The notes beneath the pieces were generated by a model. That model was not told the origin of the DNA. It made no database searches and saw nothing but the letters and a program-made list of their open reading frames with translations. Made by a program: the position numbers and the translations under genes. Of a stretch of DNA of 64,000 nt, positions 1 to 64,000 are shown in pieces. Source of the DNA: an uncultured Bacteroidales bacterium (GTDB taxonomy: Bacteria > Bacteroidota > Bacteroidia > Bacteroidales > UBA932). The stretch is taken from the NCBI GenBank assembly GCA_944323445.1, contig CALUSM010000008.1, forward strand, positions 1 to 64,000. Reading direction: 5' to 3'. How positions within the stretch are numbered: position 1 is the stretch's first letter; the number at the start of each line of letters is the position of its first letter.

Positions 1-216
1 CCCTGCGCAGCCGACTTACTATACCACTTTGCAGCCTCTGCATAGTTCTGAGGCACGCCTTGACCGTTATAGTAGCACAAACCCAGATTACACTGGGCCA
101 AGGCATTACCCTGCGCAGCCGACTTACTATACCACTTTGCAGCCTCTGCATAGTTCTGAGGCACGCCTTGACCGTTATAGTAGCAGAAACCCAGATTATA
201 TTGAGCACTGGCATTA
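1..216. repeat. Two near-identical 108-bp Sel1 repeat units
   Basis: Bases 1-108 and 109-216 are two coding repeat units; the first 76 bases are identical and about 7 of 108 differ overall. Units at about 541 and 649 also share 65 of 66 leading bases. Older units in the same gene are far more diverged, so these look like recent in-frame duplications. Confidence 0.85.
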
Positions 217-1352
217 CCCTGCAACGCCGACTTGGTGAACCATTTAACAGCCTCCGAGTAGTCCTGGGATACACCACGACCATACTCATAGCAAAAGCCG
301 AGACTATTTTGGGCACGAGCATTGCCCTGATTTGCAGACTTGGCATACCACTTAGCTGCCTCCGCATAATCTTGAGACACGCCACGACCATGCTCGTAAC
401 ATTCACCAAGATTGCATTGAGCACGAGCATTGCCCTGTACTGCCGACTTGCTGTACCACTTCACCGCCTCAGCGTAGTCCTGTGAGACACCATGACCGTA
501 CTCATAATACAAGCCAAGGTTGTTTTGAGCATCAGCATCGCCCTGAGCGGCCGACTTGCCATACCACTTTGCTGCCTCGGCATAATCCTGCGGCACACCA
601 CGACCGCGCTCGTAATAAACAGCAAGCATGTATTGGGCACCAGAATCGCCCTGAGCGGCCGACTTGCCAAACCACTTTGCTGCCTCGGCATAATCCTGCG
701 GCACACCACGACCGTCATCGTAAAAAAAGCCCAATTTGCATTGCGCTAAAACATTGCCCTGGATTGCCGACTCGCCATACCATTTCGCTGCTTCAGCATA
801 GTCCTGCAACACACCATGGCCTCGTTCATAACACCAGCCAAGTTTGAATTGGGCATCAGCATTACCCTGAGCGGCCGACTTGCCATACCATTTCACAGCT
901 TCGGTGTAATCCTGAGCCACACCATGACCGCTATAGTAGCATACGCCGAGATTACATTGTGCCGGAGCATAACCCTGCACAGCTGACTTATCGTACCATT
1001 TCACCGCCTCCGTGTAGTCCTGCGACACACCACGACCATGCTCGTAGCACCAGCCGAGATTGAACTGGGCATGAACATTGCCCTGCACAGCTGACTTGCT
1101 GTACCACTTCACAGCCTCCGTGTAGTCCTGTGACACACCACGACCATACTCGTAGCATAAACCGAGATTACATTGAGCATAATGATTTCCCTGGGCAGCC
1201 GACTTACTAAACCACTTCGCTGCCTCGACGTAATCCCGAGAAATACTTTCTCCATTATAGTAGCACACACCAAGCCTGCACTGGGCACCAGCATCTCCAT
1301 TTATTGCAGCATCTTTATACCGCTGTACTGTTTCTCCTAAATTGTTTTCCAT
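1..1352 (-). CDS. Sel1-repeat (TPR-like) protein, C-terminus cut by window edge
   Basis: The frame opens at an ATG at 1352, two bases after the stop of the upstream lipoprotein gene, and is still open at the left edge (about 450 codons seen). After a short N-terminus (MENNLGETVQRYKDAA) it is built almost only of about twelve 36-residue Sel1-type repeats, with recurring AAKWYSKSA, AQxNLGxCY and GxGV blocks. Sel1 repeats fold as an alpha-solenoid and act as protein-binding scaffolds; the ligand here cannot be told. I see no signal peptide, so a cytoplasmic location is likely, although the genes in front encode lipoproteins. Neighbouring repeat units are very similar at the DNA level, so the repeat number is probably variable. 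The family call is firm, the role unknown. Confidence 0.9.
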   Translation of the reverse strand, partial: MENNLGETVQRYKDAAINGDAGAQCRLGVCYYNGESISRDYVEAAKWFSKSAAQGNHYAQCNLGLCYEYGRGVSQDYTEAVKWYSKSAVQGNVHAQFNLGWCYEHGRGVSQDYTEAVKWYDKSAVQGYAPAQCNLGVCYYSGHGVAQDYTEAVKWYGKSAAQGNADAQFKLGWCYERGHGVLQDYAEAAKWYGESAIQGNVLAQCKLGFFYDDGRGVPQDYAEAAKWFGKSAAQGDSGAQYMLAVYYERGRGVPQDYAEAAKWYGKSAAQGDADAQNNLGLYYEYGHGVSQDYAEAVKWYSKSAVQGNARAQCNLGECYEHGRGVSQDYAEAAKWYAKSANQGNARAQNSLGFCYEYGRGVSQDYSEAVKWFTKSALQGNASAQYNLGFCYYNGQGVPQNYAEAAKWYSKSAAQGNALAQCNLGLCYYNGQGVPQNYAEAAKWYSKSAAQ

Positions 1353-1354
1353 TA

Positions 1355-2119
1355 TTATACGAATATTGAAAAAAATGCACCTAATATTGCTTTAAAGGGT
1401 ATATATCCCCTGCTGAACTCTATTATCGAGGGGGCTAAATAAATCGCAAGTATAGACAATGGCAGCAAAACTCCCGGCACGCCCCATATACGATTATCTT
1501 CCCATAGAAACCAAGAAACAAAAGTCAGGGCAAACAACAGTATCGTCAACCAGACAGGCGGTCGCACCCTGGTAGGTGAGAAACTTTCAACAACTTCGTC
1601 CACATAACCGGAATCACCCTTTGGGTAAAAAGCACATATAATATACGCATACTTTCGAGAATAATACGTTTTAGTTACAGCTTCTTTCTCTTCACTCACA
1701 TCATAAGTCCTTATTTTGACACCCATCCTTGACTGCTCGTCTTTGAGCACCCCCAAATTGAAAACAGCCGTGTCCAATGTCCGGATAAATTTCTTCTTCC
1801 ACATATATTCCGCATCCTCATCCTTTTTATTATCATCGGCATTAATGCTAACGACATACACACTTGACTTTTGGTCTCCGGAAACAGCACGATAGCAAAT
1901 ATCATTGCTCTCATCCAGTTCCAAAACCGTCCCCTTGGGTGCTATAATACGGAATTTCTTGAAATACGCATCAACAACACGGTCAGTATCTACAAGATCA
2001 TATGTTTCAGCTTGTCTTGCCGATCTCTGCTGAATCTTTCTAATATCCTGTTCATTGATACATGAAGTCAAAAATATCATTGCATGCATTACAGCTATGG
2101 GTAGTAATAAATATTTCAT
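1355..2119 (-). CDS. Putative lipoprotein with C-terminal membrane segments
   Basis: 254 residues. The N-terminus (MKYLLLPIAVMHAMIFLTSC) is a type II signal peptide with lipobox LTSC, so the mature protein should be lipid-anchored. The middle is charged and soluble, and residues about 185-254 hold two or three hydrophobic stretches (for example VWLTILLFALTFVSWFLW) that would span a membrane. A lipobox combined with C-terminal membrane spans is unusual and argues for an inner-membrane protein facing the periplasm. I do not recognise the family. It lies 43 bp after another lipoprotein gene and 2 bp before the Sel1 gene, so the three are probably co-transcribed. Base composition is more AT-rich than the core genes in this window. 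Confidence 0.75.
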   Translation of the reverse strand: MKYLLLPIAVMHAMIFLTSCINEQDIRKIQQRSARQAETYDLVDTDRVVDAYFKKFRIIAPKGTVLELDESNDICYRAVSGDQKSSVYVVSINADDNKKDEDAEYMWKKKFIRTLDTAVFNLGVLKDEQSRMGVKIRTYDVSEEKEAVTKTYYSRKYAYIICAFYPKGDSGYVDEVVESFSPTRVRPPVWLTILLFALTFVSWFLWEDNRIWGVPGVLLPLSILAIYLAPSIIEFSRGYIPFKAILGAFFSIFV

Positions 2120-2162
2120 AAGATTGATAACAGATTTATCATTTTACAACCTAATAAGTTCG

Positions 2163-2744
2163 TCAAGACTGTACCATGAGAGTATCATTGCCTAACTGGC
2201 CGTCATTACCGAGACCGTCAAAGAACCCTTCCACAATATCAGGAATAGAGTTCAGAAAATCTCCGATATCTTTTATTGACGAATCTATACCCTTCTTTGC
2301 AAGCATGCCATTTATCCTGCCTATAGACTGATATATAGATTCTTTCTCTCTATCCGAATAACCGTCTCTTTCTTCCTTGAATTGTGCGGCAATCACTTTG
2401 TATTCCTCAACAAGTGAGGCCACATCCTCTTCCGACATTGAGTCAATGTTTTCAAAACGAGCCTCTAACTTATCCATTCTCTTCTTCATAAGTATCCCGT
2501 TTATTAAATCCATCGATTGACGGATACTTTTCCTTTCTTCCTCTGTAAACTTGCCATCTTCTTCTGCGAATTTGGAGACAGCATGATTATATTCCTCAAT
2601 AAGTCTTGTCACTTCTTTCTCCGACAACGAATCTATCTGCTCAAAACGGGATTCCAAACTGCTGATTTTTTCAGTCATGGGTATATTCATACTGCATCCA
2701 TACAACAATAGGATTAAAAAACACAAAGTAAGTCCTGTTTTCAT
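2163..2744 (-). CDS. Lipoprotein with two EF-hand-like/coiled-coil repeats, function unknown
   Basis: 193 residues from the ATG at 2744, chosen over an in-frame upstream ATG at 2825 because it starts directly with a lipoprotein signal (MKTGLTLCFLILLLYGCSMN, lipobox LYGC) and because the upstream start lies inside a structured repeat element. Residues about 33-92 and 93-152 are two copies of a 60-residue acidic helical unit (SLESRFEQIDSLSEKEV compared with KLEARFENIDSMSEEDV), each ending in an INGxLxKK motif. The C-terminal tail is Gly/Asp rich. No catalytic motif is visible and I do not recognise the family. It is the first gene of the probable lipoprotein-lipoprotein-Sel1 operon. Confidence 0.75.
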   Translation of the reverse strand: MKTGLTLCFLILLLYGCSMNIPMTEKISSLESRFEQIDSLSEKEVTRLIEEYNHAVSKFAEEDGKFTEEERKSIRQSMDLINGILMKKRMDKLEARFENIDSMSEEDVASLVEEYKVIAAQFKEERDGYSDREKESIYQSIGRINGMLAKKGIDSSIKDIGDFLNSIPDIVEGFFDGLGNDGQLGNDTLMVQS

Positions 2745-2763
2745 ATACAAAAGCTTAAAGTCT

Positions 2764-2890
2764 GATTTGCATGTGTTTATACCATAAAAAGCGTGGGTAC
2801 TTACTTTGTCGCTCGTTCCACGCATTGAGGCCTTCGCTTGCCCGATATAGTAAAACGAGCAACGCAGAGGCCCACGCCGATATGCAAATC
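2764..2890 (-). repeat. Structured inverted-repeat element upstream of lipoprotein operon
   Basis: A 127-bp block with nested inverted repeats: GATTTGCAT (2764-2772) with ATGCAAATC (2882-2890), GCGTGGG (2791-2797) with CCCACGC (2871-2877), and GCTCGTT (2811-2817) with AACGAGC (2854-2860). Read on the minus strand, the CCCACGC arm is followed by TTTTT, like an intrinsic terminator. It lies in the leader of the minus-strand lipoprotein operon. It could be a small RNA, an attenuator or a dispersed non-autonomous repeat; the sequence alone does not decide. Confidence 0.6.
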
Positions 2891-3039
2891 ATATATCCAC
2901 AGAACATGGACATAAATTATAAACGCATACCCATGAGCATCTACTGTTGCTTCGTCTTGACTATATCTGAAGTTTGCGAAGTTTCAATGCATCAAGACAA
3001 AGCGTCAATAAACGCTTAATTATGTATATGCCCCCTCCA

Positions 3040-3120
3040 CCCTCTCAAATGAGAAATCGGCGTAGAAGGATCTGGCAGCAAATTTAGTATAAAAATATTA
3101 AGTTACAAAATTTGAGAGGG
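3040..3120. repeat. 11-bp perfect inverted repeat, 59-bp spacer
   Basis: CCCTCTCAAAT at 3040-3050 is the exact reverse complement of ATTTGAGAGGG at 3110-3120. The spacer is AT-rich. No gene overlaps it. It may be the border of a decayed element or a regulatory stem. Confidence 0.5.
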
Positions 3121-3242
3121 CGCTCTAAGCCGATTCCCCGCGCGGCTCTCTTCCACCCCGGTATCGCCGCAACCTCCATTCGAACTTACACTGCGACCTT
3201 GATTCCAGCTGACATTCCAAGCTCCTGTCCAGCCCTCATTCT

Positions 3243-3426
3243 CACGATGCTTTCTAGTTGCAACGCAATCTGCTTTAAATGAAGCAATTAAGCAATTAAC
3301 AAAATCCAAAAATTCAACGTCAGGCGAAAATAGGCTTTTTCGTCGAAAAATGCTTGACCTGCGAAATCCGCAAAATGGTAAATAATTGGATATTAGCAAC
3401 TTTTAACGCAACTAAAAAGCATCGTG
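3243..3426. mobile_element. Orphan palindrome-bordered element (RAYT-type, no transposase)
   Basis: A 184-bp non-coding unit bordered by CACGATGCTTTCTAGTTG (3243-3260) and CAACTAAAAAGCATCGTG (3409-3426), inverted copies matching at 17 of 18 bases. Length, terminal CAC and the shared TTTTAGTTG core match the elements that flank both RAYT-like genes in this window, but the bases between CAC and that core differ. No transposase gene is next to it, so it would have to be moved in trans. Confidence 0.65.
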
Positions 3427-3655
3427 AAAATTACGCCCATAGGGCCGCATGGCATCAGTTGTCTATGCCATGGCTGAATGTATTCTTCAGTCCTCTGATT
3501 CCCTGCAAGATTATTGGTTCTGCGGCACCTCATCCCATAGTAATATCCTACGGGATTAAACCTCACACATGGTCAGGCATGATACAGAACGGGATAATGC
3601 CGGACGACATGTTGCGTAGAGCCGGAACAAGTGTTTTACTAAAAATATTCGTAAA
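3427..3655. other. Non-coding DNA before the blaI-like promoter
   Basis: About 230 bp between the orphan palindromic element and the BlaI-type operator. Only short overlapping open frames with no recognisable protein features are present; I see no RNA gene. Confidence 0.5.
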
Positions 3656-3699
3656 ACTCCTAAAATTATTAGGAGTAACGAAAACTTTTATTATATTTG
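3656..3699 (+). promoter_or_regulatory. Promoter with palindromic operator for the BlaI-like repressor
   Basis: ACTCCTAA (3656-3663) and TTAGGAGT (3669-3676) form an 8-bp inverted repeat with a 5-bp centre. It sits just upstream of a Bacteroidota -7 box TATATTTG (3692-3699), 19 bp before the ATG at 3719. The position over the -33 region suits a repressor, most simply autoregulation by the BlaI-like protein; this is inferred. Confidence 0.6.
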
Positions 3700-3718
3700 C
3701 ACCGTAAAAGGAAAAACA

Positions 3719-4099
3719 ATGAAACAGAGACTCACAGCAAAGGAAGAAGAAGTCATGAACATCCTCTGGAAGAACGGGGACATGTTCATCCGGGACATCG
3801 TGGCGGCAATTCCAGAGCCGCGGCCCAACTACAACACGGTGGCCACTCAGGTAAAATTTCTGGAGGAGAAGGGCTTCGTGGTGCGCCGGCCCATGGCCAA
3901 CTCCTATCTCTACAGCGTCGCCGTAAGCGAACGCCAGTACAGGGGCAGGACCGTCGGGGAGATGGTGTCGAAATACTACGGCAACTCCTACAGCAGCCTC
4001 GTCTCCCAGTTCGTGGAGGAGGAGAAAATGGGGCTGGACGAGCTGAAGGCCCTCATCGCGGAAATCGAGAACAACAATAAGAGGAATAAAGGAAAATGA
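3719..4099 (+). CDS. BlaI/MecI/CopY-family transcriptional repressor
   Basis: 126 residues, the usual length of the family. The N-terminal winged helix covers residues about 5-75 (LTAKEEEVMNILWKNG, then NYNTVATQVKFLEEKGFV as recognition helix and wing), followed by a helical dimerisation tail ending in a Lys/Asn-rich stretch. Family members bind palindromic operators as dimers and are cleaved by a membrane metalloprotease partner when its signal arrives. That partner is encoded next: the ATG at 4096 overlaps this stop by four bases (ATGA). A palindromic operator precedes the gene. The inducer is not evident; a beta-lactam role should not be assumed in Bacteroidota. Confidence 0.93.
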   Translation: MKQRLTAKEEEVMNILWKNGDMFIRDIVAAIPEPRPNYNTVATQVKFLEEKGFVVRRPMANSYLYSVAVSERQYRGRTVGEMVSKYYGNSYSSLVSQFVEEEKMGLDELKALIAEIENNNKRNKGK

Positions 4100-5373
4100 C
4101 AGTCTGGATTCTGAAAAGCACGCTGCTGCTGACGGCATTCTACGCCTTCTTCATGCTCTTCATGAGGAAGACCACCTTCTTCCGCTTCAACAGGATAGTC
4201 CTGCTGGCGGGAACGGCGGCCTGTATGCTGCTGCCGCTTATCAAGTTCAATATCGGCAATGTGGCGGCAATGCTGGGTCTGCACGCTCCCGACGTGGTAC
4301 TGCAGCTGCCCCAGATCGTCCTCGCGGAGGTGCCGGCGGCCGGAAGCCCGTCCAGAGAGGTGGAGACCGGCGGCAGTTTCAACTGGGGCCTGCTCCTGAC
4401 GGCCATATACGTCACCGGGTTTGCGGCAGCCCTGACATTCTCAGCTTCATCCCTTCTCAGAATCCTCAGGCTTATAAGGAAAAATCCCGGGACGGCCTAC
4501 AGGGAATGCAAGGTGCATACTCCCGCGTCCGCAACACACTCATTCAGCTTCATGAACCACATCGTGATGAGCCGCAGCGACTACGGGAACCATCCCGAGA
4601 TACTGCTCCACGAATACATGCACACCAGGCTCCGCCACTCCATGGACGTACTTTTCATGTCGCTCGTCTGCGCCCTCTACTGGTTCAACCCCCTCGTGTG
4701 GATAATGCTCTCGGAGCTGCGGATGCTGCACGAGTACGAAACCGACGAGGCAGTCCTTAAACATGGCATCGATGCTACTCAATATCAACTCCTGCTTGTC
4801 AGAAAAGCTGTGGGAGACCGACGTTTCCTGATCGCGAACAGCTTTAACCACTGCAAGCTCAAAAACCGAATTACCATGATGCAGAAACTCAAAACCTCAA
4901 AATGGGCAAGACTGGCCTACATCGCCTGCCTGCCCCTGTTTGCCCTCATCCTGAGCAGCAGCTCAGCCGTAGACCTCCAAAGCACCCCTTCCGACACCGG
5001 TGTACCCGCCGCAAATGAACTCATCACGACTCCGGCAGACCAGCAGGAAGTGATCCGCTATGTCGACGTAGACATCAAACCCAAATTCAACGGCGGCAAT
5101 TTGAAAGATTTTACGGAGTGGTGCCTAGGACAACTCAAGTACCCAGAGGAAGCCAAGAAAGCTGAAATTTCCGGCAGGGTAACAGTCCAATTCACCGTCG
5201 AGCCCGACGGCAGCCTGTCTGACATCCACGTTCTCAGAGGTATTGACGAATTGAACGACGAAGCCCTGAGGGTAATATCGCTGTCTCCCGCATGGACACC
5301 CGGCTACAAGAACGGAAAGTCTGTTCCCGTAACCATTAACCTACCTATATACTTCCAGCTCCCGGAAGAATAG
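4096..5373 (+). CDS. BlaR1-like M56 membrane metallopeptidase with C-terminal TonB domain
   Basis: 425 residues. Transmembrane segments at about 5-22, 35-55, 95-115 and around 275-290; M56 zinc motif HEYMH at residues 172-176 followed by a conserved helical stretch with ELRMLHEYETDEAV. Residues about 327-425 form a TonB C-terminal domain (KPKFNGG, YPEEAKKAEISGRV, FTVEPDGSLSDIHVLRG). BlaR1 relatives sense a signal and cleave the BlaI-type repressor. The usual penicillin-binding sensor domain is replaced here by the TonB domain, a common Bacteroidota arrangement, so the signal is more likely periplasmic or envelope-derived. It is translationally coupled to the repressor. Confidence 0.9.
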   Translation: MTVWILKSTLLLTAFYAFFMLFMRKTTFFRFNRIVLLAGTAACMLLPLIKFNIGNVAAMLGLHAPDVVLQLPQIVLAEVPAAGSPSREVETGGSFNWGLLLTAIYVTGFAAALTFSASSLLRILRLIRKNPGTAYRECKVHTPASATHSFSFMNHIVMSRSDYGNHPEILLHEYMHTRLRHSMDVLFMSLVCALYWFNPLVWIMLSELRMLHEYETDEAVLKHGIDATQYQLLLVRKAVGDRRFLIANSFNHCKLKNRITMMQKLKTSKWARLAYIACLPLFALILSSSSAVDLQSTPSDTGVPAANELITTPADQQEVIRYVDVDIKPKFNGGNLKDFTEWCLGQLKYPEEAKKAEISGRVTVQFTVEPDGSLSDIHVLRGIDELNDEALRVISLSPAWTPGYKNGKSVPVTINLPIYFQLPEE

Positions 5374-5427
5374 GCATCCTCGGCTGAACCGCTGCACCGC
5401 AGAAACCGCTCCACATCCCTAAACGGA

Positions 5428-5464
5428 ACAAGCCGTATTCCACGACGACTGGAATACGGCTTGT
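5428..5464. terminator. Bidirectional intrinsic terminator
   Basis: A perfect 15-bp stem (5428-5442 with 5450-5464, ACAAGCCGTATTCCA arm) around a 7-base loop, between the convergent M56 and small heat-shock genes. The downstream T-run is weak. Confidence 0.8.
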
Positions 5465-5501
5465 GATTCATTTTCACAGTTCCGGAAATACCGGACGGCT
5501 G

Positions 5502-5942
5502 CTATTTGATGTCGATGACCCTTTCCTTGGGTGCCTCGGGAGTCACCACGATCTTGGGCAGTACGATGTTCAGCACACCGTGCTCCATGCTGGCGCTGAT
5601 CTCATCCTTGTTGATATCGTCGGGAAGGAGCAGTGCCTGCTCGAAGTGCGAGTAGGAGAATTCCCTTCTGAGGTATTTCTCGTCCTTCTTCTCCTCTTTC
5701 TGCTCATTCTTGTGCTCGAGGGTGACTACCAGAGCGTTGTCCTCGTTGACGCGGATCTTGAAATCGTTCTTGGACATACCGGGAGCGGCTATCTCCACTG
5801 TGTACTCCTTGTCATTCTCCTTTACGTTGATGGCAGGGGACGAAGTCCTCATCATACTGTTGAAATGACTGAAATCGTCATCGAAAAAGTCATTGAAAAA
5901 AGCGGGCAGCCAATTCTGCTGTGTTCTTCTGCTGGGTAACAT
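5502..5942 (-). CDS. Hsp20/alpha-crystallin small heat-shock protein
   Basis: 146 residues from the ATG at 5942, preferred over in-frame ATGs at 5957 and 5948 because a GGAGG lies 8 bases before it. N-terminus MLPSRRTQQNWLPAFFNDFF is typical of Bacteroidota Hsp20 proteins. The alpha-crystallin domain covers about 35-140 (INVKENDKEYTVEIAAPG, then FKIRVNEDNALVV and MEHGVLNIVLPK), with the conserved G-V-L motif. Such ATP-independent holdases bind unfolding proteins in the cytoplasm. Monocistronic, divergent from the ATPase gene at 6287 and facing a strong terminator. Confidence 0.95.
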   Translation of the reverse strand: MLPSRRTQQNWLPAFFNDFFDDDFSHFNSMMRTSSPAINVKENDKEYTVEIAAPGMSKNDFKIRVNEDNALVVTLEHKNEQKEEKKDEKYLRREFSYSHFEQALLLPDDINKDEISASMEHGVLNIVLPKIVVTPEAPKERVIDIK

Positions 5943-6267
5943 AATCATATCCTCCATTTTTAATTATTATTCTTAAATTTTCTGAACGCCCTGCCGTTCC
6001 AGGAGAACTTCCACCCTTTTCAGGGTCTTCCGTTCCGCCCTCCCTTTCGGGCGTTCGAAAGGATATATCGCAAATTGCGGACCACCCGGCCACGGCACAC
6101 CCGCAGCTGGACTTTCTGGCGCATTTTCGTGACAAATTGTCGTAATATCGCTGATTATCAACCATTTATATGTCATTTTGTCAGACATACCCATACCCGC
6201 TGAAAGAAGCACAAGATCTGAACTTGACTTTTGTTGCCAATAATACCGAATATTCACCAAAATATCG

Positions 6268-6275
6268 TATTTTTG
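6268..6275 (+). promoter_or_regulatory. -7 box of the ATPase/nuclease pair
   Basis: TATTTTTG ends 11 bp before the ATG at 6287. It rules out the longer frame beginning at 6170, which would start upstream of the promoter. Confidence 0.55.
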
Positions 6276-6286
6276 TGGAAAAATTT

Positions 6287-7579
6287 ATGGCACATCTGAT
6301 TATTAAAAATATAGGACCGGTCAAGGATGTTGAATTGGACTTAAATCAAATCAATATCCTCATGGGTCCGCAAAGCTGCGGCAAAAGCACAATAGCCAAA
6401 ATCATCAGTTACTGCTCCTGGTTTGAGAAAAATATGATTCTCAAAACCAAGTCCGAAAAAGACTTCTACAAGGAATTGATTGAATTCCATAATCTGGAAG
6501 ACTCTTATTTCTCAGACAGTTCATACATCGAATATGCCACACCTTGCTTCCATATCACTTTCAAAGGAAACGAGAAAGAGAATCCGGTTATAGAAATCAA
6601 GGTGGACTACACTCACAAGTTTGAAAACCGCAAAATAGAATATATCCCCGCCGAACGTAATTTCGTGGCTCTGAAAGGATTGGGAAAATACACCGACAGC
6701 AGGGACAATATCCTGAATTTTCTTTATGACTGGTTTCAGGCCAAACAGGAGATAACCAAAGATTCCGGATTTGTATTGCCGCTGCCGTCATTAGGTGTTA
6801 CTTATTTCTACGACAAGGAACAGGATGCGGACAATATATTAATGGAAGACGGCAAGTCAATCAACCTACGCCATTCGTCCAGCGGCCTGATGTCGGCAAC
6901 TCCGTTATTGCTGGTTTTTGATTACGTAATGCGGAAAGTCTATAATCAAAAGCGCACAAAATCCCCCTTGGAGATTACCAACATCCAATCCTACCTGAAA
7001 GGCTTAGACGCAACGCAAGCTGAAAAACTTGACCTACTACAAAAAAGATTCTCAATACTCGAATCTGATTTTGAAAAAAGAGAAAAAGGCGAGACCACTA
7101 TCAGTGTAAATACTCTAAGAGAACAACTGAATGAGCTTCAAGAAACTCTGATTAACTTAATAGGACTATACAGTGATTACTTCTATTCGCAGGTCATTAT
7201 CGAAGAACCGGAATTAAATCTGTTCCCAAAGACGCAGCGTGATCTGGTTTATTACATGCTGCGCGTCCTGAACGAATCTGAGCGGAAGCATGTTCTGGTC
7301 CTGACTACCCACAGCCCTTATATTCTGTTCGCCCTGAACAATTGCATGATGGGCGGACTGGTAAAAGACAAAATCACCTCTGAAGAATCGGAATCGTTTC
7401 TTTCACACCGCTCATGGACAGATCCTCATCAAGTTTCTGTCTACGAAATTCACGATGGCTATTTGAAATGCATTCAGGATGAAGACGGAATCATCGAGGA
7501 CAATTACTTAAATCATGCTTACAAGGAAAACTCGTCCGAATACATGGATCTGTTAAATTATTACGATGATGAAGAGTAA
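6287..7579 (+). CDS. AAA (OLD/ABC-type) ATPase, first gene of a putative two-gene defence pair
   Basis: 430 residues from the ATG at 6287; the fold starts directly (MAHLIIKNIGPVKDVELDLN), as in AAA_15/AAA_21 proteins. Walker A is GPQSCGKST at residues 27-35, the Walker B region is VIIEEPELNLFP at about 302-313, followed by the switch VLVLTTHSPYILFAL at about 334-348. Between them lie a helical stretch and a signature-like RHSSSGLMSATPL. These ABC-type ATPases are typical motor subunits of nuclease-containing defence systems such as OLD, Septu and PARIS. The next gene overlaps the end of this one and looks like a nuclease. No phage or plasmid genes are nearby. The ATPase call is firm; the defence role is inferred. 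Confidence 0.9.
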   Translation: MAHLIIKNIGPVKDVELDLNQINILMGPQSCGKSTIAKIISYCSWFEKNMILKTKSEKDFYKELIEFHNLEDSYFSDSSYIEYATPCFHITFKGNEKENPVIEIKVDYTHKFENRKIEYIPAERNFVALKGLGKYTDSRDNILNFLYDWFQAKQEITKDSGFVLPLPSLGVTYFYDKEQDADNILMEDGKSINLRHSSSGLMSATPLLLVFDYVMRKVYNQKRTKSPLEITNIQSYLKGLDATQAEKLDLLQKRFSILESDFEKREKGETTISVNTLREQLNELQETLINLIGLYSDYFYSQVIIEEPELNLFPKTQRDLVYYMLRVLNESERKHVLVLTTHSPYILFALNNCMMGGLVKDKITSEESESFLSHRSWTDPHQVSVYEIHDGYLKCIQDEDGIIEDNYLNHAYKENSSEYMDLLNYYDDEE

Positions 7580-8168
7580 GATTAAGGGCATCTATCCAGA
7601 CGCACAATTCATCACCACTTCTTCTGACTGCATTTATGTAGCGGACTTCTCAGAACGGACAAATGCTGCCCGCAAAGTAGAAGTTCACGAGCATATACCG
7701 GACTGCCCACTCAAAGAGAACAGAAAAATGGACTGTTTCCGATTAAGCAACCCCTATTCGTTGCCTGTTGATTTTCACATTTTTGCCGAGCATCAGCTTG
7801 TAAATGCGGAGGGCCATGATATGGAACATTGCGAATGCTGTTTCTTCCCGGACGGACATTCGGAGCATATCTGGATAGGATTTCTGGAGATTAAAGACTG
7901 CAAAGTAAAGAATCTCTCCAGATACAAGGACAAGACCAAGCAACAGATTATTTCTACCGTACGCATGTTCCGCAAAAAGGGTCTTCTTGACTCCTGCAGA
8001 GTTTACGGAATTATCTCTTTCCCCAGGCACAACAAAGTCGGCTTTGACCAAACACTTTTTGAAGACATCACGGAATATAAACGCCTATACAAAGCTGAGC
8101 ACATCCGCTTCTTTGCAAGTAATGATGTCATAATAAACAGCATATCCACACTTTCACTCCCAAAGTAA
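7566..8168 (+). CDS. Putative PD-(D/E)xK nuclease-like partner of the ATPase
   Basis: 200 residues, starting at 7566 (or 7569, MKSKIKG) inside the last codons of the ATPase gene, so translation is probably coupled. I know no named family for it. Residues 94-110 read FFPDG...WIGFLEIK: Asp96, then Glu108-x-Lys110 on a predicted beta strand, followed by a helix with Gln126-Gln127 (KTKQQIISTVRMFR). That order, D, ExK, then Q in a helix, is the core of the PD-(D/E)xK nuclease fold. A Cys/His-rich patch (EHCECC near 87-92, HEHIPDC near 41-47) could bind metal. The nuclease assignment is inferred from motif order and context only. Confidence 0.6.
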   Translation: MMKSKIKGIYPDAQFITTSSDCIYVADFSERTNAARKVEVHEHIPDCPLKENRKMDCFRLSNPYSLPVDFHIFAEHQLVNAEGHDMEHCECCFFPDGHSEHIWIGFLEIKDCKVKNLSRYKDKTKQQIISTVRMFRKKGLLDSCRVYGIISFPRHNKVGFDQTLFEDITEYKRLYKAEHIRFFASNDVIINSISTLSLPK

Positions 8169-8200
8169 AGTCAAGATTCACCAACATTCATAAAACATCA

Positions 8201-8971
8201 ATGATGAGTAGAAATAATAATGCTGGAATAATCCAACTGCTTGCGACCGCCATGATGGTTCTGTGCTGCTTCGGGCAAAGGATACAGGCGCAGGATGGGA
8301 AGGGGTCTGCACATCTGGACTCGCTGCTGCACAGAATCTACCGGGAAGACCAGGCCGTGCGGCAGTATTCCCTCAATATGGAAGGAATGGATGAGGACAG
8401 TCTCATGGCATACATACAGCGCATGACAGAGACTGACCTCAGATGCCAGACGGCAGTATTTCCTATCCTAGACTCACTCGGCATTCCGGAAGGACTGTCC
8501 GACACTTCTTACAGCGCATTGTTCCTGGTCGTGCAGCATTCGGACCTGGAGCATCAGAGAAAATACTACCCGCTGTTCGAGGCAGGTGCGGAAAAAGGCC
8601 TGATCGAGCCTTCGGACGTTGCCACCATGCTGGACCGCATACTGATGCACGAGGGCAAGCCGCAGGTCTACGGCACCCAGACATTTTCGCAAATGAAGAC
8701 AATTATCGTCAAAGCCGGGGAGGACGGAAAACCGGAAAACGGGACCGGGACGGCACATACAAGCGAATCTGTCAATTACCTCTGGCCGGTAGAGAATGCC
8801 GACAGCCTGGACATCCGCCGCGCAAGGGTCGGCCTGCCGCCGATCGGAACTTACATGGAGATATTCGGGGAAATGGGCATGACTCTCGTATGGGACAAGG
8901 ATATGACCGTGGAGGATGCTTCGAGTATAAAAACAGGTCAAAAGCAGGAAAAGCCAATCCAGGAAAAATAA
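8201..8971 (+). CDS. Secreted DUF6624-like protein
   Basis: 256 residues with a cleavable signal peptide (hydrophobic 10-30, ending QRIQAQ). The body matches what I recall of DUF6624 proteins: LVVQHSDLEHQRKYYPLFE, then MLDRILMHEGKPQVYGTQ, then NYLWPVENADSLDIRRARVG. No catalytic function is established for this domain. The stop at 8971 is 2 bp before the sulfatase ATG, so the two are co-transcribed, and both products should be exported. A recent start at 8204 is equally possible since two Met codons are adjacent. Confidence 0.8.
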   Translation: MMSRNNNAGIIQLLATAMMVLCCFGQRIQAQDGKGSAHLDSLLHRIYREDQAVRQYSLNMEGMDEDSLMAYIQRMTETDLRCQTAVFPILDSLGIPEGLSDTSYSALFLVVQHSDLEHQRKYYPLFEAGAEKGLIEPSDVATMLDRILMHEGKPQVYGTQTFSQMKTIIVKAGEDGKPENGTGTAHTSESVNYLWPVENADSLDIRRARVGLPPIGTYMEIFGEMGMTLVWDKDMTVEDASSIKTGQKQEKPIQEK

Positions 8972-8973
8972 AT

Positions 8974-10659
<1,686 letters not shown>

Positions 10660-10663
10660 GACA

Positions 10664-11257
10664 ATGGAAGAGGAAATCAGGTATTTTCTCGAATGCGCAC
10701 ACAAGACCGCTGCTGCCGGACTGCTGTCCTGCAGCAGCGGTAATCTTTCCCTGCGGTGCAAGGGTCAGGACAATGAGGACTGCGCCCTCCTCTCTGCGAC
10801 CGGCTCTTGGCTCGGGGAGCTGCGGGAGGACCAGGTCGCTCTCTGCCGCATCAGCGACGGCACCTCTCTGAACGGAGTGCATCCCACGATGGAGGCCGGA
10901 TTCCACCTCGGGACAATGCGGAAAAGGCCGGAAGTCGGCTGCGTCCTGCACTTCCAGTCCCCTTACGCCACGGTCGTGGCCTGCATGAAGGACAAGCCGG
11001 CAGACTTCAACGTCACCCTCGAGGGACCGCTCTACGTCGGCCGTGAAGTGCCGGTGGTGCCGTTCCTCCCGCCCGGCAGTCCGGAACTCGCCGCTGCGGT
11101 CGTGGAAGCCCTCACCGCCCACGACATTGTCCTGATGTCCAACCACGGACAGGTCGCCTGCGGCCCCGACTTCCCCGACACCTTCCGCCGCGCCGTATTT
11201 TTCGAGATGGCCTGCCGCATCATCGTCCTCTCCCGCGGCAACTACACCACCATCTGA
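10664..11257 (+). CDS. Class II aldolase/adducin-family protein with altered zinc site
   Basis: 197 residues, 4 bp after the sulfatase stop and so in the same operon. The fold is recognisable: SSGNLSLR near 24-31, HPTMEAG with Glu77 as catalytic acid, and SNHGQVACG with His161. Family enzymes such as fuculose-1-phosphate aldolase bind zinc with an H-x-H pair plus a later His; here the pair reads His96-Phe-Gln98, so one ligand is replaced by Gln. That may weaken zinc binding or indicate another reaction (epimerase, decarboxylase or non-enzymatic). With a sulfatase in front, a role in sugar breakdown is plausible but unproven. The stop abuts the stop of the convergent ATPase gene. Confidence 0.85.
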   Translation: MEEEIRYFLECAHKTAAAGLLSCSSGNLSLRCKGQDNEDCALLSATGSWLGELREDQVALCRISDGTSLNGVHPTMEAGFHLGTMRKRPEVGCVLHFQSPYATVVACMKDKPADFNVTLEGPLYVGREVPVVPFLPPGSPELAAAVVEALTAHDIVLMSNHGQVACGPDFPDTFRRAVFFEMACRIIVLSRGNYTTI

Positions 11258-12409
11258 TCATTCTTCCGGGAAAAATTCCTTCTGAGGATTCATCAGCCGC
11301 TGCAGGAACATTCTCAGAAGAATATCCGGGACATAATACACTCCGTCCCTGACTGCCAGCAGTTCCATACTTGTCAGCTTGGCCGCCGCAGTCTGCACTG
11401 CACTGCTGGAGGCGAGAGAGTGACGGCGGAGGAAATCCACCCCCATTATCTTTTGGGCACGGACATCCTCGGCTACGGCATACAACAGTTCCTTCTGCCT
11501 TAACGGAATATCCGAGAGCATCATACGATAGCCCACAGAAGCCTCCTCTATGATGGAGTCCACAGTCTCCCTCAATATCGCCACTGTACATTCCCCACCC
11601 TCGGGCACGGTCGCATATGCCTCGTGAAAAGTCTTCTGCATACAGTACGTATTTCCTTCGAAAAGCCCGTACACCTTGCTGACTGCCTCCGGGGCAATTT
11701 TTTTCTTTCCTTTCTCAAAATGTCTTATGACGAATTCTGAATATTTCTCGGGATCAATCGGTTTCAGTTCCAGCATCGAAGCACTGTGATAAAACGGCCT
11801 GGCCGATGACATGAACATCTGCGACAGCATGTGGGTCTCACTGCCGGAGAATATAAAATTCACATTGCCAAGATGCTGTATATGCGAACGGAGAAGGGCC
11901 TCGATATTTTTCTCAGGATACTTGCCTATCTGCTGGAACTCGTCGAAAGTCACGATGCACGGACGGTCAGCCTGCTCAAGACACTGGAATATCTCCGTCA
12001 GCGTATATTCAGGACGGGATATGTCTCCAAGCCCTAAGCTGAATGTCGGAAGGCCGCTGACCGGGTCAAAGCCGAATTCCGCATTGATGGATTTAAGACC
12101 ATGGACAAAGTTCTGCAGCATCTTACGGCTCCTGGAGCGCAGACGGTTGAAGACAGCCTGACCGAATTCGTATGTAAATTCCTGAAAACATGCAGTATGC
12201 AGAATATCCACATAGAATGTGTAGTATCTCTCAGATATCTCCTCCCTGTCATAGCAGAAACGGATGAGTTTGGATTTGCCCAACCGCCTCTCAGAGATAA
12301 GGCACATATTTGCACCTCCGGTAACACTTCGGATTATGCGGTCTGATTCTGCTACCCGGTCACAGAAGTATTCTTTCGGAACGTCTCCGACAATAATAAA
12401 AGGATTCAT
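11258..12409 (-). CDS. Archaeal-type AAA ATPase (ATPase_2 family)
   Basis: 383 residues from the ATG at 12409, 31 bp after a TACATTTG promoter box; an in-frame ATG at 12472 lies upstream of that box. P-loop SERRLGKSKLIRF at about 40-52 is the RRxGK variant of this family (first Gly replaced by Ser), Walker B CIVTFDEFQQIGKYP near 171-185, sensor FIFSGSETHML near 206-216, and a C-terminal winged helix (LLYAVAEDV...AVQTAAAKLTSMELL). The last part lacks the nuclease-like DUF234 domain seen in the related gene at 35308. Such STAND-like ATPases are common in Bacteroidota and their role is poorly known. A cluster of repeated palindromes precedes it. Confidence 0.88.
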   Translation of the reverse strand: MNPFIIVGDVPKEYFCDRVAESDRIIRSVTGGANMCLISERRLGKSKLIRFCYDREEISERYYTFYVDILHTACFQEFTYEFGQAVFNRLRSRSRKMLQNFVHGLKSINAEFGFDPVSGLPTFSLGLGDISRPEYTLTEIFQCLEQADRPCIVTFDEFQQIGKYPEKNIEALLRSHIQHLGNVNFIFSGSETHMLSQMFMSSARPFYHSASMLELKPIDPEKYSEFVIRHFEKGKKKIAPEAVSKVYGLFEGNTYCMQKTFHEAYATVPEGGECTVAILRETVDSIIEEASVGYRMMLSDIPLRQKELLYAVAEDVRAQKIMGVDFLRRHSLASSSAVQTAAAKLTSMELLAVRDGVYYVPDILLRMFLQRLMNPQKEFFPEE

Positions 12410-12439
12410 ATCGCGCCTGTATTTACTATGGTTTACAGG

Positions 12440-12510
12440 CACAAATGTAATTATGAATTTTTCATTATGCAAATTTCATAATGAATTTCTCATAATGAAA
12501 ACTGCATAAT
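12440..12510 (-). promoter_or_regulatory. Promoter and repeated CATAATGAA operator of the ATPase gene
   Basis: The -7 box TACATTTG occupies 12447-12440 on the minus strand. Directly upstream, TTCATTATG (12461-12469) and CATAATGAA (12477-12485) form a 9-bp perfect inverted repeat, and CATAATGAA occurs again at 12491-12499, with partial copies at 12451 and 12503. The arrangement looks like a multi-site operator. Confidence 0.6.
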
Positions 12511-13005
12511 TTACGGAATGAGGGCAATGACGATGTAGTAGAGCATCACTCCGGAGGCGGCGAGCTTGAGACCGGTACCGAGCAGGAAGCCGAGGAAGGA
12601 GCCTGTCGCGGCCTTGAGACCCTGTCCCATCTTCTTCTCACCCCAGTAGAGTTCGGCGACGAGGGCACCGATAAAGGCTCCGGCAATCATGCCCCAGGGT
12701 GGGAAGAACAGAATGCCTACGAGCATGCCGGCCGTCGCTCCGCGCGAGGCATACTTCGTGCCGCCGGTCACCCGGGTCAGCCAACCCGGCACCACATAGT
12801 CCAGGACCGTCACCACCACCGTAACTATCAGCATGATGATCAGCAGACGCCATGTAATGTCGTCCAATGCGCAGGGCGAGCCCCAGAGAAAGAGCAGAAA
12901 CATGCCTGCCAGACTGCACGGAGGGCCGGGCAGCACGGGCAGAATACAGCCGAGAAGGCCTACGATGCCGAGTATCACGGCTACTATGTCGATGAAAATT
13001 TCCAT
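12511..13005 (-). CDS. DUF456 family membrane protein
   Basis: 164 residues, almost entirely hydrophobic with about five membrane spans. Typical DUF456 features are the N-terminal GLLGCILPVLPGPP motif and Gly-rich helices such as GATAGMLVGILFFPPWGMIAGAFIGA. The function of this family is not established; an inner-membrane location follows from the sequence. A good promoter lies in front (13035-13065). It reads towards the ATPase gene, but the operator region between them suggests separate transcription. Confidence 0.9.
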   Translation of the reverse strand: MEIFIDIVAVILGIVGLLGCILPVLPGPPCSLAGMFLLFLWGSPCALDDITWRLLIIMLIVTVVVTVLDYVVPGWLTRVTGGTKYASRGATAGMLVGILFFPPWGMIAGAFIGALVAELYWGEKKMGQGLKAATGSFLGFLLGTGLKLAASGVMLYYIVIALIP

Positions 13006-13034
13006 ATTGTGCGTCAGTCTGAACTTTCAGTACG

Positions 13035-13065
13035 CAAATGTAACATATTTGGCAATCTGAGCAAA
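13035..13065 (-). promoter_or_regulatory. Promoter of the DUF456 gene
   Basis: On the minus strand TTTG (13065-13062), a 19-bp spacer and TACATTTG (13042-13035) match the Bacteroidota -33/-7 consensus, 29 bp before the ATG. Confidence 0.65.
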
Positions 13066-13195
13066 ACTTACGGTCGGTACTGACGCGGGGTAGTTTTGTA
13101 ATCACTCAATAATCAGAGGCTTATGAAAGGTACATGTGCTTGCCGCCAGTCCGGAGCATGCCGAAAAGCACACCGCCTCATCATAAAGCCTTATA

Positions 13196-13330
13196 CACCA
13201 GATTTTTACATTTTAGGGTGATGCACTACTTACCGTTTGTCCGTCATCACTCACAACTGCCCTTAAACCGCACACGAGATATTCTCTCACCAAACTTTTA
13301 CATTTTTGAGGTGGCACACTACTTACTGTT
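13196..13330. repeat. Direct repeat pair of about 43 bp, 92 bp apart
   Basis: CACCAGATTTTTACATTTTA (from 13196) and CACCAAACTTTTACATTTTT (from 13288) start two similar units that both continue with a CACTACTTACTGTT-like tail. They lie in the 352-bp gap between the convergent-side DUF456 promoter and the nitroreductase stop, in which no gene is visible. Confidence 0.55.
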
Positions 13331-13357
13331 ACTGTTTGCCGTTTATCCGCCCTTACC

Positions 13358-14098
13358 TCATTCACAGAACCCCTGCGACTTCAGTACTTCCCGCATCTTG
13401 GCGGACATCTCCAGGCACTCCTGCCGCGTGAAACGGAAGCGGGTGAATACTTGGGCGAGGTTCTCCGTGCCGTTGAGCTCCACGAAATAACTGCTCTCTG
13501 GAAGTGCCTCCTTATCAGCGTATATGCGGTCGATATCCTCCGCGGTGTAGTCGCGATAATGACCGGCGTGCAGGATGGCCTCCACCGGCAGGCGGTCAGT
13601 CTGCTCCGGAGCCTCGTCCGGCCAGCCGAGAGTGACGGTCAGCACGGGCACCACCAGGGGCGGCAGATGCAGGGCCTCTATGATCTTATCGGGATTATAG
13701 ACCGTCGTACCAAGGATGCAGGTACCCAGACCGCACTCCTCCGCCAGAGTGATGAACGCCTGGGCAAACAGCAGAGTGTCCGTAGCAGCGTTGATAAAGG
13801 ACACAAAGTTGCCGTAGCCCGGCGCAGCGTCCCGTTCCTCACACCACCGGCTGAACCTGTGAAAGTCCGCGCAGAACGTCAGCACCGCCGGAGCCTCCAG
13901 AACCATCGGCTGATGATGGTGCGCCGCTGCCAGAGCCTCCCTTTCCGGCCCATCCTCAGTGACCACCAGAGAATACAGCTGCATATTGCCCATGGTCGCT
14001 GCCCTCGAAGCCTCCCCGGCCAGAGCCTCGATCAGTTCCTCCGGAATCCCGCGCCGCGAGTATTTCCGGATGCTTCTTCTATCCTTGAATCTTGCCAT
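13358..14098 (-). CDS. Nitroreductase-family flavoprotein
   Basis: 246 residues from the ATG at 14098, 29 bp after a TATCTTTG box (14135-14128); an earlier in-frame ATG at 14182 would precede the promoter. FMN-binding motifs of the NfsA/FRP-like branch are visible: FKDRRSIRKYS at 4-14, the RAATMGNMQLYSLVV stretch near 32-46, LFAQAFITLAEECGLGTCILG near 124-144 and TLGWPDEAP near 174. Family members reduce nitro compounds, quinones or flavins with NAD(P)H in the cytoplasm. The physiological substrate cannot be told from sequence. It stands alone, divergent from the small secreted protein at 14277. Confidence 0.92.
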   Translation of the reverse strand: MARFKDRRSIRKYSRRGIPEELIEALAGEASRAATMGNMQLYSLVVTEDGPEREALAAAHHHQPMVLEAPAVLTFCADFHRFSRWCEERDAAPGYGNFVSFINAATDTLLFAQAFITLAEECGLGTCILGTTVYNPDKIIEALHLPPLVVPVLTVTLGWPDEAPEQTDRLPVEAILHAGHYRDYTAEDIDRIYADKEALPESSYFVELNGTENLAQVFTRFRFTRQECLEMSAKMREVLKSQGFCE

Positions 14099-14246
14099 TG
14101 TACCGAAATTTTTCCTGAAAAGTTCCCCAAAGATACAAAATTTCCTGTCTCCCATCCTCCATGGAGAATATGCACATTCCATACATAACTCCGTACATCC
14201 TGCCGTCCAAAAAATGGAATTATGGTATCACCTGCTGAATAATTAA

Positions 14247-14254
14247 TATCTTTG
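14247..14254 (+). promoter_or_regulatory. -7 box upstream of 14277
   Basis: TATCTTTG, 22 bp before the ATG at 14277. Confidence 0.55.
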
Positions 14255-14276
14255 CCTTAAGAAAAACACCACTGAA

Positions 14277-14825
14277 ATGAAACAACTCATTGCACTAATG
14301 CTGATTCTATTCTGCAGCTCAACTTGCATAAGTTCTTACGCCACGGACAAACAGACCGCCGGAAGCGAGACATATGTCCACCGGGTAAAGGGATACCGGG
14401 GAAGTATAGCCATAACTGACCAATATCTGGTCTGGATAGGATTCGACACCTCGCACGGATATATGTTCAACGAACACCACTATCTGGGCGCAGGCGCGGG
14501 TTTTTTTATAGCCCCGACAGGGTTCTTTCCTCTGTTCGGCCATGCCTTTGTTGATTACAACGCCTACATCCTCAAAAGAGCAAGCTCTCCGATTGCCGGC
14601 ATTAAAATAGGATACATGACCTTCCTTGGGGAACTGAACGGCGTGGACGGCTCGGTTCCCTGGCATGCTGAAAACTCCATTGAACTGGAACCTAATATCG
14701 GATGGAGCTGGGCTTTCAACGAAAATCTTGGAATAAGACTGTCCCTCGGTGCGGCTGTCTTCATCATGCCACAGCCGAAAGACGTACTGGCAATGCCGAA
14801 ACTTGCCATTGCCTTTGATTTTTAG
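14277..14825 (+). CDS. Small secreted beta-barrel-like protein
   Basis: 182 residues with a signal peptide (MKQLIALMLILFCSSTCISS, cleavage near 22). The mature part alternates polar and aromatic residues in strands (QYLVWIGFDTSHGYMF, HHYLGAGAGFFIAP, LEPNIGWSWAF) and ends in Phe (AIAFDF), as outer-membrane barrels do. It resembles the protein at 34511 in layout, but I cannot assign a family. It has its own promoter and no operon partner. Confidence 0.7.
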   Translation: MKQLIALMLILFCSSTCISSYATDKQTAGSETYVHRVKGYRGSIAITDQYLVWIGFDTSHGYMFNEHHYLGAGAGFFIAPTGFFPLFGHAFVDYNAYILKRASSPIAGIKIGYMTFLGELNGVDGSVPWHAENSIELEPNIGWSWAFNENLGIRLSLGAAVFIMPQPKDVLAMPKLAIAFDF

Positions 14826-14860
14826 ACCAATGACGATAGTTGAAGGAAGAGGGAAACAGA

Positions 14861-16078
14861 CTACTTGAGCGGCGCAACCATCAGCACGTCATTGTCCTCC
14901 TCCGAGAGCACCGAGAGGATTTCCGAGATACGGGCACGGGCGGCATCGCTGAGACTGCCTGACTCGAGAGCGGTGCGGCCGGCCTCCATGAAACTCGCCG
15001 CATCGTATTGACAGACCGCATAGCCGTCGACAAAATCCCCGATACCGACCCTTTCACCGTCCATCAAATCATTGACCACCCCGCCGAGATGAACATCCCC
15101 GGTCCTGCGGTCCATGATTACTCCTGGCAGCGGTTCCGTACTGACATGCAGGACTCCCTCCTTCATTACCGATTTGCCCTGCTTCCTGACACTCATCACA
15201 ATATGACCGGGCAGGACCGTCGTAGAATAAATGTAATTGCCGTCCGTATAGCCGGCAGCCTCAGACTGCTCCATCTGTCCGAAACTGACCGTCAGAAGTG
15301 GATGAGCCTCCCCGCCTCCGTAAAGCCAGACCGTATCCTGCATCGTATTAGTAGAGCGGTATGACACATCCAGCATCCCCTGCACATTGCGGTCCGTGTC
15401 CATCATGGCGCGGTTATCTTCCGGGAACGAATACGTCCTGGGTATCTCCCAGAGCACCTCGCCTTCATAGTCCTGACACCAGGCCAGAGCCGGACAGCCA
15501 TTGTCCTCAGGCTTTACTGCCACCGTGATATTCCGATCACGTCCGTCTACCCTGAAACTGTAGTCCAGCCACGACCCGTCATCCGTGCTGTAGGCCAGCG
15601 GTACATCCTCCATCTTTCCCGTCGCGATATCGTACACATGCAGCTTATTGATATCCGGATAAGTCATCATCCAGATCTTCCCTCCCGCCTCGTCTATCTG
15701 CACGGACGATATCTGCAGGAACTCCCCGGGGCCGCGGCCTATCCCCCCGTAGGTTTTCAGGTATTTTCCGGTAGAACGGTCAAATAACTTAAGCGGTGTA
15801 CGCGATGCAATCGAAAAAATGGAGATGTAAGTGTCAGATACGTTCACCGTGGCAAAAGGCGTATAGGCCACCGCAGTGTCGCTGTCCAGGACAATGAACT
15901 CCGGCTCGCCGACCAGCTCCGACAGCATCAGGTCCTCCCCCTGCGGCAGCTGCGAATACTTCACGGAGACCAGCCCCGTACCATTGTCCTTCTGTCCGCA
16001 CGAAACCGCCGCCAGCATCAGGAATCCGGTCATGGCTGCACTCAGGCAGCGCGTTGAAAGAAATGCATTTGTTTTCAT
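14861..16078 (-). CDS. 6-bladed beta-propeller lipoprotein
   Basis: 405 residues. Signal peptide with lipobox AVSC (Cys about 27), so lipid-anchored. The rest is a beta-propeller of the Bacteroidota 6-bladed type: conserved LMLSELVGEPEFIVLDS near the start, FDRSTGKYLKTYGGIGRGPGEF in blade one, then YDIATGKMEDV, MDTDRNVQGMLDVSYRS and VIMDRRTGDVHLGGVVNDL. The role of these lipoproteins is unknown. A paralogue with the same motifs lies at 62549. The end LSEEDNDVLMVAPLK is nearly the same in both. Confidence 0.88.
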   Translation of the reverse strand: MKTNAFLSTRCLSAAMTGFLMLAAVSCGQKDNGTGLVSVKYSQLPQGEDLMLSELVGEPEFIVLDSDTAVAYTPFATVNVSDTYISIFSIASRTPLKLFDRSTGKYLKTYGGIGRGPGEFLQISSVQIDEAGGKIWMMTYPDINKLHVYDIATGKMEDVPLAYSTDDGSWLDYSFRVDGRDRNITVAVKPEDNGCPALAWCQDYEGEVLWEIPRTYSFPEDNRAMMDTDRNVQGMLDVSYRSTNTMQDTVWLYGGGEAHPLLTVSFGQMEQSEAAGYTDGNYIYSTTVLPGHIVMSVRKQGKSVMKEGVLHVSTEPLPGVIMDRRTGDVHLGGVVNDLMDGERVGIGDFVDGYAVCQYDAASFMEAGRTALESGSLSDAARARISEILSVLSEEDNDVLMVAPLK

Positions 16079-16175
16079 GGCTCAGTAGATTTTGGGTTTC
16101 TGTCTCAAAGTTAAAAATAATTTTTTTCTTTATCGGTTCTGGTGCCGATTATTTTTTGCTCCGACGTCCGGTTTT

Positions 16176-16323
16176 CCACAACGGCACCGAATCGCGGGAT
16201 CTGCTGCCGTTGCGGAAGAGGAGTCGAAGGACAATGCCGCTCAGAAAGGCCACAGCGAAGGTAACGGCGACATGCGGCTGCCACAACGGCACCGATTCGC
16301 GGGATTTGCTGCCGCTGCGGAAG
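16176..16323. repeat. 43-bp direct repeat, two copies 105 bp apart
   Basis: Copies at 16176-16218 and 16281-16323 share a CCACAACGGCACCGA start and TGCGGAAG end, with about three differences. They lie in the gap between the divergent propeller and DUF2284 genes; the second copy ends 7 bp before the DUF2284 promoter box. Confidence 0.75.
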
Positions 16324-16330
16324 GATTGAG

Positions 16331-16338
16331 TATATTTG
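16331..16338 (+). promoter_or_regulatory. -7 box of the DUF2284 gene
   Basis: TATATTTG, ending 9 bp before the ATG at 16348. Confidence 0.6.
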
Positions 16339-16347
16339 CGGACGAAT

Positions 16348-16968
16348 ATGGCACAGAAAGACGTGACACAAGAGAATATGACACAGCTTAATGCGGCAGA
16401 GCATTCAGCGGCATACACCGCGCAGGACCGCTGGCTGAAAATGCCGATGGCCGAATACATCGTCAGCTACCGGGATTCCGCAAGAGTGCGGGGATACTGC
16501 CGTGAATGTGGCCGCTACGGCAACTGCTGGGCCTGCCCTCCATACGATTTTGACGAGACGGCTCTTCTGGAACAATACACCACCATCTCACTGCTGGCCA
16601 CCGTGATAACTCCTTCGGAAGGAGTCACGCTCACCCCGGAGACAGCTGACCGCATCATCCGCCGGGAGCGGCAACGGCTCGACCGGATGCTGGTGAAAAT
16701 GGAATGTGACGCTTCAGTGCCGGCACACACCGCCCGCGCCTTCTTCGCCGGAACCTGCCTGCTCTGCCCGCCGGAGCATTGCACCCGCCGTAAATGCCTG
16801 CCCTGCCGCCACCCCGAAAGCATCCGCCCCTCCCTCGAGGCTCTTGGCTTCGACGTAGCCCGCACCACCTCCGGACTCTTCGGCATTGACCTCCAGTGGG
16901 GCAGACCCGATGCACCCCCCGCCTGCCTCACACTTCTCAGCGCCCTCGCCTGCAGCAGACAACATTGA
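16348..16968 (+). CDS. DUF2284 metal-binding protein
   Basis: 206 residues from the ATG at 16348; a TTG four codons earlier lies inside the promoter box. The protein has the cysteine pattern of DUF2284: CRECGRYGNCWACPP near 50-64 and CLLCPPEHCTRRKCLPCRHP near 135-154. Together these could hold an iron-sulfur cluster or zinc. No catalytic role is established for the family. It is followed by more than 700 bp of duplicated non-coding DNA, so it is monocistronic. Confidence 0.88.
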   Translation: MAQKDVTQENMTQLNAAEHSAAYTAQDRWLKMPMAEYIVSYRDSARVRGYCRECGRYGNCWACPPYDFDETALLEQYTTISLLATVITPSEGVTLTPETADRIIRRERQRLDRMLVKMECDASVPAHTARAFFAGTCLLCPPEHCTRRKCLPCRHPESIRPSLEALGFDVARTTSGLFGIDLQWGRPDAPPACLTLLSALACSRQH

Positions 16969-17704
16969 CTTCCGGAGCCTGTAGACTCCCGATATCTGCA
17001 ACTCCTGACGTGAGGTGCACACCCCCTCAGTCTGTAAACCATCCATGGCAATAACAATTTTATGGCACATCTGACTTGCAGTATGCTGTTACCGCGCTCA
17101 AGGCATACTATAGGCCCGATGAGCAAGCCGGCATGACAAGGCACTGCTTCCAGTCTGTTATCTACCATTTTGAATAGCGCAGTGATACTCAGACAATTTT
17201 CATCGTGCACACTTTACAGACACAAGGAGGCAGGGCGCAGTCTGTTATCCGAAGAAATCAGAAAAAGCTCCGATGATCACTAAGTTACAGTCAGCAGCTC
17301 AAAACAGACACAACTAAGCAACGGTCAATTCAGTCCTACATTCAGACGGTCCACCCGCGTTTAAGGGCATTCTATGGGCAGTTCTTAGGTAGCGACATCC
17401 TCTCCACCTCCGTGAGTCTGTTTTCCACATTTTACGCCATGTTTCTGCAAATGTGCGACTTAACAGCCTCTGCGCTTTACAGACACAAGGGGGCAGGGCG
17501 CAGTCTGTTATCCGAAGAAATCAGAAAAACCACCGATAATCACCAAGTTACAGCCAGCAGCTCAAAACAGACACAACTAAGCAACGGGCAATTCAGTCCC
17601 ATAGGCATAGGCACAGATACTGACACATGCACAGCAGCTTTCGACGAATTATCTTTCATTTCTCAGCACTTTTTTCCATCTTCGCACCCAGAAAACCTAC
17701 GGAT
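16969..17704. other. Long non-coding region with a partly duplicated unit
   Basis: 736 bp without a convincing gene. Roughly 17075-17338 and 17339-17601 are two copies of a unit of about 263 bp, well conserved only in the last 126 bases. Short open frames do not carry protein-like features. Confidence 0.6.
17213..17601. repeat. 126-bp direct repeat, period 263 bp
   Basis: 17213-17338 and 17476-17601 are about 90 percent identical, starting TTTACAGACACAAGG and ending CAATTCAGTCC. The flanking sequence in front of each copy shows weaker similarity (an AAGGGCATTCTATGGGC-like stretch), so the original duplication was larger. The arrays end 100 bp before the Fur-family gene. Confidence 0.85.
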
Positions 17705-18136
17705 ATGACAGACGGAACAACTATCGAACAGCAGCTCCAGGCCCACGGCATCCACCCGACCGCGGCCCGCATCCTCGTACTCCAGAAACTCTCAGAGCTC
17801 ACCCATCCCGTATCCATGACCGAGCTGGAGACCGAGCTGGAGACCATGGACAAGTCCACGATATTCCGCACCCTCAACGTCCTGCTCGAACATCACGCGA
17901 TTCATTCGTTCGAGGACGGCAGCGGATCCACAAAATACGAGATATGCCGCTGCGAATCCACCGTCTGCCGGGTCGAAAACCGCCACATCCATTTCTACTG
18001 CGAGGAGTGCCGCCGGACATTCTGCATCGAGGACGTCAAGATACCCATAGTCGCTCTGCCGGAAGGTTATCACATCGAGACCATCAACTACACCGTCAAG
18101 GGTCTCTGCCCCGAGTGTTCCAGACGTCAGGCATAA
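17705..18136 (+). CDS. Fur-family transcriptional regulator (zinc-type candidate)
   Basis: 143 residues from the ATG at 17705; an in-frame ATG at 17627 would add an atypical tail. The winged helix spans about 10-85 (HGIHPTAARILVLQKL, STIFRTLNVLLEHHAI). The C-terminal half has metal ligands: CRCESTVC, then HIHFYCEECRRTFC and CPECSRR, i.e. two Cys pairs for a structural zinc plus His/Cys sensing residues. The gene is followed at 18254 by a zinc/cadmium-type ATPase, with a TGCAACC-GGTTGCA palindrome between them. Zinc homeostasis is therefore the likeliest role; a peroxide or iron sensor is possible. Confidence 0.9.
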   Translation: MTDGTTIEQQLQAHGIHPTAARILVLQKLSELTHPVSMTELETELETMDKSTIFRTLNVLLEHHAIHSFEDGSGSTKYEICRCESTVCRVENRHIHFYCEECRRTFCIEDVKIPIVALPEGYHIETINYTVKGLCPECSRRQA

Positions 18137-18158
18137 CCGCACGCCACAATACCGCACA

Positions 18159-18173
18159 TGCAACCCGGTTGCA
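18159..18173. promoter_or_regulatory. Candidate Fur-family operator
   Basis: TGCAACC and GGTTGCA form a perfect 7-bp inverted repeat around one C. It lies between the regulator stop and the P-type ATPase start; a half-site-like AGTTGCAT follows at about 18201. Binding by the neighbouring regulator is inferred. Confidence 0.45.
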
Positions 18174-18253
18174 AACTGACATCCGGCCCGCCCTCTGAAA
18201 CTTAGTTGCATCCCGGCATCCGTAATTTCGCACCATAAACAAAATGAAAGTTT

Positions 18254-20344
18254 ATGAGAGAACAGCAACAGCGTGCGATACCTCAGGGAAATGAGCTGCA
18301 GGCACAGCCGATACAAAGCGAAAACCAGCTGAAATCCGACGGCAAGGCTCACGGCAGCCACATCTGTCACCCCCATGAAGACACAGAAGGGCACAACAAC
18401 CACGAGCACAAGCACAAGCACGAGCATCACCGCCACGCCCACAGCAGCACGAAGCGGCAGATAACCCTCATCGCCGTCACAGCCGTCCTGCTCGCCGCAG
18501 CCGTCCTCATCGAGAGATACTGCGCCCTGCAGACCTGGCAGCTGCTCCTAGTCTACCTCGTCCCCTACCTACTCATCGGCACCGGCACCCTGAAAGAAGC
18601 GGCAGAAGGCATTGCCAGCGGGAATATCTTCAACGAGCACTTCCTCATGTCCCTGGCCACCATCGGTGCCCTCTGCATCGGCTTCCTGCCCGGAGCGGAG
18701 ACCGAATTCCCGGAAGCGGTCTTCGTCATGCTGTTCTTCGCAGTGGGCGAACTGTTCGAGAGTTACGCCGAGGGCCGGAGCCGCGACAGCATCTCGCACC
18801 TGATGGAAATCCGCCCGGACACAGCCGAGGTGGAGCGCGGCGGGCAGACCCGGACCGTCACTCCCGAAGAGGTCAGCATCGGAGAGGTCATCGTAGTCCG
18901 GCCCGGCGGGAAAATACCCCTCGACGGCACCGTCATCGAAGGCTCCTCCTCCCTCAACACCGTGGCCCTCACCGGCGAGAGCCTGCCCCGGGATGTCGAA
19001 AAAGGCGACGACGTGGCCTCCGGCTGCATCAACCTCTCCGGTGTCCTCCGCATCAGGACTACGAAAACCTTCGGCGAGAGCACCGTCTCGAAGATCATCC
19101 GGCTCGTGGAAAACGCCGACTCCCGCAAGTCCCGCAGCGAATCCTTCATCACCCGCTTCGCCCGCATCTACACCCCGATTGTGGTCTCCGCCGCCCTCCT
19201 GCTGGCATTCGTACCGCCGCTGCTGTCCGGAAACGGCTTCTCCGGCTTCTCAGCCTCCTTCGCCACCTGGCTCCACCGCGCCCTCATTTTCCTGGTGGTA
19301 TCCTGCCCCTGCGCCCTGGTAATCAGCGTTCCCCTCACCTTCTTCGGCGGTCTGGGCGGCGCCTCCCGCAGAGGCATCCTCATCAAAGGCAGCAGCTTCA
19401 TGGACTCCCTGGCAAATGTAGGGACAGTGGTATTCGACAAGACCGGCACCCTCACCCGAGGAGAATTCGCAGTGGAGGCCGTGCATCCGGAAAATCTCAC
19501 GGAGCACGAGCTCCTGCATCTGGCCGCCCACGTGGAGCATTTCTCCACCCATCCGATAGGCGAGGCCCTCAGGGCGGCATTCCCCAACGAGGCGACCGAC
19601 GGCTGCTCAGTCACGGACGTGGAGGAAATCGCCGGTCAGGGCATCAGGGCCAATGTGGAAGGCCGCACGGTCTGCGTAGGCAACGCCAGGATGATGGAGG
19701 CTGTCGGAGCGGCATGGCACGACTGTCACCGCACCGGCACCATCATCCACGTAGCGGTGGAGGGACAATACGCCGGGCACATCGTCATCAATGACAGGGT
19801 GAAGGAGGACAGCGCGGAGGCAATAGCGGCCCTCCGGCGGCTCGGGGTCGGAGATACCGTCATGCTGACCGGGGACAGGGAGGAAACGGCCCGCGACGTG
19901 GCCTCCAGGCTCGGAATCGGCTCCTACCGCGCCGGCCTGCTGCCAGCCGACAAGGTCCGGTGCCTGGAAGAACTGCTGGCCGCCAAGCCCCGCGGGACCA
20001 GCCTCGCCTTCGTCGGGGACGGCATCAACGACGCCCCGGTACTAAAGCGGGCCGATGTGGGCATCGCCATGGGCGGACTCGGCAGCGACGCCGCCATAGA
20101 GGCCGCCGACGTGGTGCTGATGGACGACCGTCCCACCAAGATCGCAACGGCCGTCTCCACCTCCCGCCGCACCCTCCGCATCGCCCGCCAGAACGTCTGG
20201 CTGGCCATCGGCATCAAGGCCGCCATCCTGCTCCTCGCAGCCATCGGCCTCGGCACTCTGTGGCTCGCCGTCTTCGCCGACGTCGGCGTCACCGTCCTGG
20301 CCGTCCTCAACGCCATGCGGGCCCTCCGCGTCCCGACACACTGA
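18254..20344 (+). CDS. zntA: Zinc/cadmium/lead-type P1B ATPase
   Basis: 696 residues. The first 75 residues are polar and His-rich (HEHKHKHEHHRHAHSS), a cytosolic metal-binding tail in place of the usual ferredoxin-like domain. Transport motif CPC is at 351-353, the phosphorylated Asp is D395 in DKTGTLTRGE, the nucleotide domain has TGDREETARDVA, and the hinge is VGDGINDAPVL. Near the C-terminus LAVFADVGVTVLAVLNAMR carries the Asp typical of the Zn/Cd/Pb (P1B-2) subgroup. The enzyme exports divalent soft metals across the inner membrane at the cost of ATP. It follows a Fur-family regulator. The 3' end runs into a degenerate tandem repeat. Confidence 0.93.
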   Translation: MREQQQRAIPQGNELQAQPIQSENQLKSDGKAHGSHICHPHEDTEGHNNHEHKHKHEHHRHAHSSTKRQITLIAVTAVLLAAAVLIERYCALQTWQLLLVYLVPYLLIGTGTLKEAAEGIASGNIFNEHFLMSLATIGALCIGFLPGAETEFPEAVFVMLFFAVGELFESYAEGRSRDSISHLMEIRPDTAEVERGGQTRTVTPEEVSIGEVIVVRPGGKIPLDGTVIEGSSSLNTVALTGESLPRDVEKGDDVASGCINLSGVLRIRTTKTFGESTVSKIIRLVENADSRKSRSESFITRFARIYTPIVVSAALLLAFVPPLLSGNGFSGFSASFATWLHRALIFLVVSCPCALVISVPLTFFGGLGGASRRGILIKGSSFMDSLANVGTVVFDKTGTLTRGEFAVEAVHPENLTEHELLHLAAHVEHFSTHPIGEALRAAFPNEATDGCSVTDVEEIAGQGIRANVEGRTVCVGNARMMEAVGAAWHDCHRTGTIIHVAVEGQYAGHIVINDRVKEDSAEAIAALRRLGVGDTVMLTGDREETARDVASRLGIGSYRAGLLPADKVRCLEELLAAKPRGTSLAFVGDGINDAPVLKRADVGIAMGGLGSDAAIEAADVVLMDDRPTKIATAVSTSRRTLRIARQNVWLAIGIKAAILLLAAIGLGTLWLAVFADVGVTVLAVLNAMRALRVPTH

Positions 20345-20472
20345 CAGACCGGCACTGTACTCCGCATCCCGGCATACCGACAGACCGGCGCAGCACTCAA
20401 CGTCCAGGCACACCGACGGACCTACGCAGTTCCAACGTCCCGACACACCGATGGACCAGCGCAGCACCTCGC
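20331..20472. repeat. Four degenerate 35-36-bp tandem repeats
   Basis: Units start at about 20331, 20367, 20403 and 20438, each near TCCCGACACACCGACGGACC. The first begins inside the last codons of the P-type ATPase gene and the last ends 37 bp before the left RAYT element. Confidence 0.7.
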
Positions 20473-20508
20473 CGCAATTCCCGAGACCGCCACAACCGCG
20501 TCCCTCCT

Positions 20509-20695
20509 ATTGTCACTATACATTTTCGTCATATTGTACATCCCTGTCTATCAGCCTTTTGCCAACATTCCAAAATGTTAGAACACCCCCAAATAGCCCA
20601 TTTAACCCGAATTTTTCCCCTTCTAACATTTTCTCATTTTCTCAAATTCCTAAATATCAACCACATTCATTTCAACTAAAATGTAAAGTGACAAT
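20509..20695. mobile_element. Palindrome-bordered element, left flank of RAYT-like gene 1
   Basis: 187-bp non-coding unit. The left border ATTGTCACTATACATTTT (from 20509) is the imperfect inverse of AAAATGTAAAGTGACAAT (ending 20695). An internal AACATT/AATGTT hairpin and a second TTCTAACATTTT copy give nested symmetry. It is paired with a similar element at 21869-22053 on the other side of the transposase gene. Confidence 0.75.
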
Positions 20696-20751
20696 TTGTT
20701 CTTGCTTTTCTCAACCCTTTCACCTTACTTTGTAAAAAATACTAGAAGCGT

Positions 20752-21669
20752 ATGATAGAGGCGAGCGATAAACTTTACCACATTGTCCTACATTCCAAAG
20801 AGAATGAAGTCATCTGCAGAAACGATCAGGACTACACAGCTCTCGAGAACTGCTTTGCACTGGCAATAATCAAATCCAAGGACATTCTTCCCGGATACTC
20901 CGTCATGTCCACCCATGCGCACACAGCCATGGTCAGCACAGACCCGCGAAAGAGCATCAAGAGGATAAAGCTGGCCTACACCCGTTACTTCAACAGCAAA
21001 TACGGCAGATCCGGCCCCCTGTTCGAGGACGACACCTACTGCGAACAAGTCAACGGTTACCTCAGACAGAGGATGCTGCTCAACTACATTCTGAGAAATC
21101 CGATACACCACGGTATCTGCGAGACCGCCTTCAGATACATGCATTCCTCCATCGGTGCATACTTCCAGCATGACAATACGGACTATTGCCAGGACAGCGG
21201 AAAAGTCCTTCTGATCAGAAAAGGTACGAAAAACGAGAGATACCCCGTGGACAGGCATGGCCGCATCCCGCTTAAATACTTTGTCAACGCAGGATGGACA
21301 GAGCATCTTTACCGGACCGAGAGAAGTTTTCTGAACAGCATGAACCGCTGGAATACTGAAGACTGGGAAAAAGAGCAGAAGAAAAAGTACCCTGAGGAAA
21401 GCCCTGTAACACTGCAATCCACAGAGCCAGGGTTCGCCAGATACCTCGATGAGATGAAAGCCTATGAACGCGGTTCATTCCAACCTCGCGTCACAGACCT
21501 GGAGATATGCAGACACATCGACCAGGTTATCCTGCCAGGAATGGGCATTACATCATATACATGCCTGGACAACCGACAAAAATACCAAGTTCTCGCATCT
21601 GTCACTCAACACTTCGGAGCACCGGATGCCCAGATACGCCGCTGCCTCAGATTGCCGGTCAAATTCTGA
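20752..21669 (+). CDS. RAYT-like (REP-associated, Y1 HUH) tyrosine transposase 1
   Basis: 305 residues. The Y1 transposase fold is recognisable: H55-A-H57 in VMSTHAHTAMV is the HUH metal motif, and Tyr112 in LLNYILRNPIHHG is the probable nucleophile (compare YIxxNPVRAG of RAYT proteins). RAYT enzymes cut single-stranded DNA at palindromic REP sequences. The C-terminal extension after about 150 (GRIPLKYFVNAGWTEHLYRTERSF) is shared with the second copy at 31590 and makes both longer than most RAYTs. Flanked on both sides by elements with CACTATACATTTTAGT-type borders. Confidence 0.85.
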   Translation: MIEASDKLYHIVLHSKENEVICRNDQDYTALENCFALAIIKSKDILPGYSVMSTHAHTAMVSTDPRKSIKRIKLAYTRYFNSKYGRSGPLFEDDTYCEQVNGYLRQRMLLNYILRNPIHHGICETAFRYMHSSIGAYFQHDNTDYCQDSGKVLLIRKGTKNERYPVDRHGRIPLKYFVNAGWTEHLYRTERSFLNSMNRWNTEDWEKEQKKKYPEESPVTLQSTEPGFARYLDEMKAYERGSFQPRVTDLEICRHIDQVILPGMGITSYTCLDNRQKYQVLASVTQHFGAPDAQIRRCLRLPVKF

Positions 21670-22217
21670 TTTCGCCAGCAGCCCGCACACACGGTATCTA
21701 TAGCATCTCCACACTCGCAGCACCATCAGCATCATTGCCGGCTTTGCAAATGACATCTCCGTCGACATCACGTCTGGCAACACTAGGCATCTCCCAAGCG
21801 CGACACCACATCTGGCAAGGCGCTCAAGACACGACATGACATCAAGGCCTTCAGCTCCTAAACACCTTATTGTCACTATACATTTTAGTCATGCACTAAA
21901 CCACACATTTTCCAGCTATTAGCATTTTCAGAAAATGTTAGAAGAGCCAAAATACAGCATTTCGGGCAGGATTTGACCCCTTCTTACATTTCTCGATTTA
22001 TGGAAAATCAAGGGAATCAAGCATTTGAAACACAACTAAAATGTATAGTGGCAGTCACGTAGCGGCAGTCGAGCCAATGGAGACGTCTACACCGATAGAA
22101 ACGTTCATACCTACATAGACCGGAATGGTTCTGATGCGTCGGAAGCGGGTTCTCTGCGTACTGCAAATAGAGACGGTTCTGCAGAGAATGGAAGGAGTAT
22201 CGGAAACGCAGCCCGTA
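21670..22217. other. Non-coding DNA around the right RAYT 1 element
   Basis: Besides the palindromic element at 21869-22053, the 548-bp gap holds low-complexity, CA-rich sequence (21690-21860) and about 160 bp before the GH20 stop with no gene or terminator that I can see. Confidence 0.5.
21869..22053. mobile_element. Palindrome-bordered element, right flank of RAYT-like gene 1
   Basis: 185 bp. ATTGTCACTATACATTTTAG (from 21869) and CTAAAATGTATAGTGGCA (ending 22053) share a perfect 16-bp inverted core, CACTATACATTTTAGT. Interior blocks AAAATGTTAGAA and CCCCTTCT match the left element in the same orientation, so the two elements appear as direct copies. Confidence 0.8.
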
Positions 22218-24269
22218 TCAGCGGACGACTATCTCGTCGGTGAAGACCCAGCCGCCGAACTGACCGGAGCGGGCCTGGACGCGGATGTAGCGGGCGGAGA
22301 CAGAGGCACCGGATACGTCGTGGATACCGGATGCAGCAGTGGATTCAGAGGAAACGGGGGAGACATCGCCGTCTGCACCGGCATCCGCATACCAGCCGTC
22401 AGTAACGAAGGTTACGCGGTCATCGCGGACCACCTCGCGGGTGATGCGCCGAAGCTCCACAAAACCAACCCCGTCCGAAGATGCGGAAATCACCACCTCT
22501 GCGGGCAGGAAGACCTCCGGACCGCATACCTGCATGAAGTCCAGCTCCACCGAGCGCACGTCCTGCTCCCGGCCTAAGTCCACGGTCACATCGAGCCGCC
22601 CCCGGGAGATGAAGCCCTGCCACCGGCCGTCCCCGTAGGTCCAGCCCCCGTGCAGCCCGTCTGTAAGAGCCGTATCCCCTCCTGCGGCATACGTGGAATT
22701 ATAAGGTGCATTGTAGATGACCTTGCAGCCCCGGGCCAGATGCTCCACCGGGGACTGAGCGGCGGGACGGTCCCCCACCTCGCGGGCCAGGTCGAAGACA
22801 TTGTACCCCTCGGCCTCCATCTGAGCACACAGGGAGAGCGCCCGCCGGTGGAAATCCTCATAGTCCCGGCCTGACGCAGGACTCCAGGCCACTTCGGAGA
22901 GGGCATAAAGCCTGGGGTAGATCATCAGCTCCGCGTGCTCCTCCGTCGGAATATACTCGCACCAGAGATTGGCCTGCACACCTATTATATTAGCCGCTTC
23001 GTCGGAAGACAGACCGGAGGGCACCGGTTCGAAAGAGTAGACCTTCGAAAGCGGAAGATAGCCGCCCATGGCTGCAGGCAAAGTGGACGGATCGTCCTGA
23101 TAAGTATCGAAATAGCAGTATGCTCCCGGGGTCATGACTGTACGGTTGCCTCCTCCGGCTGCCCGCGCCCCCTCGTCCACGCTCCTCCACGCCATCACGA
23201 CGGCAGCGGAATCAGCCCCTCCCTGCAGTATCTCATCCCATCCTACCGGGATCCGGCCGTGATCCTCTAAGAAACGTCCTATCCGTCTGATCATATAACT
23301 TTGAAGTTCGTCCACTCCGGCCAGTCCTTCCGCCTCCATGCGGGCCCGGCACAACGGACACTCCTCCCAGGATTTTTTGGAGGCTTCATCCCCTCCTATA
23401 TGAATGTACCGCGACGGGAATATTTCCATTATCTCCGTGAGAACGGCTTCGAGAAACTCAAATGTTTCCTCCTTTCCAATGCAGAAATCCGAGTGACGGT
23501 ACGGCTCCCCAGTGCACGAAAGCTCCGGATAGGCGGCCAGCACCTCCTCCGAATGTGAGGGCATCTCTATCTCCGGGACAATGGTAATAAAGCGTTCAGC
23601 CGCATATTCGACCAGCTCCCGCAGCTCTTCCTTGGTATAATATCCCCCGTAGGCTCCGGGTGTCCCCTCGGGCAGATACTTCCTCTCCCCGAACCACCAG
23701 TCCTTCCACAGCGCGCCGTCCCTCCAGGCGGCCAGGGACGTCAGGCGCGGATAGCTGTCAGTCTCCACCCTCCAGCCGGCGGCATCCGTAAGATGGAGGT
23801 GCAGGACATTGAGCTTGAGGCGGGCCATCGCGTCTATCTGCCGCTTAAGGTAATCAATGCTGAAAAAATGCCTGGACACATCCTGCATATAGCCTCTCCA
23901 CTGAAAACGGGGCCAGTCCTCTATCTCCACGCAGGGGACAGTACCCGTCTTCGGGTCCCGCAGCGCCCCGAGGGTCTGCATGGCGTAGAAGGCCCCGGCG
24001 CTGTCAACCGCCTCGACCCGCACTCCGGCAGGGGTCACATGAAGGCTGTAGGAGCCCGGTACGGCACCGGAACGGGGACATATCTGCACGTCAGGAGCGG
24101 TAGGAGAATCGGCAGGAGGGTCGTAAACGCCTGAAGTAAAATGAATTGAAACAGGGCGGGGAATAATGCGGTGTTCTCCGGCCTCCCAGGCGGCAAGACT
24201 GAAGGAACCGACGGCCAATACGGACAAAATGACTGAATAAAAGCGGGGAAGAATATTTCTATGACTCAT
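22218..24269 (-). CDS. GH20 beta-N-acetylhexosaminidase
   Basis: 683 residues with an N-terminal signal peptide (about 1-27). The GH20 N-terminal domain spans about 35-120, then the catalytic barrel with DVSRHFFSIDYLKRQID, HLHLTDAAGWR and the catalytic pair in HIGGDE at Asp294-Glu295; the conserved GYYTKEELRELV and PEIEMPSHSEE follow the family. Residues after about 530 form a C-terminal beta-sandwich like F5/8-type C modules. The enzyme removes terminal GlcNAc or GalNAc from glycans by substrate-assisted catalysis in the periplasm or on the cell surface. It stands alone, divergent from the TonB-dependent receptor; the S1 sulfatase at 8974 could act on related substrates. Confidence 0.95.
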   Translation of the reverse strand: MSHRNILPRFYSVILSVLAVGSFSLAAWEAGEHRIIPRPVSIHFTSGVYDPPADSPTAPDVQICPRSGAVPGSYSLHVTPAGVRVEAVDSAGAFYAMQTLGALRDPKTGTVPCVEIEDWPRFQWRGYMQDVSRHFFSIDYLKRQIDAMARLKLNVLHLHLTDAAGWRVETDSYPRLTSLAAWRDGALWKDWWFGERKYLPEGTPGAYGGYYTKEELRELVEYAAERFITIVPEIEMPSHSEEVLAAYPELSCTGEPYRHSDFCIGKEETFEFLEAVLTEIMEIFPSRYIHIGGDEASKKSWEECPLCRARMEAEGLAGVDELQSYMIRRIGRFLEDHGRIPVGWDEILQGGADSAAVVMAWRSVDEGARAAGGGNRTVMTPGAYCYFDTYQDDPSTLPAAMGGYLPLSKVYSFEPVPSGLSSDEAANIIGVQANLWCEYIPTEEHAELMIYPRLYALSEVAWSPASGRDYEDFHRRALSLCAQMEAEGYNVFDLAREVGDRPAAQSPVEHLARGCKVIYNAPYNSTYAAGGDTALTDGLHGGWTYGDGRWQGFISRGRLDVTVDLGREQDVRSVELDFMQVCGPEVFLPAEVVISASSDGVGFVELRRITREVVRDDRVTFVTDGWYADAGADGDVSPVSSESTAASGIHDVSGASVSARYIRVQARSGQFGGWVFTDEIVVR

Positions 24270-24348
24270 GGGCTCAGATAATGTTACGGTTCAAACCTCT
24301 AAGATATAACATATTGCCGTAACTGCTGCAACATCATTGAAACTTCTA

Positions 24349-24424
24349 TTACATTTCGGTAACACTGAGTAACATGAATTTAATCCGCCCGTATCATGGC
24401 TGAAACACCCTGGGCATACTTTTG
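24349..24424 (+). promoter_or_regulatory. Promoter region of the TonB receptor gene with TAACA repeats
   Basis: TACTTTTG (24417-24424) is a -7 box 22 bp before the ATG at 24447. Upstream, TTACA (24349), GTAACA (24359) and GTAACA (24369) repeat every 10-11 bp, i.e. on one face of the helix. This looks like an activator or repressor array; its protein is unknown. Confidence 0.5.
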
Positions 24425-24446
24425 CCGCCGTAAAACAGGAAAGCAT

Positions 24447-27176
24447 ATGAATAAATTTCTTCTAAAAGCAGTTTTCATCATCTCTACTTTCATTTTGTTA
24501 AGCAGCGCGACGGCGCTGGCCCAGACTGTCAAGGGCGTAGTCCGCGACAGTGAGACGGGAGAGCCGCTCGCAGGCGTAGTTGTCATGCTCGAAAGGGTTG
24601 CAGATGACCCTACCGCAAACATGACAGGCACGCAGACCGAGGCCGACGGGAGCTACATCCTCCAGATACCCGAAGGGATCGAGGGTGTCCTGGGCCTCTA
24701 TTTTATTAGTTACAACGACCTGAAGTCGCAGGTCATAAAGCTTGGAAAAGGCGATGAGCTCACCCTTGACTTCAACATGGTGTTTCAGTCGGAGACACTC
24801 GAGACAGCAGTCATCGTGGCGCGCAAGGACCCCGAGTCCGTCGGCGCCCTGATCAACGACCGCAAGGTGTCTGCCCAGGCCGTTGAGAACATAGGCGCCG
24901 CAGAGATATCGGCGAAAGGTCTGTCCAACGTGGCCGAGGCCGTGGAGACCATGAGCGGCGTATCGTTCAACAGCTCCGGCCAGCTCTTCGTCCGCGGACT
25001 CGGCGACCGCTACAGCCTTACTACCCTCAACGGACTGCCGGTAGCCTCCCCGAACCCGGACAACAAGCTCATCCCCCTGGACATCTTCTCCAGTTCGGTA
25101 CTCCAGAACATCACCGTAACCAAAGTCTACACCGCCACGAGCTTCGCCGATTACTCCGGAGCACATATCGACATAGCTACCAAGGAAAGCGTGGGAGAAA
25201 GCTTCGTATCAGTGGCTTTCGGTCTGGGCGGCGTCATCGGAACCACATTCGCCGACACCTATCGTCCCGACCGCAAGGGATGGCTGCTGAAGGACAACAA
25301 TCTTCCCAACAGCGTAAGGAGCATGAGCCTGCCCGATTTCCGCGAGTACATCAAGAACAACGACCCGTTCGGCACCTCGTTCGACATCCGCAAGTCGATG
25401 GCCCTGCCCGACATCTCCGGCTCGGTATCCGGAGGACGCACTTTCGGCCTCAGGAACGGAGACGAGCTCAGCCTCCTGGCCTCCGCCTCCATATCCTCCG
25501 GCAGCCAGAACATCTACGACGCCTACATCACCAACATCAATACCCAGGGCCAGCACATGGACGAGTTCACCTACAACGGCTACGAGCACAGACTCGACCT
25601 AACAGGCCTGCTGAGCCTCAACTATCTCTTCAAGAACAACGACAAGATAGGCTTCACCATGCTCTACGCCAAGAACGCCATGGAAGACTACAAGCTCCGC
25701 GACGGATATGATGCCGAGGACAACATGCTCCTTGGAAGCAACTCGATAGCCCATTCCTACTCCCTGTGGAACACACAGCTCGGCGGCTCGCACACCCTGC
25801 ACCGCAGCTGGAACCTCGACTGGAAGGTATCCTACGGCATGACCGACAGCAACGAGCCTGACCGCCGCCAGGTGATGTACCGCAAGGGCGAGGACGGCAG
25901 CCTGTCCCTCTTCAAGCTCAACCGCCAGGAGACCATGCGCTACTTCGGAGAGCTCTCCGAGCAGGAAATCGTAGGCGAGATCAAGCCCACCTTCCATTTC
26001 GGCGAGCAGAGCCGCCTCATCTTCGGAGCCGCCTACAAGGACAAGACCCGCGACTACAACTCGATGAGGTTCTACTACAACCTGACCGGCATCAACCCCG
26101 TCATCAGCGACATCTACACCCCCTCCTCCTTCCTCAACTCCCAGAGCATAGCCGACGGCCTCATCACCATCGACAGGGATGCCCAGCCCAAGAACAACTA
26201 CTACGCCGGGCACCGTATCCTGGCCGGCTTCGCAGAGGTGGAGTACTACCCTCTGACCGACCTGATGCTGGGCCTCGGAGTCCGCTACGAGTACTCGCAG
26301 CAGTGGGTGCAGTACTGGAACGATGCCTCCAGGGAAAGCATCTCCCGCCTCAACAAGGGCGACTTCTTCCCCGCCCTGAACGTGAAGTACACCTTGAAGA
26401 ACAAGCATACCTTCCGCTTCGCCTCCTCCATCACCGTGACCCGTCCCTCGTTCATCGAGATGGCCCCCTTCCTCTACAAAGAGTCCTACGGAAGCGCCGA
26501 ACTCCGCGGTAACGACCAACTGACCAACGGCTACAACTACAACTTCGACCTCAAGTACGAGTACTTCTCCACCAACAACAAGCACATGTTCTCGGTAGGT
26601 GTCTACTACAAGATCCTGAAAGACCCCATCGAGCGCGTGCAGGAGACCTCCGGCGGAGCTATCGTACACACCTTCAGGAACGCCGAGCAGGGTATGGCCG
26701 CCGGTCTCGAGGCCGAGTTCCGCACCCAGCCCTTCAGATACTTCACCGTGGGCGGCAACATCTCCCTGATGTATACCGACGTAACCCTCCTGGCCAACGG
26801 CGGCATCTACACCGACAGCCGCAGGGCGCTCCAGGGAGCCTCTCCCTACCTCGGCAACGCCTTCATCACCTACGCCCCCGAGTTCGGCGAGGAATCATCC
26901 CTGTCCGTCTCCCTGCTCTACAACGTCCAGGGCCCCCGCATCCAGGCAGTAGGTATCTACGGACTCGGCAACATCATGCAGGCCCCCATCCACACCATTG
27001 ACGCCAACATCGCTTACCAGATCACTAAGATCTGGAGCGTGGAGCTCTCCCTGACCAACCTGCTCGACTCCGAATACCGCTTCACCCAGAACGTACCCGA
27101 CCTCGGCTCTGACATGCTGACCGAGAGCTACAGGCTCGGCAGAGGCATAGGACTGGGAGTTAAACTTGATTTTTAA
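24447..27176 (+). CDS. TonB-dependent outer-membrane receptor with carboxypeptidase-like N-domain
   Basis: 909 residues from the ATG at 24447, which begins a clear signal peptide (MNKFLLKAVFIISTFILLSS) and lies just after a promoter box. Residues about 26-115 are a carboxypeptidase-regulatory-like domain (VKGVVRDSETGEPLAGVVV). The plug follows (VSAQAVENIGAAEIS, LFVRGLGDRYSLTTLNG), then a 22-strand barrel ending in GIGLGVKLDF with terminal Phe. Such receptors import ligands using TonB energy. The partner at 27216 is a beta-helix lipoprotein and not a SusD, so the ligand is probably not a polysaccharide. The substrate cannot be read from the sequence. Confidence 0.93.
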   Translation: MNKFLLKAVFIISTFILLSSATALAQTVKGVVRDSETGEPLAGVVVMLERVADDPTANMTGTQTEADGSYILQIPEGIEGVLGLYFISYNDLKSQVIKLGKGDELTLDFNMVFQSETLETAVIVARKDPESVGALINDRKVSAQAVENIGAAEISAKGLSNVAEAVETMSGVSFNSSGQLFVRGLGDRYSLTTLNGLPVASPNPDNKLIPLDIFSSSVLQNITVTKVYTATSFADYSGAHIDIATKESVGESFVSVAFGLGGVIGTTFADTYRPDRKGWLLKDNNLPNSVRSMSLPDFREYIKNNDPFGTSFDIRKSMALPDISGSVSGGRTFGLRNGDELSLLASASISSGSQNIYDAYITNINTQGQHMDEFTYNGYEHRLDLTGLLSLNYLFKNNDKIGFTMLYAKNAMEDYKLRDGYDAEDNMLLGSNSIAHSYSLWNTQLGGSHTLHRSWNLDWKVSYGMTDSNEPDRRQVMYRKGEDGSLSLFKLNRQETMRYFGELSEQEIVGEIKPTFHFGEQSRLIFGAAYKDKTRDYNSMRFYYNLTGINPVISDIYTPSSFLNSQSIADGLITIDRDAQPKNNYYAGHRILAGFAEVEYYPLTDLMLGLGVRYEYSQQWVQYWNDASRESISRLNKGDFFPALNVKYTLKNKHTFRFASSITVTRPSFIEMAPFLYKESYGSAELRGNDQLTNGYNYNFDLKYEYFSTNNKHMFSVGVYYKILKDPIERVQETSGGAIVHTFRNAEQGMAAGLEAEFRTQPFRYFTVGGNISLMYTDVTLLANGGIYTDSRRALQGASPYLGNAFITYAPEFGEESSLSVSLLYNVQGPRIQAVGIYGLGNIMQAPIHTIDANIAYQITKIWSVELSLTNLLDSEYRFTQNVPDLGSDMLTESYRLGRGIGLGVKLDF

Positions 27177-27215
27177 AAAAATTAAAATTTATAAACATTT
27201 CTAAATCTTTTAAAA

Positions 27216-28415
27216 ATGAACAAAAAACTTTTCATTCTCGCCCTCGGAGCAGCTATGGTGGCTGTATCCTGCGAAAAGAAGAACCCTGAAGTTATTGATC
27301 CCGAGGTAGACCTCATCGGCGACATCACCGAAAACAGAACCCTCGAAGCCGGAAACACCTACACACTCACCGGAGGCCTGCACGTAAAGGCAGGGGCCAC
27401 CCTGACCATAGAGCCCGGCGTGACCATCATTGCCCAGGATGACGACCAGGTAGACTACATCCTCATAGAGCAGGGCGCAATGATTGACGCCCGCGGCACA
27501 GCCGATGATCCCATCGTGATGACCTCAACACGTAAAGAGGCCGGTGCATGGGGCGGTCTCCACATCTGCGGCAAGGCTCCCATCAACGCCGGTACCGGTG
27601 CCAAGTCCGAGATCGGTGACGCCTCCTACGGCGGAAACGATGCCCACGACAACTCCGGTACTCTCCAGTACGTCCGCGTAGAGTACGGCGGATATGCCTT
27701 CTCCGAGGAGAAAGAGGCCAACGGCTTCACCTTCTACGGCGTGGGTGACGGCACCACAGTGGACCATCTCCAGGCCTACGGCGGTTCTGACGACGGCTTC
27801 GAGTGGTTCGGCGGCACAGTGAACGTGAAATACCTCGTATCCACCGACAACACCGACGACTCCTTCGACTGGACCGAGGGATGGAGCGGAAAGGGCCAGT
27901 TCATGGTAGCCCATCAGATCTCCGCTGAGTGCGACGCCCTCATGGAGTGCGACAACAACGACAACGACAACGTGGCCGCACCTATCTCCCACCCCGTTCT
28001 TGCAAACGTAACCCTCGTAGGCAACAACTCCGATGAGAACAAACGCGGTATCCGTCTCCGCGCCGGCACAGAGGTCGAGCTCTACAATGCTATCGTAACC
28101 GGAAAACCCCGCGCCCTGACAACAGAGACCACCCACACTGAGGAAGCTCTCGTTGACGGCACCTCCGTACTCAAGCACGTATACCTCTCCAACGGCGTAT
28201 CCAGCGACAGCGACGATGTCCTCTACACCCAGGACATGTTCCTCGCCGAGGCCAACCACAACCAGGTGAACTACACCTTCAGCCTGACCGACAACTTCTT
28301 CGGAACCATTGCCGGAGACCTTGACGCCAGCACCATCGACTCATTCTTCGAGTCTGCCTCCTTCGCCGGAGCCATCTCCGCCGACAGCAACTGGATGGCA
28401 GGCTGGACCAGATAA
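27216..28415 (+). CDS. Beta-helix-like surface lipoprotein partner of the TonB receptor
   Basis: 399 residues. Lipoprotein signal with AVSC (Cys 19). The body opens with DITENRTLEAGNTYTLTGGL and VKAGATLTIEPGVTIIAQ, the capping pattern of right-handed beta-helix proteins, followed by repeated short strands (YVRVEYGGYAF, GGSDDGFEWFGG, NTDDSFDWTEGW). Asp-rich turns could bind calcium. The gene is 39 bp after the receptor stop and the pair recurs in Bacteroidota, so it is probably the surface-exposed partner of the receptor. A terminator follows. Confidence 0.82.
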   Translation: MNKKLFILALGAAMVAVSCEKKNPEVIDPEVDLIGDITENRTLEAGNTYTLTGGLHVKAGATLTIEPGVTIIAQDDDQVDYILIEQGAMIDARGTADDPIVMTSTRKEAGAWGGLHICGKAPINAGTGAKSEIGDASYGGNDAHDNSGTLQYVRVEYGGYAFSEEKEANGFTFYGVGDGTTVDHLQAYGGSDDGFEWFGGTVNVKYLVSTDNTDDSFDWTEGWSGKGQFMVAHQISAECDALMECDNNDNDNVAAPISHPVLANVTLVGNNSDENKRGIRLRAGTEVELYNAIVTGKPRALTTETTHTEEALVDGTSVLKHVYLSNGVSSDSDDVLYTQDMFLAEANHNQVNYTFSLTDNFFGTIAGDLDASTIDSFFESASFAGAISADSNWMAGWTR

Positions 28416-28449
28416 ACTGCTTTTCGAAGCTGTCATACCTGTTTTTCAC

Positions 28450-28490
28450 GGGGAGGCTGCGGAGTGATTCGCCGGCCTCCCTTCTTTTTT
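28450..28490 (+). terminator. Intrinsic terminator after the receptor-lipoprotein operon
   Basis: A stem of GGGAGGC with GCCTCCC (plus inner CGG/CCG pairs) followed by CTTCTTTTTT. It separates the operon from feoAB. Confidence 0.85.
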
Positions 28491-28525
28491 GTCCGCAGTG
28501 GGGTGAAAATACCTAACAGTTGGTA

Positions 28526-28556
28526 TTGTCTCTGTCAGGAAAGAGTGGTATTTTTG
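28526..28556 (+). promoter_or_regulatory. Promoter of feoAB
   Basis: TTG at 28526-28528 and TATTTTTG at 28549-28556, 20 bp apart and 25 bp before the ATG at 28582. Confidence 0.6.
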
Positions 28557-28581
28557 CCCGGATTTAGAGACCATTTGCAGC

Positions 28582-31107
28582 ATGAAACTTTCGGAACTGA
28601 AAACAGGTGAAAGAGGTATTATCGTCAAGGTGAGCGGACACGGATCCTTCCGCAAGAGAATCACCGAGATGGGATTCATCAAGGGGAAGGAGGTCAGGGT
28701 GGTGCTCAATGCCCCTCTCAGGGACCCCATAGAATACGAGATCATAGGATACAAGATATCGCTCCGCAGGGACGAGGCCCGCGAGATAGAGGTCATCAGC
28801 GAGAGTGAGGCCAAGGCCCAGACGGTTCAGGACAATGCCTTAGAGCCGGGAACCTCCGGAAACTCCGCCGGCACCCCAAGGCTGAGCAGCCGCGAACCGG
28901 ACTGCTCCGACGCGGAGGAACTCGAACGCAGGATGCGGCAGCTAGCGGAGGAGCGCCGCCACACCGTACGGGTCGCCCTCGTGGGCAATCCCAACTGCGG
29001 CAAGACCTCCCTGTTCAACATTGCCTCCGGCTCCCACGAGAGGGTCGGCAACTACAGCGGAGTGACCGTCGATGCCAAGGAAGGGCGGTTCGAATACAAG
29101 GGCTACCACTTTGTCCTCGTCGACTTGCCCGGCACCTACTCCCTCTCAGCCTACAGCCCTGAGGAGCTGTACGTCCGCAAGAACCTGATCGACAATATTC
29201 CCGACGTGGTCATCAACGTGGTGGATGCCTCCAACCTCGAGCGCAACCTCTACCTGACCGCCCAGATCATCGACATGAACCTCCGCGTGGTCATGGCCAT
29301 GAACATGTACGACGAGCTGGAGGCCCGCGGGGACAGGCTCGACACCGTCACCCTCGGACATCTGCTCGGCATGCCGGTGGTGCCCACCGTCAGCCGCAGC
29401 GGACAGGGCATCGACAGGCTGTTTGACACAGTTATCCAGATTTACGAGCACAACGAGCCTACTCTGTCCCGCCACATCCACATCAACCACGGACAGGAGC
29501 TCGAAAGCAGCATCGACCGCATCAAGCTGTTGATTCAGAAAAATGAGGATATCCGCACCCATTATTCCACCCGCTGGCTGGCCATCAAGTACCTCGAGAA
29601 CGACTCCGACGTGGAGACCATAGTAGAGGCCCTGCCCAACCACGACGAGATCATCGCCGCCCGCTTCGAGGAGAACAGGCGCATAGAGGGACTGCTCGGA
29701 GGCACCAGTGCCGAGGCCGCCATCGTAGACGCCAAATACGCCTTCGTCCAGGGCGCCCTCAAGGAGACCTACACTCCCGGACAGGTACGGAAAAAGCATA
29801 CCATAACCGACAAGATAGACGCCGTGGTCACCAACCGCTGGGCCGCCTTCCCGATATTCATCCTCCTGCTGTACATCATCTTCGAGGCCACCTTCCGCCT
29901 GGGAGAATACCCGATGACCTGGATTGAATGGCTGGTGGAGAAATTCGGGGCCTTCGTGGCCACCACCATGCCGGAGGGCATGCTGAAGGACCTGGTAGTG
30001 GACGGCATCATCGGAGGAGTGGGCAGCGTGCTGGTATTCCTACCCAACATCCTGATACTCTATCTGTTCATCTCCCTTTTAGAGGACTCCGGATACATGG
30101 CCCGCGCCGCCTTCATCATGGACAAGCTCATGCACAAGATAGGCCTGCACGGCAAGTCGTTCATACCCATGATCATGGGCTTCGGCTGCAACGTACCCGC
30201 CATTATGGCCACCCGTACTATCGAGAACCACAAGAGCCGCCTGGTCACCATGCTCATCATCCCCATGATGTCCTGCGCCGGCCGCCTGCCCGTGTACATC
30301 CTCGTGGCCGGGGCCTTCTTCCCCCGCAACGGCTCGCTCGTACTCCTCGGCCTCTACGCCCTCGGCATCATCATGGCCATCATCTCGGCCAAGGTGATGA
30401 GCCGCTTCATCAAGGACGACAACCTGCCCTTCGTCATGGAGCTCCCGCCCTACCGCGTCCCGACCTCCAAGTCCGTCTTCCGCCACACCTGGGAGAAGGG
30501 CAAGCAGTACCTGCACAAGATGGCCGGCATCATCCTCGTAGCCTCGATCATCATCTGGTTCCTCGGCTACTTCCCCCATCACGACCGCTATGCCACCCCC
30601 GCCGAGCAACAGGAGAACTCCTACATCGGCATGATCGGCAAGGCCATCGAGCCCGTCCTGGAGCCCCTCGGCTTCGACTGGAAGATGGGCGTTGGCATCA
30701 TCTCCGGTGTAGCCGCGAAAGAACTTGTGGTCAGCACCATGGGCGTACTCTACAGCGGTGAGCAGGAGCGCTTCCCCTCAGCCGCAGGCGATCCCGGAAC
30801 AGCATCTGCCGGTACCGTATCATCCCAAACCACCGACGCGACTGCTCCTGTGAAAGCCGGGTCTGAAACCGAAAATGTCTCCGGCGACACCATGCTGCAG
30901 AACGCCCTCGCCCGGACAACCACCCCCGCCGCGGCCCTCGCCTTCATGGTCTTCGTCCTGCTCTATTTCCCCTGCATCGCCACCTTCGTCGCCATCAAGA
31001 ACGAGAGCGGCGGCTGGAAATGGGCCGTCATCTCCGCCGTCTACACCATCGTCCTCGCCTGGATTGTCGCCTTCATCGTCTACCGCACCGCCCTCCTGCT
31101 GCTCTGA
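28582..31107 (+). CDS. feoB: Ferrous iron transporter, FeoA-FeoB fusion
   Basis: 841 residues. Residues 1-75 are a FeoA SH3-like domain (MKLSELKTGERGIIVKVSG, RITEMGFIKGKEV), joined by a linker of about 50 residues to FeoB. The G domain has GNPNCGKTS at about 134-142, DLPGTYSLSAYSPEE and MNMYDE as G4. The membrane part carries the gate motifs SLLEDSGYMARAAF and GFGCNVPAIMATRTIE, typical of the FeoB core. It moves Fe2+ across the inner membrane, driven or gated by GTP. The FeoA fusion is the normal form in Bacteroidota. A linker insertion near 730-780 is low-complexity Ala/Thr/Ser. Confidence 0.96.
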   Translation: MKLSELKTGERGIIVKVSGHGSFRKRITEMGFIKGKEVRVVLNAPLRDPIEYEIIGYKISLRRDEAREIEVISESEAKAQTVQDNALEPGTSGNSAGTPRLSSREPDCSDAEELERRMRQLAEERRHTVRVALVGNPNCGKTSLFNIASGSHERVGNYSGVTVDAKEGRFEYKGYHFVLVDLPGTYSLSAYSPEELYVRKNLIDNIPDVVINVVDASNLERNLYLTAQIIDMNLRVVMAMNMYDELEARGDRLDTVTLGHLLGMPVVPTVSRSGQGIDRLFDTVIQIYEHNEPTLSRHIHINHGQELESSIDRIKLLIQKNEDIRTHYSTRWLAIKYLENDSDVETIVEALPNHDEIIAARFEENRRIEGLLGGTSAEAAIVDAKYAFVQGALKETYTPGQVRKKHTITDKIDAVVTNRWAAFPIFILLLYIIFEATFRLGEYPMTWIEWLVEKFGAFVATTMPEGMLKDLVVDGIIGGVGSVLVFLPNILILYLFISLLEDSGYMARAAFIMDKLMHKIGLHGKSFIPMIMGFGCNVPAIMATRTIENHKSRLVTMLIIPMMSCAGRLPVYILVAGAFFPRNGSLVLLGLYALGIIMAIISAKVMSRFIKDDNLPFVMELPPYRVPTSKSVFRHTWEKGKQYLHKMAGIILVASIIIWFLGYFPHHDRYATPAEQQENSYIGMIGKAIEPVLEPLGFDWKMGVGIISGVAAKELVVSTMGVLYSGEQERFPSAAGDPGTASAGTVSSQTTDATAPVKAGSETENVSGDTMLQNALARTTTPAAALAFMVFVLLYFPCIATFVAIKNESGGWKWAVISAVYTIVLAWIVAFIVYRTALLLL

Positions 31108-31589
31108 CACCGGAGCAGCACCGCACGACCTACACCACGACCGGGGTCACCGTCCGGCGCTGCATGGCTTTCCTGCATTGCAGCATTACAGCATGGCCCT
31201 CAAGGCCCTTCAAGGCCCCTAATGATGGATGTCCCAATTCCACGTTGCTTTTTAGTTACATCGTACATTCTTGATTACAAAGCATTTACTATTTTGCAAG
31301 AATTTTAAGTGAGCCGTTTTTTGCCCTAAACCGCCCCTTTTCACCTCATGTAGAATTTTTGCATTATTGCAACATCTTAATTTTAAGCAATTTGCATTTC
31401 AACTAAAAGGTAACGTGAAGTTTAGCCTCCCTTTGCCTCCTTTTCTCCGTCTTTCCTTTCCTCACCCGTCACTTACTTCCAAGTATTCCCAACCTTATTT
31501 TGCCACTGCGGTAAATTAATTTACCCCGCCTCTTGATTATCTCGGATTGATTTCCGTAATTCGCAGCACAAACATCAAAATGAAGCAGT
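31108..31589. other. Non-coding region before RAYT-like gene 2
   Basis: 482 bp. Apart from the palindromic element at 31241-31417 it holds CT-rich and AT-rich sequence. No gene or obvious terminator for feoAB was seen. Confidence 0.5.
31241..31417. mobile_element. Palindrome-bordered element, left flank of RAYT-like gene 2
   Basis: 177 bp. CACGTTGCTTTTTAGTT (from 31241) and AACTAAAAGGTAACGTG (ending 31417) are imperfect inverses. Interior blocks TTGATTA, TTAAGTG and GTTTTTTGCCC occur in the reverse complement of the right element, so the pair is in inverted orientation. Confidence 0.75.
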
Positions 31590-32540
31590 ATGAAAGAGGC
31601 GAGCGAAAAGATGTACCATCTGGTCCTGTCTTCCGGTACTCCGGATGTGATATGCAGGGACGATCATGACTACACGGCATTGGAGAACAGCATTGCGTTG
31701 ACCGTTCTCAAGACATGCATAACATTGCTGGCCTACGCGGTAATGTCCACACACTGCCACATCGCGCTGGTCTGCACCTGTCCCGATGACTTTATCAAGA
31801 TTCTCAAGATCACTTACACCAAGCATTTCAACTCGAAATACAGACGCCGAGGTATCCTGTTCGAAAACGATACATATTGCCGGCCTGTAACGGGATACCT
31901 CCGCCAGCGTGTACTTCTCAGCTACATTCTACGGAATCCTGTCCACCATGGAGTTGCTGAAACCGCCTTCAGATACCCGCACTCCTCTATCGCCTCATAC
32001 TTCAGAGACGGAGACAATGGAATTCTGCTGCCTGGAATCAGCAACTCCTGCTCAGGACACGGCAGGCTCAAAATAAAGAAAGGCACCGGATACGTCTACT
32101 ACGACCTGGATGAAAACGGCAGGATACCGCTCAGATATTTCGTCAATGCAGGAAGGACTGAGTATCTGTATAGGACGGAGAGAAGTTTCATTCATCAGCT
32201 GAACCGCTGGAACACTGAGGATTGGGAACGCGAACAGATAAAGAAGTACCCTCAGGGCGAGATTATCACCCTGACAGAAGCCGAGCCCGGCTTCGAGTCT
32301 GAAATCGAGGATATGAGAGCCTATGAAAGAGGAGCCTGGCGGCTGCGTATCACCGACATGGAAGTGTGCGGATATATAGACCGCGTCCTGCTTCCGGAAA
32401 TAGGCATACCGTCCTACACAATGCTTGACTCCGGACAACTGCCGTCAGTAATAAATGCAGTGCAGCGGAAATTCCATGTACGGGACGAGCAGATACTGCG
32501 CTGCCTCGGACTGCATGCTATGCCCAACGTCATCCGCTGA
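31590..32540 (+). CDS. RAYT-like (REP-associated, Y1 HUH) tyrosine transposase 2
   Basis: 316 residues, a close paralogue of the gene at 20752. HUH motif H55-C-H57 (VMSTHCHIAL), probable nucleophile Tyr112 (LLSYILRNPVHHG), shared DTYC, GYLRQR and AETAFRYPHSSI blocks. The C-terminal extension with GRIPLRYFVNAGRTEYLYRTERSF is also shared. The flanking palindromes (CACGTTGCTTTTTAGTTG) differ from those of copy 1 in the stem, as if each enzyme had its own recognition sequence. The frame is intact, so it may be active. Confidence 0.85.
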   Translation: MKEASEKMYHLVLSSGTPDVICRDDHDYTALENSIALTVLKTCITLLAYAVMSTHCHIALVCTCPDDFIKILKITYTKHFNSKYRRRGILFENDTYCRPVTGYLRQRVLLSYILRNPVHHGVAETAFRYPHSSIASYFRDGDNGILLPGISNSCSGHGRLKIKKGTGYVYYDLDENGRIPLRYFVNAGRTEYLYRTERSFIHQLNRWNTEDWEREQIKKYPQGEIITLTEAEPGFESEIEDMRAYERGAWRLRITDMEVCGYIDRVLLPEIGIPSYTMLDSGQLPSVINAVQRKFHVRDEQILRCLGLHAMPNVIR

Positions 32541-32707
32541 CCCGATGGCACTACAGCTCCATGTCAGGAGGGGCCGGAAAACCCGCTGCCCATCAGGCTT
32601 CTCTCTCAGCGTCCATGCTCAGCAACACATCTCAGCCACCATTGCGCCGGCTCATCAGCAACCATCGGCCGGCCATTCTCTTCTGTCACCCTTGCACCAA
32701 CCATTCC

Positions 32708-32884
32708 CACGTTGCTTTTTAGTTGCGACACAACTTGCTCTTACTATGAGATTTAGCAAATAAAAGACTTTTTAAATGGCGCTAAAATAAGCGATTTTGG
32801 GCAAAAAACAGGACACTTAACAAATCGCCTCTTTTAGATATTGCTGATAATCAAACATATACATCACAACTAAAAAGCAACGTG
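32708..32884. mobile_element. Palindrome-bordered element, right flank of RAYT-like gene 2
   Basis: 177 bp, the same length as the left element. Its borders CACGTTGCTTTTTAGTTG (32708-32725) and CAACTAAAAAGCAACGTG (32867-32884) are a perfect 18-bp inverted repeat. The interior is AT-rich with GGGCAAAAAAC, the inverse of the left element's GTTTTTTGCCC. Confidence 0.85.
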
Positions 32885-33015
32885 AGAATAAGCGCACGGG
32901 GAAGGGAGAGGGGGGCAGAAGAATCGAGAAGGTGGAGCAAGGGGAGTCAGGGCCCTGAACTCCCGAATACCTACAATGTGGGAAGGCCGGTAAGGCAAAT
33001 ACCTACTTATGAGGA

Positions 33016-33046
33016 TTGACGGGCAAAGGGAGGGACAGTACCTTTG
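33016..33046 (+). promoter_or_regulatory. Promoter of the small RNA candidate
   Basis: TTGAC at 33016-33020 and TACCTTTG at 33039-33046, with about 20 bp between the TTG and the -7 box. Confidence 0.55.
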
Positions 33047-33050
33047 CACC

Positions 33051-33162
33051 CGTTATATCCATAATGTAGTGTTGTTATTTCAATCTTTGCTTAATTACTC
33101 ATAAGTTTGGAAAGTCACGGACCCCTGCACCTGCGACAGGCCCCGGGGTCCGTTCTCTTTTA
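33051..33162 (+). ncRNA. Candidate small RNA of about 110 nt with intrinsic terminator
   Basis: Transcription should start a few bases after the TACCTTTG box (33039-33046). The end is a strong hairpin: ACGGACCCC (33117-33125) with GGGGTCCGT (33145-33153), with an inner CCTG-CGA-CAGG stem, followed by TTCTCTTTT. Between promoter and terminator there is no open frame (the only ATG is followed by TAG). The unit ends 18 bp before the hemerythrin -7 box, so it is not simply that gene's leader. I do not recognise an RNA family. Confidence 0.55.
33117..33162 (+). terminator. Strong intrinsic terminator
   Basis: 9-bp perfect GC-rich stem with inner stem-loop and a U-rich tail. No protein gene reading into it is closer than the RAYT gene 580 bp upstream. 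Confidence 0.8.
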
Positions 33163-33179
33163 GGATGAAATGAAATCAC

Positions 33180-33187
33180 TATATTTG
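33180..33187 (+). promoter_or_regulatory. -7 box of the hemerythrin-LuxR operon
   Basis: TATATTTG, 16 bp before the ATG at 33204. Confidence 0.6.
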
Positions 33188-33203
33188 TGGAAAATACTGA
33201 AAA

Positions 33204-33881
33204 ATGAGAAAGAATATGAAAATGGCCGACCTCATCGGCGCCGACTACCGACTGCTGACCGTCATCTACCGCCTGGGCATCAAGCTGGGCTTCGGGGAGA
33301 AGACCGTCGAGGAGACCTGCCGCGAGAGCGGGGTCAACTGCGACACCTTCCTCCTCATAGCCAACGTGTATGCCACCGAGGGCTACGTCCCCACGACTGA
33401 GATGATGACCGCCGCCTCGGCCATTGACCTGGTCAGATACCTCCACGCCTCGCACTCCTACTACCTCGACCATGAGATTCAGGACCTGAGCCGCATCTTC
33501 GAGGACCTGCTCCGCCCCTGCGCACCGATGCAGAGGGACGTGATCATGCGCTTCTTCGACGGATACCGGGAGGAGGTGGAGAACCATTTCGCCTACGAGG
33601 AGGACATCGTCTTCCCCTACGTGCGCTCGGTGGCCGGCGGACAGAGGGTCGAGGGCTACAGCATGGAGACATTCGAAGAGAACCACAACAACATAGATGA
33701 GAAGCTCAACGACCTGAGGAACATCGTCATGAAGTACCTCCCCCCGGTGTGCGACACGGTCACCGCCATCAAGGCCCTCTCGAGGCTCTGCACCTTAGAA
33801 GCCGACCTGGAGAAGCATACCCTGATCGAGAACTCAATCCTCATCCCTATGGTTAACAGACTGGAAGGAAAATGTCAGTGA
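33204..33881 (+). CDS. Hemerythrin-like di-iron protein
   Basis: 225 residues. An N-terminal DUF542/ScdA-like part (IGADYRLLTVIYRLGIKLGFG, NCDTFLLIANVY) precedes a four-helix hemerythrin domain with metal-type residues: YLHASHSYYLDHE, HFAYEEDIVFPYV, FEENHNNIDEKL and LEKHTLIENSILIPMV. These His and Glu positions resemble YtfE/RIC proteins, which act in nitrosative or oxidative stress and iron-sulfur cluster repair. The stop overlaps the next gene (a LuxR-type regulator) by 10 bp, so the pair works together. The exact role is inferred. Confidence 0.88.
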   Translation: MRKNMKMADLIGADYRLLTVIYRLGIKLGFGEKTVEETCRESGVNCDTFLLIANVYATEGYVPTTEMMTAASAIDLVRYLHASHSYYLDHEIQDLSRIFEDLLRPCAPMQRDVIMRFFDGYREEVENHFAYEEDIVFPYVRSVAGGQRVEGYSMETFEENHNNIDEKLNDLRNIVMKYLPPVCDTVTAIKALSRLCTLEADLEKHTLIENSILIPMVNRLEGKCQ

Positions 33882-34477
33882 CAAAAAAGAAAATACTGCT
33901 CATAACCCCGTCGCGGATCATCGCCCGCGGCATCACCTCCATACTCGAGGAGCACGGAGGCTTCACCGTCGAGACCGTGCTGACCGACCTCTCCCGCGAG
34001 AACGAGGCAACGGTCCGGGACAGCATGGCGGACATCGTGATCGTAGACCCCATAATCTTCGACTTCGCCTCCCGCCCGGCAGGCCGCAGCCGCATCTCCG
34101 ACCTGACCGACGCCGCGGTGATAGCCGCCCCGACAGCCGTCACGGACGACGAGACCATAAAGAGCTACGACGAGACCATCAGCATCTACGACACCCCGGC
34201 GGCCGTCATCAGCAAGCTCCGGAACTCACTGGCGCAGTCAGCCGGCGGACCCCGGACCGAGAACCGTGAGGAGTTGTCCGCCCGCGAGAAAGAAATCCTG
34301 GTATCCGTGGCCCAGGGCATGCTCAACAAGGAGATAGCCGACCGCTTCCACATCTCGATCTACACCGTCATCACCCACCGCAAGAACATCACCCGCAAGA
34401 CCGGCATCAAGACCGTCGCCGGCCTCACGGTCTACGCCCTCCTGAACAACCTGATTGACCCGGCCTCGGTAGAATAG
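33872..34477 (+). CDS. LuxR-type regulator with degenerate receiver domain
   Basis: 201 residues, starting inside the end of the hemerythrin gene. Residues 8-120 look like a response-regulator fold (KILLITPSRIIARGI, ADIVIVDPIIF), but the acidic pocket is incomplete and the expected Lys near the end is not evident, so phosphorylation is doubtful. Residues about 135-195 are a LuxR helix-turn-helix (LSAREKEILVSVAQGMLNKE, SIYTVITHRKNITRKTG). Coupling to the di-iron protein suggests that its activity follows redox or nitric oxide signals. No histidine kinase is adjacent. Confidence 0.9.
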   Translation: MSVTKKKILLITPSRIIARGITSILEEHGGFTVETVLTDLSRENEATVRDSMADIVIVDPIIFDFASRPAGRSRISDLTDAAVIAAPTAVTDDETIKSYDETISIYDTPAAVISKLRNSLAQSAGGPRTENREELSAREKEILVSVAQGMLNKEIADRFHISIYTVITHRKNITRKTGIKTVAGLTVYALLNNLIDPASVE

Positions 34478-34487
34478 GGAATTTTGC

Positions 34488-34495
34488 TATCTTTG
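34488..34495 (+). promoter_or_regulatory. -7 box upstream of 34511
   Basis: TATCTTTG, 15 bp before the ATG at 34511; it excludes the in-frame ATG at 34484 as the start. Confidence 0.6.
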
Positions 34496-34510
34496 CGGCA
34501 AATTTTCCGT

Positions 34511-35182
34511 ATGAAGACGAGACCACTGCTGACCGCCGCACTTACTGCAGTCCTCCTGCTGACCGCATCTTTGAGCGCCATTGCCTCGGGCCGGACCGAG
34601 AGCACTGAATTCCGTTTCCGCGGCTACATCGGCGGCATGATGCTGCACAGCGGCTACATCTTCAGCCGTCCGTTCGGGATTTACTCCACAGCTGCCCTGC
34701 CATTAGGCACAATGCAGATCAGAGGCGCCGCATTCGGAATCGGAGGGCACGTCAAATTCGCCTTCGGGACTCCCACCGACATGCTCCGCATCGGGGCCGA
34801 GGGGCACAGTTCCAATGTCAATTACACCCCCTCTCCCTCCTATGCCCACACCGGCTGGGGAGGCATACTGGTGGACTACATCCGCCGTACCAAGGGCCGG
34901 GTGCACCCATTCGTAGGCTGTGTCATAGGCGGCGGAGGTGTCAAGAACCATATTATCGCAGAGGGCCGTACCGACGACTTCGTCACAGAGCCTCAGGCCG
35001 CCATGCACAAATACGCCTTCATGGCCATTGCCCCTTTCCTCGGCATTGAAGTCTCCCTCACTCCCAAACTCAGTCTCGTACTGAAAACGGACTGGCTCCT
35101 CAACGCCACCGGTCCTCAGAACGACTTCTCAAACGGTCCCCGCCTCTATGTCGGCATCCTCTTCAACCGCCTTCAGCACTGA
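34511..35182 (+). CDS. Putative outer-membrane beta-barrel protein
   Basis: 223 residues from the ATG at 34511. Signal peptide to about 25 (LLTAALTAVLLLTASLSAIA). The mature part has alternating amphipathic strands rich in Gly and aromatic residues (FRGYIGGMMLHSGYIFSRPFG, IGGHVKFAFG, WGGILVDYIRR), consistent with a small barrel of 8-10 strands. Function unknown. The layout is like the protein at 14277, but length and strands differ. It has its own promoter. Confidence 0.75.
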   Translation: MKTRPLLTAALTAVLLLTASLSAIASGRTESTEFRFRGYIGGMMLHSGYIFSRPFGIYSTAALPLGTMQIRGAAFGIGGHVKFAFGTPTDMLRIGAEGHSSNVNYTPSPSYAHTGWGGILVDYIRRTKGRVHPFVGCVIGGGGVKNHIIAEGRTDDFVTEPQAAMHKYAFMAIAPFLGIEVSLTPKLSLVLKTDWLLNATGPQNDFSNGPRLYVGILFNRLQH

Positions 35183-35196
35183 GGTCATCCGGACTC

Positions 35197-35292
35197 ACGA
35201 ACTCTTGCCAAAACCAACTTTTTTAACTACTTTTGGCAAGCTTTAATATACGAACTCTTGCCAAAACCAACTTTTTTAACTACTTTTGGCAA
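35197..35292 (+). promoter_or_regulatory. Two identical 43-bp palindrome-containing repeats upstream of an ATPase gene
   Basis: 35197-35239 and 35250-35292 are identical 43-bp units with a 10-bp spacer. Each starts ACGAACTCTTGCCAAAA and ends TTTTGGCAA, so TTGCCAAAA and TTTTGGCAA form a 9-bp inverted repeat in each unit. They end 15 bp before the ATG at 35308, over the expected promoter (TTAATTTG at 35296-35303 as a weak -7 box). A repeated operator is likely. Confidence 0.75.
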
Positions 35293-35307
35293 ACTTAATT
35301 TGATATT

Positions 35308-36747
35308 ATGACGGAAATAATAGGAAGAGATCTTGAGCAGTCGGCTCTTAATAGCTTGTACTACAGTGGAAAAAGTGAATTTATCGCGGTCTATGGAAGA
35401 CGACGGATCGGGAAGACTTTCCTAATAAGAGAAATGTTCAAGGACAGATTCGCATTCTACCATACAGGACTTTCGCCTTTTGAGCTAAACGGCAAGAAAC
35501 TGCTATCCGAACAATTACGCAACTTCACATTGTCACTGGCGCGTTACGGTTCAGGAAACACCACTGCTCCTTCCAGCTGGATGGAAGCATTCAATCTACT
35601 GATTGAATTACTGGAAAGCAAGGGAAAAGAAACCAGACAGGTTGTTTTCCTGGACGAAGTACCGTGGATGGATACTCATCGCTCAGGCTTTATAACCGCT
35701 TTGGAACATTTCTGGAACGGATGGGGTGCAGGACAGGACAATCTTATGCTGATTGTATGCGGCTCTGCCACCTCATGGATCAACGACAATCTGATAAACA
35801 ATACAGGAGGACTTTACGGACGTCTCACCAAGCAGATTTGCCTGTCTCCGATGACATTGGCAGAGACTGAAAAACTGTTTCGACTCAATCAGGTCAGAAT
35901 AGACCGATACGATATCGTACAAAGCTGGATGATATTCGGGGGCATCCCTTATTACCTGAACTCCTTGACAAAGGAACGGAGCCTGGCCCAGAATGTGGAT
36001 TATCTTTTATTCAGACACGGCTCTGAATTATCAAATGAGTTTGACAGGCTGTTCAACTCACTGTTTGTAAATCCGGAAGACTACAAACACATCGTACGGT
36101 TCCTCTCAACCTCCAGCAACGGTTATACCAGGGAGGAAATAGCGGCAAAGGCCCCGTCATCAGGCGGAGGTCTCACTAAAATACTCAGAGTCCTGAGAGA
36201 GAACGGTTTCATATCCGCGTTCCAGGACTTTTCCGGACGCTCAAGGGATCTGCGGTACAGACTGACAGACCCTTTCTGCCTGTTTTATCTCAAATTCATA
36301 GACGGTCACAAGACCAACGATGAAGCGTTCTGGGAAAACAGTCTGTTTTCCCCGGGCATCAACGCCTGGAGAGGTCTTGCTTTTGAAAATGTCTGTTTCG
36401 CACATATCCGTCAGATCAAATCGGCACTTGGAATATCCGGAGTACACACAGAAACATTTTCCTGGACATTCAAAGGGGATGAGACACACGACGGCACACA
36501 GATTGACATGCTGATAGACAGGGCAGACAGAATCATAAACCTGTGCGAAATCAAATTCAGTCTGTCTGAATATACTGTCACAAAAGACTACGACCGTAAG
36601 TTGAGAGACCGCCTTCAGACATTCCTTGATGTTGCCCGCCCTAAAAAGGCCATTCATCAGACATTCATCACAACGTATGGTCTACGGAGCAACGAATACG
36701 CCGGAAAGATTCAGAGTATCATAACAATGGAAGATCTCTTCCGATAG
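35308..36747 (+). CDS. Archaeal-type AAA ATPase with DUF234/PD-(D/E)xK-like C-terminus
   Basis: 479 residues. P-loop AVYGRRRIGKTFLIREMF near 27-44, Walker B VVFLDEVPWMD near 111-121, sensor LIVCGSATSWI near 148-158, and a winged helix with EEIAAKAPSSGGGLTKILRVL near 275-295. The C-terminal domain has IDMLIDRADRIINLCEIKFS near 397-416: an Asp strand followed by E-x-K, the PD-(D/E)xK-like core known for DUF234. The family is widespread in Bacteroidota and archaea; a link to defence or stress is suspected but not shown. The gene is AT-richer than its neighbours, stands alone, and has a duplicated palindromic operator. Confidence 0.9.
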   Translation: MTEIIGRDLEQSALNSLYYSGKSEFIAVYGRRRIGKTFLIREMFKDRFAFYHTGLSPFELNGKKLLSEQLRNFTLSLARYGSGNTTAPSSWMEAFNLLIELLESKGKETRQVVFLDEVPWMDTHRSGFITALEHFWNGWGAGQDNLMLIVCGSATSWINDNLINNTGGLYGRLTKQICLSPMTLAETEKLFRLNQVRIDRYDIVQSWMIFGGIPYYLNSLTKERSLAQNVDYLLFRHGSELSNEFDRLFNSLFVNPEDYKHIVRFLSTSSNGYTREEIAAKAPSSGGGLTKILRVLRENGFISAFQDFSGRSRDLRYRLTDPFCLFYLKFIDGHKTNDEAFWENSLFSPGINAWRGLAFENVCFAHIRQIKSALGISGVHTETFSWTFKGDETHDGTQIDMLIDRADRIINLCEIKFSLSEYTVTKDYDRKLRDRLQTFLDVARPKKAIHQTFITTYGLRSNEYAGKIQSIITMEDLFR

Positions 36748-36821
36748 GTGCACGGCATATACGGCACAAAGTTTTTTTATATTTTATGTACTTTGTGATA
36801 CAAGGTAATAAAAATTTTACA

Positions 36822-36829
36822 TATATTTG
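36822..36829 (+). promoter_or_regulatory. -7 box of the PspC-PadR operon
   Basis: TATATTTG, 37 bp before the ATG at 36867. Confidence 0.55.
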
Positions 36830-36866
36830 CACTGCAGAATAATCAACACACCACAATAGTAAAGTT

Positions 36867-37460
36867 ATGAAACAAGTTCTCAATGTAGGTATCGGAGGCC
36901 GCAGCTTCGTCATCGACGAGGACGCCTTCGACCGTCTCAGCGCCTATCTCGACGCCTTCCGCAGCCGCACCGGCATGGGTTATCAGACCAAGGAGGTCAT
37001 GGATGACCTGGAAATGCGTATCGCTGAGATCTTCTCCGAATCCCTGTCCTCCCGCCAGGAGGTAGTGGACATCTCCCTCGTAGAGCGGGTCATCGCCCAG
37101 CTAGGTATGCCCGACGGCTCGACACCTCCCGGAGGCACTGGCTCCGCAGGCGGCGCCAACACCGGCGAGTACTGGCACTCCAGCCGCGAAAGCCGCCCCG
37201 TCCGGAAACTCTACCGCGACAAGGACCACAACGTCCTCGGCGGAGTCGCCTCCGGCCTGGCCTGCTACTTCGACGTGGATGTGCTGGTCATCCGCATCCT
37301 CTTCGTCTGTCTCTTCCTCTTCGGCTCCTTCGGGGGCTGGGTGTACATCATCCTCTGGATAGCCGTCCCGGCCGCCCGCACCAGCGCGGAGAAATGCCGG
37401 ATGCACGGTCTCCCGGTCACGGCCGAGAATATGCGCAGATTCTACAATTCAACAAATTAG
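36867..37460 (+). CDS. PspC-domain membrane protein
   Basis: 197 residues. The N-terminal 90 residues are soluble and acidic (VLNVGIGGRSFVIDEDAFDRL, EVMDDLEMRIAEIFSE), and the PspC domain at about 110-170 contains NVLGGVASGLACYFDVDVLVIRI and a membrane span (FGSFGGWVYIILWIAVP). In Bacteroidota this N-terminal part precedes PspC in a family of envelope-stress proteins. It is the first gene of a three-gene operon with a PadR regulator and a larger PspC protein sharing the same N-terminal design. Confidence 0.88.
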   Translation: MKQVLNVGIGGRSFVIDEDAFDRLSAYLDAFRSRTGMGYQTKEVMDDLEMRIAEIFSESLSSRQEVVDISLVERVIAQLGMPDGSTPPGGTGSAGGANTGEYWHSSRESRPVRKLYRDKDHNVLGGVASGLACYFDVDVLVIRILFVCLFLFGSFGGWVYIILWIAVPAARTSAEKCRMHGLPVTAENMRRFYNSTN

Positions 37461-37472
37461 GGAGGAACAGTC

Positions 37473-37826
37473 ATGGACATCTACACCAACGCAGAGAACG
37501 TAAGAACCCAGATGCGCCGCGGCGTCCTCGAGTACTGCATACTCTGCATACTCAGCAAGAAGGACTCCTACGCCACCTCCATCCTCTCCGAGCTCAAGGC
37601 GGCCCGGATGATAGTGGTCGAGGGCACCATCTACCCGCTCCTGATCCGTCAGAAGAACCAGGGTCTGCTCACCTACCGCTGGGAGGAGTCTCCCCAGGGT
37701 CCCCCGCGGAAATATTATCAGATAACGGACAAGGGCCGTCAGGCTCTCGCCGAGATGGACTCCGCATGGCAGGAGCTGGTGGAGTCAATAGAAACCATTA
37801 AAAACATTCAGCCATGCAACAGGTAG
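37473..37826 (+). CDS. PadR-family transcriptional regulator
   Basis: 117 residues, 12 bp after the first PspC gene. The winged helix fills the protein: MRRGVLEYCILCILSKKDSY, SILSELKAARMIVVEGTIYP, LLTYRWEESPQGPPRKYYQ and the C-terminal dimer helix. PadR proteins usually repress their own operon; effectors vary. Its stop overlaps the ATG of the following PspC gene by 13 bp, so they are coupled. This arrangement suggests the regulator controls the PspC proteins in response to membrane state. Confidence 0.93.
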   Translation: MDIYTNAENVRTQMRRGVLEYCILCILSKKDSYATSILSELKAARMIVVEGTIYPLLIRQKNQGLLTYRWEESPQGPPRKYYQITDKGRQALAEMDSAWQELVESIETIKNIQPCNR

Positions 37827-39325
37827 TAAAAGTAAGCATAGGAAACATAGCGTTCACCCTGGACAAGGACGCCCACGGACTGATGGAGGACTATCTTGAC
37901 AGTCTCAAGTCCCACTACAGGGGCAGCGCCAACTGCGGGGAGATTCTCTCCGAGATAGAGTCCCGCATAGCCGAGCTGCTGACCGACAGGGGATACAGGG
38001 ACAAAGTCGTACCCGCCGAAGCGGTCCAGGAGATCATCAACATCCTAGGCCGCCCTGAGGACTTCGACTCAGAAGCCGAAAGCGGAGACCAGCCCCGGAA
38101 CAAGAAGAGAGTGTTCCGCGACCCGGACAATAAAATACTGGGAGGTGTATGCGGAGGCCTCGGAGCCTATTTTTCCGTAGATCCCCTGATATTCCGTATC
38201 GCCTTCGCAGTCTGGGTATTCTTCTTTTTCTGGCTGGAGATTTTCGAGGACTGGGGCTGGGGCATGTCGGTACTGGGCATGTTTGCATACGTCATTCTGT
38301 GGATTTCAATGCCAGAGGCCCGCACGGTCGAGCAGCGCTACAGCATGAAGGGCGGCTCTGTATCCCTGAAAAATATCCAGAAAACAGTGGAGCGCGAGGC
38401 GAGGGAAGTCAGCAGCCGCGTCGGGAAAGGCGTCCGCGAGGGGGTCAGAAGCACCGGAGGTTTTTGGAAAGCCCTCGGCCGCGGAATAGAGATGTGCATG
38501 GGCATCTTACTGCTGCTCATAGGCATGGCCGGCACAGCTGCGACCGTACTGGCGGCATTCGGACTGGGTATCTGGAACGGGCTGTACGCCTTCGGCACAT
38601 CCTGGTTCCTATCCCTCATCTCCGACACTCCGGTATGGGCCACTACCCTTATCTCCATACTGGTGTGCATCGTGGCCATACTTCCGTTCATCGGCATGCT
38701 ATACGGAGGCATTATGCTGCTTTTCCGGCTCAAGGCACCCAGGTGGAGACCAGGGCTGATCATCTTCATCCTATGGGTGGTGTCCCTGCTGGGTCTCATA
38801 GGCGTCTCGTTGGGCAGCCTGTCCACCATCCGCAGCATGGATACCCAGGTAAAGAGGGCACAGCTGCCGGCTGCCGATACCTTGTACATTGAGTTCACAG
38901 GCGCATCGCAGTGGAAGGACTACGACGTGCTCATCGACGCCAACCACGTCAGCTACGACCTCCTGTACATGGGCAAGGACAGCGGAGAACCGTTTCTGGT
39001 GGTATATCCGGACATCCACCTCAACCGGCACGATGACGACGGCATGCTCCGTTCCTACGCCAGGTACATCACCGAGGGTATGAGGCTGGAACAGATGGCC
39101 AGGAAGGACTCCACGACCTTCTGGACTCTGGACGGGCAGACCCTTCGCCTGGATCCGATTATATTCTCATCCGACGCTCACGTCACCGATATCGAGCGCA
39201 GAGTATCCCTCAATATCGGCAAGTACACCAAGGTTATCGTACGGGAACCGGTGCATCATGAATTCGAAGGATATTTCGATTTCTGCTCCAACCGTTTTCT
39301 CCGGATAATCGACGGACTCGACTGA
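37814..39325 (+). CDS. Large PspC-domain membrane protein
   Basis: 503 residues. The N-terminal soluble part (VVKVSIGNIAFTLDKDAHGLM, GEILSEIESRIAELL) parallels that of the first operon gene, then a PspC domain (DNKILGGVCGGLGAYFSVDPLI) with a membrane segment at about 135-165, and further membrane spans near 225-260, 270-300 and 310-340. The C-terminal 150 residues are a beta-rich domain presumably in the periplasm. PspC proteins in other bacteria sense membrane stress; the extra domain would be the sensor. Its start lies inside the end of the PadR gene. A terminator follows at 39347. Confidence 0.88.
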   Translation: MQQVVKVSIGNIAFTLDKDAHGLMEDYLDSLKSHYRGSANCGEILSEIESRIAELLTDRGYRDKVVPAEAVQEIINILGRPEDFDSEAESGDQPRNKKRVFRDPDNKILGGVCGGLGAYFSVDPLIFRIAFAVWVFFFFWLEIFEDWGWGMSVLGMFAYVILWISMPEARTVEQRYSMKGGSVSLKNIQKTVEREAREVSSRVGKGVREGVRSTGGFWKALGRGIEMCMGILLLLIGMAGTAATVLAAFGLGIWNGLYAFGTSWFLSLISDTPVWATTLISILVCIVAILPFIGMLYGGIMLLFRLKAPRWRPGLIIFILWVVSLLGLIGVSLGSLSTIRSMDTQVKRAQLPAADTLYIEFTGASQWKDYDVLIDANHVSYDLLYMGKDSGEPFLVVYPDIHLNRHDDDGMLRSYARYITEGMRLEQMARKDSTTFWTLDGQTLRLDPIIFSSDAHVTDIERRVSLNIGKYTKVIVREPVHHEFEGYFDFCSNRFLRIIDGLD

Positions 39326-39346
39326 ACCCGCCCGGGAAATACAAAT

Positions 39347-39394
39347 AAAAAACAGTCTGCCTCACACTCACAGGTGCGGGGCAGACTGTTTTTC
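39347..39394. terminator. Bidirectional intrinsic terminator
   Basis: AACAGTCTGCC (39351-39361) pairs with GGCAGACTGTT (39380-39390), flanked by A-run and T-run. It separates the convergent PspC and secG genes. Confidence 0.88.
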
Positions 39395-39415
39395 TGCTTA
39401 TCAAGACAGGAGTGC

Positions 39416-39775
39416 CTACTCAGCGGGGGTCTCCACAGGCTCCACAGGAGCAGCATCACCTCCCGGCAGGGTTGTGGGGAACTCAGGAACTCCGGTATTG
39501 GTGGTACCGGTCTGCTCGAGACGGTCGAGGACAGCATTGTTGCTCTGTTTTCTGGAAGGCGTGAACGCCGTAGCCAGAATACAGAGGGCAAGTATTATGA
39601 TAGCCAGAGTCCAGGTGGCCTTCTCAAGGAAGTCAGCTGTCTGACGTACACCGAATGTCTGGTTGCCGGCCGCGAAGTTGGCGGCGAGTCCGCCTCCCTT
39701 GGAGTTCTGAATCAGTACTACGAAGGTGAGCAGGAGGCTCGCGATAATTATCAAAATTAAAATTGCTATGAACAT
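39416..39775 (-). CDS. secG: Preprotein translocase subunit SecG
   Basis: 119 residues. Two membrane helices (ILILIIIASLLLTFVVLIQ and WTLAIIILALCILATAF) surround the conserved QNSKGGGLAANF and FLEKATW motifs; the Pro/Glu/Thr-rich tail is typical of Bacteroidota SecG. It is the last gene of the operon sigma54 regulator-lptE-TPR protein-secG, 4 bp after the preceding stop. SecG assists SecYE in export of preproteins. Confidence 0.96.
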   Translation of the reverse strand: MFIAILILIIIASLLLTFVVLIQNSKGGGLAANFAAGNQTFGVRQTADFLEKATWTLAIIILALCILATAFTPSRKQSNNAVLDRLEQTGTTNTGVPEFPTTLPGGDAAPVEPVETPAE

Positions 39776-39779
39776 AACT

Positions 39780-40454
39780 TTACAAATGTTTCTTTATATC
39801 GTTTTTAAGGGCTGCAAAGTAAGCACTTTTTTCCGGATATAGCAAAATAAGTTTCTCATAAACCTCGTTTGCCCTGTCATATAACTCCTGCTCGGCGTAT
39901 ATCCTGGCCAGAGTTTCCGTATAATAAGCCTCGTCCGTAAACTCAGAGCTGTCCTCCGCATCAGAGGCGGCATGAGCAGTACCTAGCGAAGAAATGTCCT
40001 TATTCTGAACATTTTTAAGTTCCTCAGGCATGAAGTAGTCCCCACCGACGACATAAATCTGCCGATGCTGTCCGTCAACCTGCTCCGGAACCGCCCCGCC
40101 GTTTTCTCCGGCATCCTCGGACACATAGAATCCGTCCTCGGAATCCGCCGCCGCATCAGACTCACGGCCCGTCCTGTCCTGCGCCTCCGAGAAATCCAGC
40201 TCATACACCTGCTCCTGTACAGGCTCCGGCTCACCGGCGGCAGACGCACAGGACAGGACATATCCTTCCCTGAACACACTGTAATCAGGATACAGATACA
40301 GAACAGTCCTCCGAAGAGCCTCCCGCCTGTACTCCTCCCCCATCGCCGACATCTTCAGAAACAACTCCTTCCGGGCTATGGAGAACCAGGGGGAAACCTC
40401 CAGCAGCTTCTCAAGCTCGCTTATCTGATACCCTTTGAGACTATAGACTTCCAT
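39780..40454 (-). CDS. TPR-containing cytoplasmic protein of unknown function
   Basis: 224 residues. The N-terminal part (EVYSLKGYQISELEKLLEVSPWFSI) and the C-terminal TPR-like pair (YYTETLARIYAEQELYDRANEVYEKL) are conserved in the Bacteroidales lptE-secG locus; the central part is acidic and variable. There is no signal peptide. It starts 4 bp after the lptE stop. The operon suggests a link to envelope export, but no function is known. Confidence 0.8.
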   Translation of the reverse strand: MEVYSLKGYQISELEKLLEVSPWFSIARKELFLKMSAMGEEYRREALRRTVLYLYPDYSVFREGYVLSCASAAGEPEPVQEQVYELDFSEAQDRTGRESDAAADSEDGFYVSEDAGENGGAVPEQVDGQHRQIYVVGGDYFMPEELKNVQNKDISSLGTAHAASDAEDSSEFTDEAYYTETLARIYAEQELYDRANEVYEKLILLYPEKSAYFAALKNDIKKHL

Positions 40455-40458
40455 GACA

Positions 40459-40968
40459 CTACCAGTTGGCTACCGTAGCATTGAAAATATTCTCTACCAG
40501 AATGTCTATGATCTCGTCACAGAGCGACGCCTCGACCGCGTCCAGCAGCTGGTTGGAATCATAGTCGGCATACGCGGAGAATGACTTCTCGAAATCCTCC
40601 TCCGGATGCAGGCGGTTTGTGAAATAAATCTTGACAGTCACCGTCAGACGGTTCTGCGAGGCCACCTCGTCGGCAGTCACAGCCATAGGCCGCGTATCAT
40701 AGGAGGTTATCTCCCCGGAGACATTCATATCACCGTTTTCAGGCAGAATATCCAGACTGGTCAGCCGGCGGTACTGGTCTATCAGGGCATCCGACAGATT
40801 GGCCGCCAGGGTAGGATTGACCTTAAGTGCATTGTTCTTAAAATACTCTACAGCTATGCTCTTGACGTCAGGCTGAATGGAAGTCCCGGAGAAAGAGTAG
40901 ATTCCACATCCGGAGACAGCAGCCATTACTGCTGCAAGCAGCAATACCGTTTTAACTTTTCTCATCAT
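40459..40968 (-). CDS. lptE: LptE-family LPS-assembly lipoprotein
   Basis: 169 residues with lipoprotein signal (lipobox VSGC, Cys 21). The body has the LptE pattern of Bacteroidota: GIYSFSGTSIQPDVKSIAV, NLSDALIDQYRRLTSLDIL, SQNRLTVTVKIYFTN and the C-terminal SLCDEIIDILVENIFNATVANW-like helix. LptE plugs LptD in the outer membrane for LPS insertion. Its ATG overlaps the stop of the sigma54 regulator gene by four bases (ATGA). The start may be the second Met. Confidence 0.93.
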   Translation of the reverse strand: MMRKVKTVLLLAAVMAAVSGCGIYSFSGTSIQPDVKSIAVEYFKNNALKVNPTLAANLSDALIDQYRRLTSLDILPENGDMNVSGEITSYDTRPMAVTADEVASQNRLTVTVKIYFTNRLHPEEDFEKSFSAYADYDSNQLLDAVEASLCDEIIDILVENIFNATVANW

Positions 40969-42197
40969 TTGTCGTTTATTTTCAATTCTTTAATCTTGCG
41001 GTACAATGTCCGCTCTGAAATTCCCAGCTCGGCTGCAGCCGCCTTCCTGCGTCCCTCATGCTTCTCCAGGGCGCGCCGGATCATGTCATCGCTGACATCC
41101 TGAATGGTGCGGGGAGTCTCTTCCTTCTCCTCCCCTGGGCTGACCTCAGCAGCCGGAACGACTATGGAATAGTCAGGGTTGAACTTATGTGGAAATTCCG
41201 GCATGTCCGAGACTCTCACGGGCAGGGCCCTCACCGCATGTCCGTCTTCCTCTGTCCTGACATCCGCCGCACGGCTTACGACTCCCCCCGAGAGCATGCC
41301 CTTCAGCTCGTCCACCTCCTCGCGAAGCTGGAACAGCATCTTGAAAATGATGTCCCGGTCCTGAATATTGCCGGCCGTACCGCTGTCACAGCCCCTTACA
41401 GGAAGCTGACTGGGATCGTCCGCGGGAAGGTAGCGGGTCAGGACCTCCGGGGTTATCTGGCGGTTGTTCTCCAGAATCGATATCTGCTCGGCTACATTCT
41501 TGAGCTGGCGGATATTGCCGGGCCAGCGGTAGGACTCGAGCAGTGCCCTGGCCTCCGGGGTGAGCCGGACCGCCGGCATCTTGTACTTGTCCGCGAAATC
41601 AAGGGCAAACTTCATGAACAGCAGATGAATGTCTCCCTTGCGCTCCCGCAGCGGCGGAATATAGACAGGCACGGCGTTGAGACGGTAATACAGGTCCTCA
41701 CGGAAACGTCCTGTACGGATGGCGTGCATGAAGTTGACATTGGACGCCGCAATGACGCGCACATCCGTCTTCTGGGCCTTGGAAGAGCCCACACGGATAA
41801 ACTCCCCGTTCTCAAGCACCCTGAGCAGACGGGCCTGGGTTGCCAGCGGCAGCTCGCCCACCTCATCCAGAAAGATCGTTCCCTTGTCGGCCACCTCGAA
41901 ATATCCCTTGCGGGCCTCATTGGCACCGGTGAAAGAACCTTTCTCGTGTCCGAAAAGCTCCGACTCTATAGTGCCCTCGGGAATAGCTCCGCAGTTGATT
42001 GCGATGTAGTTGTTGTGTTTTCTGGGACTGAAGGCATGTATTATTTTAGGTATTACCTCCTTTCCCACCCCGCTCTCTCCGGTGATGAGCACGGACAGGT
42101 TTGTGCCGGCGATCTGAATCGCAGTGTCTATGGCACTGTTGAGTCTCGGGTCATTGCCGATGATGCCGAAGCGGTTTTTGATTTCACTGAGTTCCAT
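40965..42197 (-). CDS. Sigma54-dependent Fis-family activator without receiver domain
   Basis: 410 residues from the ATG at 42197; the in-frame ATG at 42227 would lie upstream of the promoter box. AAA+ domain begins at once: Walker A GESGVGKE at 40-47, sigma54-contact loop GSFTGA at 87-92 (Ser in place of the usual Ala), Walker B GTIFLDEVGELP, and R-finger region. A linker of about 100 residues leads to a Fis-type helix-turn-helix (RRKAAAAELGISERTLYRKI). There is no sensory domain, so control is by expression or a partner. Being first in the lptE-secG operon, it may regulate envelope genes; this is inferred. Confidence 0.92.
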   Translation of the reverse strand: MELSEIKNRFGIIGNDPRLNSAIDTAIQIAGTNLSVLITGESGVGKEVIPKIIHAFSPRKHNNYIAINCGAIPEGTIESELFGHEKGSFTGANEARKGYFEVADKGTIFLDEVGELPLATQARLLRVLENGEFIRVGSSKAQKTDVRVIAASNVNFMHAIRTGRFREDLYYRLNAVPVYIPPLRERKGDIHLLFMKFALDFADKYKMPAVRLTPEARALLESYRWPGNIRQLKNVAEQISILENNRQITPEVLTRYLPADDPSQLPVRGCDSGTAGNIQDRDIIFKMLFQLREEVDELKGMLSGGVVSRAADVRTEEDGHAVRALPVRVSDMPEFPHKFNPDYSIVVPAAEVSPGEEKEETPRTIQDVSDDMIRRALEKHEGRRKAAAAELGISERTLYRKIKELKINDK

Positions 42198-42202
42198 GTC
42201 TG

Positions 42203-42210
42203 CAAAGTTA
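42203..42210 (-). promoter_or_regulatory. -7 box close to the sigma54 activator start
   Basis: TAACTTTG on the minus strand, only 5 bp before the ATG at 42197. Confidence 0.5.
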
Positions 42211-42242
42211 TGATTTTTTAACATCAAAAAATAAAATTATGC

Positions 42243-42250
42243 TATATTTG
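42243..42250 (+). promoter_or_regulatory. -7 box of the OmpA/TPR lipoprotein gene
   Basis: TATATTTG, about 48 bp before the ATG at 42299, leaving a long AT-rich leader. Confidence 0.55.
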
Positions 42251-42298
42251 CGACTACTTTAGAAATAAAGGACGATTACATTTTTAAAATTATCCGAG

Positions 42299-43957
42299 AT
42301 GAAAAAGATTTTTAACGTACTTATGATTGCCGCAGCCGGACTGTTCGTCGCCACTTCCTGCGGTAGCCCCAAGAAAATGGCAGAAAGCGCCGAAGAGGTT
42401 TCTGTCACATGCAATCCTCAGGTTCTCGAAGTGATCGCCGGAAACATCAGAGCAGAAGTAACTGTCACATTTCCCGAAGACTTTTTCCACCCGAAATCCA
42501 TAGTAGAGGTAGTGCCTGTGCTCGTATACAATGGAGGAGAAACCGCCCTTGACCCGATAATGCTGCAGGGCGAGGACGTAACCGAGAACTACGAGACAGT
42601 CTCTTCGCTCGGCGGAACGATCAGCAAGACCCTCGAATTCGAATATGCAGAAGGCATGGAGAATTCCCACCTTGAGCTCAGGATGACCGCCATCCACAAG
42701 GACAAGAGATTCCCCTTCACCGCTCCCTACAAAGTGGCTGACGGCGCCAACACTACATACATGCTCGTGAAGACAGACGGCAGTCTTGCCTATGCTCCCG
42801 ATGCATATCAGGCTGTAATCTCCGAGCAGAATGAAGCCCAGATCCTCTATCTGATCAACAGTGCAACAGTCCGTCCTTCCCAGCTGAAGTCGGATGAGAT
42901 CAAGGCTTTCCAGGAATTCCTCGCAGCCATCAAGGCCGATGAGCGCAGGGAGCTCGTAAGCACTGAGATTGTCGCCTACGCATCTCCTGACGGAAAAGAG
43001 GAGTTCAACGCAGAGCTGTCAGAAAGGCGCGCCAAGACAGCCAGCGATGCATTCAACAAGAAAATCAACAATAAGGACATCGCCGTCGAGACCAGCGTCA
43101 GCACCACCAGCGTGGATGAGGACTGGGACGGATTCAAGGCTCTCGTGGCCAACTCCAGCATAGAGGACAGAGACTTGATTCTCCGCGTTCTGGATATGTA
43201 CAGCGACCCCGCCGTACGTGAGAGGGAAATCAAGAACATGTCAGCCGTCTACACCGTTCTCAAGGAAGACATCCTTCCCGAGCTGCGCCGCGCAAGGTTC
43301 ATCGCAAACGTTGAGTTCACCAACTACTCCAATGATGAGCTCGTAGCCCTGGTCAATGACAATATCGAGATTCTCGACGAGGAGGCTCTTCTCCGCGCAG
43401 GGTCTCTCCTGAGCGACCCTGCACAGAAAGTCACAGTATACACGAAAGCCGTTGAGAAATTCAACAGCGACCGTGCCAAAATCAACCTCGGCGTGGCATA
43501 CCTCGCCCTCGGCAACGATGCTGAGGCTGCCGGAGCCCTCGCCGGTGTTTCCGACAAGAGCAGCGCCTACTACTCCAATGCAGCAGGTGTCGTAGAACTC
43601 CGCAAGGGCAACAACGACGCGGCTGTCGCTCTCTTCAGGAAGTCTTCCCTGAAAGAGGCCCAGTACAACCTCGCAGTCGTAGACATCCTCAACGGGGACT
43701 ACACTGAAGCAGCCTCCAAGCTCAACGGATCAGCCTCCTTCAACGAGGCCCTCTCGGACATCCTTACAGGAGACCTCAGTTCAGCTTCCAGGATTCTCGC
43801 CGACGCAAAATGCCAGTGCAAGAATTATCTGAAAGCCATTATCGCAGCCCGTCAGGGCAACGCTGACGCCGCAAAGGCAGCGCTTGAGACAGCATCCAAG
43901 GACGAGGCTCTCGCAAAACGCGCTGAGAACGACATAGAGTTCGCAACTATCCGCTAA
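42299..43957 (+). CDS. Lipoprotein with OmpA-like and TPR-like parts
   Basis: 552 residues. Lipoprotein signal with ATSC (Cys 21). Residues about 25-165 are beta-rich, then an OmpA-C-like stretch (EIVAYASPDGKEEFNAELSERRAKTASDAF near 222-250) that may bind peptidoglycan, then helical repeats (KINLGVAYLALGNDAEAAGAL, AAGVVELRKGNNDAAVALFRKS) like degenerate TPRs to the C-terminus. Proteins of this layout are common outer-membrane lipoproteins in Bacteroidota; function unknown. It has its own promoter, divergent from the sigma54 regulator operon. Confidence 0.85.
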   Translation: MKKIFNVLMIAAAGLFVATSCGSPKKMAESAEEVSVTCNPQVLEVIAGNIRAEVTVTFPEDFFHPKSIVEVVPVLVYNGGETALDPIMLQGEDVTENYETVSSLGGTISKTLEFEYAEGMENSHLELRMTAIHKDKRFPFTAPYKVADGANTTYMLVKTDGSLAYAPDAYQAVISEQNEAQILYLINSATVRPSQLKSDEIKAFQEFLAAIKADERRELVSTEIVAYASPDGKEEFNAELSERRAKTASDAFNKKINNKDIAVETSVSTTSVDEDWDGFKALVANSSIEDRDLILRVLDMYSDPAVREREIKNMSAVYTVLKEDILPELRRARFIANVEFTNYSNDELVALVNDNIEILDEEALLRAGSLLSDPAQKVTVYTKAVEKFNSDRAKINLGVAYLALGNDAEAAGALAGVSDKSSAYYSNAAGVVELRKGNNDAAVALFRKSSLKEAQYNLAVVDILNGDYTEAASKLNGSASFNEALSDILTGDLSSASRILADAKCQCKNYLKAIIAARQGNADAAKAALETASKDEALAKRAENDIEFATIR

Positions 43958-43987
43958 CGTACAACAGACAGAGTCAACAAAACCAAA

Positions 43988-45332
43988 ATGAAAAGTTCAA
44001 TCCTACGGACATTGTCTGCAATGACGGCTGCTGTTGCTGTCTTCTCTTGCCAGGAACCTGCGAAGGATCCCGTGGCTCTCGGAACTCCGGTTCCCGTCGT
44101 AGATCAGGCATCTCTGTCAGAGACTTCTTTCACTGTAACATGATGGGAGGCAGTTGAGAATGCCGTATCCTATGCCTACACTCTCAACAACGGAACAGAA
44201 GAGACAGCCGGCTCCACGACCGTCACATTCTCAGACCTCACAGCCAGTACGCAGTATACTTTCAAGGTAAAGGCAGTCGCTGCCGAGGACGGCGGATACA
44301 CCGATTCCGAGTGGGCCTCACTCACAGTCACGACACTTGGAATTCCGACAGTTGCGGAGATTACACTGGATACGGCCGCCATTGATCTCAAAATCGGTGA
44401 AACATATTTGTTAACAGCCGAGATTTCACCCGCTGAGGCCGTTGACGCCTCTATCACATGGAGCAGCAGCAATCCTGAGACAGCCTCTGTCGACGGGGAC
44501 GGACTCGTAACAGCTGTAGCCCTCGGTGAAACGGTCATCACTGCTACCGCCGGAGACAAAAGCGCCACATGCACTGTGAACGTCGTGGAAGACATCTACG
44601 GAATCAACATGGAGGACATGACTGCCGATGAAGTTAGGGCGGCTATTCAGGACGCTATCGCCGACGGCATTGTCAACATCAAGCTCATCGGAGAGTTCGA
44701 GAAGATCGGAATACCCACGGATGCATCCGTATACAATCCCAACTACGACCAGAATCCTTTCTACAACACCGCAATAGAGCTTATCGACATGACTGAGGTC
44801 ACAGGATGGCCCGAGGTGGATGTGGACGGCCAGCTATCCCGCTCTGAGAGAGGTGAGACTCCCCGAAGAAGTAAAAGCCATCGGTGCGCAGGGATTCTGG
44901 CAGTGCTCTGCCCTTGAGACTGTAATTGCACCCGGAGCCACCCATATCGGTTCCAGTGCATTCAACTTTAACGGAAGCCTGACCGACGTTGAGTTTCCTA
45001 TGGCTGAAAACGTATACACCTTCGCATTCTCCGGTTCCGCAGTCCAGTCCGTATCCCTCCCTAACGCACACTACATAGATTACGGAGCATTCGACAAATG
45101 TGAACAGCTTACAAGCCTGACCCTCACTGCTGAAGGAGACATCACCCTGATATCCTACCCCATGATGGGATACTATCCCTTCAACTTCAATACCTCCGCG
45201 TGCGACCTCGTCCTCAACGCAGACAAGCACTACGAAAGCGGTACGGCAAGTCCTAAAGCCGCTTCGGAGAACCAGTGGGCCACAGACAAAAGCAACTCTC
45301 CCCTGACATGGAAGAGCATAACATTCGAATAG
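43988..45332 (+). pseudogene. Broken BspA-type (FN3, Big_2, leucine-rich repeat) lipoprotein gene
   Basis: One gene in pieces. From the ATG at 43988 a lipoprotein signal (AVFSC, Cys 21) leads into a fibronectin type III domain, which is interrupted by an in-frame TGA at 44141-44143, directly before the Trp of the FTVT-WEAVENA strand. The same frame continues through FN3 and a Big_2 domain (ITLDTAAIDLKIGETYLL). A frameshift between about 44829 and 44838 moves the rest to another frame, where a BspA/LRR_5 domain continues (VKAIGAQGFWQCSALETV, IGSSAFNFNGSLTDVEFP) to the stop at 45332. Both lesions could be sequencing errors, but two in one gene suggest inactivation. The intact protein would be a surface-exposed lipoprotein. 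Confidence 0.8.
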
Positions 45333-45343
45333 ACCCGAAGTAA

Positions 45344-45375
45344 AGAAGGCGGTCCTGTCTGCAGGATCGCCTTCT
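45344..45375. terminator. Bidirectional intrinsic terminator
   Basis: AGAAGGCGGTCCTG (45344-45357) pairs with CAGGATCGCCTTCT (45362-45375) with one G-T pair; CTGTTTT follows. It lies between the broken BspA gene and the convergent ppx. Confidence 0.85.
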
Positions 45376-45393
45376 CTGTTTTATACTTATCCG

Positions 45394-46326
45394 TTATTTG
45401 CCAAGAACTTCCAAATGTTTGGTGTACAGGCCGTCTATGATGCCGTCCGAGAGTCCAATGACGGGCACATAGATATAAGGTGCACCGGTTATGGCCGCTA
45501 TAGTCAGGAATATCTCACCTGCAGGAACAATCACATCCGCCCTGTCAGCCTTCAGCTCGTATTCCTCCATCCTCTGCCTGACACTCATAGCCTTGAGCCT
45601 GTCATGGAGAACCTGCAGGGATGATGTGCTCATACGGGGATAGCGCTTGTCACGGCGCTCGACCATCCTGTAAAGTTTGTTTATGTTGCCGCCGGAGCCC
45701 ACGATGTTGATGCCAGGATACGAGGCAGTCAGGTCCTCCAGGTCGGAACGGAATCTCTTCCACTCCCCGTCAGACACAGCCTTGTTGAGCATGCGCACGG
45801 TACCGATATTGTAGGATTTGGAACAAATCAGCTCTCCGTCTGTCATAAGGTTGATTTCCGTACTGCCGCCGCCAACATCGACATACATGTAGTTGCCGCG
45901 CCGACCGCGCATACTCTCGATATGGTTGTTGTATATCATGCGGGCTTCCTGCTGTCCGTCGATAATCTCAATGTCGATGCCTGTCTTTCTGCGCACTTCC
46001 TTGATAATCTCATGGCCGTTGGCGGCATCACGCATGGCAGAAGTGGCACAGGCGCGGTAATCCGCGACATTGTAGATTTTCATAAGCTGCTTGTATGACT
46101 TCATGAGACGCACCAGGTCCTTGCGCTTTCGCTCGGATATGCTTCCCCCGTTGGAAAACACGTCGAATCCCAGACGGAGAGGCACGCGAAGCAGCAGCAC
46201 CTTTGTAAAACGAGGCTGGAAATCGTCCTCAAGCTGCTTGATGAGCAGGCGGACAGCGTTGGAACCTATGTCTATGGCAGCGTATGTCACCGCATGATCC
46301 TTTAATTCTACTGTTTCGTTATCCAT
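45394..46326 (-). CDS. ppx: Exopolyphosphatase (Ppx/GppA family)
   Basis: 310 residues from the ATG at 46326, 22 bp after the ppk1 stop; the in-frame ATG at 46389 would overlap ppk1. The ASKHA fold is clear: AAIDIGSNAVRLLI at about 16-29 (phosphate 1), ACATSAMRDAANG, EIIDGQQEARMIY, MYVDVGGGSTEI and IVGSGGNINKL. It lacks the C-terminal HD-like domain of E. coli Ppx, as is usual for short bacterial forms. It hydrolyses polyphosphate or pppGpp. The upstream partner ppk1 makes polyphosphate. Confidence 0.94.
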   Translation of the reverse strand: MDNETVELKDHAVTYAAIDIGSNAVRLLIKQLEDDFQPRFTKVLLLRVPLRLGFDVFSNGGSISERKRKDLVRLMKSYKQLMKIYNVADYRACATSAMRDAANGHEIIKEVRRKTGIDIEIIDGQQEARMIYNNHIESMRGRRGNYMYVDVGGGSTEINLMTDGELICSKSYNIGTVRMLNKAVSDGEWKRFRSDLEDLTASYPGINIVGSGGNINKLYRMVERRDKRYPRMSTSSLQVLHDRLKAMSVRQRMEEYELKADRADVIVPAGEIFLTIAAITGAPYIYVPVIGLSDGIIDGLYTKHLEVLGK

Positions 46327-46348
46327 TATATCCTTGTTTTTACTGTTT

Positions 46349-48442
46349 TCAGGACATGCCTGCATCATACTCACTTTCCTTGGCCTCAAGCTCCTGGTAA
46401 TGAAGGTATAAGGCTTGCTGAGAGCCTGTATCCAGAGGCTCGGCGCAACTCCAGGGCCGGTTGGCTCCGGTACCGTCTACCGTCCTCCCCTGCCTGGTGT
46501 CCCTAAGGGCATAATCCACTATACGCTTCATTTCCTGCTTGATAGTCGGATCATAAACCGGGACGATGACCTCTATGCGGTTGTCCAGGTTGCGCGGCAT
46601 CCAGTCGGCAGAGCCCATGAAGACCTTCTCCTCACCTCCGGCTGCGAATACAAAGATACGGGAATGTTCCAGATACCGGTCGATAATTCCGTTAATCCTT
46701 ATCCGGCAGTTCTCCGGCAGACCATCGGTGACTATGGAACAGTTGCCCCTGACAGACATCGCGATATCCACTCCGGCATACGCGGCGTCGTATATCTTCT
46801 CCACCATCACAGGATCCGTAACATGATTGAGCTTCATCCGGATATATGCAGGCTTTCCGTTCTTCTTATTGCGAATCTCGGCATTGATAAGGGATATGAA
46901 TCTGCTTTTCATATCATTGGGAGACACCAACAGCTCCTTGAAGCGGACCTGGGCATAGGGTTTCTCGATAAAATCGAAGACCTGCTCCACCTCTTTCACG
47001 ATCCTGCGGGACGATGTCATCAGGATGCAGTCGGTATAGGCCCTGGCGTTGCCCTCGTGGAAGTTGCCGGTGCTGATGCAGGACAGGTCACCGCCCCTTT
47101 TCATTCCGATGTGCAGGACCTTGGAGTGCACCTTGAGCCCCTCGACACCGAAGATGACCTTGACTCCGGCATCCTCCAGCTTCTGAGACCATTTCATATT
47201 GGACTCCTCGTCAAAACGGGCCAGCAGCTCGATGACCACAGTCACCTTCTTGCCGTTGCGGGCGGCGGCAATCAGGGCACGGATTACCTTGGAGTCCTTG
47301 GCCAGACGGTACAGCGTTATCTTGATGCTGCTGACATTACGGCTGGTAGCCGCCTCATGGAGCACCCGGATAAATGTGTCAAAGCTGTGGTACGGCACAT
47401 GCAGGAAACGGTCCTGCCGGCTGATACGCTCCAGAATGCTGCCTGGACCTTCCAGGGATGAACGGCGTATGGCGGGCATAGTTGGATATTTCAGAAGACT
47501 TCCGGGGAAAGAGGGAAATTTCATCAAGTCCTTGTGGTTCTGGTAGCGGCCACCGCGCAGAACGGTATCCCGCTCTCCCAGATCCAGCTTGCCCAGGACC
47601 CTCCGCAGCAGGTCCTCCGGCATATTCTCATCGTAGATGAACCGCAGGGGCTCGCCCTTCTTCCTGCTCTTGAGACCTTTGGATATCTTCTGGAGAATGC
47701 CGCTGCGCTGGTCGTTGTCAATCTCCATCTCTGCGTCGCGGGTAAACTTGAAAGTAAAGGCGCTGAAAGAAGTGAAGCCGTTGCCCTCGAAGACCTTGGG
47801 CAGGCAGCAGCGCACCGCATCATCGATGTACATGATGTAGCTTTTGCCGTCCTTGTCCGGCAGAAGGACGAAACGGCCGCAGCTGTCCACAGGAAGACTG
47901 AAATAGGCGTAGTCGTAAACGTGCTTGCCTGTCCCGGTTACTCTGCAGGCCTTGACTGCCAGGTATATCTTCTCGTCAGTCTCGTAGTCCAGATGACGCA
48001 CGGCGCTCAGCCATATAGGCACGATATAGCCGTCTATGCGCTCCTGATAGTACCTGCGGATGTAGGAGACCTGCTCCTCATCAGCCTGGGAGTCGGAAAT
48101 GATGCAGATATTTCTGTCAGCCAAGGCCTTGTTGACCTGTTTGACGGCCAACTCGAAATCTTTCACATAGCGGTTGTTGAGCTTGTTTATCTGCTTCACC
48201 ACCTCTACGGCAGTCCTGGCCTCCCGAAGACCTGTCTTGCCGTCCCACTCGGCCACACGGTTCTGAGAGGCCACGCGGACACGGAAAAACTCGTCCAGAT
48301 TGTTGGAGTAAATACCCAGGAAGTTCAGCCTTTCTAGGAGCGGAACTTCCTCTTTACAAGCCTCTTGCAGCACACGCCGATTGAAGTACATCCAGCTGAT
48401 GTCCCTCTCGAGATACGGCTTCATTGTCTTTTTCTTTCCCAT
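46349..48442 (-). CDS. ppk1: Polyphosphate kinase 1
   Basis: 697 residues from the ATG at 48442 (a TTG three codons earlier is a poor alternative). Ppk1 landmarks: RDISWMYFNRRVLQEA and LGIYSNNLDEFFRVRVA at the start, LHVPYHSFDTFIRVLHEAA, LLARFDEESNMKWSQKLEDAG, the phospholipase-D-like HSKVLHIG and STGNFHEGNARAYTD with the phosphate-accepting His region, and a second active-site block near KVFMGSADWMPRNLDNRIEV. It forms polyphosphate from ATP at the membrane. Length and motifs are complete. It forms an operon with ppx. Confidence 0.96.
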   Translation of the reverse strand: MGKKKTMKPYLERDISWMYFNRRVLQEACKEEVPLLERLNFLGIYSNNLDEFFRVRVASQNRVAEWDGKTGLREARTAVEVVKQINKLNNRYVKDFELAVKQVNKALADRNICIISDSQADEEQVSYIRRYYQERIDGYIVPIWLSAVRHLDYETDEKIYLAVKACRVTGTGKHVYDYAYFSLPVDSCGRFVLLPDKDGKSYIMYIDDAVRCCLPKVFEGNGFTSFSAFTFKFTRDAEMEIDNDQRSGILQKISKGLKSRKKGEPLRFIYDENMPEDLLRRVLGKLDLGERDTVLRGGRYQNHKDLMKFPSFPGSLLKYPTMPAIRRSSLEGPGSILERISRQDRFLHVPYHSFDTFIRVLHEAATSRNVSSIKITLYRLAKDSKVIRALIAAARNGKKVTVVIELLARFDEESNMKWSQKLEDAGVKVIFGVEGLKVHSKVLHIGMKRGGDLSCISTGNFHEGNARAYTDCILMTSSRRIVKEVEQVFDFIEKPYAQVRFKELLVSPNDMKSRFISLINAEIRNKKNGKPAYIRMKLNHVTDPVMVEKIYDAAYAGVDIAMSVRGNCSIVTDGLPENCRIRINGIIDRYLEHSRIFVFAAGGEEKVFMGSADWMPRNLDNRIEVIVPVYDPTIKQEMKRIVDYALRDTRQGRTVDGTGANRPWSCAEPLDTGSQQALYLHYQELEAKESEYDAGMS

Positions 48443-48507
48443 AATTGACAAATTTGCCGCAAGTTAGGGATAAATTGTAAAATGAATTGTTAAAATTCCA
48501 TTACAAA

Positions 48508-50295
48508 TCAGTCAAGTTTCAGCACGGCCATGAAGGCGCTCTGGGGCACCTCCACGTTGCCGATCTGCCGCATGCGCTTCTTGCCCTTCTTCTGTTTCTC
48601 GAGGAGCTTGCGCTTACGGGTGATGTCACCGCCGTAGCACTTGGCCAGCACGTCCTTGCGCACTGCCTTTACGGTCTCGCGGGCAATGATCTTCGCCCCG
48701 ATGGCGGCCTGTATCGCTATCTCGAACTGCTGACGCGGAATCAGTTCCTTGAGCTTCTCGCAGATGCGGCGGCCGAAGTCGTAGGCCCGCTCGCGGTGTA
48801 TCAGGGAGGACAGGGCGTCGACCGACTCGCCGTTGAGCAGGATGTCCAGCTTGACCAGGTCGGCCTTCTGATAGCCGATGATGTGGTAGTCGAAGGAGGC
48901 ATAGCCGCGGGAGATGGACTTGAGTTTGTCGTAGAAGTCGAAGACTATCTCGGCCAGGGGCATGTCGTAGGTGAGCTCCACGCGGTCGGCGGTCAGGAAA
49001 TGCTGTCCCTTGAGCACCCCGCGCTTGTCCAGGCAGAGCTTCATGATCTGACCGAAGTACTCGCTCTTGGATATGATCTGGGCCCTGATGTAGGGTTCCT
49101 CGATGTAGTCAATCAATGTCGGCGCCGGAAGACCGGAGGGGTTGTGTACGTCCACCACCTCGCCCTGGGTCGTGTACACCTTGTAGGACACGTTCGGCAC
49201 GGTGGTGATCACGTCCATGTCGAACTCCCTGTACAGCCTCTCCTGCATGATCTCCAGATGGAGCAGGCCGAGGAAGCCGCAGCGGAAGCCGAAGCCCAGG
49301 GCCAGGGACGACTCGGGCTCGAAGACCAGGGAGGCATCATTGAGCTGGAGCTTCTCGAGGGAGGCGCGGAGATTCTCGTACTCGTCGGTCTCGACCGGAT
49401 AGACTCCGGCGAAAAGCATGGGCTTGACCTCCTCGAAACCGGCTATCGACTCGGAGCAGGGCCGGTCCACATGAGTGATGGTATCACCGACCTTCACCTC
49501 CACCGCCGTCTTGATACCGGAGATGATGTAGCCCACGTTGCCGGTAGTAACCTCGTCCGTAGGGCACATCCGCAGCCGGAGGTAGCCCACCTCGTCGGCC
49601 TCGTATTCCTTACCGGTGTTAAAGAACTTCACCTTGTCACCCTTGCGTATCACGCCGTTGACCACCTTGAAGTAGGCTATCACACCCCGGAAAGGATTGA
49701 ACACCGAGTCGAAGATCAGGGCCTGGAGCGGAGCCTCAGGGTCGCCCTTGGGAGCGGGGAAACGCTCTACCACCGCATCCAGGATGGCCGGCACGCCCTC
49801 GCCCGTCTTTGCGCTGCACAGCAGGATGTCCTCCCTGTCGCAGCCTATCAGGTCCACTATCTGGTCGCTGACCATGTCCACCATGGCCGCGTCCATGTCT
49901 ATCTTGTTCAGCACCGGGATAATCTCCAGGTCATGGTTGATGGCCAGGTAGAGGTTCGATATCGTCTGGGCCTGTATGCCCTGGGTGGCGTCCACCACCA
50001 GGAGCGCTCCCTCGCAGGAGGCTATGGCGCGGGACACCTCGTAGGAGAAGTCCACGTGGCCCGGAGTATCGATGAGGTTGAGGATGTATTTCTCCCCTTT
50101 ATAGTTGTACACCATCTGTATCGCGTGGCTCTTGATCGTGATGCCCTTCTCCCTCTCGAGGTCCATGGAGTCCAGCACCTGGTCCTCCATCTCCCTCTCG
50201 GTCAGGGTATGGGTGTGTTCGAGCAGACGGTCCGCCAGGGTGCTCTTGCCGTGGTCTATGTGCGCTATAATGCAGAAATTCCGGATATTTTTCAT
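48508..50295 (-). CDS. lepA: Elongation factor 4 (LepA)
   Basis: 595 residues, standard length. G1 AHIDHGKS near 11-18, G3 DTPGHVDF, G4 NKID, then EF-G-like domains and the LepA-specific C-terminal domain ([20 protein letters not shown]-like stretch with [13 protein letters not shown]). The catalytic His of DTPGH is present, in contrast to the EF-G paralogue at 54521. LepA is a ribosomal GTPase that acts at translation initiation or back-translocation. The promoter at 50315-50322 precedes it. Confidence 0.97.
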
Positions 50296-50314
50296 TTTCT
50301 TCAGATAATCGCTG

Positions 50315-50322
50315 CAAATATA
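50315..50322 (-). promoter_or_regulatory. -7 box of lepA
   Basis: TATATTTG on the minus strand, 19 bp before the ATG at 50295, in the 56-bp gap to the divergent transketolase gene. Confidence 0.55.
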
Positions 50323-50351
50323 CTATCTTAGCGGGATAAACACAAACTGAT

Positions 50352-51197
50352 ATGACTGACATACAAAAGCTGACCGACACAGCGTCCCAAGTCCGCAGGG
50401 ACATACTCCGAATGGTCACCCAGGCCGGGTGCGGACATCCCGGCGGCTCGATGAGCAGCACTGACTTCATCACAGCCCTGTACCTCAACGTAATGAAACA
50501 CTCCCCCGAGGGCTGGAGCCGCAGCGGCAAGGGTCAGGACATGTTCATCCTCTCCACGGGACACATGTCTCCCCTGCTCTACAGCATCCTCGCCCGCACC
50601 GGGTATTTCCCCACCTCCGAGCTCGGCACTTTCCGTCATCTCGGATCCAGACTGCAGGGACATCCCTCAACCGACTTCAACCTCCCCGGCGTCTACATGC
50701 CCTCCGGCTCCCTCGGCCAGGGTCTCTCCGTAGCCTGCGGCGCAGCCCTCGGCAAGAGGCTCGACGGCGAGGACAACACCGTCTACGTCCTCTGCGGTGA
50801 CGGCGAGAGCGAGGAAGGCCAGATCTGGGAGGCAGCCATGTTCGCCGCCCACCACAAGGTTGACAATCTCATCGCCATGACCGACTGGAACCACCAGCAG
50901 ATCGACGGCACCGTGGATTCGGTCATCGGACTCGGAGACCTCGAGGCCAAATGGAAGGCATTCGGCTGGGAGTGCATCCAGGCTGACGGCCACGACATGC
51001 AGGCCATCCTGGAGGCATTTGCCAAGGCAAAGGCCCTCTCCCGTCACGGCAAACCCGTGATGATCCTCTTCCACACCGCCATGGGCAAGGGCGTGGACTT
51101 CATGGAGGGCACCAACGAATGGCACGGCAAGGCTCCCTCGCCGGAACTCTGCGAGAAGGCCCTCGCACAAGTAAGGGAAACCCTCGGAGATTATTAA
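50352..51197 (+). CDS. Transketolase, N-terminal subunit
   Basis: 281 residues, the thiamine-diphosphate-binding half of a split transketolase. Motifs: AGCGHPGGSMSSTDF near 29-43, STGHMSPLLYSIL, GSLGQGLSVACGAALG, and the cofactor motif GDGESEEGQIWEAAMFAAHHK with NHQQIDG. It pairs with the C-terminal subunit at 51216 to form the enzyme of the pentose phosphate pathway. The gap to that gene is 18 bp. Confidence 0.95.
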   Translation: MTDIQKLTDTASQVRRDILRMVTQAGCGHPGGSMSSTDFITALYLNVMKHSPEGWSRSGKGQDMFILSTGHMSPLLYSILARTGYFPTSELGTFRHLGSRLQGHPSTDFNLPGVYMPSGSLGQGLSVACGAALGKRLDGEDNTVYVLCGDGESEEGQIWEAAMFAAHHKVDNLIAMTDWNHQQIDGTVDSVIGLGDLEAKWKAFGWECIQADGHDMQAILEAFAKAKALSRHGKPVMILFHTAMGKGVDFMEGTNEWHGKAPSPELCEKALAQVRETLGDY

Positions 51198-51215
51198 TTC
51201 TAAAGGTACAGGACA

Positions 51216-52175
51216 ATGATGGAAAAATTCATAAATACAGGAAACAAGGACACACGCTCGGGCTTCGGTGCAGGACTCACGGAGCTGGGCAGGACAAACG
51301 ACAAGGTGGTAGCGCTCTGCGCTGACCTCACCGGCTCGCTGAAGATGAACACATTCGCCAAGGAGCACCCCGACCGCTTCTTCCAGTGCGGCATAGCCGA
51401 GGCCGACATGATAGACGTGGCCGCCGGACTGTCGCTCAGCGGCAGGATTCCCTTCGCCGGCTCCTTCGCCAACTTCGTGACCTCCCGCGTCTACGACCAG
51501 GTCCGTCAGGGCATCTGCTATGCCAGTACCAACGTCAAGATAGCCGCCTCCCACGCCGGCATCACCCTCGGTGAGGACGGCGCCACCCATCAGGTGATGG
51601 AGGACATCGGCATGATGAGGATGCTCCCGCGCATGACCGTCATCAACCCCTGCGACTACAATCAGACCAAGGCCGCTACCATCGCGGCAGCCTCCTACGA
51701 CGGACCGGTATACCTCAGGTTCGGCCGTCCCTCCGTGCCTAATTTCACTCCCGAAGACCAGGTATTCGAGATAGGAAAGGCCCTGAAACTGGTCGAAGGA
51801 AAGGATGTGACGGTCTTCGCCACCGGTCACCTGGTATGGGAGGCCCTCCTTGCTGCCGAGGAACTGGAGAAGCAGGGAATCTCCGCTGAAGTTATTGACA
51901 TACACACCATCAAGCCCCTGGATACGGAGGCTGTGCTCGCTTCCGCCGCCAAGACCGGAGCGGTGGTGACTGCCGAGGAACACCTGATCGCCGGAGGCCT
52001 GGGAGAGCTGATCGCCGGAGTACTGGCCCGCCACACCCCCTGCCCCGTCGAGATAGTGGCCGTGGACGACCTCTTCGGTCAGAGCGGAAAGCCCGCCGAG
52101 CTGATGAAAGCCTACGGGCTCGATGAAGAACATATCGTATCCGCCGCACTGAAAGCCATTTCAAGGAAGAAATAA
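51216..52175 (+). CDS. Transketolase, C-terminal subunit
   Basis: 319 residues covering the pyrimidine-binding and C-terminal domains: KNTFAKEHPDRFFQCGIAEADM-like block (FFQCGIAEADMIDVAAGLS) with the catalytic Glu, SFANFVTSRVYDQVRQGI, HAGITLGEDGATHQ and the C-terminal EEHLIAGGLGELIAGVLA. The start may be the second Met at 51219. Its stop at 52175 is immediately followed by the ATG of an ECF sigma factor, without any spacer. Confidence 0.95.
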   Translation: MMEKFINTGNKDTRSGFGAGLTELGRTNDKVVALCADLTGSLKMNTFAKEHPDRFFQCGIAEADMIDVAAGLSLSGRIPFAGSFANFVTSRVYDQVRQGICYASTNVKIAASHAGITLGEDGATHQVMEDIGMMRMLPRMTVINPCDYNQTKAATIAAASYDGPVYLRFGRPSVPNFTPEDQVFEIGKALKLVEGKDVTVFATGHLVWEALLAAEELEKQGISAEVIDIHTIKPLDTEAVLASAAKTGAVVTAEEHLIAGGLGELIAGVLARHTPCPVEIVAVDDLFGQSGKPAELMKAYGLDEEHIVSAALKAISRKK

Positions 52176-52721
52176 ATGACAGAGGACAAGGAAATACTGG
52201 ACGCATTCCGCCAGGAGGGGAAGGAGGACTACGCCTTCAACCTCCTGGTGCGCCGGTATTCCCGCGACCTCTACTGGCAGATCCGCAGGATGGTCTTTGA
52301 CCATGATGACGCTGACGATCTGCTGCAGAACACACTCATCAAGGCCTGGAAATACCTGCCGGACTTCCGCGAGGACTGCAGGCTCTACACCTGGCTCTAC
52401 AGGATAGCCGTAAACGAGACTATCAACTTCCTGAAAAGCAAGCGGCTCAGGACAATGTTCTCCCTGACCGGAAAAGAAAGGACGCTCGCCGAAAAGTTCA
52501 CCGCCGACCCCTATTTTTCCGGAGATGAGATCACCAGGAGACTGTACGCCGGGATGGAGAAACTGCCGCCCAGACAGAAGGTGATATTCACGATGAGGTA
52601 TTTCGACCAGATGAAATTCGACGACATAGCCAAGGTTCTCAAAAGGACCGTAGGCTCCGTCAAGGCCTCCTATCACCACGCATTCGTAAAGATGAAACGA
52701 TATTTGGGAGAGGAGGATTAA
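52176..52721 (+). CDS. ECF-type RNA polymerase sigma factor
   Basis: 181 residues, starting directly after the transketolase stop. Region 2 is at about 20-85 (FNLLVRRYSRDLYWQIRRMV, DDADDLLQNTLIKAWKYLPDF) and region 4 at about 120-175 (LPPRQKVIFTMRYFDQMKFD, RTVGSVKASYHHAFVKMKRYL). It directs RNA polymerase to a subset of promoters. No classical anti-sigma gene is adjacent; the single-span protein encoded next is the best candidate for that role. Confidence 0.94.
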   Translation: MTEDKEILDAFRQEGKEDYAFNLLVRRYSRDLYWQIRRMVFDHDDADDLLQNTLIKAWKYLPDFREDCRLYTWLYRIAVNETINFLKSKRLRTMFSLTGKERTLAEKFTADPYFSGDEITRRLYAGMEKLPPRQKVIFTMRYFDQMKFDDIAKVLKRTVGSVKASYHHAFVKMKRYLGEED

Positions 52722-52738
52722 TCCTATGACTGTTCAAG

Positions 52739-53224
52739 ATGTCTAATCTACGTATGAGCGAGATAAAAGAAGATATAACCCGGAATCCATTCACCGTTCC
52801 TGACGGCTATTTCGAGTCGCTGGAGGACAGGGTCCGCGAAAGGATACACCGCCCGGCCACGCCTTTCGCCACATTCGTCATGAAGGCCAAGCCGGCCTTT
52901 ATGATGGCGCTCATGTTCGCAGTCATCGCCGGCTTCGGATGGCTGGCGTCGAAAGTCACTCCGCTGATCTATGACGGCCCGGCTGCCCCGGATGACCCCA
53001 TCATGGCTATGATAGAGGAAGGATATCTGGAAAGCAGCTTCATCTACGCCTACTTCGAAGAGATAGACGTTGACGAGGCATTTACCTACTCCCTTGAGAA
53101 CACCATCACCATAGACGGAGAGATCGAGGAGGACCTGGAGTCCACCCTGACTGAGGATGACATGTGGGAGCACCTTGATAGTCAAGACACTCTGGACTGG
53201 ACCGAAACCGGAGCAGACAGATAA
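52739..53224 (+). CDS. Single-span membrane protein, possible sigma-factor partner
   Basis: 161 residues, 17 bp after the sigma factor. The N-terminus has EDITRNPFTVPDGYFESLEDRV, a motif often found in Bacteroidota proteins encoded after ECF sigma factors. One membrane helix lies at about 55-75 (FMMALMFAVIAGFGWLA), followed by a strongly acidic tail of about 80 residues. The layout (short cytoplasmic part, one span, outer tail) would suit an anti-sigma-like regulator, but no anti-sigma domain is recognised. Confidence 0.75.
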   Translation: MSNLRMSEIKEDITRNPFTVPDGYFESLEDRVRERIHRPATPFATFVMKAKPAFMMALMFAVIAGFGWLASKVTPLIYDGPAAPDDPIMAMIEEGYLESSFIYAYFEEIDVDEAFTYSLENTITIDGEIEEDLESTLTEDDMWEHLDSQDTLDWTETGADR

Positions 53225-53244
53225 ACATTGTAGACAGATTATAT

Positions 53245-53774
53245 ATGAGAAGTATCAAGAGACTTGTTATCACACTCGCAGGAGTCATCCTGCTTTCCGT
53301 ACCGTCGATGGCACAGCCCGCCGCGCAGGAGCACCCGGTACAGCCCGACCCCGAGAATAAAGAAAAGCTGGAAAGCGCCAGAATAGCATATCTCACTACC
53401 TGCATGGACCTTACCCCGGAAGAGGCCACAAAATTCTGGCCGGTGTACAACGAATACTGTAAGGTCATCAGCGAGGCCAGGAAAGTCAGCCGCAAACAGT
53501 TTCACGAGATACAAAGGATGACTGACGGGAAGAACACCTCCGAAGCGGCCATGAAAAAACAGCTCATGGACTACATCGACGGACTGAAGAAGGATGACGA
53601 GCTGGAACGCCTTTATCTGGACGAGTTCCTCAAGATACTTCCTGTGGAAAAAGTAGCGCTGATGTATGTAGCAGAAGAGGATTTCCGCATCAAGATGATC
53701 AAGATGTGGAAGAAACCCGGCATGGAGAAAGGCACTCCAGGTCCCGGTAAACACAACTCCAAGCCTGCGGCCAA

Positions 53775-53778
<4 letters not shown>
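53245..53778 (+). CDS. Secreted Spy/CpxP-like helical protein
   Basis: 177 residues. Signal peptide of about 24 ([18 protein letters not shown]). The mature part is helical with [18 protein letters not shown] near 56-73, the LTxxQ-type motif of periplasmic stress proteins in this phylum, and a basic C-terminal tail rich in Lys, Gly and Pro. The gene is 20 bp after the membrane protein and overlaps lolD by 4 bp. A role as periplasmic chaperone or sensor tied to the sigma factor is inferred. Confidence 0.8.
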
Positions 53779-54428
<650 letters not shown>

Positions 54429-54435
54429 GTTATAG

Positions 54436-54476
54436 TATTTTTGCATTTGTCTCACAGATTCTCTAAATTTGTGAGA
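54436..54476 (+). promoter_or_regulatory. Promoter and leader hairpin of the EF-G2 gene
   Basis: TATTTTTG (54436-54443) is the -7 box. The leader of about 75 nt begins with a stem TCTCACA (54450-54456) and TGTGAGA (54470-54476). Confidence 0.55.
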
Positions 54477-54520
54477 TATTGACAAAATTTACTAACTACT
54501 AATATTAATCTTTTGATAAA

Positions 54521-56674
54521 ATGAAAACCTACCAGACCGGAAACATCAGAAATGTCGTGCTTCTGGGAAGCTCTAAATCTGGGAAGACCACATTGTCGGA
54601 AGCCATGATGTTTGAAGGCAAAGTGATTGACCGCAGAGGAACCGTAGAAGCCAAGAACACCATCAGTGACAACACCGAAATCGAGCAGATCAACCAGCGC
54701 TCCATCTATTCGACTCCCCTCTACACGGAATTCATGGACAACAAGCTGAACATAATGGATACTCCAGGAGCCGATGACTTCATCGGCGGAGTGATCTCCT
54801 CTTTCAAGGTATGCGACTCCGGTATCCTCGTAGTCAATGCCCAGCAGGGTGTGGAGGTAGGAACGGAAATTTTCGGCAGGTATGCCGAGAGCTATAAAAA
54901 GCCCCTCGTAGTGGCAGTCAATCAGCTTGACGCAGACAAGGCCAACTGGGAGACCACCATCGACTCACTTAAAGAGGCATTCGGCAGCAAAATCGTCCTC
55001 GTACAGTTCCCCGTAGCCGTAGGTGCCGGATTCAACGGATTCATCGACGTGCTCACCATGAAGATGTACACTTTCAAGGACGAGAACGGCACCCGTGAGG
55101 AGCATGATATTCCCGCAGACCTCAAGGATCAGGCCGATGAAGTGCTCTCCGCCCTCACAGAGATGGCAGCAGAGAGCGACGAGGCCCTGATGGAGAAATA
55201 CTTCGACGCCGGCGAGCTCACCCGCGAGGAGATTGAGAAAGGACTCAACCTCGGCTTCCTCCAGGGTTCCATCATGCCTACTTTCTGTATCTCCGCCAGG
55301 AAGGACATCGGTGTCAAGAAGCTCATGGAGTTCATGATCAACGTGGCCCCCTCTCCCGCAGGAGACAACGAGCCTACCAAGGACGGCAAAAGTGTTCCCT
55401 GCAGCGCCGACGGTCCCACATCCATCTTCGTATTCAAGAACGCTCTTGAGCAGCACCTCGGTGATGTGGCTTACTTCAAGGTAATGTCCGGCAAACTGAC
55501 AGAGGGCATGGACCTCGTCAATGCAGAGAACGGCAACAAGGAGCGTATCTCCCAGATCTTCGCCGTAGCCGGCAAGAAGAGGGAGAAAGTCAGCGAGATG
55601 GTGGCCGGAGACATAGGCTGCACTGTGAAGCTGAAGACCGTCAAGTCCAACCAGACACTCTGCGCTCCCGGCCAGGAGATCGTCTACGAACCCATCGTAT
55701 ATCCTCAGGCCAAATACCGCACAGCCATCAAGGCAGTGGACGAGAAGGACGAGGAGAAGCTCGGCGAGATCCTCAACAAGGCCGCAGCCGAGGACCCCAC
55801 CTACATCGTACAGTACGCCAAGGAGCTCAAGCAGACCATCCTCAGCGGACAGGGCGAGCAGCACATCAACATCCTCAAGTGGCAGATCAACAACATCAAC
55901 AAGATGGAGATCGAGTTCATGGCACCCCGCATCTCCTACCGCGAGACCATCACCAAGGTCGCCGCAGCCAACTACCGCCACAAGAAACAGTCCGGCGGTG
56001 CCGGTCAGTTCGGTGAGGTTCACCTCCTCCTGGAGCCCTACGTGGAGGGCGCTCCCCAGAACAACCGCTTCAAGGTGGACGGCAAGGAAATGGTGCTCAA
56101 CATCAAGTCCAAGGAAGAATACACCATGGACTGGGGCGGTAAGCTCGAGTTCTACAACTGTATCGTCGGCGGCGCCATCGACGCCCGCTTCATGCCCGCC
56201 ATCCTCAAGGGTATCATGGAGAAGATGGAGGAAGGTCCTCTGACAGGTTCCTACGCCCGCGACATCCGCGTCTATGTGTACGACGGAAAGATGCACCCGG
56301 TGGACTCCAACGAGATATCCTTCAAGCTGGCAGCCCGCAACGCCTTCAAGGAGGCATTCCGCAACGCCGGTCCTAAGATCATGGAGCCTATCTGCAACAT
56401 CGAGATCATGGTGCCCGGCGAGTACATGGGTGACGTGATGTCCGACCTCCAGGGCCGCAGGGCCATGATCGAGGGAATGAGCAGCGTCAAGGGCTTCGAG
56501 GTGCTCAAGGCACGCGTGCCTCTGGCAGAGCTCTACAAGTACTCCACCACCCTCAGCTCGCTGACTTCCGGACGCGCTTCCTTCACTATGGAGATGTCTG
56601 AGTACCAGCAGGTACCCGCTGACGTTCAGGAGAAGCTGCTGAAGGCTTACCAGGAGGAAGAAAAAGACGAGTAA
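54521..56674 (+). CDS. EF-G2-type elongation factor paralogue lacking the catalytic His
   Basis: 717 residues, with the five-domain order of EF-G. The G domain keeps GKT at 21-23, but the switch II motif, DTPGH in active translational GTPases, reads DTPGADDF with Ala84 in the position of the catalytic His. G4 is NQLD instead of NKMD. In Bacteroides thetaiotaomicron the paralogue EF-G2 was described as supporting translation without GTP hydrolysis during carbon limitation and gut colonisation; the substitution seen here fits that class. A canonical fusA is not in the window. The gene has its own promoter and a leader hairpin. Confidence 0.93.
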   Translation: MKTYQTGNIRNVVLLGSSKSGKTTLSEAMMFEGKVIDRRGTVEAKNTISDNTEIEQINQRSIYSTPLYTEFMDNKLNIMDTPGADDFIGGVISSFKVCDSGILVVNAQQGVEVGTEIFGRYAESYKKPLVVAVNQLDADKANWETTIDSLKEAFGSKIVLVQFPVAVGAGFNGFIDVLTMKMYTFKDENGTREEHDIPADLKDQADEVLSALTEMAAESDEALMEKYFDAGELTREEIEKGLNLGFLQGSIMPTFCISARKDIGVKKLMEFMINVAPSPAGDNEPTKDGKSVPCSADGPTSIFVFKNALEQHLGDVAYFKVMSGKLTEGMDLVNAENGNKERISQIFAVAGKKREKVSEMVAGDIGCTVKLKTVKSNQTLCAPGQEIVYEPIVYPQAKYRTAIKAVDEKDEEKLGEILNKAAAEDPTYIVQYAKELKQTILSGQGEQHINILKWQINNINKMEIEFMAPRISYRETITKVAAANYRHKKQSGGAGQFGEVHLLLEPYVEGAPQNNRFKVDGKEMVLNIKSKEEYTMDWGGKLEFYNCIVGGAIDARFMPAILKGIMEKMEEGPLTGSYARDIRVYVYDGKMHPVDSNEISFKLAARNAFKEAFRNAGPKIMEPICNIEIMVPGEYMGDVMSDLQGRRAMIEGMSSVKGFEVLKARVPLAELYKYSTTLSSLTSGRASFTMEMSEYQQVPADVQEKLLKAYQEEEKDE

Positions 56675-56774
56675 TCCGGCGCGTCATAACGGGCGAACTG
56701 CTGCGTTATTTTCGGTATCAGAATCCGGTCATTCTAGCCACAGTTCACAGTTAACGCTGTGATTGAAAAAGGAA

Positions 56775-56810
56775 GCCGCATCGGTTGGGTCCGGTGCGGC
56801 TTTTGTTTTA
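56775..56810. terminator. Bidirectional intrinsic terminator
   Basis: GCCGCATCGG (56775-56784) pairs with CCGGTGCGGC (56791-56800) with one T-G pair, followed by TTTTGTTTT on the plus strand and by TTCCTTTTT on the minus strand. Confidence 0.88.
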
Positions 56811-56829
56811 GGGCGGGGTTTAGAGGGGT

Positions 56830-57009
56830 TTAGAAGAGGGAGTTCCAGGCTTTTTCCATCTGACGCCGGGAGGAGAAGCCGGCAAGGGCCCATATACAGC
56901 TGTAAGGAACTCCGTGCTCCACCATTAGATCCCGTGCGAAGAGGAGACGGGCCATTGTGATTTTCCCATCGTGCCTGCAAGAGCAGCGCAGCAAAGCATC
57001 TCTGATCAT
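56830..57009 (-). CDS. 59-residue AraC-like mini-protein
   Basis: An ATG at 57009 opens a 59-codon frame (MIRDALLRCSCRHDGKITMA...) ending in TAA at 56830. The sequence ARLLFARDLMVEHG and WALAGFSSRRQMEKAWNSL resembles the second helix-turn-helix of AraC proteins (alpha helix, then IAxxxGFxSxxxFxRxFK). A -7 box TAACTTTG lies 34 bp upstream and a bidirectional terminator 30 bp downstream, so a transcription unit is likely. It may be a free DNA-binding module, a decayed AraC gene or a new small protein; I cannot tell which. Confidence 0.55.
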   Translation of the reverse strand: MIRDALLRCSCRHDGKITMARLLFARDLMVEHGVPYSCIWALAGFSSRRQMEKAWNSLF

Positions 57010-57043
57010 AACAATATTATTTTATAGATTATAAACCACAACT

Positions 57044-57051
57044 CAAAGTTA
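57044..57051 (-). promoter_or_regulatory. -7 box of the mini-protein gene
   Basis: TAACTTTG on the minus strand, 34 bp before the ATG at 57009. Confidence 0.5.
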
Positions 57052-57082
57052 TTAATTGAAGAGACCCGTATTTCCATTTGTT

Positions 57083-57112
57083 AAAAAACATGTGCGTTTT
57101 TACATGTTTTTT
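57083..57112. promoter_or_regulatory. Perfect 11-bp palindrome between divergent promoters
   Basis: AAAAAACATGT (57083-57093) and ACATGTTTTTT (57102-57112) flank an 8-base centre. It lies about 80 bp upstream of the XRE promoter box and 32 bp upstream of the mini-gene box; it could be the XRE regulator's operator, or a terminator-like stem. Confidence 0.5.
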
Positions 57113-57191
57113 TAGACCGTATCACTCTATATAATAACTTTTGGTTGTATTCTATAACTTTCAATTTATTTTTAAATTCCTATTTCGGGTA

Positions 57192-57199
57192 TACTTTTG
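57192..57199 (+). promoter_or_regulatory. -7 box of the XRE regulator gene
   Basis: TACTTTTG, ending 5 bp before the ATG at 57205, so the mRNA would be nearly leaderless. Confidence 0.55.
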
Positions 57200-57204
57200 T
57201 TCAA

Positions 57205-57540
57205 ATGAACGACAAGGATATCAAAAATAGGATTGCCCGTTACCGCAGGGAACACAACCTCTCGCAAGCCGAGATTGCGGAACGCCTGTCGATATCCCAG
57301 ACCGCATACTATAAAATCGAAAGAGGCAAGACCTCACTGATAAGCGAGCATCTTCCGAAGATAGCGGACGCGCTCGACCTATCGGAAGAGGCACTGGTAC
57401 TCGGCTACGAACCGGGGGAAAAGGAGAAATACGAAAGCATCATTGCCGAGAAAGACCGCAGGATAGCGGAACTCGAGGCCGCTCTGGCCGACAAGAACAG
57501 AATAATCGAACTTCAGGACCGGCTTTTGCGAAAAATTTAG
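57205..57540 (+). CDS. XRE-family regulator with C-terminal coiled coil
   Basis: 111 residues from the ATG at 57205 (an in-frame ATG at 57145 precedes the promoter box). A Cro/C1 helix-turn-helix spans about 5-62 (IARYRREHNLSQAEIAERLS, SQTAYYKIERGKTSL). Residues about 72-110 form a charged coiled coil (ESIIAEKDRRIAELEAALADK) for dimerisation. It has no ligand domain. The stop is 12 bp before rnhB, so rnhB may be read through from its promoter. A palindrome lies upstream. Confidence 0.9.
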   Translation: MNDKDIKNRIARYRREHNLSQAEIAERLSISQTAYYKIERGKTSLISEHLPKIADALDLSEEALVLGYEPGEKEKYESIIAEKDRRIAELEAALADKNRIIELQDRLLRKI

Positions 57541-57552
57541 TTGCTTTGCAGC

Positions 57553-58146
57553 ATGTTGAACGCCTACGATATCGCCGGCGCCATAGAGGCCGGCACTGAC
57601 GAGGCGGGACGGGGCTGCATAGCAGGGCCCGTCTACGCCGCAGCAGTCATCCTGCCCGGGGACTTCGAGGATCCGGGCCTGAACGATTCCAAGCAGCTCT
57701 CGCGGAAGGCCCGCGAGAGACTACGCGACTACATACAGGACAAGGCCCTGGCCTGGGCCGTAGCCTCCGCCTCCCCGGAGGAGATAGATGAAATCAACAT
57801 CCTTCAGGCATCTATACTGTCCATGCACCGGGCCCTGGACGCCCTGAAAGTGCGCCCGCAGCATATCATTGTGGACGGCAACCGCTTCCGGCCCTACGGG
57901 GACATTCCCTTCCGGTGCTATGTCAAAGGGGACGGCCGCTATGCATCGATTGCCGCCGCCTCCATTCTGGCGAAGACTTACAGGGACGACTATATGAGGA
58001 AGGCCGCAGAGCGGTATCCGCAGTACGGATGGGAGCGCAACTTCGGATATCCTACGGCAGAACACCGCAGCGCCGTAGCGCAATACGGCATCACGCCCCT
58101 GCACCGCAGGAGCTTCCAGATACTGCCCGATCCGACATTGTTCTGA
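57553..58146 (+). CDS. rnhB: Ribonuclease HII
   Basis: 197 residues from the ATG at 57553. The catalytic Asp/Glu pair is in GTDEAGRGCIAGP (Asp15, Glu16), with further conserved LNDSKQLSRKARERL, IVDGNRF and KGDGRYASIAAASILAKTYRD. It removes RNA from RNA-DNA hybrids and single ribonucleotides in DNA. It converges with the histidine kinase gene, 9 bp between the stops. Confidence 0.96.
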   Translation: MLNAYDIAGAIEAGTDEAGRGCIAGPVYAAAVILPGDFEDPGLNDSKQLSRKARERLRDYIQDKALAWAVASASPEEIDEINILQASILSMHRALDALKVRPQHIIVDGNRFRPYGDIPFRCYVKGDGRYASIAAASILAKTYRDDYMRKAAERYPQYGWERNFGYPTAEHRSAVAQYGITPLHRRSFQILPDPTLF

Positions 58147-58155
58147 TTGTCCTTT

Positions 58156-59112
58156 CTATGATTCCTTGGCGAGGGTGAACTCGAAGCGCAGGCCGGAAGG
58201 AGTGACGGGGACGGCCTTTATAGTGCCGCCGTGGAGACATACCGCGTTCCGGACTATGGAGAGGCCCAGACCCGTGCCGCCTATCTTGCGGCTGCGGCCC
58301 TTGTCTATGCGGTAAAACCGTTCGAAGATGCGGGGCAGGTGCATGCTGTCTATCCCCACTCCGTCATCCTGGATGGATATTCGGTATTCCCGGTCATTTT
58401 CCTCCAGGAGCCTTACCGTTACCTTCGTGCCCTTGGAGTAGAAAATCGCGTTCTCCAGGAGATTGCGGAAGATGGAGTAGAGGAGAGAATGATTGCCCTG
58501 AATCTCCTTTCCCTCCGGGAAATCGTTGATTATCTGCATTGTCCCCCTGTCCTCAGGGCCTATCTTGGCCATGGGGCTGTCCTTGCCGTCGAATTTGCCG
58601 GCGATGGGCTCCATATCGGAGACAGCCTCCGCCACCACATCCGAGAGGGAGATGAGCTCCTTTTCGATCTTATCCCCGGCCTCGTCCATGCGGGTGATGG
58701 TCGAGAGGTCGAGCAGGAGACTGGAGAGCCGCTGGGACTGCTCGTAGCACTTGCGGAGGAAGATATCCCGTTGCTGGGGACTCATGGACGGGTTGTTGAC
58801 GAGGGTTTCCAGATAACCGTTGATGCTGCTGACAGGGGTCTTCAGCTCGTGGCTGATGTTCTGGGTGAGCTGCTTTTTCTGACGGATATTGTCCTGGGAC
58901 TCGCGGGCAACCATCTCGCGGGCGGCGGAGAGGGTGTCGCGGTCGTTCATGTCACGGCGGTAGGTGTTCACCAGGCGGTTGAGCAGACGGCCGCACTTGC
59001 TGTCGGGAAAAGGCGGGAAAGAGTCGTCGAGAGGGTTGCCCTTCTCGGCCATATAGACAAACTCCTCGAGTCTGGAGAGAAGTTCCTTCCTATGTATTAT
59101 TTCCTTGAGCAT
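58156..59112 (-). CDS. Soluble PhoR-like sensor histidine kinase
   Basis: 318 residues. The DHp domain has His88 in NISHELKTPVSSI; the ATPase domain has N box ENAIFYSK, G1 DDGVGID, F box FERFYRID and G2 GGTGLGLSIV. There is no signal peptide or membrane helix, so the kinase is cytoplasmic, and the first 60 residues are too short for a sensor fold. It follows the response regulator gene with 14 bp between them and belongs to the cluster behind a PiT-type transporter, so phosphate is the likely signal, perhaps through the transporter's PhoU-like part. A start further upstream is excluded by the regulator gene. Confidence 0.9.
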   Translation of the reverse strand: MLKEIIHRKELLSRLEEFVYMAEKGNPLDDSFPPFPDSKCGRLLNRLVNTYRRDMNDRDTLSAAREMVARESQDNIRQKKQLTQNISHELKTPVSSINGYLETLVNNPSMSPQQRDIFLRKCYEQSQRLSSLLLDLSTITRMDEAGDKIEKELISLSDVVAEAVSDMEPIAGKFDGKDSPMAKIGPEDRGTMQIINDFPEGKEIQGNHSLLYSIFRNLLENAIFYSKGTKVTVRLLEENDREYRISIQDDGVGIDSMHLPRIFERFYRIDKGRSRKIGGTGLGLSIVRNAVCLHGGTIKAVPVTPSGLRFEFTLAKES

Positions 59113-59126
59113 AACCTTTATACACT

Positions 59127-59852
59127 CTATACATCGAAGCCGTAGCCGTAGCCCTGACGGGTGACGATATACTTGCCGTACTCGCCTATCTTCTTGCGCA
59201 GGCGGGTGATATTGACATCGATGGTACGGTCCAGGACCACCACCTCGTCGCTCCAGACATTGTGCAGGATCTCCTCCCTGGAGAGGACGCGGCCGGAGTT
59301 GCGCAGGAAGAGAATCATTATCTCCATCTCCTTCTTGGTCAACTGTACTTCCTGGTCATTGATATAACACTTGTGCTTGAGCAGGTCGAGCCGCAGGCCG
59401 TTGTAGGTGATGCTGTCTCCGCTCATTTCCGTACGGGATACCGGGACATCCGGCTGAGACTTCTCCGGAAACTGCTGCGCCTGGGGAGCACAGCGGCGGA
59501 GTACGCTCTTGACCCTTGCGACCACCTCCCTGACTGAAAACGGCTTGGAGATGTAGTCGTCGGCACCGAGGGTAAGGCCGGCTATCTTATTGTCCTCAGT
59601 ATCCTTGGCTGTGCAGAAGATAATGGGGATAGACGCCGTGGCCGGATCCTTCTTGAGCATCTGGGCCATCTTGAATCCGCTCATCCCGCCCATCATGATG
59701 TCCAGCAGGATGAGGGAAAAACTTTTAATATCCTTGCCGAGAGCCTCTTCCGCGCTGTAGGCCACTTCTACCTCGTAGCCCTCGACCTCCAGATTGAACT
59801 GGAGAATCTCACAGATGGACTCCTCGTCATCGACTATAAGAATTCTTTGCAT
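59127..59852 (-). CDS. OmpR/PhoB-family response regulator
   Basis: 241 residues from the ATG at 59852 (a TTG two codons earlier is within a promoter-like box). The receiver has acidic pair DDEE at 8-11, phosphorylated Asp51 in LILLDIMMGG and Lys in DDYISKPFS; the C-terminal winged helix spans about 145-240 (LTKKEMEIMILFLRNSGRVLSREEIL, VDVNITRLRKKIG). It lies between the PiT-PhoU gene (18 bp upstream) and the kinase, so it is probably the phosphate regulator PhoB of this organism; the assignment rests on context and family. Confidence 0.92.
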   Translation of the reverse strand: MQRILIVDDEESICEILQFNLEVEGYEVEVAYSAEEALGKDIKSFSLILLDIMMGGMSGFKMAQMLKKDPATASIPIIFCTAKDTEDNKIAGLTLGADDYISKPFSVREVVARVKSVLRRCAPQAQQFPEKSQPDVPVSRTEMSGDSITYNGLRLDLLKHKCYINDQEVQLTKKEMEIMILFLRNSGRVLSREEILHNVWSDEVVVLDRTIDVNITRLRKKIGEYGKYIVTRQGYGYGFDV

Positions 59853-59870
59853 ACGCAAATATAGTATATT

Positions 59871-62141
59871 TTACTTACCCTTCACAGTAGAAAGGTAGGT
59901 GTAGGCGCGGATCAGGTGCTTCAGGTTGTCGGCCATCTGCTGGGTCTCCTGCAGGATGGTCTGATAGAGGATGTAGATGTTGAAGTTGGAGGTGTCGGAC
60001 TCGGAGTTGAAGCGCTCGAGGTTGTTCTTGCGCAGCACGGCCACTTCCTTCTTGTAGGCGGAGATGTCCTTGATCAGCTCCTTGGACTGCTGCTCGGCCG
60101 CGGGGTTGAAGTCGTCCACGTAGGCGCGGGTCTTGTTGAGCAGGACGAGGAATGCCTCGCTGGCGGGAGCGAACTCCTCGGCGCAGTCTTTGGGCAGAGG
60201 GTTGAAGTTGTTCTCCAGGTGCTCCTTGCAGGGCTCGGACATACGCTTGAGGCTGTACAGGAGCTGGGAGGTGTTGTTGGCCTCGAGGTGGAACCAGGTG
60301 CTGGCCTGCACGGACACGGTCGGGTCAGTGCGCTTGAGGGCCAGAATCTCCTTGCGGCGGACGGACTTGTAGCCGTCTATCTCGGCGTGCATGGTGCTGT
60401 ACTGACGGCGCAGGCACTTGAGGTTCTCGCTGACGAAGCAGTCGATGAAGTTGGAGTAGTAGTTGGAGACATAGTCCAGTTCCTTGACCGTACTGTCCTT
60501 TACCTGGTTCTTGAGCAGGCTCCATACCTCGTCGGGGTCGTTGGAGGACATCATCTGGTCGAAGACGGTCTTGTTCTTCTCCTTCTCGTGGGCTTTCTTA
60601 TTGAACTTGATATTGCTGCGGATGATGATGAACAGGGCTACAAGGCTGAGGAGTATCATTGCGATGAAACTGCCGTAGTGCATCACGAGGGCTATCGCGA
60701 AGCAGACGGCGAAGGCTATCACCGCTGTCAGCAGCCAGCCGCCCATCACGGACATCATGCCGGTCACCCTGCCTACGGCGCTCTCGCGGTCCCAGGCGCG
60801 GTCCATCAGGGAGGTACCCATGGCCACGGTAAATGTCACGAAGGTGGTGGAAAGGGGCAGCTTGAGGGAGGTACCGAGGGCAATCAGGAGGGAGGATACC
60901 ACCAGGTTGACGGCGGCCCTCATCTGGTCAAATGCGGCACCCTTGACGAGGATGGCCTCGTCCTTGTTGAAACGGCTGTCGATCCAGTTGCGGACTCTCA
61001 AGGGGGTCACCTTCTCCAGCCATGTGGCGAAGGAATTGGCTATCTGCACGAGACGGCGGCCGGTGGCGGAGGTGCCGAAGGAAGCCTCGGACTCGTTCTG
61101 GTTGGTCAGGTTGACCTCGGTGTTAATCACGTTGCGGGCCTTCCGGGAAGTGGCTAAGGCAAATACCATGGTGGCACCGGAGAGTATCAGGAATATCATC
61201 GGGGTGTGGGCCGGCTCGAGCAGGCTGCCCATCAGGTAGTTGTCGGCACCCACGCCCATTCCGTTGGCGGAGTAGTCCTGCCATGCGGAAAATCCTGCGA
61301 GAGGCACGCCGACGAAGTTCACCAGGTCGTTGCCGGCGAAGGCCATGGCAAGTGAAAGAGTACCCATCAGCACGATTATCTTCAGGATATTGACCTTGCA
61401 CCAGTGCAGTATCTGCATGATGACGCTGCTGCCGACGAAGAGGCAGAGCACCAGCATGCCGGTGTGCTCCTTAATCCAGGCATTGGCATCGGCTGTCATG
61501 AAGGAGGAGTCCTTCAGACCCTTGATCAGCAGGAAGTACACGATGGCGGTCACGGCTATGCCGCCGAAAACTCCGGCCAGGTATTTCATCCTGGGCTTAT
61601 AGTTGAATGTAAATATCGTACGGACTATCCACTGTATTATCATACCGAAGACGAAGGCAATCGCTATCGAAAGGAAGATACCAAGGACCACCGAGAGGGC
61701 CTTGTCTGTATTGATCATCTGGGCGAATGTCAGGGCGCCGTCGGTCTGGATGTTCTTAATCATGGCGAGGGCCACCGTACCGCCGAGCAGCTCGAAGACG
61801 AGGGAGACTGTGGTCGATGTGGGCAGGCCCCTGGAGTTGAATGCGTCGAGGAGTATCACGTCGGTCACCATTACAGCCAGCATGATGGTAATCAGCTCGG
61901 CAAAGCTGAAATACTGCGGCTGGAAGATGCCGTGGCGGGCGATGTCCATCATACCGTTGGACAGGGACGCCCCGAGGAAGACTCCGATGGAGGCGATGAT
62001 GATTAGGTTGCGGAACTTGGCGGTCTTGGAACCTACCGCGGAGTTGAGAAAGTTTACAGCGTCGTTGCTCACGCCGACAATAATGTCCGAAATGGCGAGG
62101 CAGAAAAGGAAAATGATGATTCCTATATACAAAAACTCCAT
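59871..62141 (-). CDS. PiT-family phosphate permease with PhoU-like C-terminal domain
   Basis: 756 residues. The two PiT signature repeats are present: SNDAVNFLNSAVGSK near 25-39 and FAGNDLVNFVGVPLAG near 268-283, with about ten membrane spans in the first 520 residues. The last 230 residues are hydrophilic and helical (FYSNFIDCFVSENLK, LLNKTRAYVDDFNPAAEQQ), like PhoU. The fusion would couple phosphate uptake to signalling. It is the first gene of an operon with a response regulator and kinase, and its promoter has a Pho-box-like repeat. Confidence 0.94.
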   Translation of the reverse strand: MEFLYIGIIIFLFCLAISDIIVGVSNDAVNFLNSAVGSKTAKFRNLIIIASIGVFLGASLSNGMMDIARHGIFQPQYFSFAELITIMLAVMVTDVILLDAFNSRGLPTSTTVSLVFELLGGTVALAMIKNIQTDGALTFAQMINTDKALSVVLGIFLSIAIAFVFGMIIQWIVRTIFTFNYKPRMKYLAGVFGGIAVTAIVYFLLIKGLKDSSFMTADANAWIKEHTGMLVLCLFVGSSVIMQILHWCKVNILKIIVLMGTLSLAMAFAGNDLVNFVGVPLAGFSAWQDYSANGMGVGADNYLMGSLLEPAHTPMIFLILSGATMVFALATSRKARNVINTEVNLTNQNESEASFGTSATGRRLVQIANSFATWLEKVTPLRVRNWIDSRFNKDEAILVKGAAFDQMRAAVNLVVSSLLIALGTSLKLPLSTTFVTFTVAMGTSLMDRAWDRESAVGRVTGMMSVMGGWLLTAVIAFAVCFAIALVMHYGSFIAMILLSLVALFIIIRSNIKFNKKAHEKEKNKTVFDQMMSSNDPDEVWSLLKNQVKDSTVKELDYVSNYYSNFIDCFVSENLKCLRRQYSTMHAEIDGYKSVRRKEILALKRTDPTVSVQASTWFHLEANNTSQLLYSLKRMSEPCKEHLENNFNPLPKDCAEEFAPASEAFLVLLNKTRAYVDDFNPAAEQQSKELIKDISAYKKEVAVLRKNNLERFNSESDTSNFNIYILYQTILQETQQMADNLKHLIRAYTYLSTVKGK

Positions 62142-62163
62142 AACTGTGTATAAATTTCGGTTG

Positions 62164-62212
62164 CAAAAGTATGGCTGTTATGTTACAAAAGTATTACAAA
62201 ATTGTAACAAGA
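62164..62212 (-). promoter_or_regulatory. Pho-box-like promoter of the phosphate transport operon
   Basis: On the minus strand TTTTGTAA occurs twice, at 62201-62194 and 62190-62183, exactly 11 bp apart, upstream of a -7 box TACTTTTG (62171-62164). Two direct repeats with 11-bp spacing just above the core promoter is the geometry of a PhoB site. A TTACAA..TTGTAA inverse extends the block. Confidence 0.6.
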
Positions 62213-62518
62213 ATATGAAATGGAAAAATGGCTATCTGTAAAAATACCTTTAAAGCAGCTTACCGCTACGGTGTTCCGGCAAGGCCTGCAGGAGATGTTG
62301 CTGAGGCTGGTCGGCTTCCAATGCTGCCAAGAAGGTGCCGACGAACGTAGTTTTTCACCGTCACCTTCCGGAGGGGAAAACGGAGCAGGGCCGACGAGAG
62401 GTGCTTCGGAGGCAGGTCGACTCATAACGAAATCGAGAAGGTGGTGGAGAAAGGCCGCTTTCCCCGGCACCTGCCAGTCAACTAAGGGGCAAGTTTGCGG
62501 ATAATCATAAAATTTTGC

Positions 62519-62526
62519 TAACTTTG
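62519..62526 (+). promoter_or_regulatory. -7 box of the second propeller lipoprotein gene
   Basis: TAACTTTG, 22 bp before the ATG at 62549. Confidence 0.55.
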
Positions 62527-62548
62527 AAAGACATTAACACATGAAAAC

Positions 62549-63775
62549 ATGAAAACTTTACTGATTTACGCAGCACGCTGCTCCAGCGCCGTCCTGCTGT
62601 CAGCGGCCGTCCTGCTGGGCACCGTGTCATGCGGTCCGAAAAGCACTACTCACCGCAACCCGGAAGGACTCGTCTCAGTCAACTATGCCGACCTGAAACA
62701 GGGAGAGGACATCCTCATATCGGAGTGGGTCGGCGAGCCGGAGTTCATAGCCCTGGAAAGCCGGCCTGAGGCTCTGGTTACCGGCGGGCAGTTCACCATC
62801 TCCGACCACTACATAGGCGTTTACCGCAAGAACAGCGAGACTCCATTCAAACTCTTCGACCGTGCCACAGGTAAATATCTGCGGGACATCGGCGGCATCG
62901 GACGCGGTCCGGGGGAGTACAACAGCATCTCCTCGGCACAACTGGACGAAGCCGGCGGAAAGGTCTGGATCAGCACTATAGACAGGCACAATATCTACGG
63001 TTACGATATCGCCTCCGGCAGGCTCGTTGCGGACATCAAGCTGCCCTACAAGGCCGACAACAATACCAACAACGGCTTCAACTTCTTAGTGGACAGCCTT
63101 TCCAGCACTATCACCATCGTACCGCTGCCCTTTAAGGATAAATGTCCCGCAGCCGCATGGTGCCAGGACATGGATGGCAACATCCTGTGGGAGATCCCCA
63201 AGACCTACACTATGGAGGAGAATGTCTTACTGACGATGCGTACCGGACGCAACACACCGGGCACCATGGACCTGTGCTTCGAGAGCAACAACACCAGGCA
63301 GGACACATTGTACATATTGGAGGACCGGGAGATCAAGCCCATTCTTACTGTCCAGTTCGAAGGCATCACCGAGCCTAACTACATCGATCTCAGTGAAGAC
63401 AGGCTCTTCCGCAGCTCCAGCCTCCTCCCGGGATACGCTGTCATCGGAATATCCCGGTCAGCAGGAATGACCAGCAGAGGCGCGGAATTCTTCATCGAAT
63501 ATGAGTATCTGCCCAGCGTGGTCATGGACAGGCAGACAGAGGAAGTATCCCTGCGCAACATCGTGGACGACATCATGACATGGAACGACAATAATTTCCG
63601 ATTCTCAGACGGTTACCTCGCAAACAGATATGACGCCCTGACATTCCAGGAAGCCGGAGCCAAGGCCCTGACCGACGGCAGCCTCAGCGAAGCCGCCCGC
63701 ACCAGGATATCCTCCATCCTCGACGGCCTGACCGAGAATGACAACATCATACTCATGATAGCACCACTTAAATAA
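62549..63775 (+). CDS. 6-bladed beta-propeller lipoprotein (paralogue of 14861-16078)
   Basis: 408 residues with lipoprotein signal (GTVSC, Cys about 28). Shared blocks with the first paralogue: LVSVNYADLKQGEDILISEW, EPEFIALES, FDRATGKYLRDIGGIGRGPGE, MDRQTEEVSLRNIVDDI and the C-terminal ENDNIILMIAPLK. Six propeller blades are expected. Function unknown. The stop is 5 bp before a short-chain dehydrogenase gene, so the two may be co-transcribed. Confidence 0.88.
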   Translation: MKTLLIYAARCSSAVLLSAAVLLGTVSCGPKSTTHRNPEGLVSVNYADLKQGEDILISEWVGEPEFIALESRPEALVTGGQFTISDHYIGVYRKNSETPFKLFDRATGKYLRDIGGIGRGPGEYNSISSAQLDEAGGKVWISTIDRHNIYGYDIASGRLVADIKLPYKADNNTNNGFNFLVDSLSSTITIVPLPFKDKCPAAAWCQDMDGNILWEIPKTYTMEENVLLTMRTGRNTPGTMDLCFESNNTRQDTLYILEDREIKPILTVQFEGITEPNYIDLSEDRLFRSSSLLPGYAVIGISRSAGMTSRGAEFFIEYEYLPSVVMDRQTEEVSLRNIVDDIMTWNDNNFRFSDGYLANRYDALTFQEAGAKALTDGSLSEAARTRISSILDGLTENDNIILMIAPLK

Positions 63776-63780
63776 AGTAT

Positions 63781-64000
63781 ATGGAAAGAAAAATCGCACT
63801 TATCACCGGTGCCACAAGCGGTATCGGCGAGGCCTGCGCGAAAAAGTTCGCAGCAGGCGGCTATGACATCATCATCAACTGCCGCAAGCCCGAGAAGGGA
63901 GAGGCCCTGAAGGCCGAACTGGCCGGATTGGGAGCCGACGCCCTCGTCCTGCCCTTCGACGTCCGCTACCGGGACCAGATCATCGCGGCCCTCGGTTCCC
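63781..64000 (+). CDS. Short-chain dehydrogenase/reductase, C-terminus cut by window edge
   Basis: The ATG at 63781 opens a frame of 73 codons to the right edge (MERKIALITGATSGIGEACA). The Rossmann motif TGATSGIG and a following FDVRYRDQI block identify a classical NAD(P)-dependent SDR. The catalytic Ser-Tyr-Lys part lies outside the window, so the substrate cannot be given. It starts 5 bp after the propeller-gene stop. Confidence 0.9.
   Translation, partial: MERKIALITGATSGIGEACAKKFAAGGYDIIINCRKPEKGEALKAELAGLGADALVLPFDVRYRDQIIAALGS

Follow-up and report, generated by a model that had tools for sequence, protein, structure and literature searches.

RAYT-like transposase genes between near-fixed-length 177-bp palindromic elements in a Bacteroidales genome

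Gene 2, its protein and its flanking elements

The window, meaning the whole stretch of 64,000 nucleotides analysed here, holds two RAYT-like genes, each standing between two 177-bp elements, and one orphan element (Table 1). The genome, an assembly of 59 contigs, probably belongs to the genus Candidatus Coprenecus of the Rikenellaceae. A sequence-only reading of this DNA had placed the gene at 31590, here gene 2, between two 177-bp elements, and both elements are indeed there. The terminal repeat of the right one is CACGTTGCTTTTTAGTTG, and the inner end of the left one reads CACGTTACCTTTTAGTTG. The two are 49% identical when compared directly and 60% when one is inverted; they are not copies of each other. 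Gene 1 shares this layout, with element ends that are mostly CACTATAC. The different border claimed earlier for the gene-1 elements holds for three of their four ends, which are of the TATAC type (one with TTTTCGT), and not for the fourth, which is CACTTTACATTTTAGT.

With one mismatch allowed, the border CACNNNNCNTTTTAGT has 10 matches in the window, as compared with 0.55 ± 0.72 (maximum 3) in 100 shuffles; eight of these matches are the ends of the four RAYT-flanking elements and two are the ends of the 184-bp orphan. The four flanking elements are A+T rich, with a G+C content of 0.33–0.35 versus 0.54 for the window. No target duplication was seen by eye in the flanks of the element ends, and no Rfam family was found in the window at gathering thresholds. 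Gene 2 has feoB on one side and a hemerythrin-domain gene on the other. Degenerate tandem repeats of 9–10 or 35–36 bp adjoin several RAYT units outside the elements (window 20329–20467 and 31195–31218; L039:2539–2664; L040:639–766), and positions 1–1240 of the window hold 108-bp tandem repeats in 11.4 copies (TRF), with a period that is a multiple of three.

Table 1. Features of the two RAYT loci and the orphan element (positions within the window)
Feature	Position	Strand	Remarks
Orphan element, 184 bp, GATGC (CACGATGC) type	3243..3426	.	No RAYT adjoining
Left gene-1 element, 177 bp, TATAC/TTTAC ends	20514..20690	.	Terminal inverted repeat 14/18
Gene 1, RAYT paralogue, 305 aa	20752..21669	+	57–58% identical to gene 2
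Right gene-1 element, 177 bp, TATAC type	21874..22050	.	Terminal inverted repeat 16/18
Whole gene-2 unit	31114..32964	.	Absent between feoB and hemerythrin-domain gene in relatives; extends beyond elements by 127 bp (left) and 80 bp (right)
Left gene-2 element, 177 bp, GTTGC type	31241..31417	.	Terminal inverted repeat 15/18
Left element unit 1, ~71 nt, outer and inner site	31241..31311	+	Putative unit
Left element unit 2, inverted orientation	31347..31417	-	Putative unit; 35-bp spacer 31312–31346
Gene 2, RAYT/TnpAREP-like HUH-Y1 transposase, 316 aa	31590..32540	+	H55-x-H57, Y112xxxN116-P, C-terminal extension ~180 aa
Right gene-2 element, 177 bp, GTTGC type	32708..32884	.	Terminal inverted repeat 18/18; inverted in place in G141
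Right element unit 1	32708..32778	+	Putative unit; spacer 32779–32813
Right element unit 2, inverted orientation	32814..32884	-	Putative unit

Matches of gene 2 to family models lie under their thresholds, at 19 versus 23 bits for Pfam Y1_Tnp (gathering score) and 27.9 versus 80 bits for NCBIfam REP_Tyr_transpos (E 1.7e-6). When a profile of 28 relatives was compared with PDB sequences, the sole match was 4er8, a structure of TnpAREP in complex with a REP hairpin (E 1.4e-4). The AlphaFold2 model of gene 2 (mean pLDDT 87.8) also had 4er8 as its top PDB match in Foldseek (E 9.7e-6), followed by ISDra2 and IS608 TnpA. These structural matches span roughly 100–140 columns; the C-terminal extension (about residues 135–316) lies outside them, and residues 140–155 are modelled poorly. 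H55, H57, Y112 and N116 are unchanged in 28/28 aligned proteins and P117 is kept in at least 90%. The earlier view that gene 2 is RAYT-like and a paralogue of gene 1 is supported.

Gene 2 thus shows the HUH motif, the single catalytic Tyr and the Y---NP signature of the RAYT/TnpAREP group, and its sequence and fold are nearest to TnpAREP, with the NCBIfam match under cut-off. It is further flanked by palindromic elements that have dispersed copies, it has a low copy number (one per genome), and it has an element family of its own, judged on the 30/40 labelled RAYTs described below. It is predicted to be an HUH one-tyrosine endonuclease and strand transferase for single-stranded DNA, placed within the IS200/IS605 superfamily on the TnpAREP branch. 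The gene family and the architecture of the locus are directly established; the RAYT presumably binds and cleaves the elements, and particular bases in them presumably set its specificity. We consider it very probable that gene 2 is a single-copy RAYT of the TnpAREP branch, that the 177-bp elements and their dispersed copies are its REPIN/BIME-like substrates, and that the motif is kept within each labelled clade.

Architecture of the 177-bp element

The exact element pattern matches 10 elements in the window's genome and is present in 12/19 genus genomes. It was found in none of the other 180 of the 199 sampled family genomes, and a reversed control pattern gave 0 matches. Among 76 distinct elements from the fetched loci, 65 are 177 bp and eight are 176 bp long, with one each of 175, 178 and 184 bp. 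Because the search pattern allows spans of 157–187 bp only, the length peak was rechecked with a span of 30–600 bp, within the fetched loci (those found by the pattern or by a RAYT). The clustering, register, covariation, dyad and outer-inner pairing analyses cover the 65 elements of exactly 177 bp and leave out the other 11.

These 65 elements form 16 clusters when compared in one orientation and 12 when both orientations are compared. Over all pairs, the identity of the interior is 0.52 in register versus 0.23–0.32 when one element is slid by 1–5 bases, and mean identity between clusters in the same orientation ranges from 0.35 to 0.64. With clusters equally weighted and both strands pooled, the signal common to the elements is dyad-symmetric: CACgtTgCtTTTTAGTT, A25, T32, TCAG near 38–41, TT at 46–47, aaaaTtttA..atG at 59–71 and GGC near 83–85. 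The complementarity of the outer ends (1–13) to positions 59–71 is the top one among 50 end positions. At position 71 it reaches, out of 13, 6.6 for G-type and 8.4 for T-type elements (means 3.3 and 3.8), which allows a reading of the element as a pair of ~71-nt units in inverted orientation on either side of ~35 bp. We infer from this pattern that the 177-bp element may consist of two such units and a spacer. Against this reading, the G-type outer ends match T-type inner sites (7.19/13) slightly more closely than those of the G-type (6.56/13).

Elements of relatives, which have a similar plan with units of mostly 67–73 nt, support it. By RAYT L039, four 73-nt units and one of 87 nt are delimited by CATCCTAACAT sites, with spacers of 33–34 bp; L040 has four 67-nt units between GTCCAGCA sites, its spacers measuring 48 and 38 bp; at L038, a single 69-nt unit is delimited by CACTAAAC sites, and no inner site was found for the second unit.

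Folding is good for whole elements (z −2.7 to −5.9, four elements) and weak for the 71-nt halves (z −2.7 to +0.6, 12 halves), which also counts against the two-unit reading. The stem spans the 177 bp, and the outer-inner pairing competes with it. Half-elements as stable DNA hairpins were rejected on the weak folding of the 12 halves, and a hairpin at positions 29–43 (TGA..TCA motif) was rejected as no covariation within halves was seen. Just outside CAC, 113/150 ends have a T and 37/150 a C; the foot is therefore mostly GTGA (113/150), with GTGG in 37/150, and GT[AG]G, canonical for REPs, is not the rule. Neither is the short hairpin of 20–40 nt that is canonical for REPs, since units are ~71 nt, elements 177 bp and the halves fold weakly. 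The near-fixed 177-bp element with four sites is new here.

Several features lie close to the elements. A GGTATCTTTGCGGATAATC-like stretch, promoter-like for Bacteroidetes, is found within 120 bp of 29/76 elements; it lies close to the elements in L010–L012 (near 1501–1677), and at L004:1469–2165 it opposes its reverse complement, the pair spanning 697 bp. In L011, a 173-bp TAAAC element stands 113 bp from a 177-bp element. Contigs of relatives end less than about 1 kb from an element in L093, L105, L109, L110, L118, L119, L121, L124 and L126, as if repeats around the elements broke the assemblies.

Element types and RAYT clades

RAYT-like genes were found in 16/19 genus genomes (E 1e-4), and elements stand on both flanks at 6/6 gene-2 and 4/4 gene-1 orthologue loci of the genus. 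A tree was built of 40 distinct RAYT genes (tblastn hits of at least 800 nt), which were labelled with the border or inner motif of their elements. An automatic scan gave the motifs GTTGC, TATAC, CATCCTAACAT, GTCCAGCA, GAGAGTGTACC, CCACAACGGCA and GGTTCACCTGC; the labels CACCTTCGG, AGGTGCCG and TAAAC were assigned manually, AGGTGCCG being an 8-mer that is weak in L070 and L080. The ten labels, which cover 30 of the 40 RAYTs, require nine changes on the tree, and this is the minimum; the mean after shuffling is 21.2 and 0/200 shuffles were as low. The ten RAYTs with no recognised motif stand outside this count. Six labels have four to six rows each, and each of these lies on one side of a branch with support of 100/99 or better; the other four have one row each. 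The earlier expectation that motif types would track transposase clades, as opposed to a random distribution, was borne out.

Each labelled RAYT clade therefore keeps its own element family, an association that is directly established, and enzyme and element thus diverge together. The co-evolution proposed from the sequence stands to this extent, one element type per labelled clade. However, the loci within a label are mostly orthologues that have stayed linked, so that linkage alone yields much of the association, and what they display is a stable pairing, not repeated co-evolution. The long-element subfamily comprises five RAYT clades. At the more distant RAYTs L016, L018, L019, L067 and L082, arrays of short hairpins with a spacing of ~84–118 bp and a clade-specific motif flank the gene. 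A RAYT-like clade of seven (L017, L060, L061, L062, L071, L077 and L079) has the motif SNHYH in 7/7, and the motif scan of its loci gave no recognised flanking palindrome.

By eye, the likeness of motifs drops with protein distance. Genes 1 and 2 (57–58% identity) share CAC....C.TTTTAGT, a relative at 46–47% shares CAC....C....TAGT, and relatives at 41–43% share little. TTTTAGT had been supposed to be constant, but it fails in the sister family CACTAAACnnnnTAGT, whose elements are mostly 173 bp among the matches listed. Within positions 4–9, 0.91 of the cells agree within elements versus 0.65 between clusters. End-to-end agreement at positions 4, 5, 7 and 9 is 1.00, 0.79, 0.80 and 0.87, respectively, versus 0.44–0.51 between clusters. 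With two exceptions among 152 ends, position 9 is T or C where position 4 is G, and A where position 4 is T. Such agreement in the variable core is consistent with a need for matching ends, a code, or both.

Dispersed elements fit their RAYT loosely. Among the matches listed, GTTGC/GATGC elements away from a RAYT occur in 5/6 genomes with gene 2 and 4/13 without (one-sided p 0.05), and T-type elements in 3/4 genomes with gene 1 and 3/15 without (one-sided p 0.07), while the crossed controls gave p 0.25 and 0.26. The counts were made by hand on non-independent genomes, TAAAC elements left out.

The proposed mid-stem specificity code is not supported in the form put forward: the association is due mostly to inherited linkage, matching orphans are present in some genomes that lack the RAYT, and the supposedly constant TTTT varies in a sister family. 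It is quite possible, though we lean somewhat the other way, that no such code exists: element types would drift by family and be passed on together with the RAYT to which they are linked, the enzyme reading the constant parts (CAC, C8 and TTTTAGT) and the fold. The flanking gene-1 and gene-2 cases are orthologous loci, as this reading would have it, and it is also favoured by the orphans without a matching RAYT and by hybrid-ended elements, in which GTTGCT is combined with TATGCT or TTTACT (2/76). On the other hand, positions 4, 5, 7 and 9 agree far more between the two ends of one element than between clusters, and the ten labels each lie on one side of a branch or have a single row. Moreover, the genus genomes are 81–99% complete, and therefore a RAYT may be present but unseen in genomes counted as lacking it.

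Site occupancy, inversion and comparison with known systems

Presence and absence of units at orthologous sites is directly established. The gene-2 site is occupied in six genomes and empty in G159, G131, G167, G098, G062 and G197, while G075 has one element and no RAYT there; the counts leave out six other genus genomes unresolved at the site and G191, because its two neighbour genes stand apart. G159, G131 and G167 have one common empty junction (CCGG|CA|GAATACC), and G098, G062 and G197 are empty near it. Between G159 and the window, feoB is 93% and the hemerythrin-domain gene 96% identical.

One possible interpretation is that the whole 1.85-kb gene-2 unit is mobile in the manner of an IS, the 177-bp elements being its subterminal ends, and we regard this as rather unlikely. 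The common junction and the six occupied genomes speak for it, and so does the tree of feoB (3′ half) and the hemerythrin-domain gene, where occupied G087 groups with empty G131 and G167 (99/98) and the occupied state takes three changes, two of them forced by the starred branches. The rayt dS to the window is 0.03–0.12, compared with 0.14–0.76 for feoB and 0.06–0.49 for the hemerythrin-domain gene, and it is below both in 5/5 pairs, suggesting exchange. However, 52/500 shuffles need as few changes, so the site states are barely more clustered on that tree than random ones; for gene 1 the dS pattern recurs in only 1/3 pairs; and each genome has a single gene-2 copy. The junctions lie 127 and 80 bp beyond the elements, and the elements of G087 are 86–87% identical to those of the window although its rayt is 95% identical; this difference speaks against the unit having been transferred as a whole in recent times. 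The pattern is accounted for equally well by loss or by homologous recombination that exchanged the DNA.

Other sites vary too. At the gene-1 site, G159, G109, G141, G087, G098 and G062 are empty, and G120, G046, G131, G167 and G197 have other DNA. In L145, L146 and L147, this DNA is ~235–262 bp with ACCATAAAGCAC/GTGCTTTATGGT inverted repeats seen by eye, perhaps another element family; in L143 and L144, it includes ORFs, a pair encoding 235 and 238 aa in G120 and one of 383 aa in G046 whose start looks lipoprotein-like by eye. An orphan at G000:C52 is common to G120 and G141, and its site is empty in G159, G109, G131, G087, G185, G167, G046 and G062; G075 has a 127-bp TATAC-type element there.

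Among 90 element pairs with at least one matching flank, 85 have the same orientation and five do not. All five involve the right gene-2 element of G141 (L023:1148–1324; G141:C80:2358–2534) and therefore represent one event. This element is inverted relative to the window's genome, G109, G120, G046 and G087, with flanks unchanged, and either it flipped in place or the assembly is wrong. Many Bacteroidales use inverted-repeat DNA switches, and the inversion in place with flanks kept would suit the notion that the elements are invertible switches flipped by a recombinase, with the RAYT a bystander. We think this very unlikely, as only one element accounts for the discordant pairs, many copies lie at scattered places with no RAYT nearby, and every labelled motif follows a RAYT clade.

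For the RAYT and its substrates, IS608 and E. coli TnpAREP suggest a course of events. The element would become single-stranded at the replication fork and fold; a RAYT dimer would bind the folded ends; Y112 would cut at the foot of the element; and strand transfer would move or re-ligate it. A bolder reading, which we offer tentatively and hold to be rather improbable, is that the substrate is a length-locked, dyad-symmetric 177-bp element acting as one folded assembly, that cores and enzymes diversify pairwise, that elements can flip in place, and that RAYT units enter and leave sites. In detail, it would involve two inverted ~71-nt units with four related sites and diversification within one genus. 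If true, whole RAYT units would enter and leave fixed sites between species, in contrast to the statement, considered below, on the lack of evidence for tnpAREP mobility.

The RAYT–element pairing is real, and its general type is already published (PMC2817692, PMC6006769, PMC8266576). In the available text of these papers, RAYTs and their flanking REPs coevolve with trees of like topology (PMC2817692), each TnpAREP has its own REP family (PMC6006769), and SELEX with E. coli TnpAREP and co-evolution of two groups are reported (PMC8266576). As there described, the REPtrons of E. coli, Stenotrophomonas and Pseudomonas (PMC2817692, PMC8266576) resemble the gene-2 system in their HUH-Y1 protein, low copy number, flanking inverted palindromes, dispersed copies, one family per enzyme and paired inverted units. 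They differ in that REPs are 20–40 bp whereas the element here is near-fixed at 177 bp, in that GT[AG]G is their usual guide, and in that the proteins here have 305–316 aa with a long C-terminal extension.

TIRtrons (TIRYT), in the part of PMC3733652 available, may be a comparable arrangement: there, long inverted repeats that are not akin to GTAG REPs enclose a RAYT-like gene, in some cases with repeated families, and one genome can have two types; going by that description, the present system differs in that each flanking element has its own inverted repeat, a near-fixed length and an inner site pair, and in that it is found in Bacteroidales. TnpAY1 subclass 2.6, as outlined in the accessible text of PMC6006769, is also from Bacteroidetes, with atypical non-GTAG structures beside the gene and copies elsewhere. 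However, its median length is 179 aa with NH[LIV]H and YIH[QN]NP, whereas gene 2 has 316 aa with THCH and YILRNP and so falls outside the subclass as judged on published motifs and length. IS200/IS605 elements (IS608, ISDra2) share the fold of the catalytic domain, and no target duplication was seen by eye here; they have one left and one right end, whereas gene 2 has whole elements on both sides, one copy per genome and the Y...NP signature. Among the matches listed from open-licence papers, none dealt with 177-bp elements or Coprenecus RAYTs.

A gut Bacteroidales genome thus holds several old transposase genes for single-stranded DNA, most of them bracketed by a palindrome type of their own. 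The presence and absence of whole RAYT units between relatives bears on the statement, as printed in the available text of PMC8266576, that evidence for mobility of tnpAREP is lacking. Most worth following are the four-site element of near-fixed length and the presence or absence of units at one site. The genus offers ten RAYT–motif pairs, and genes 1 and 2 are close enough for swaps on the same scaffold, so that how RAYTs choose and move their elements becomes testable.
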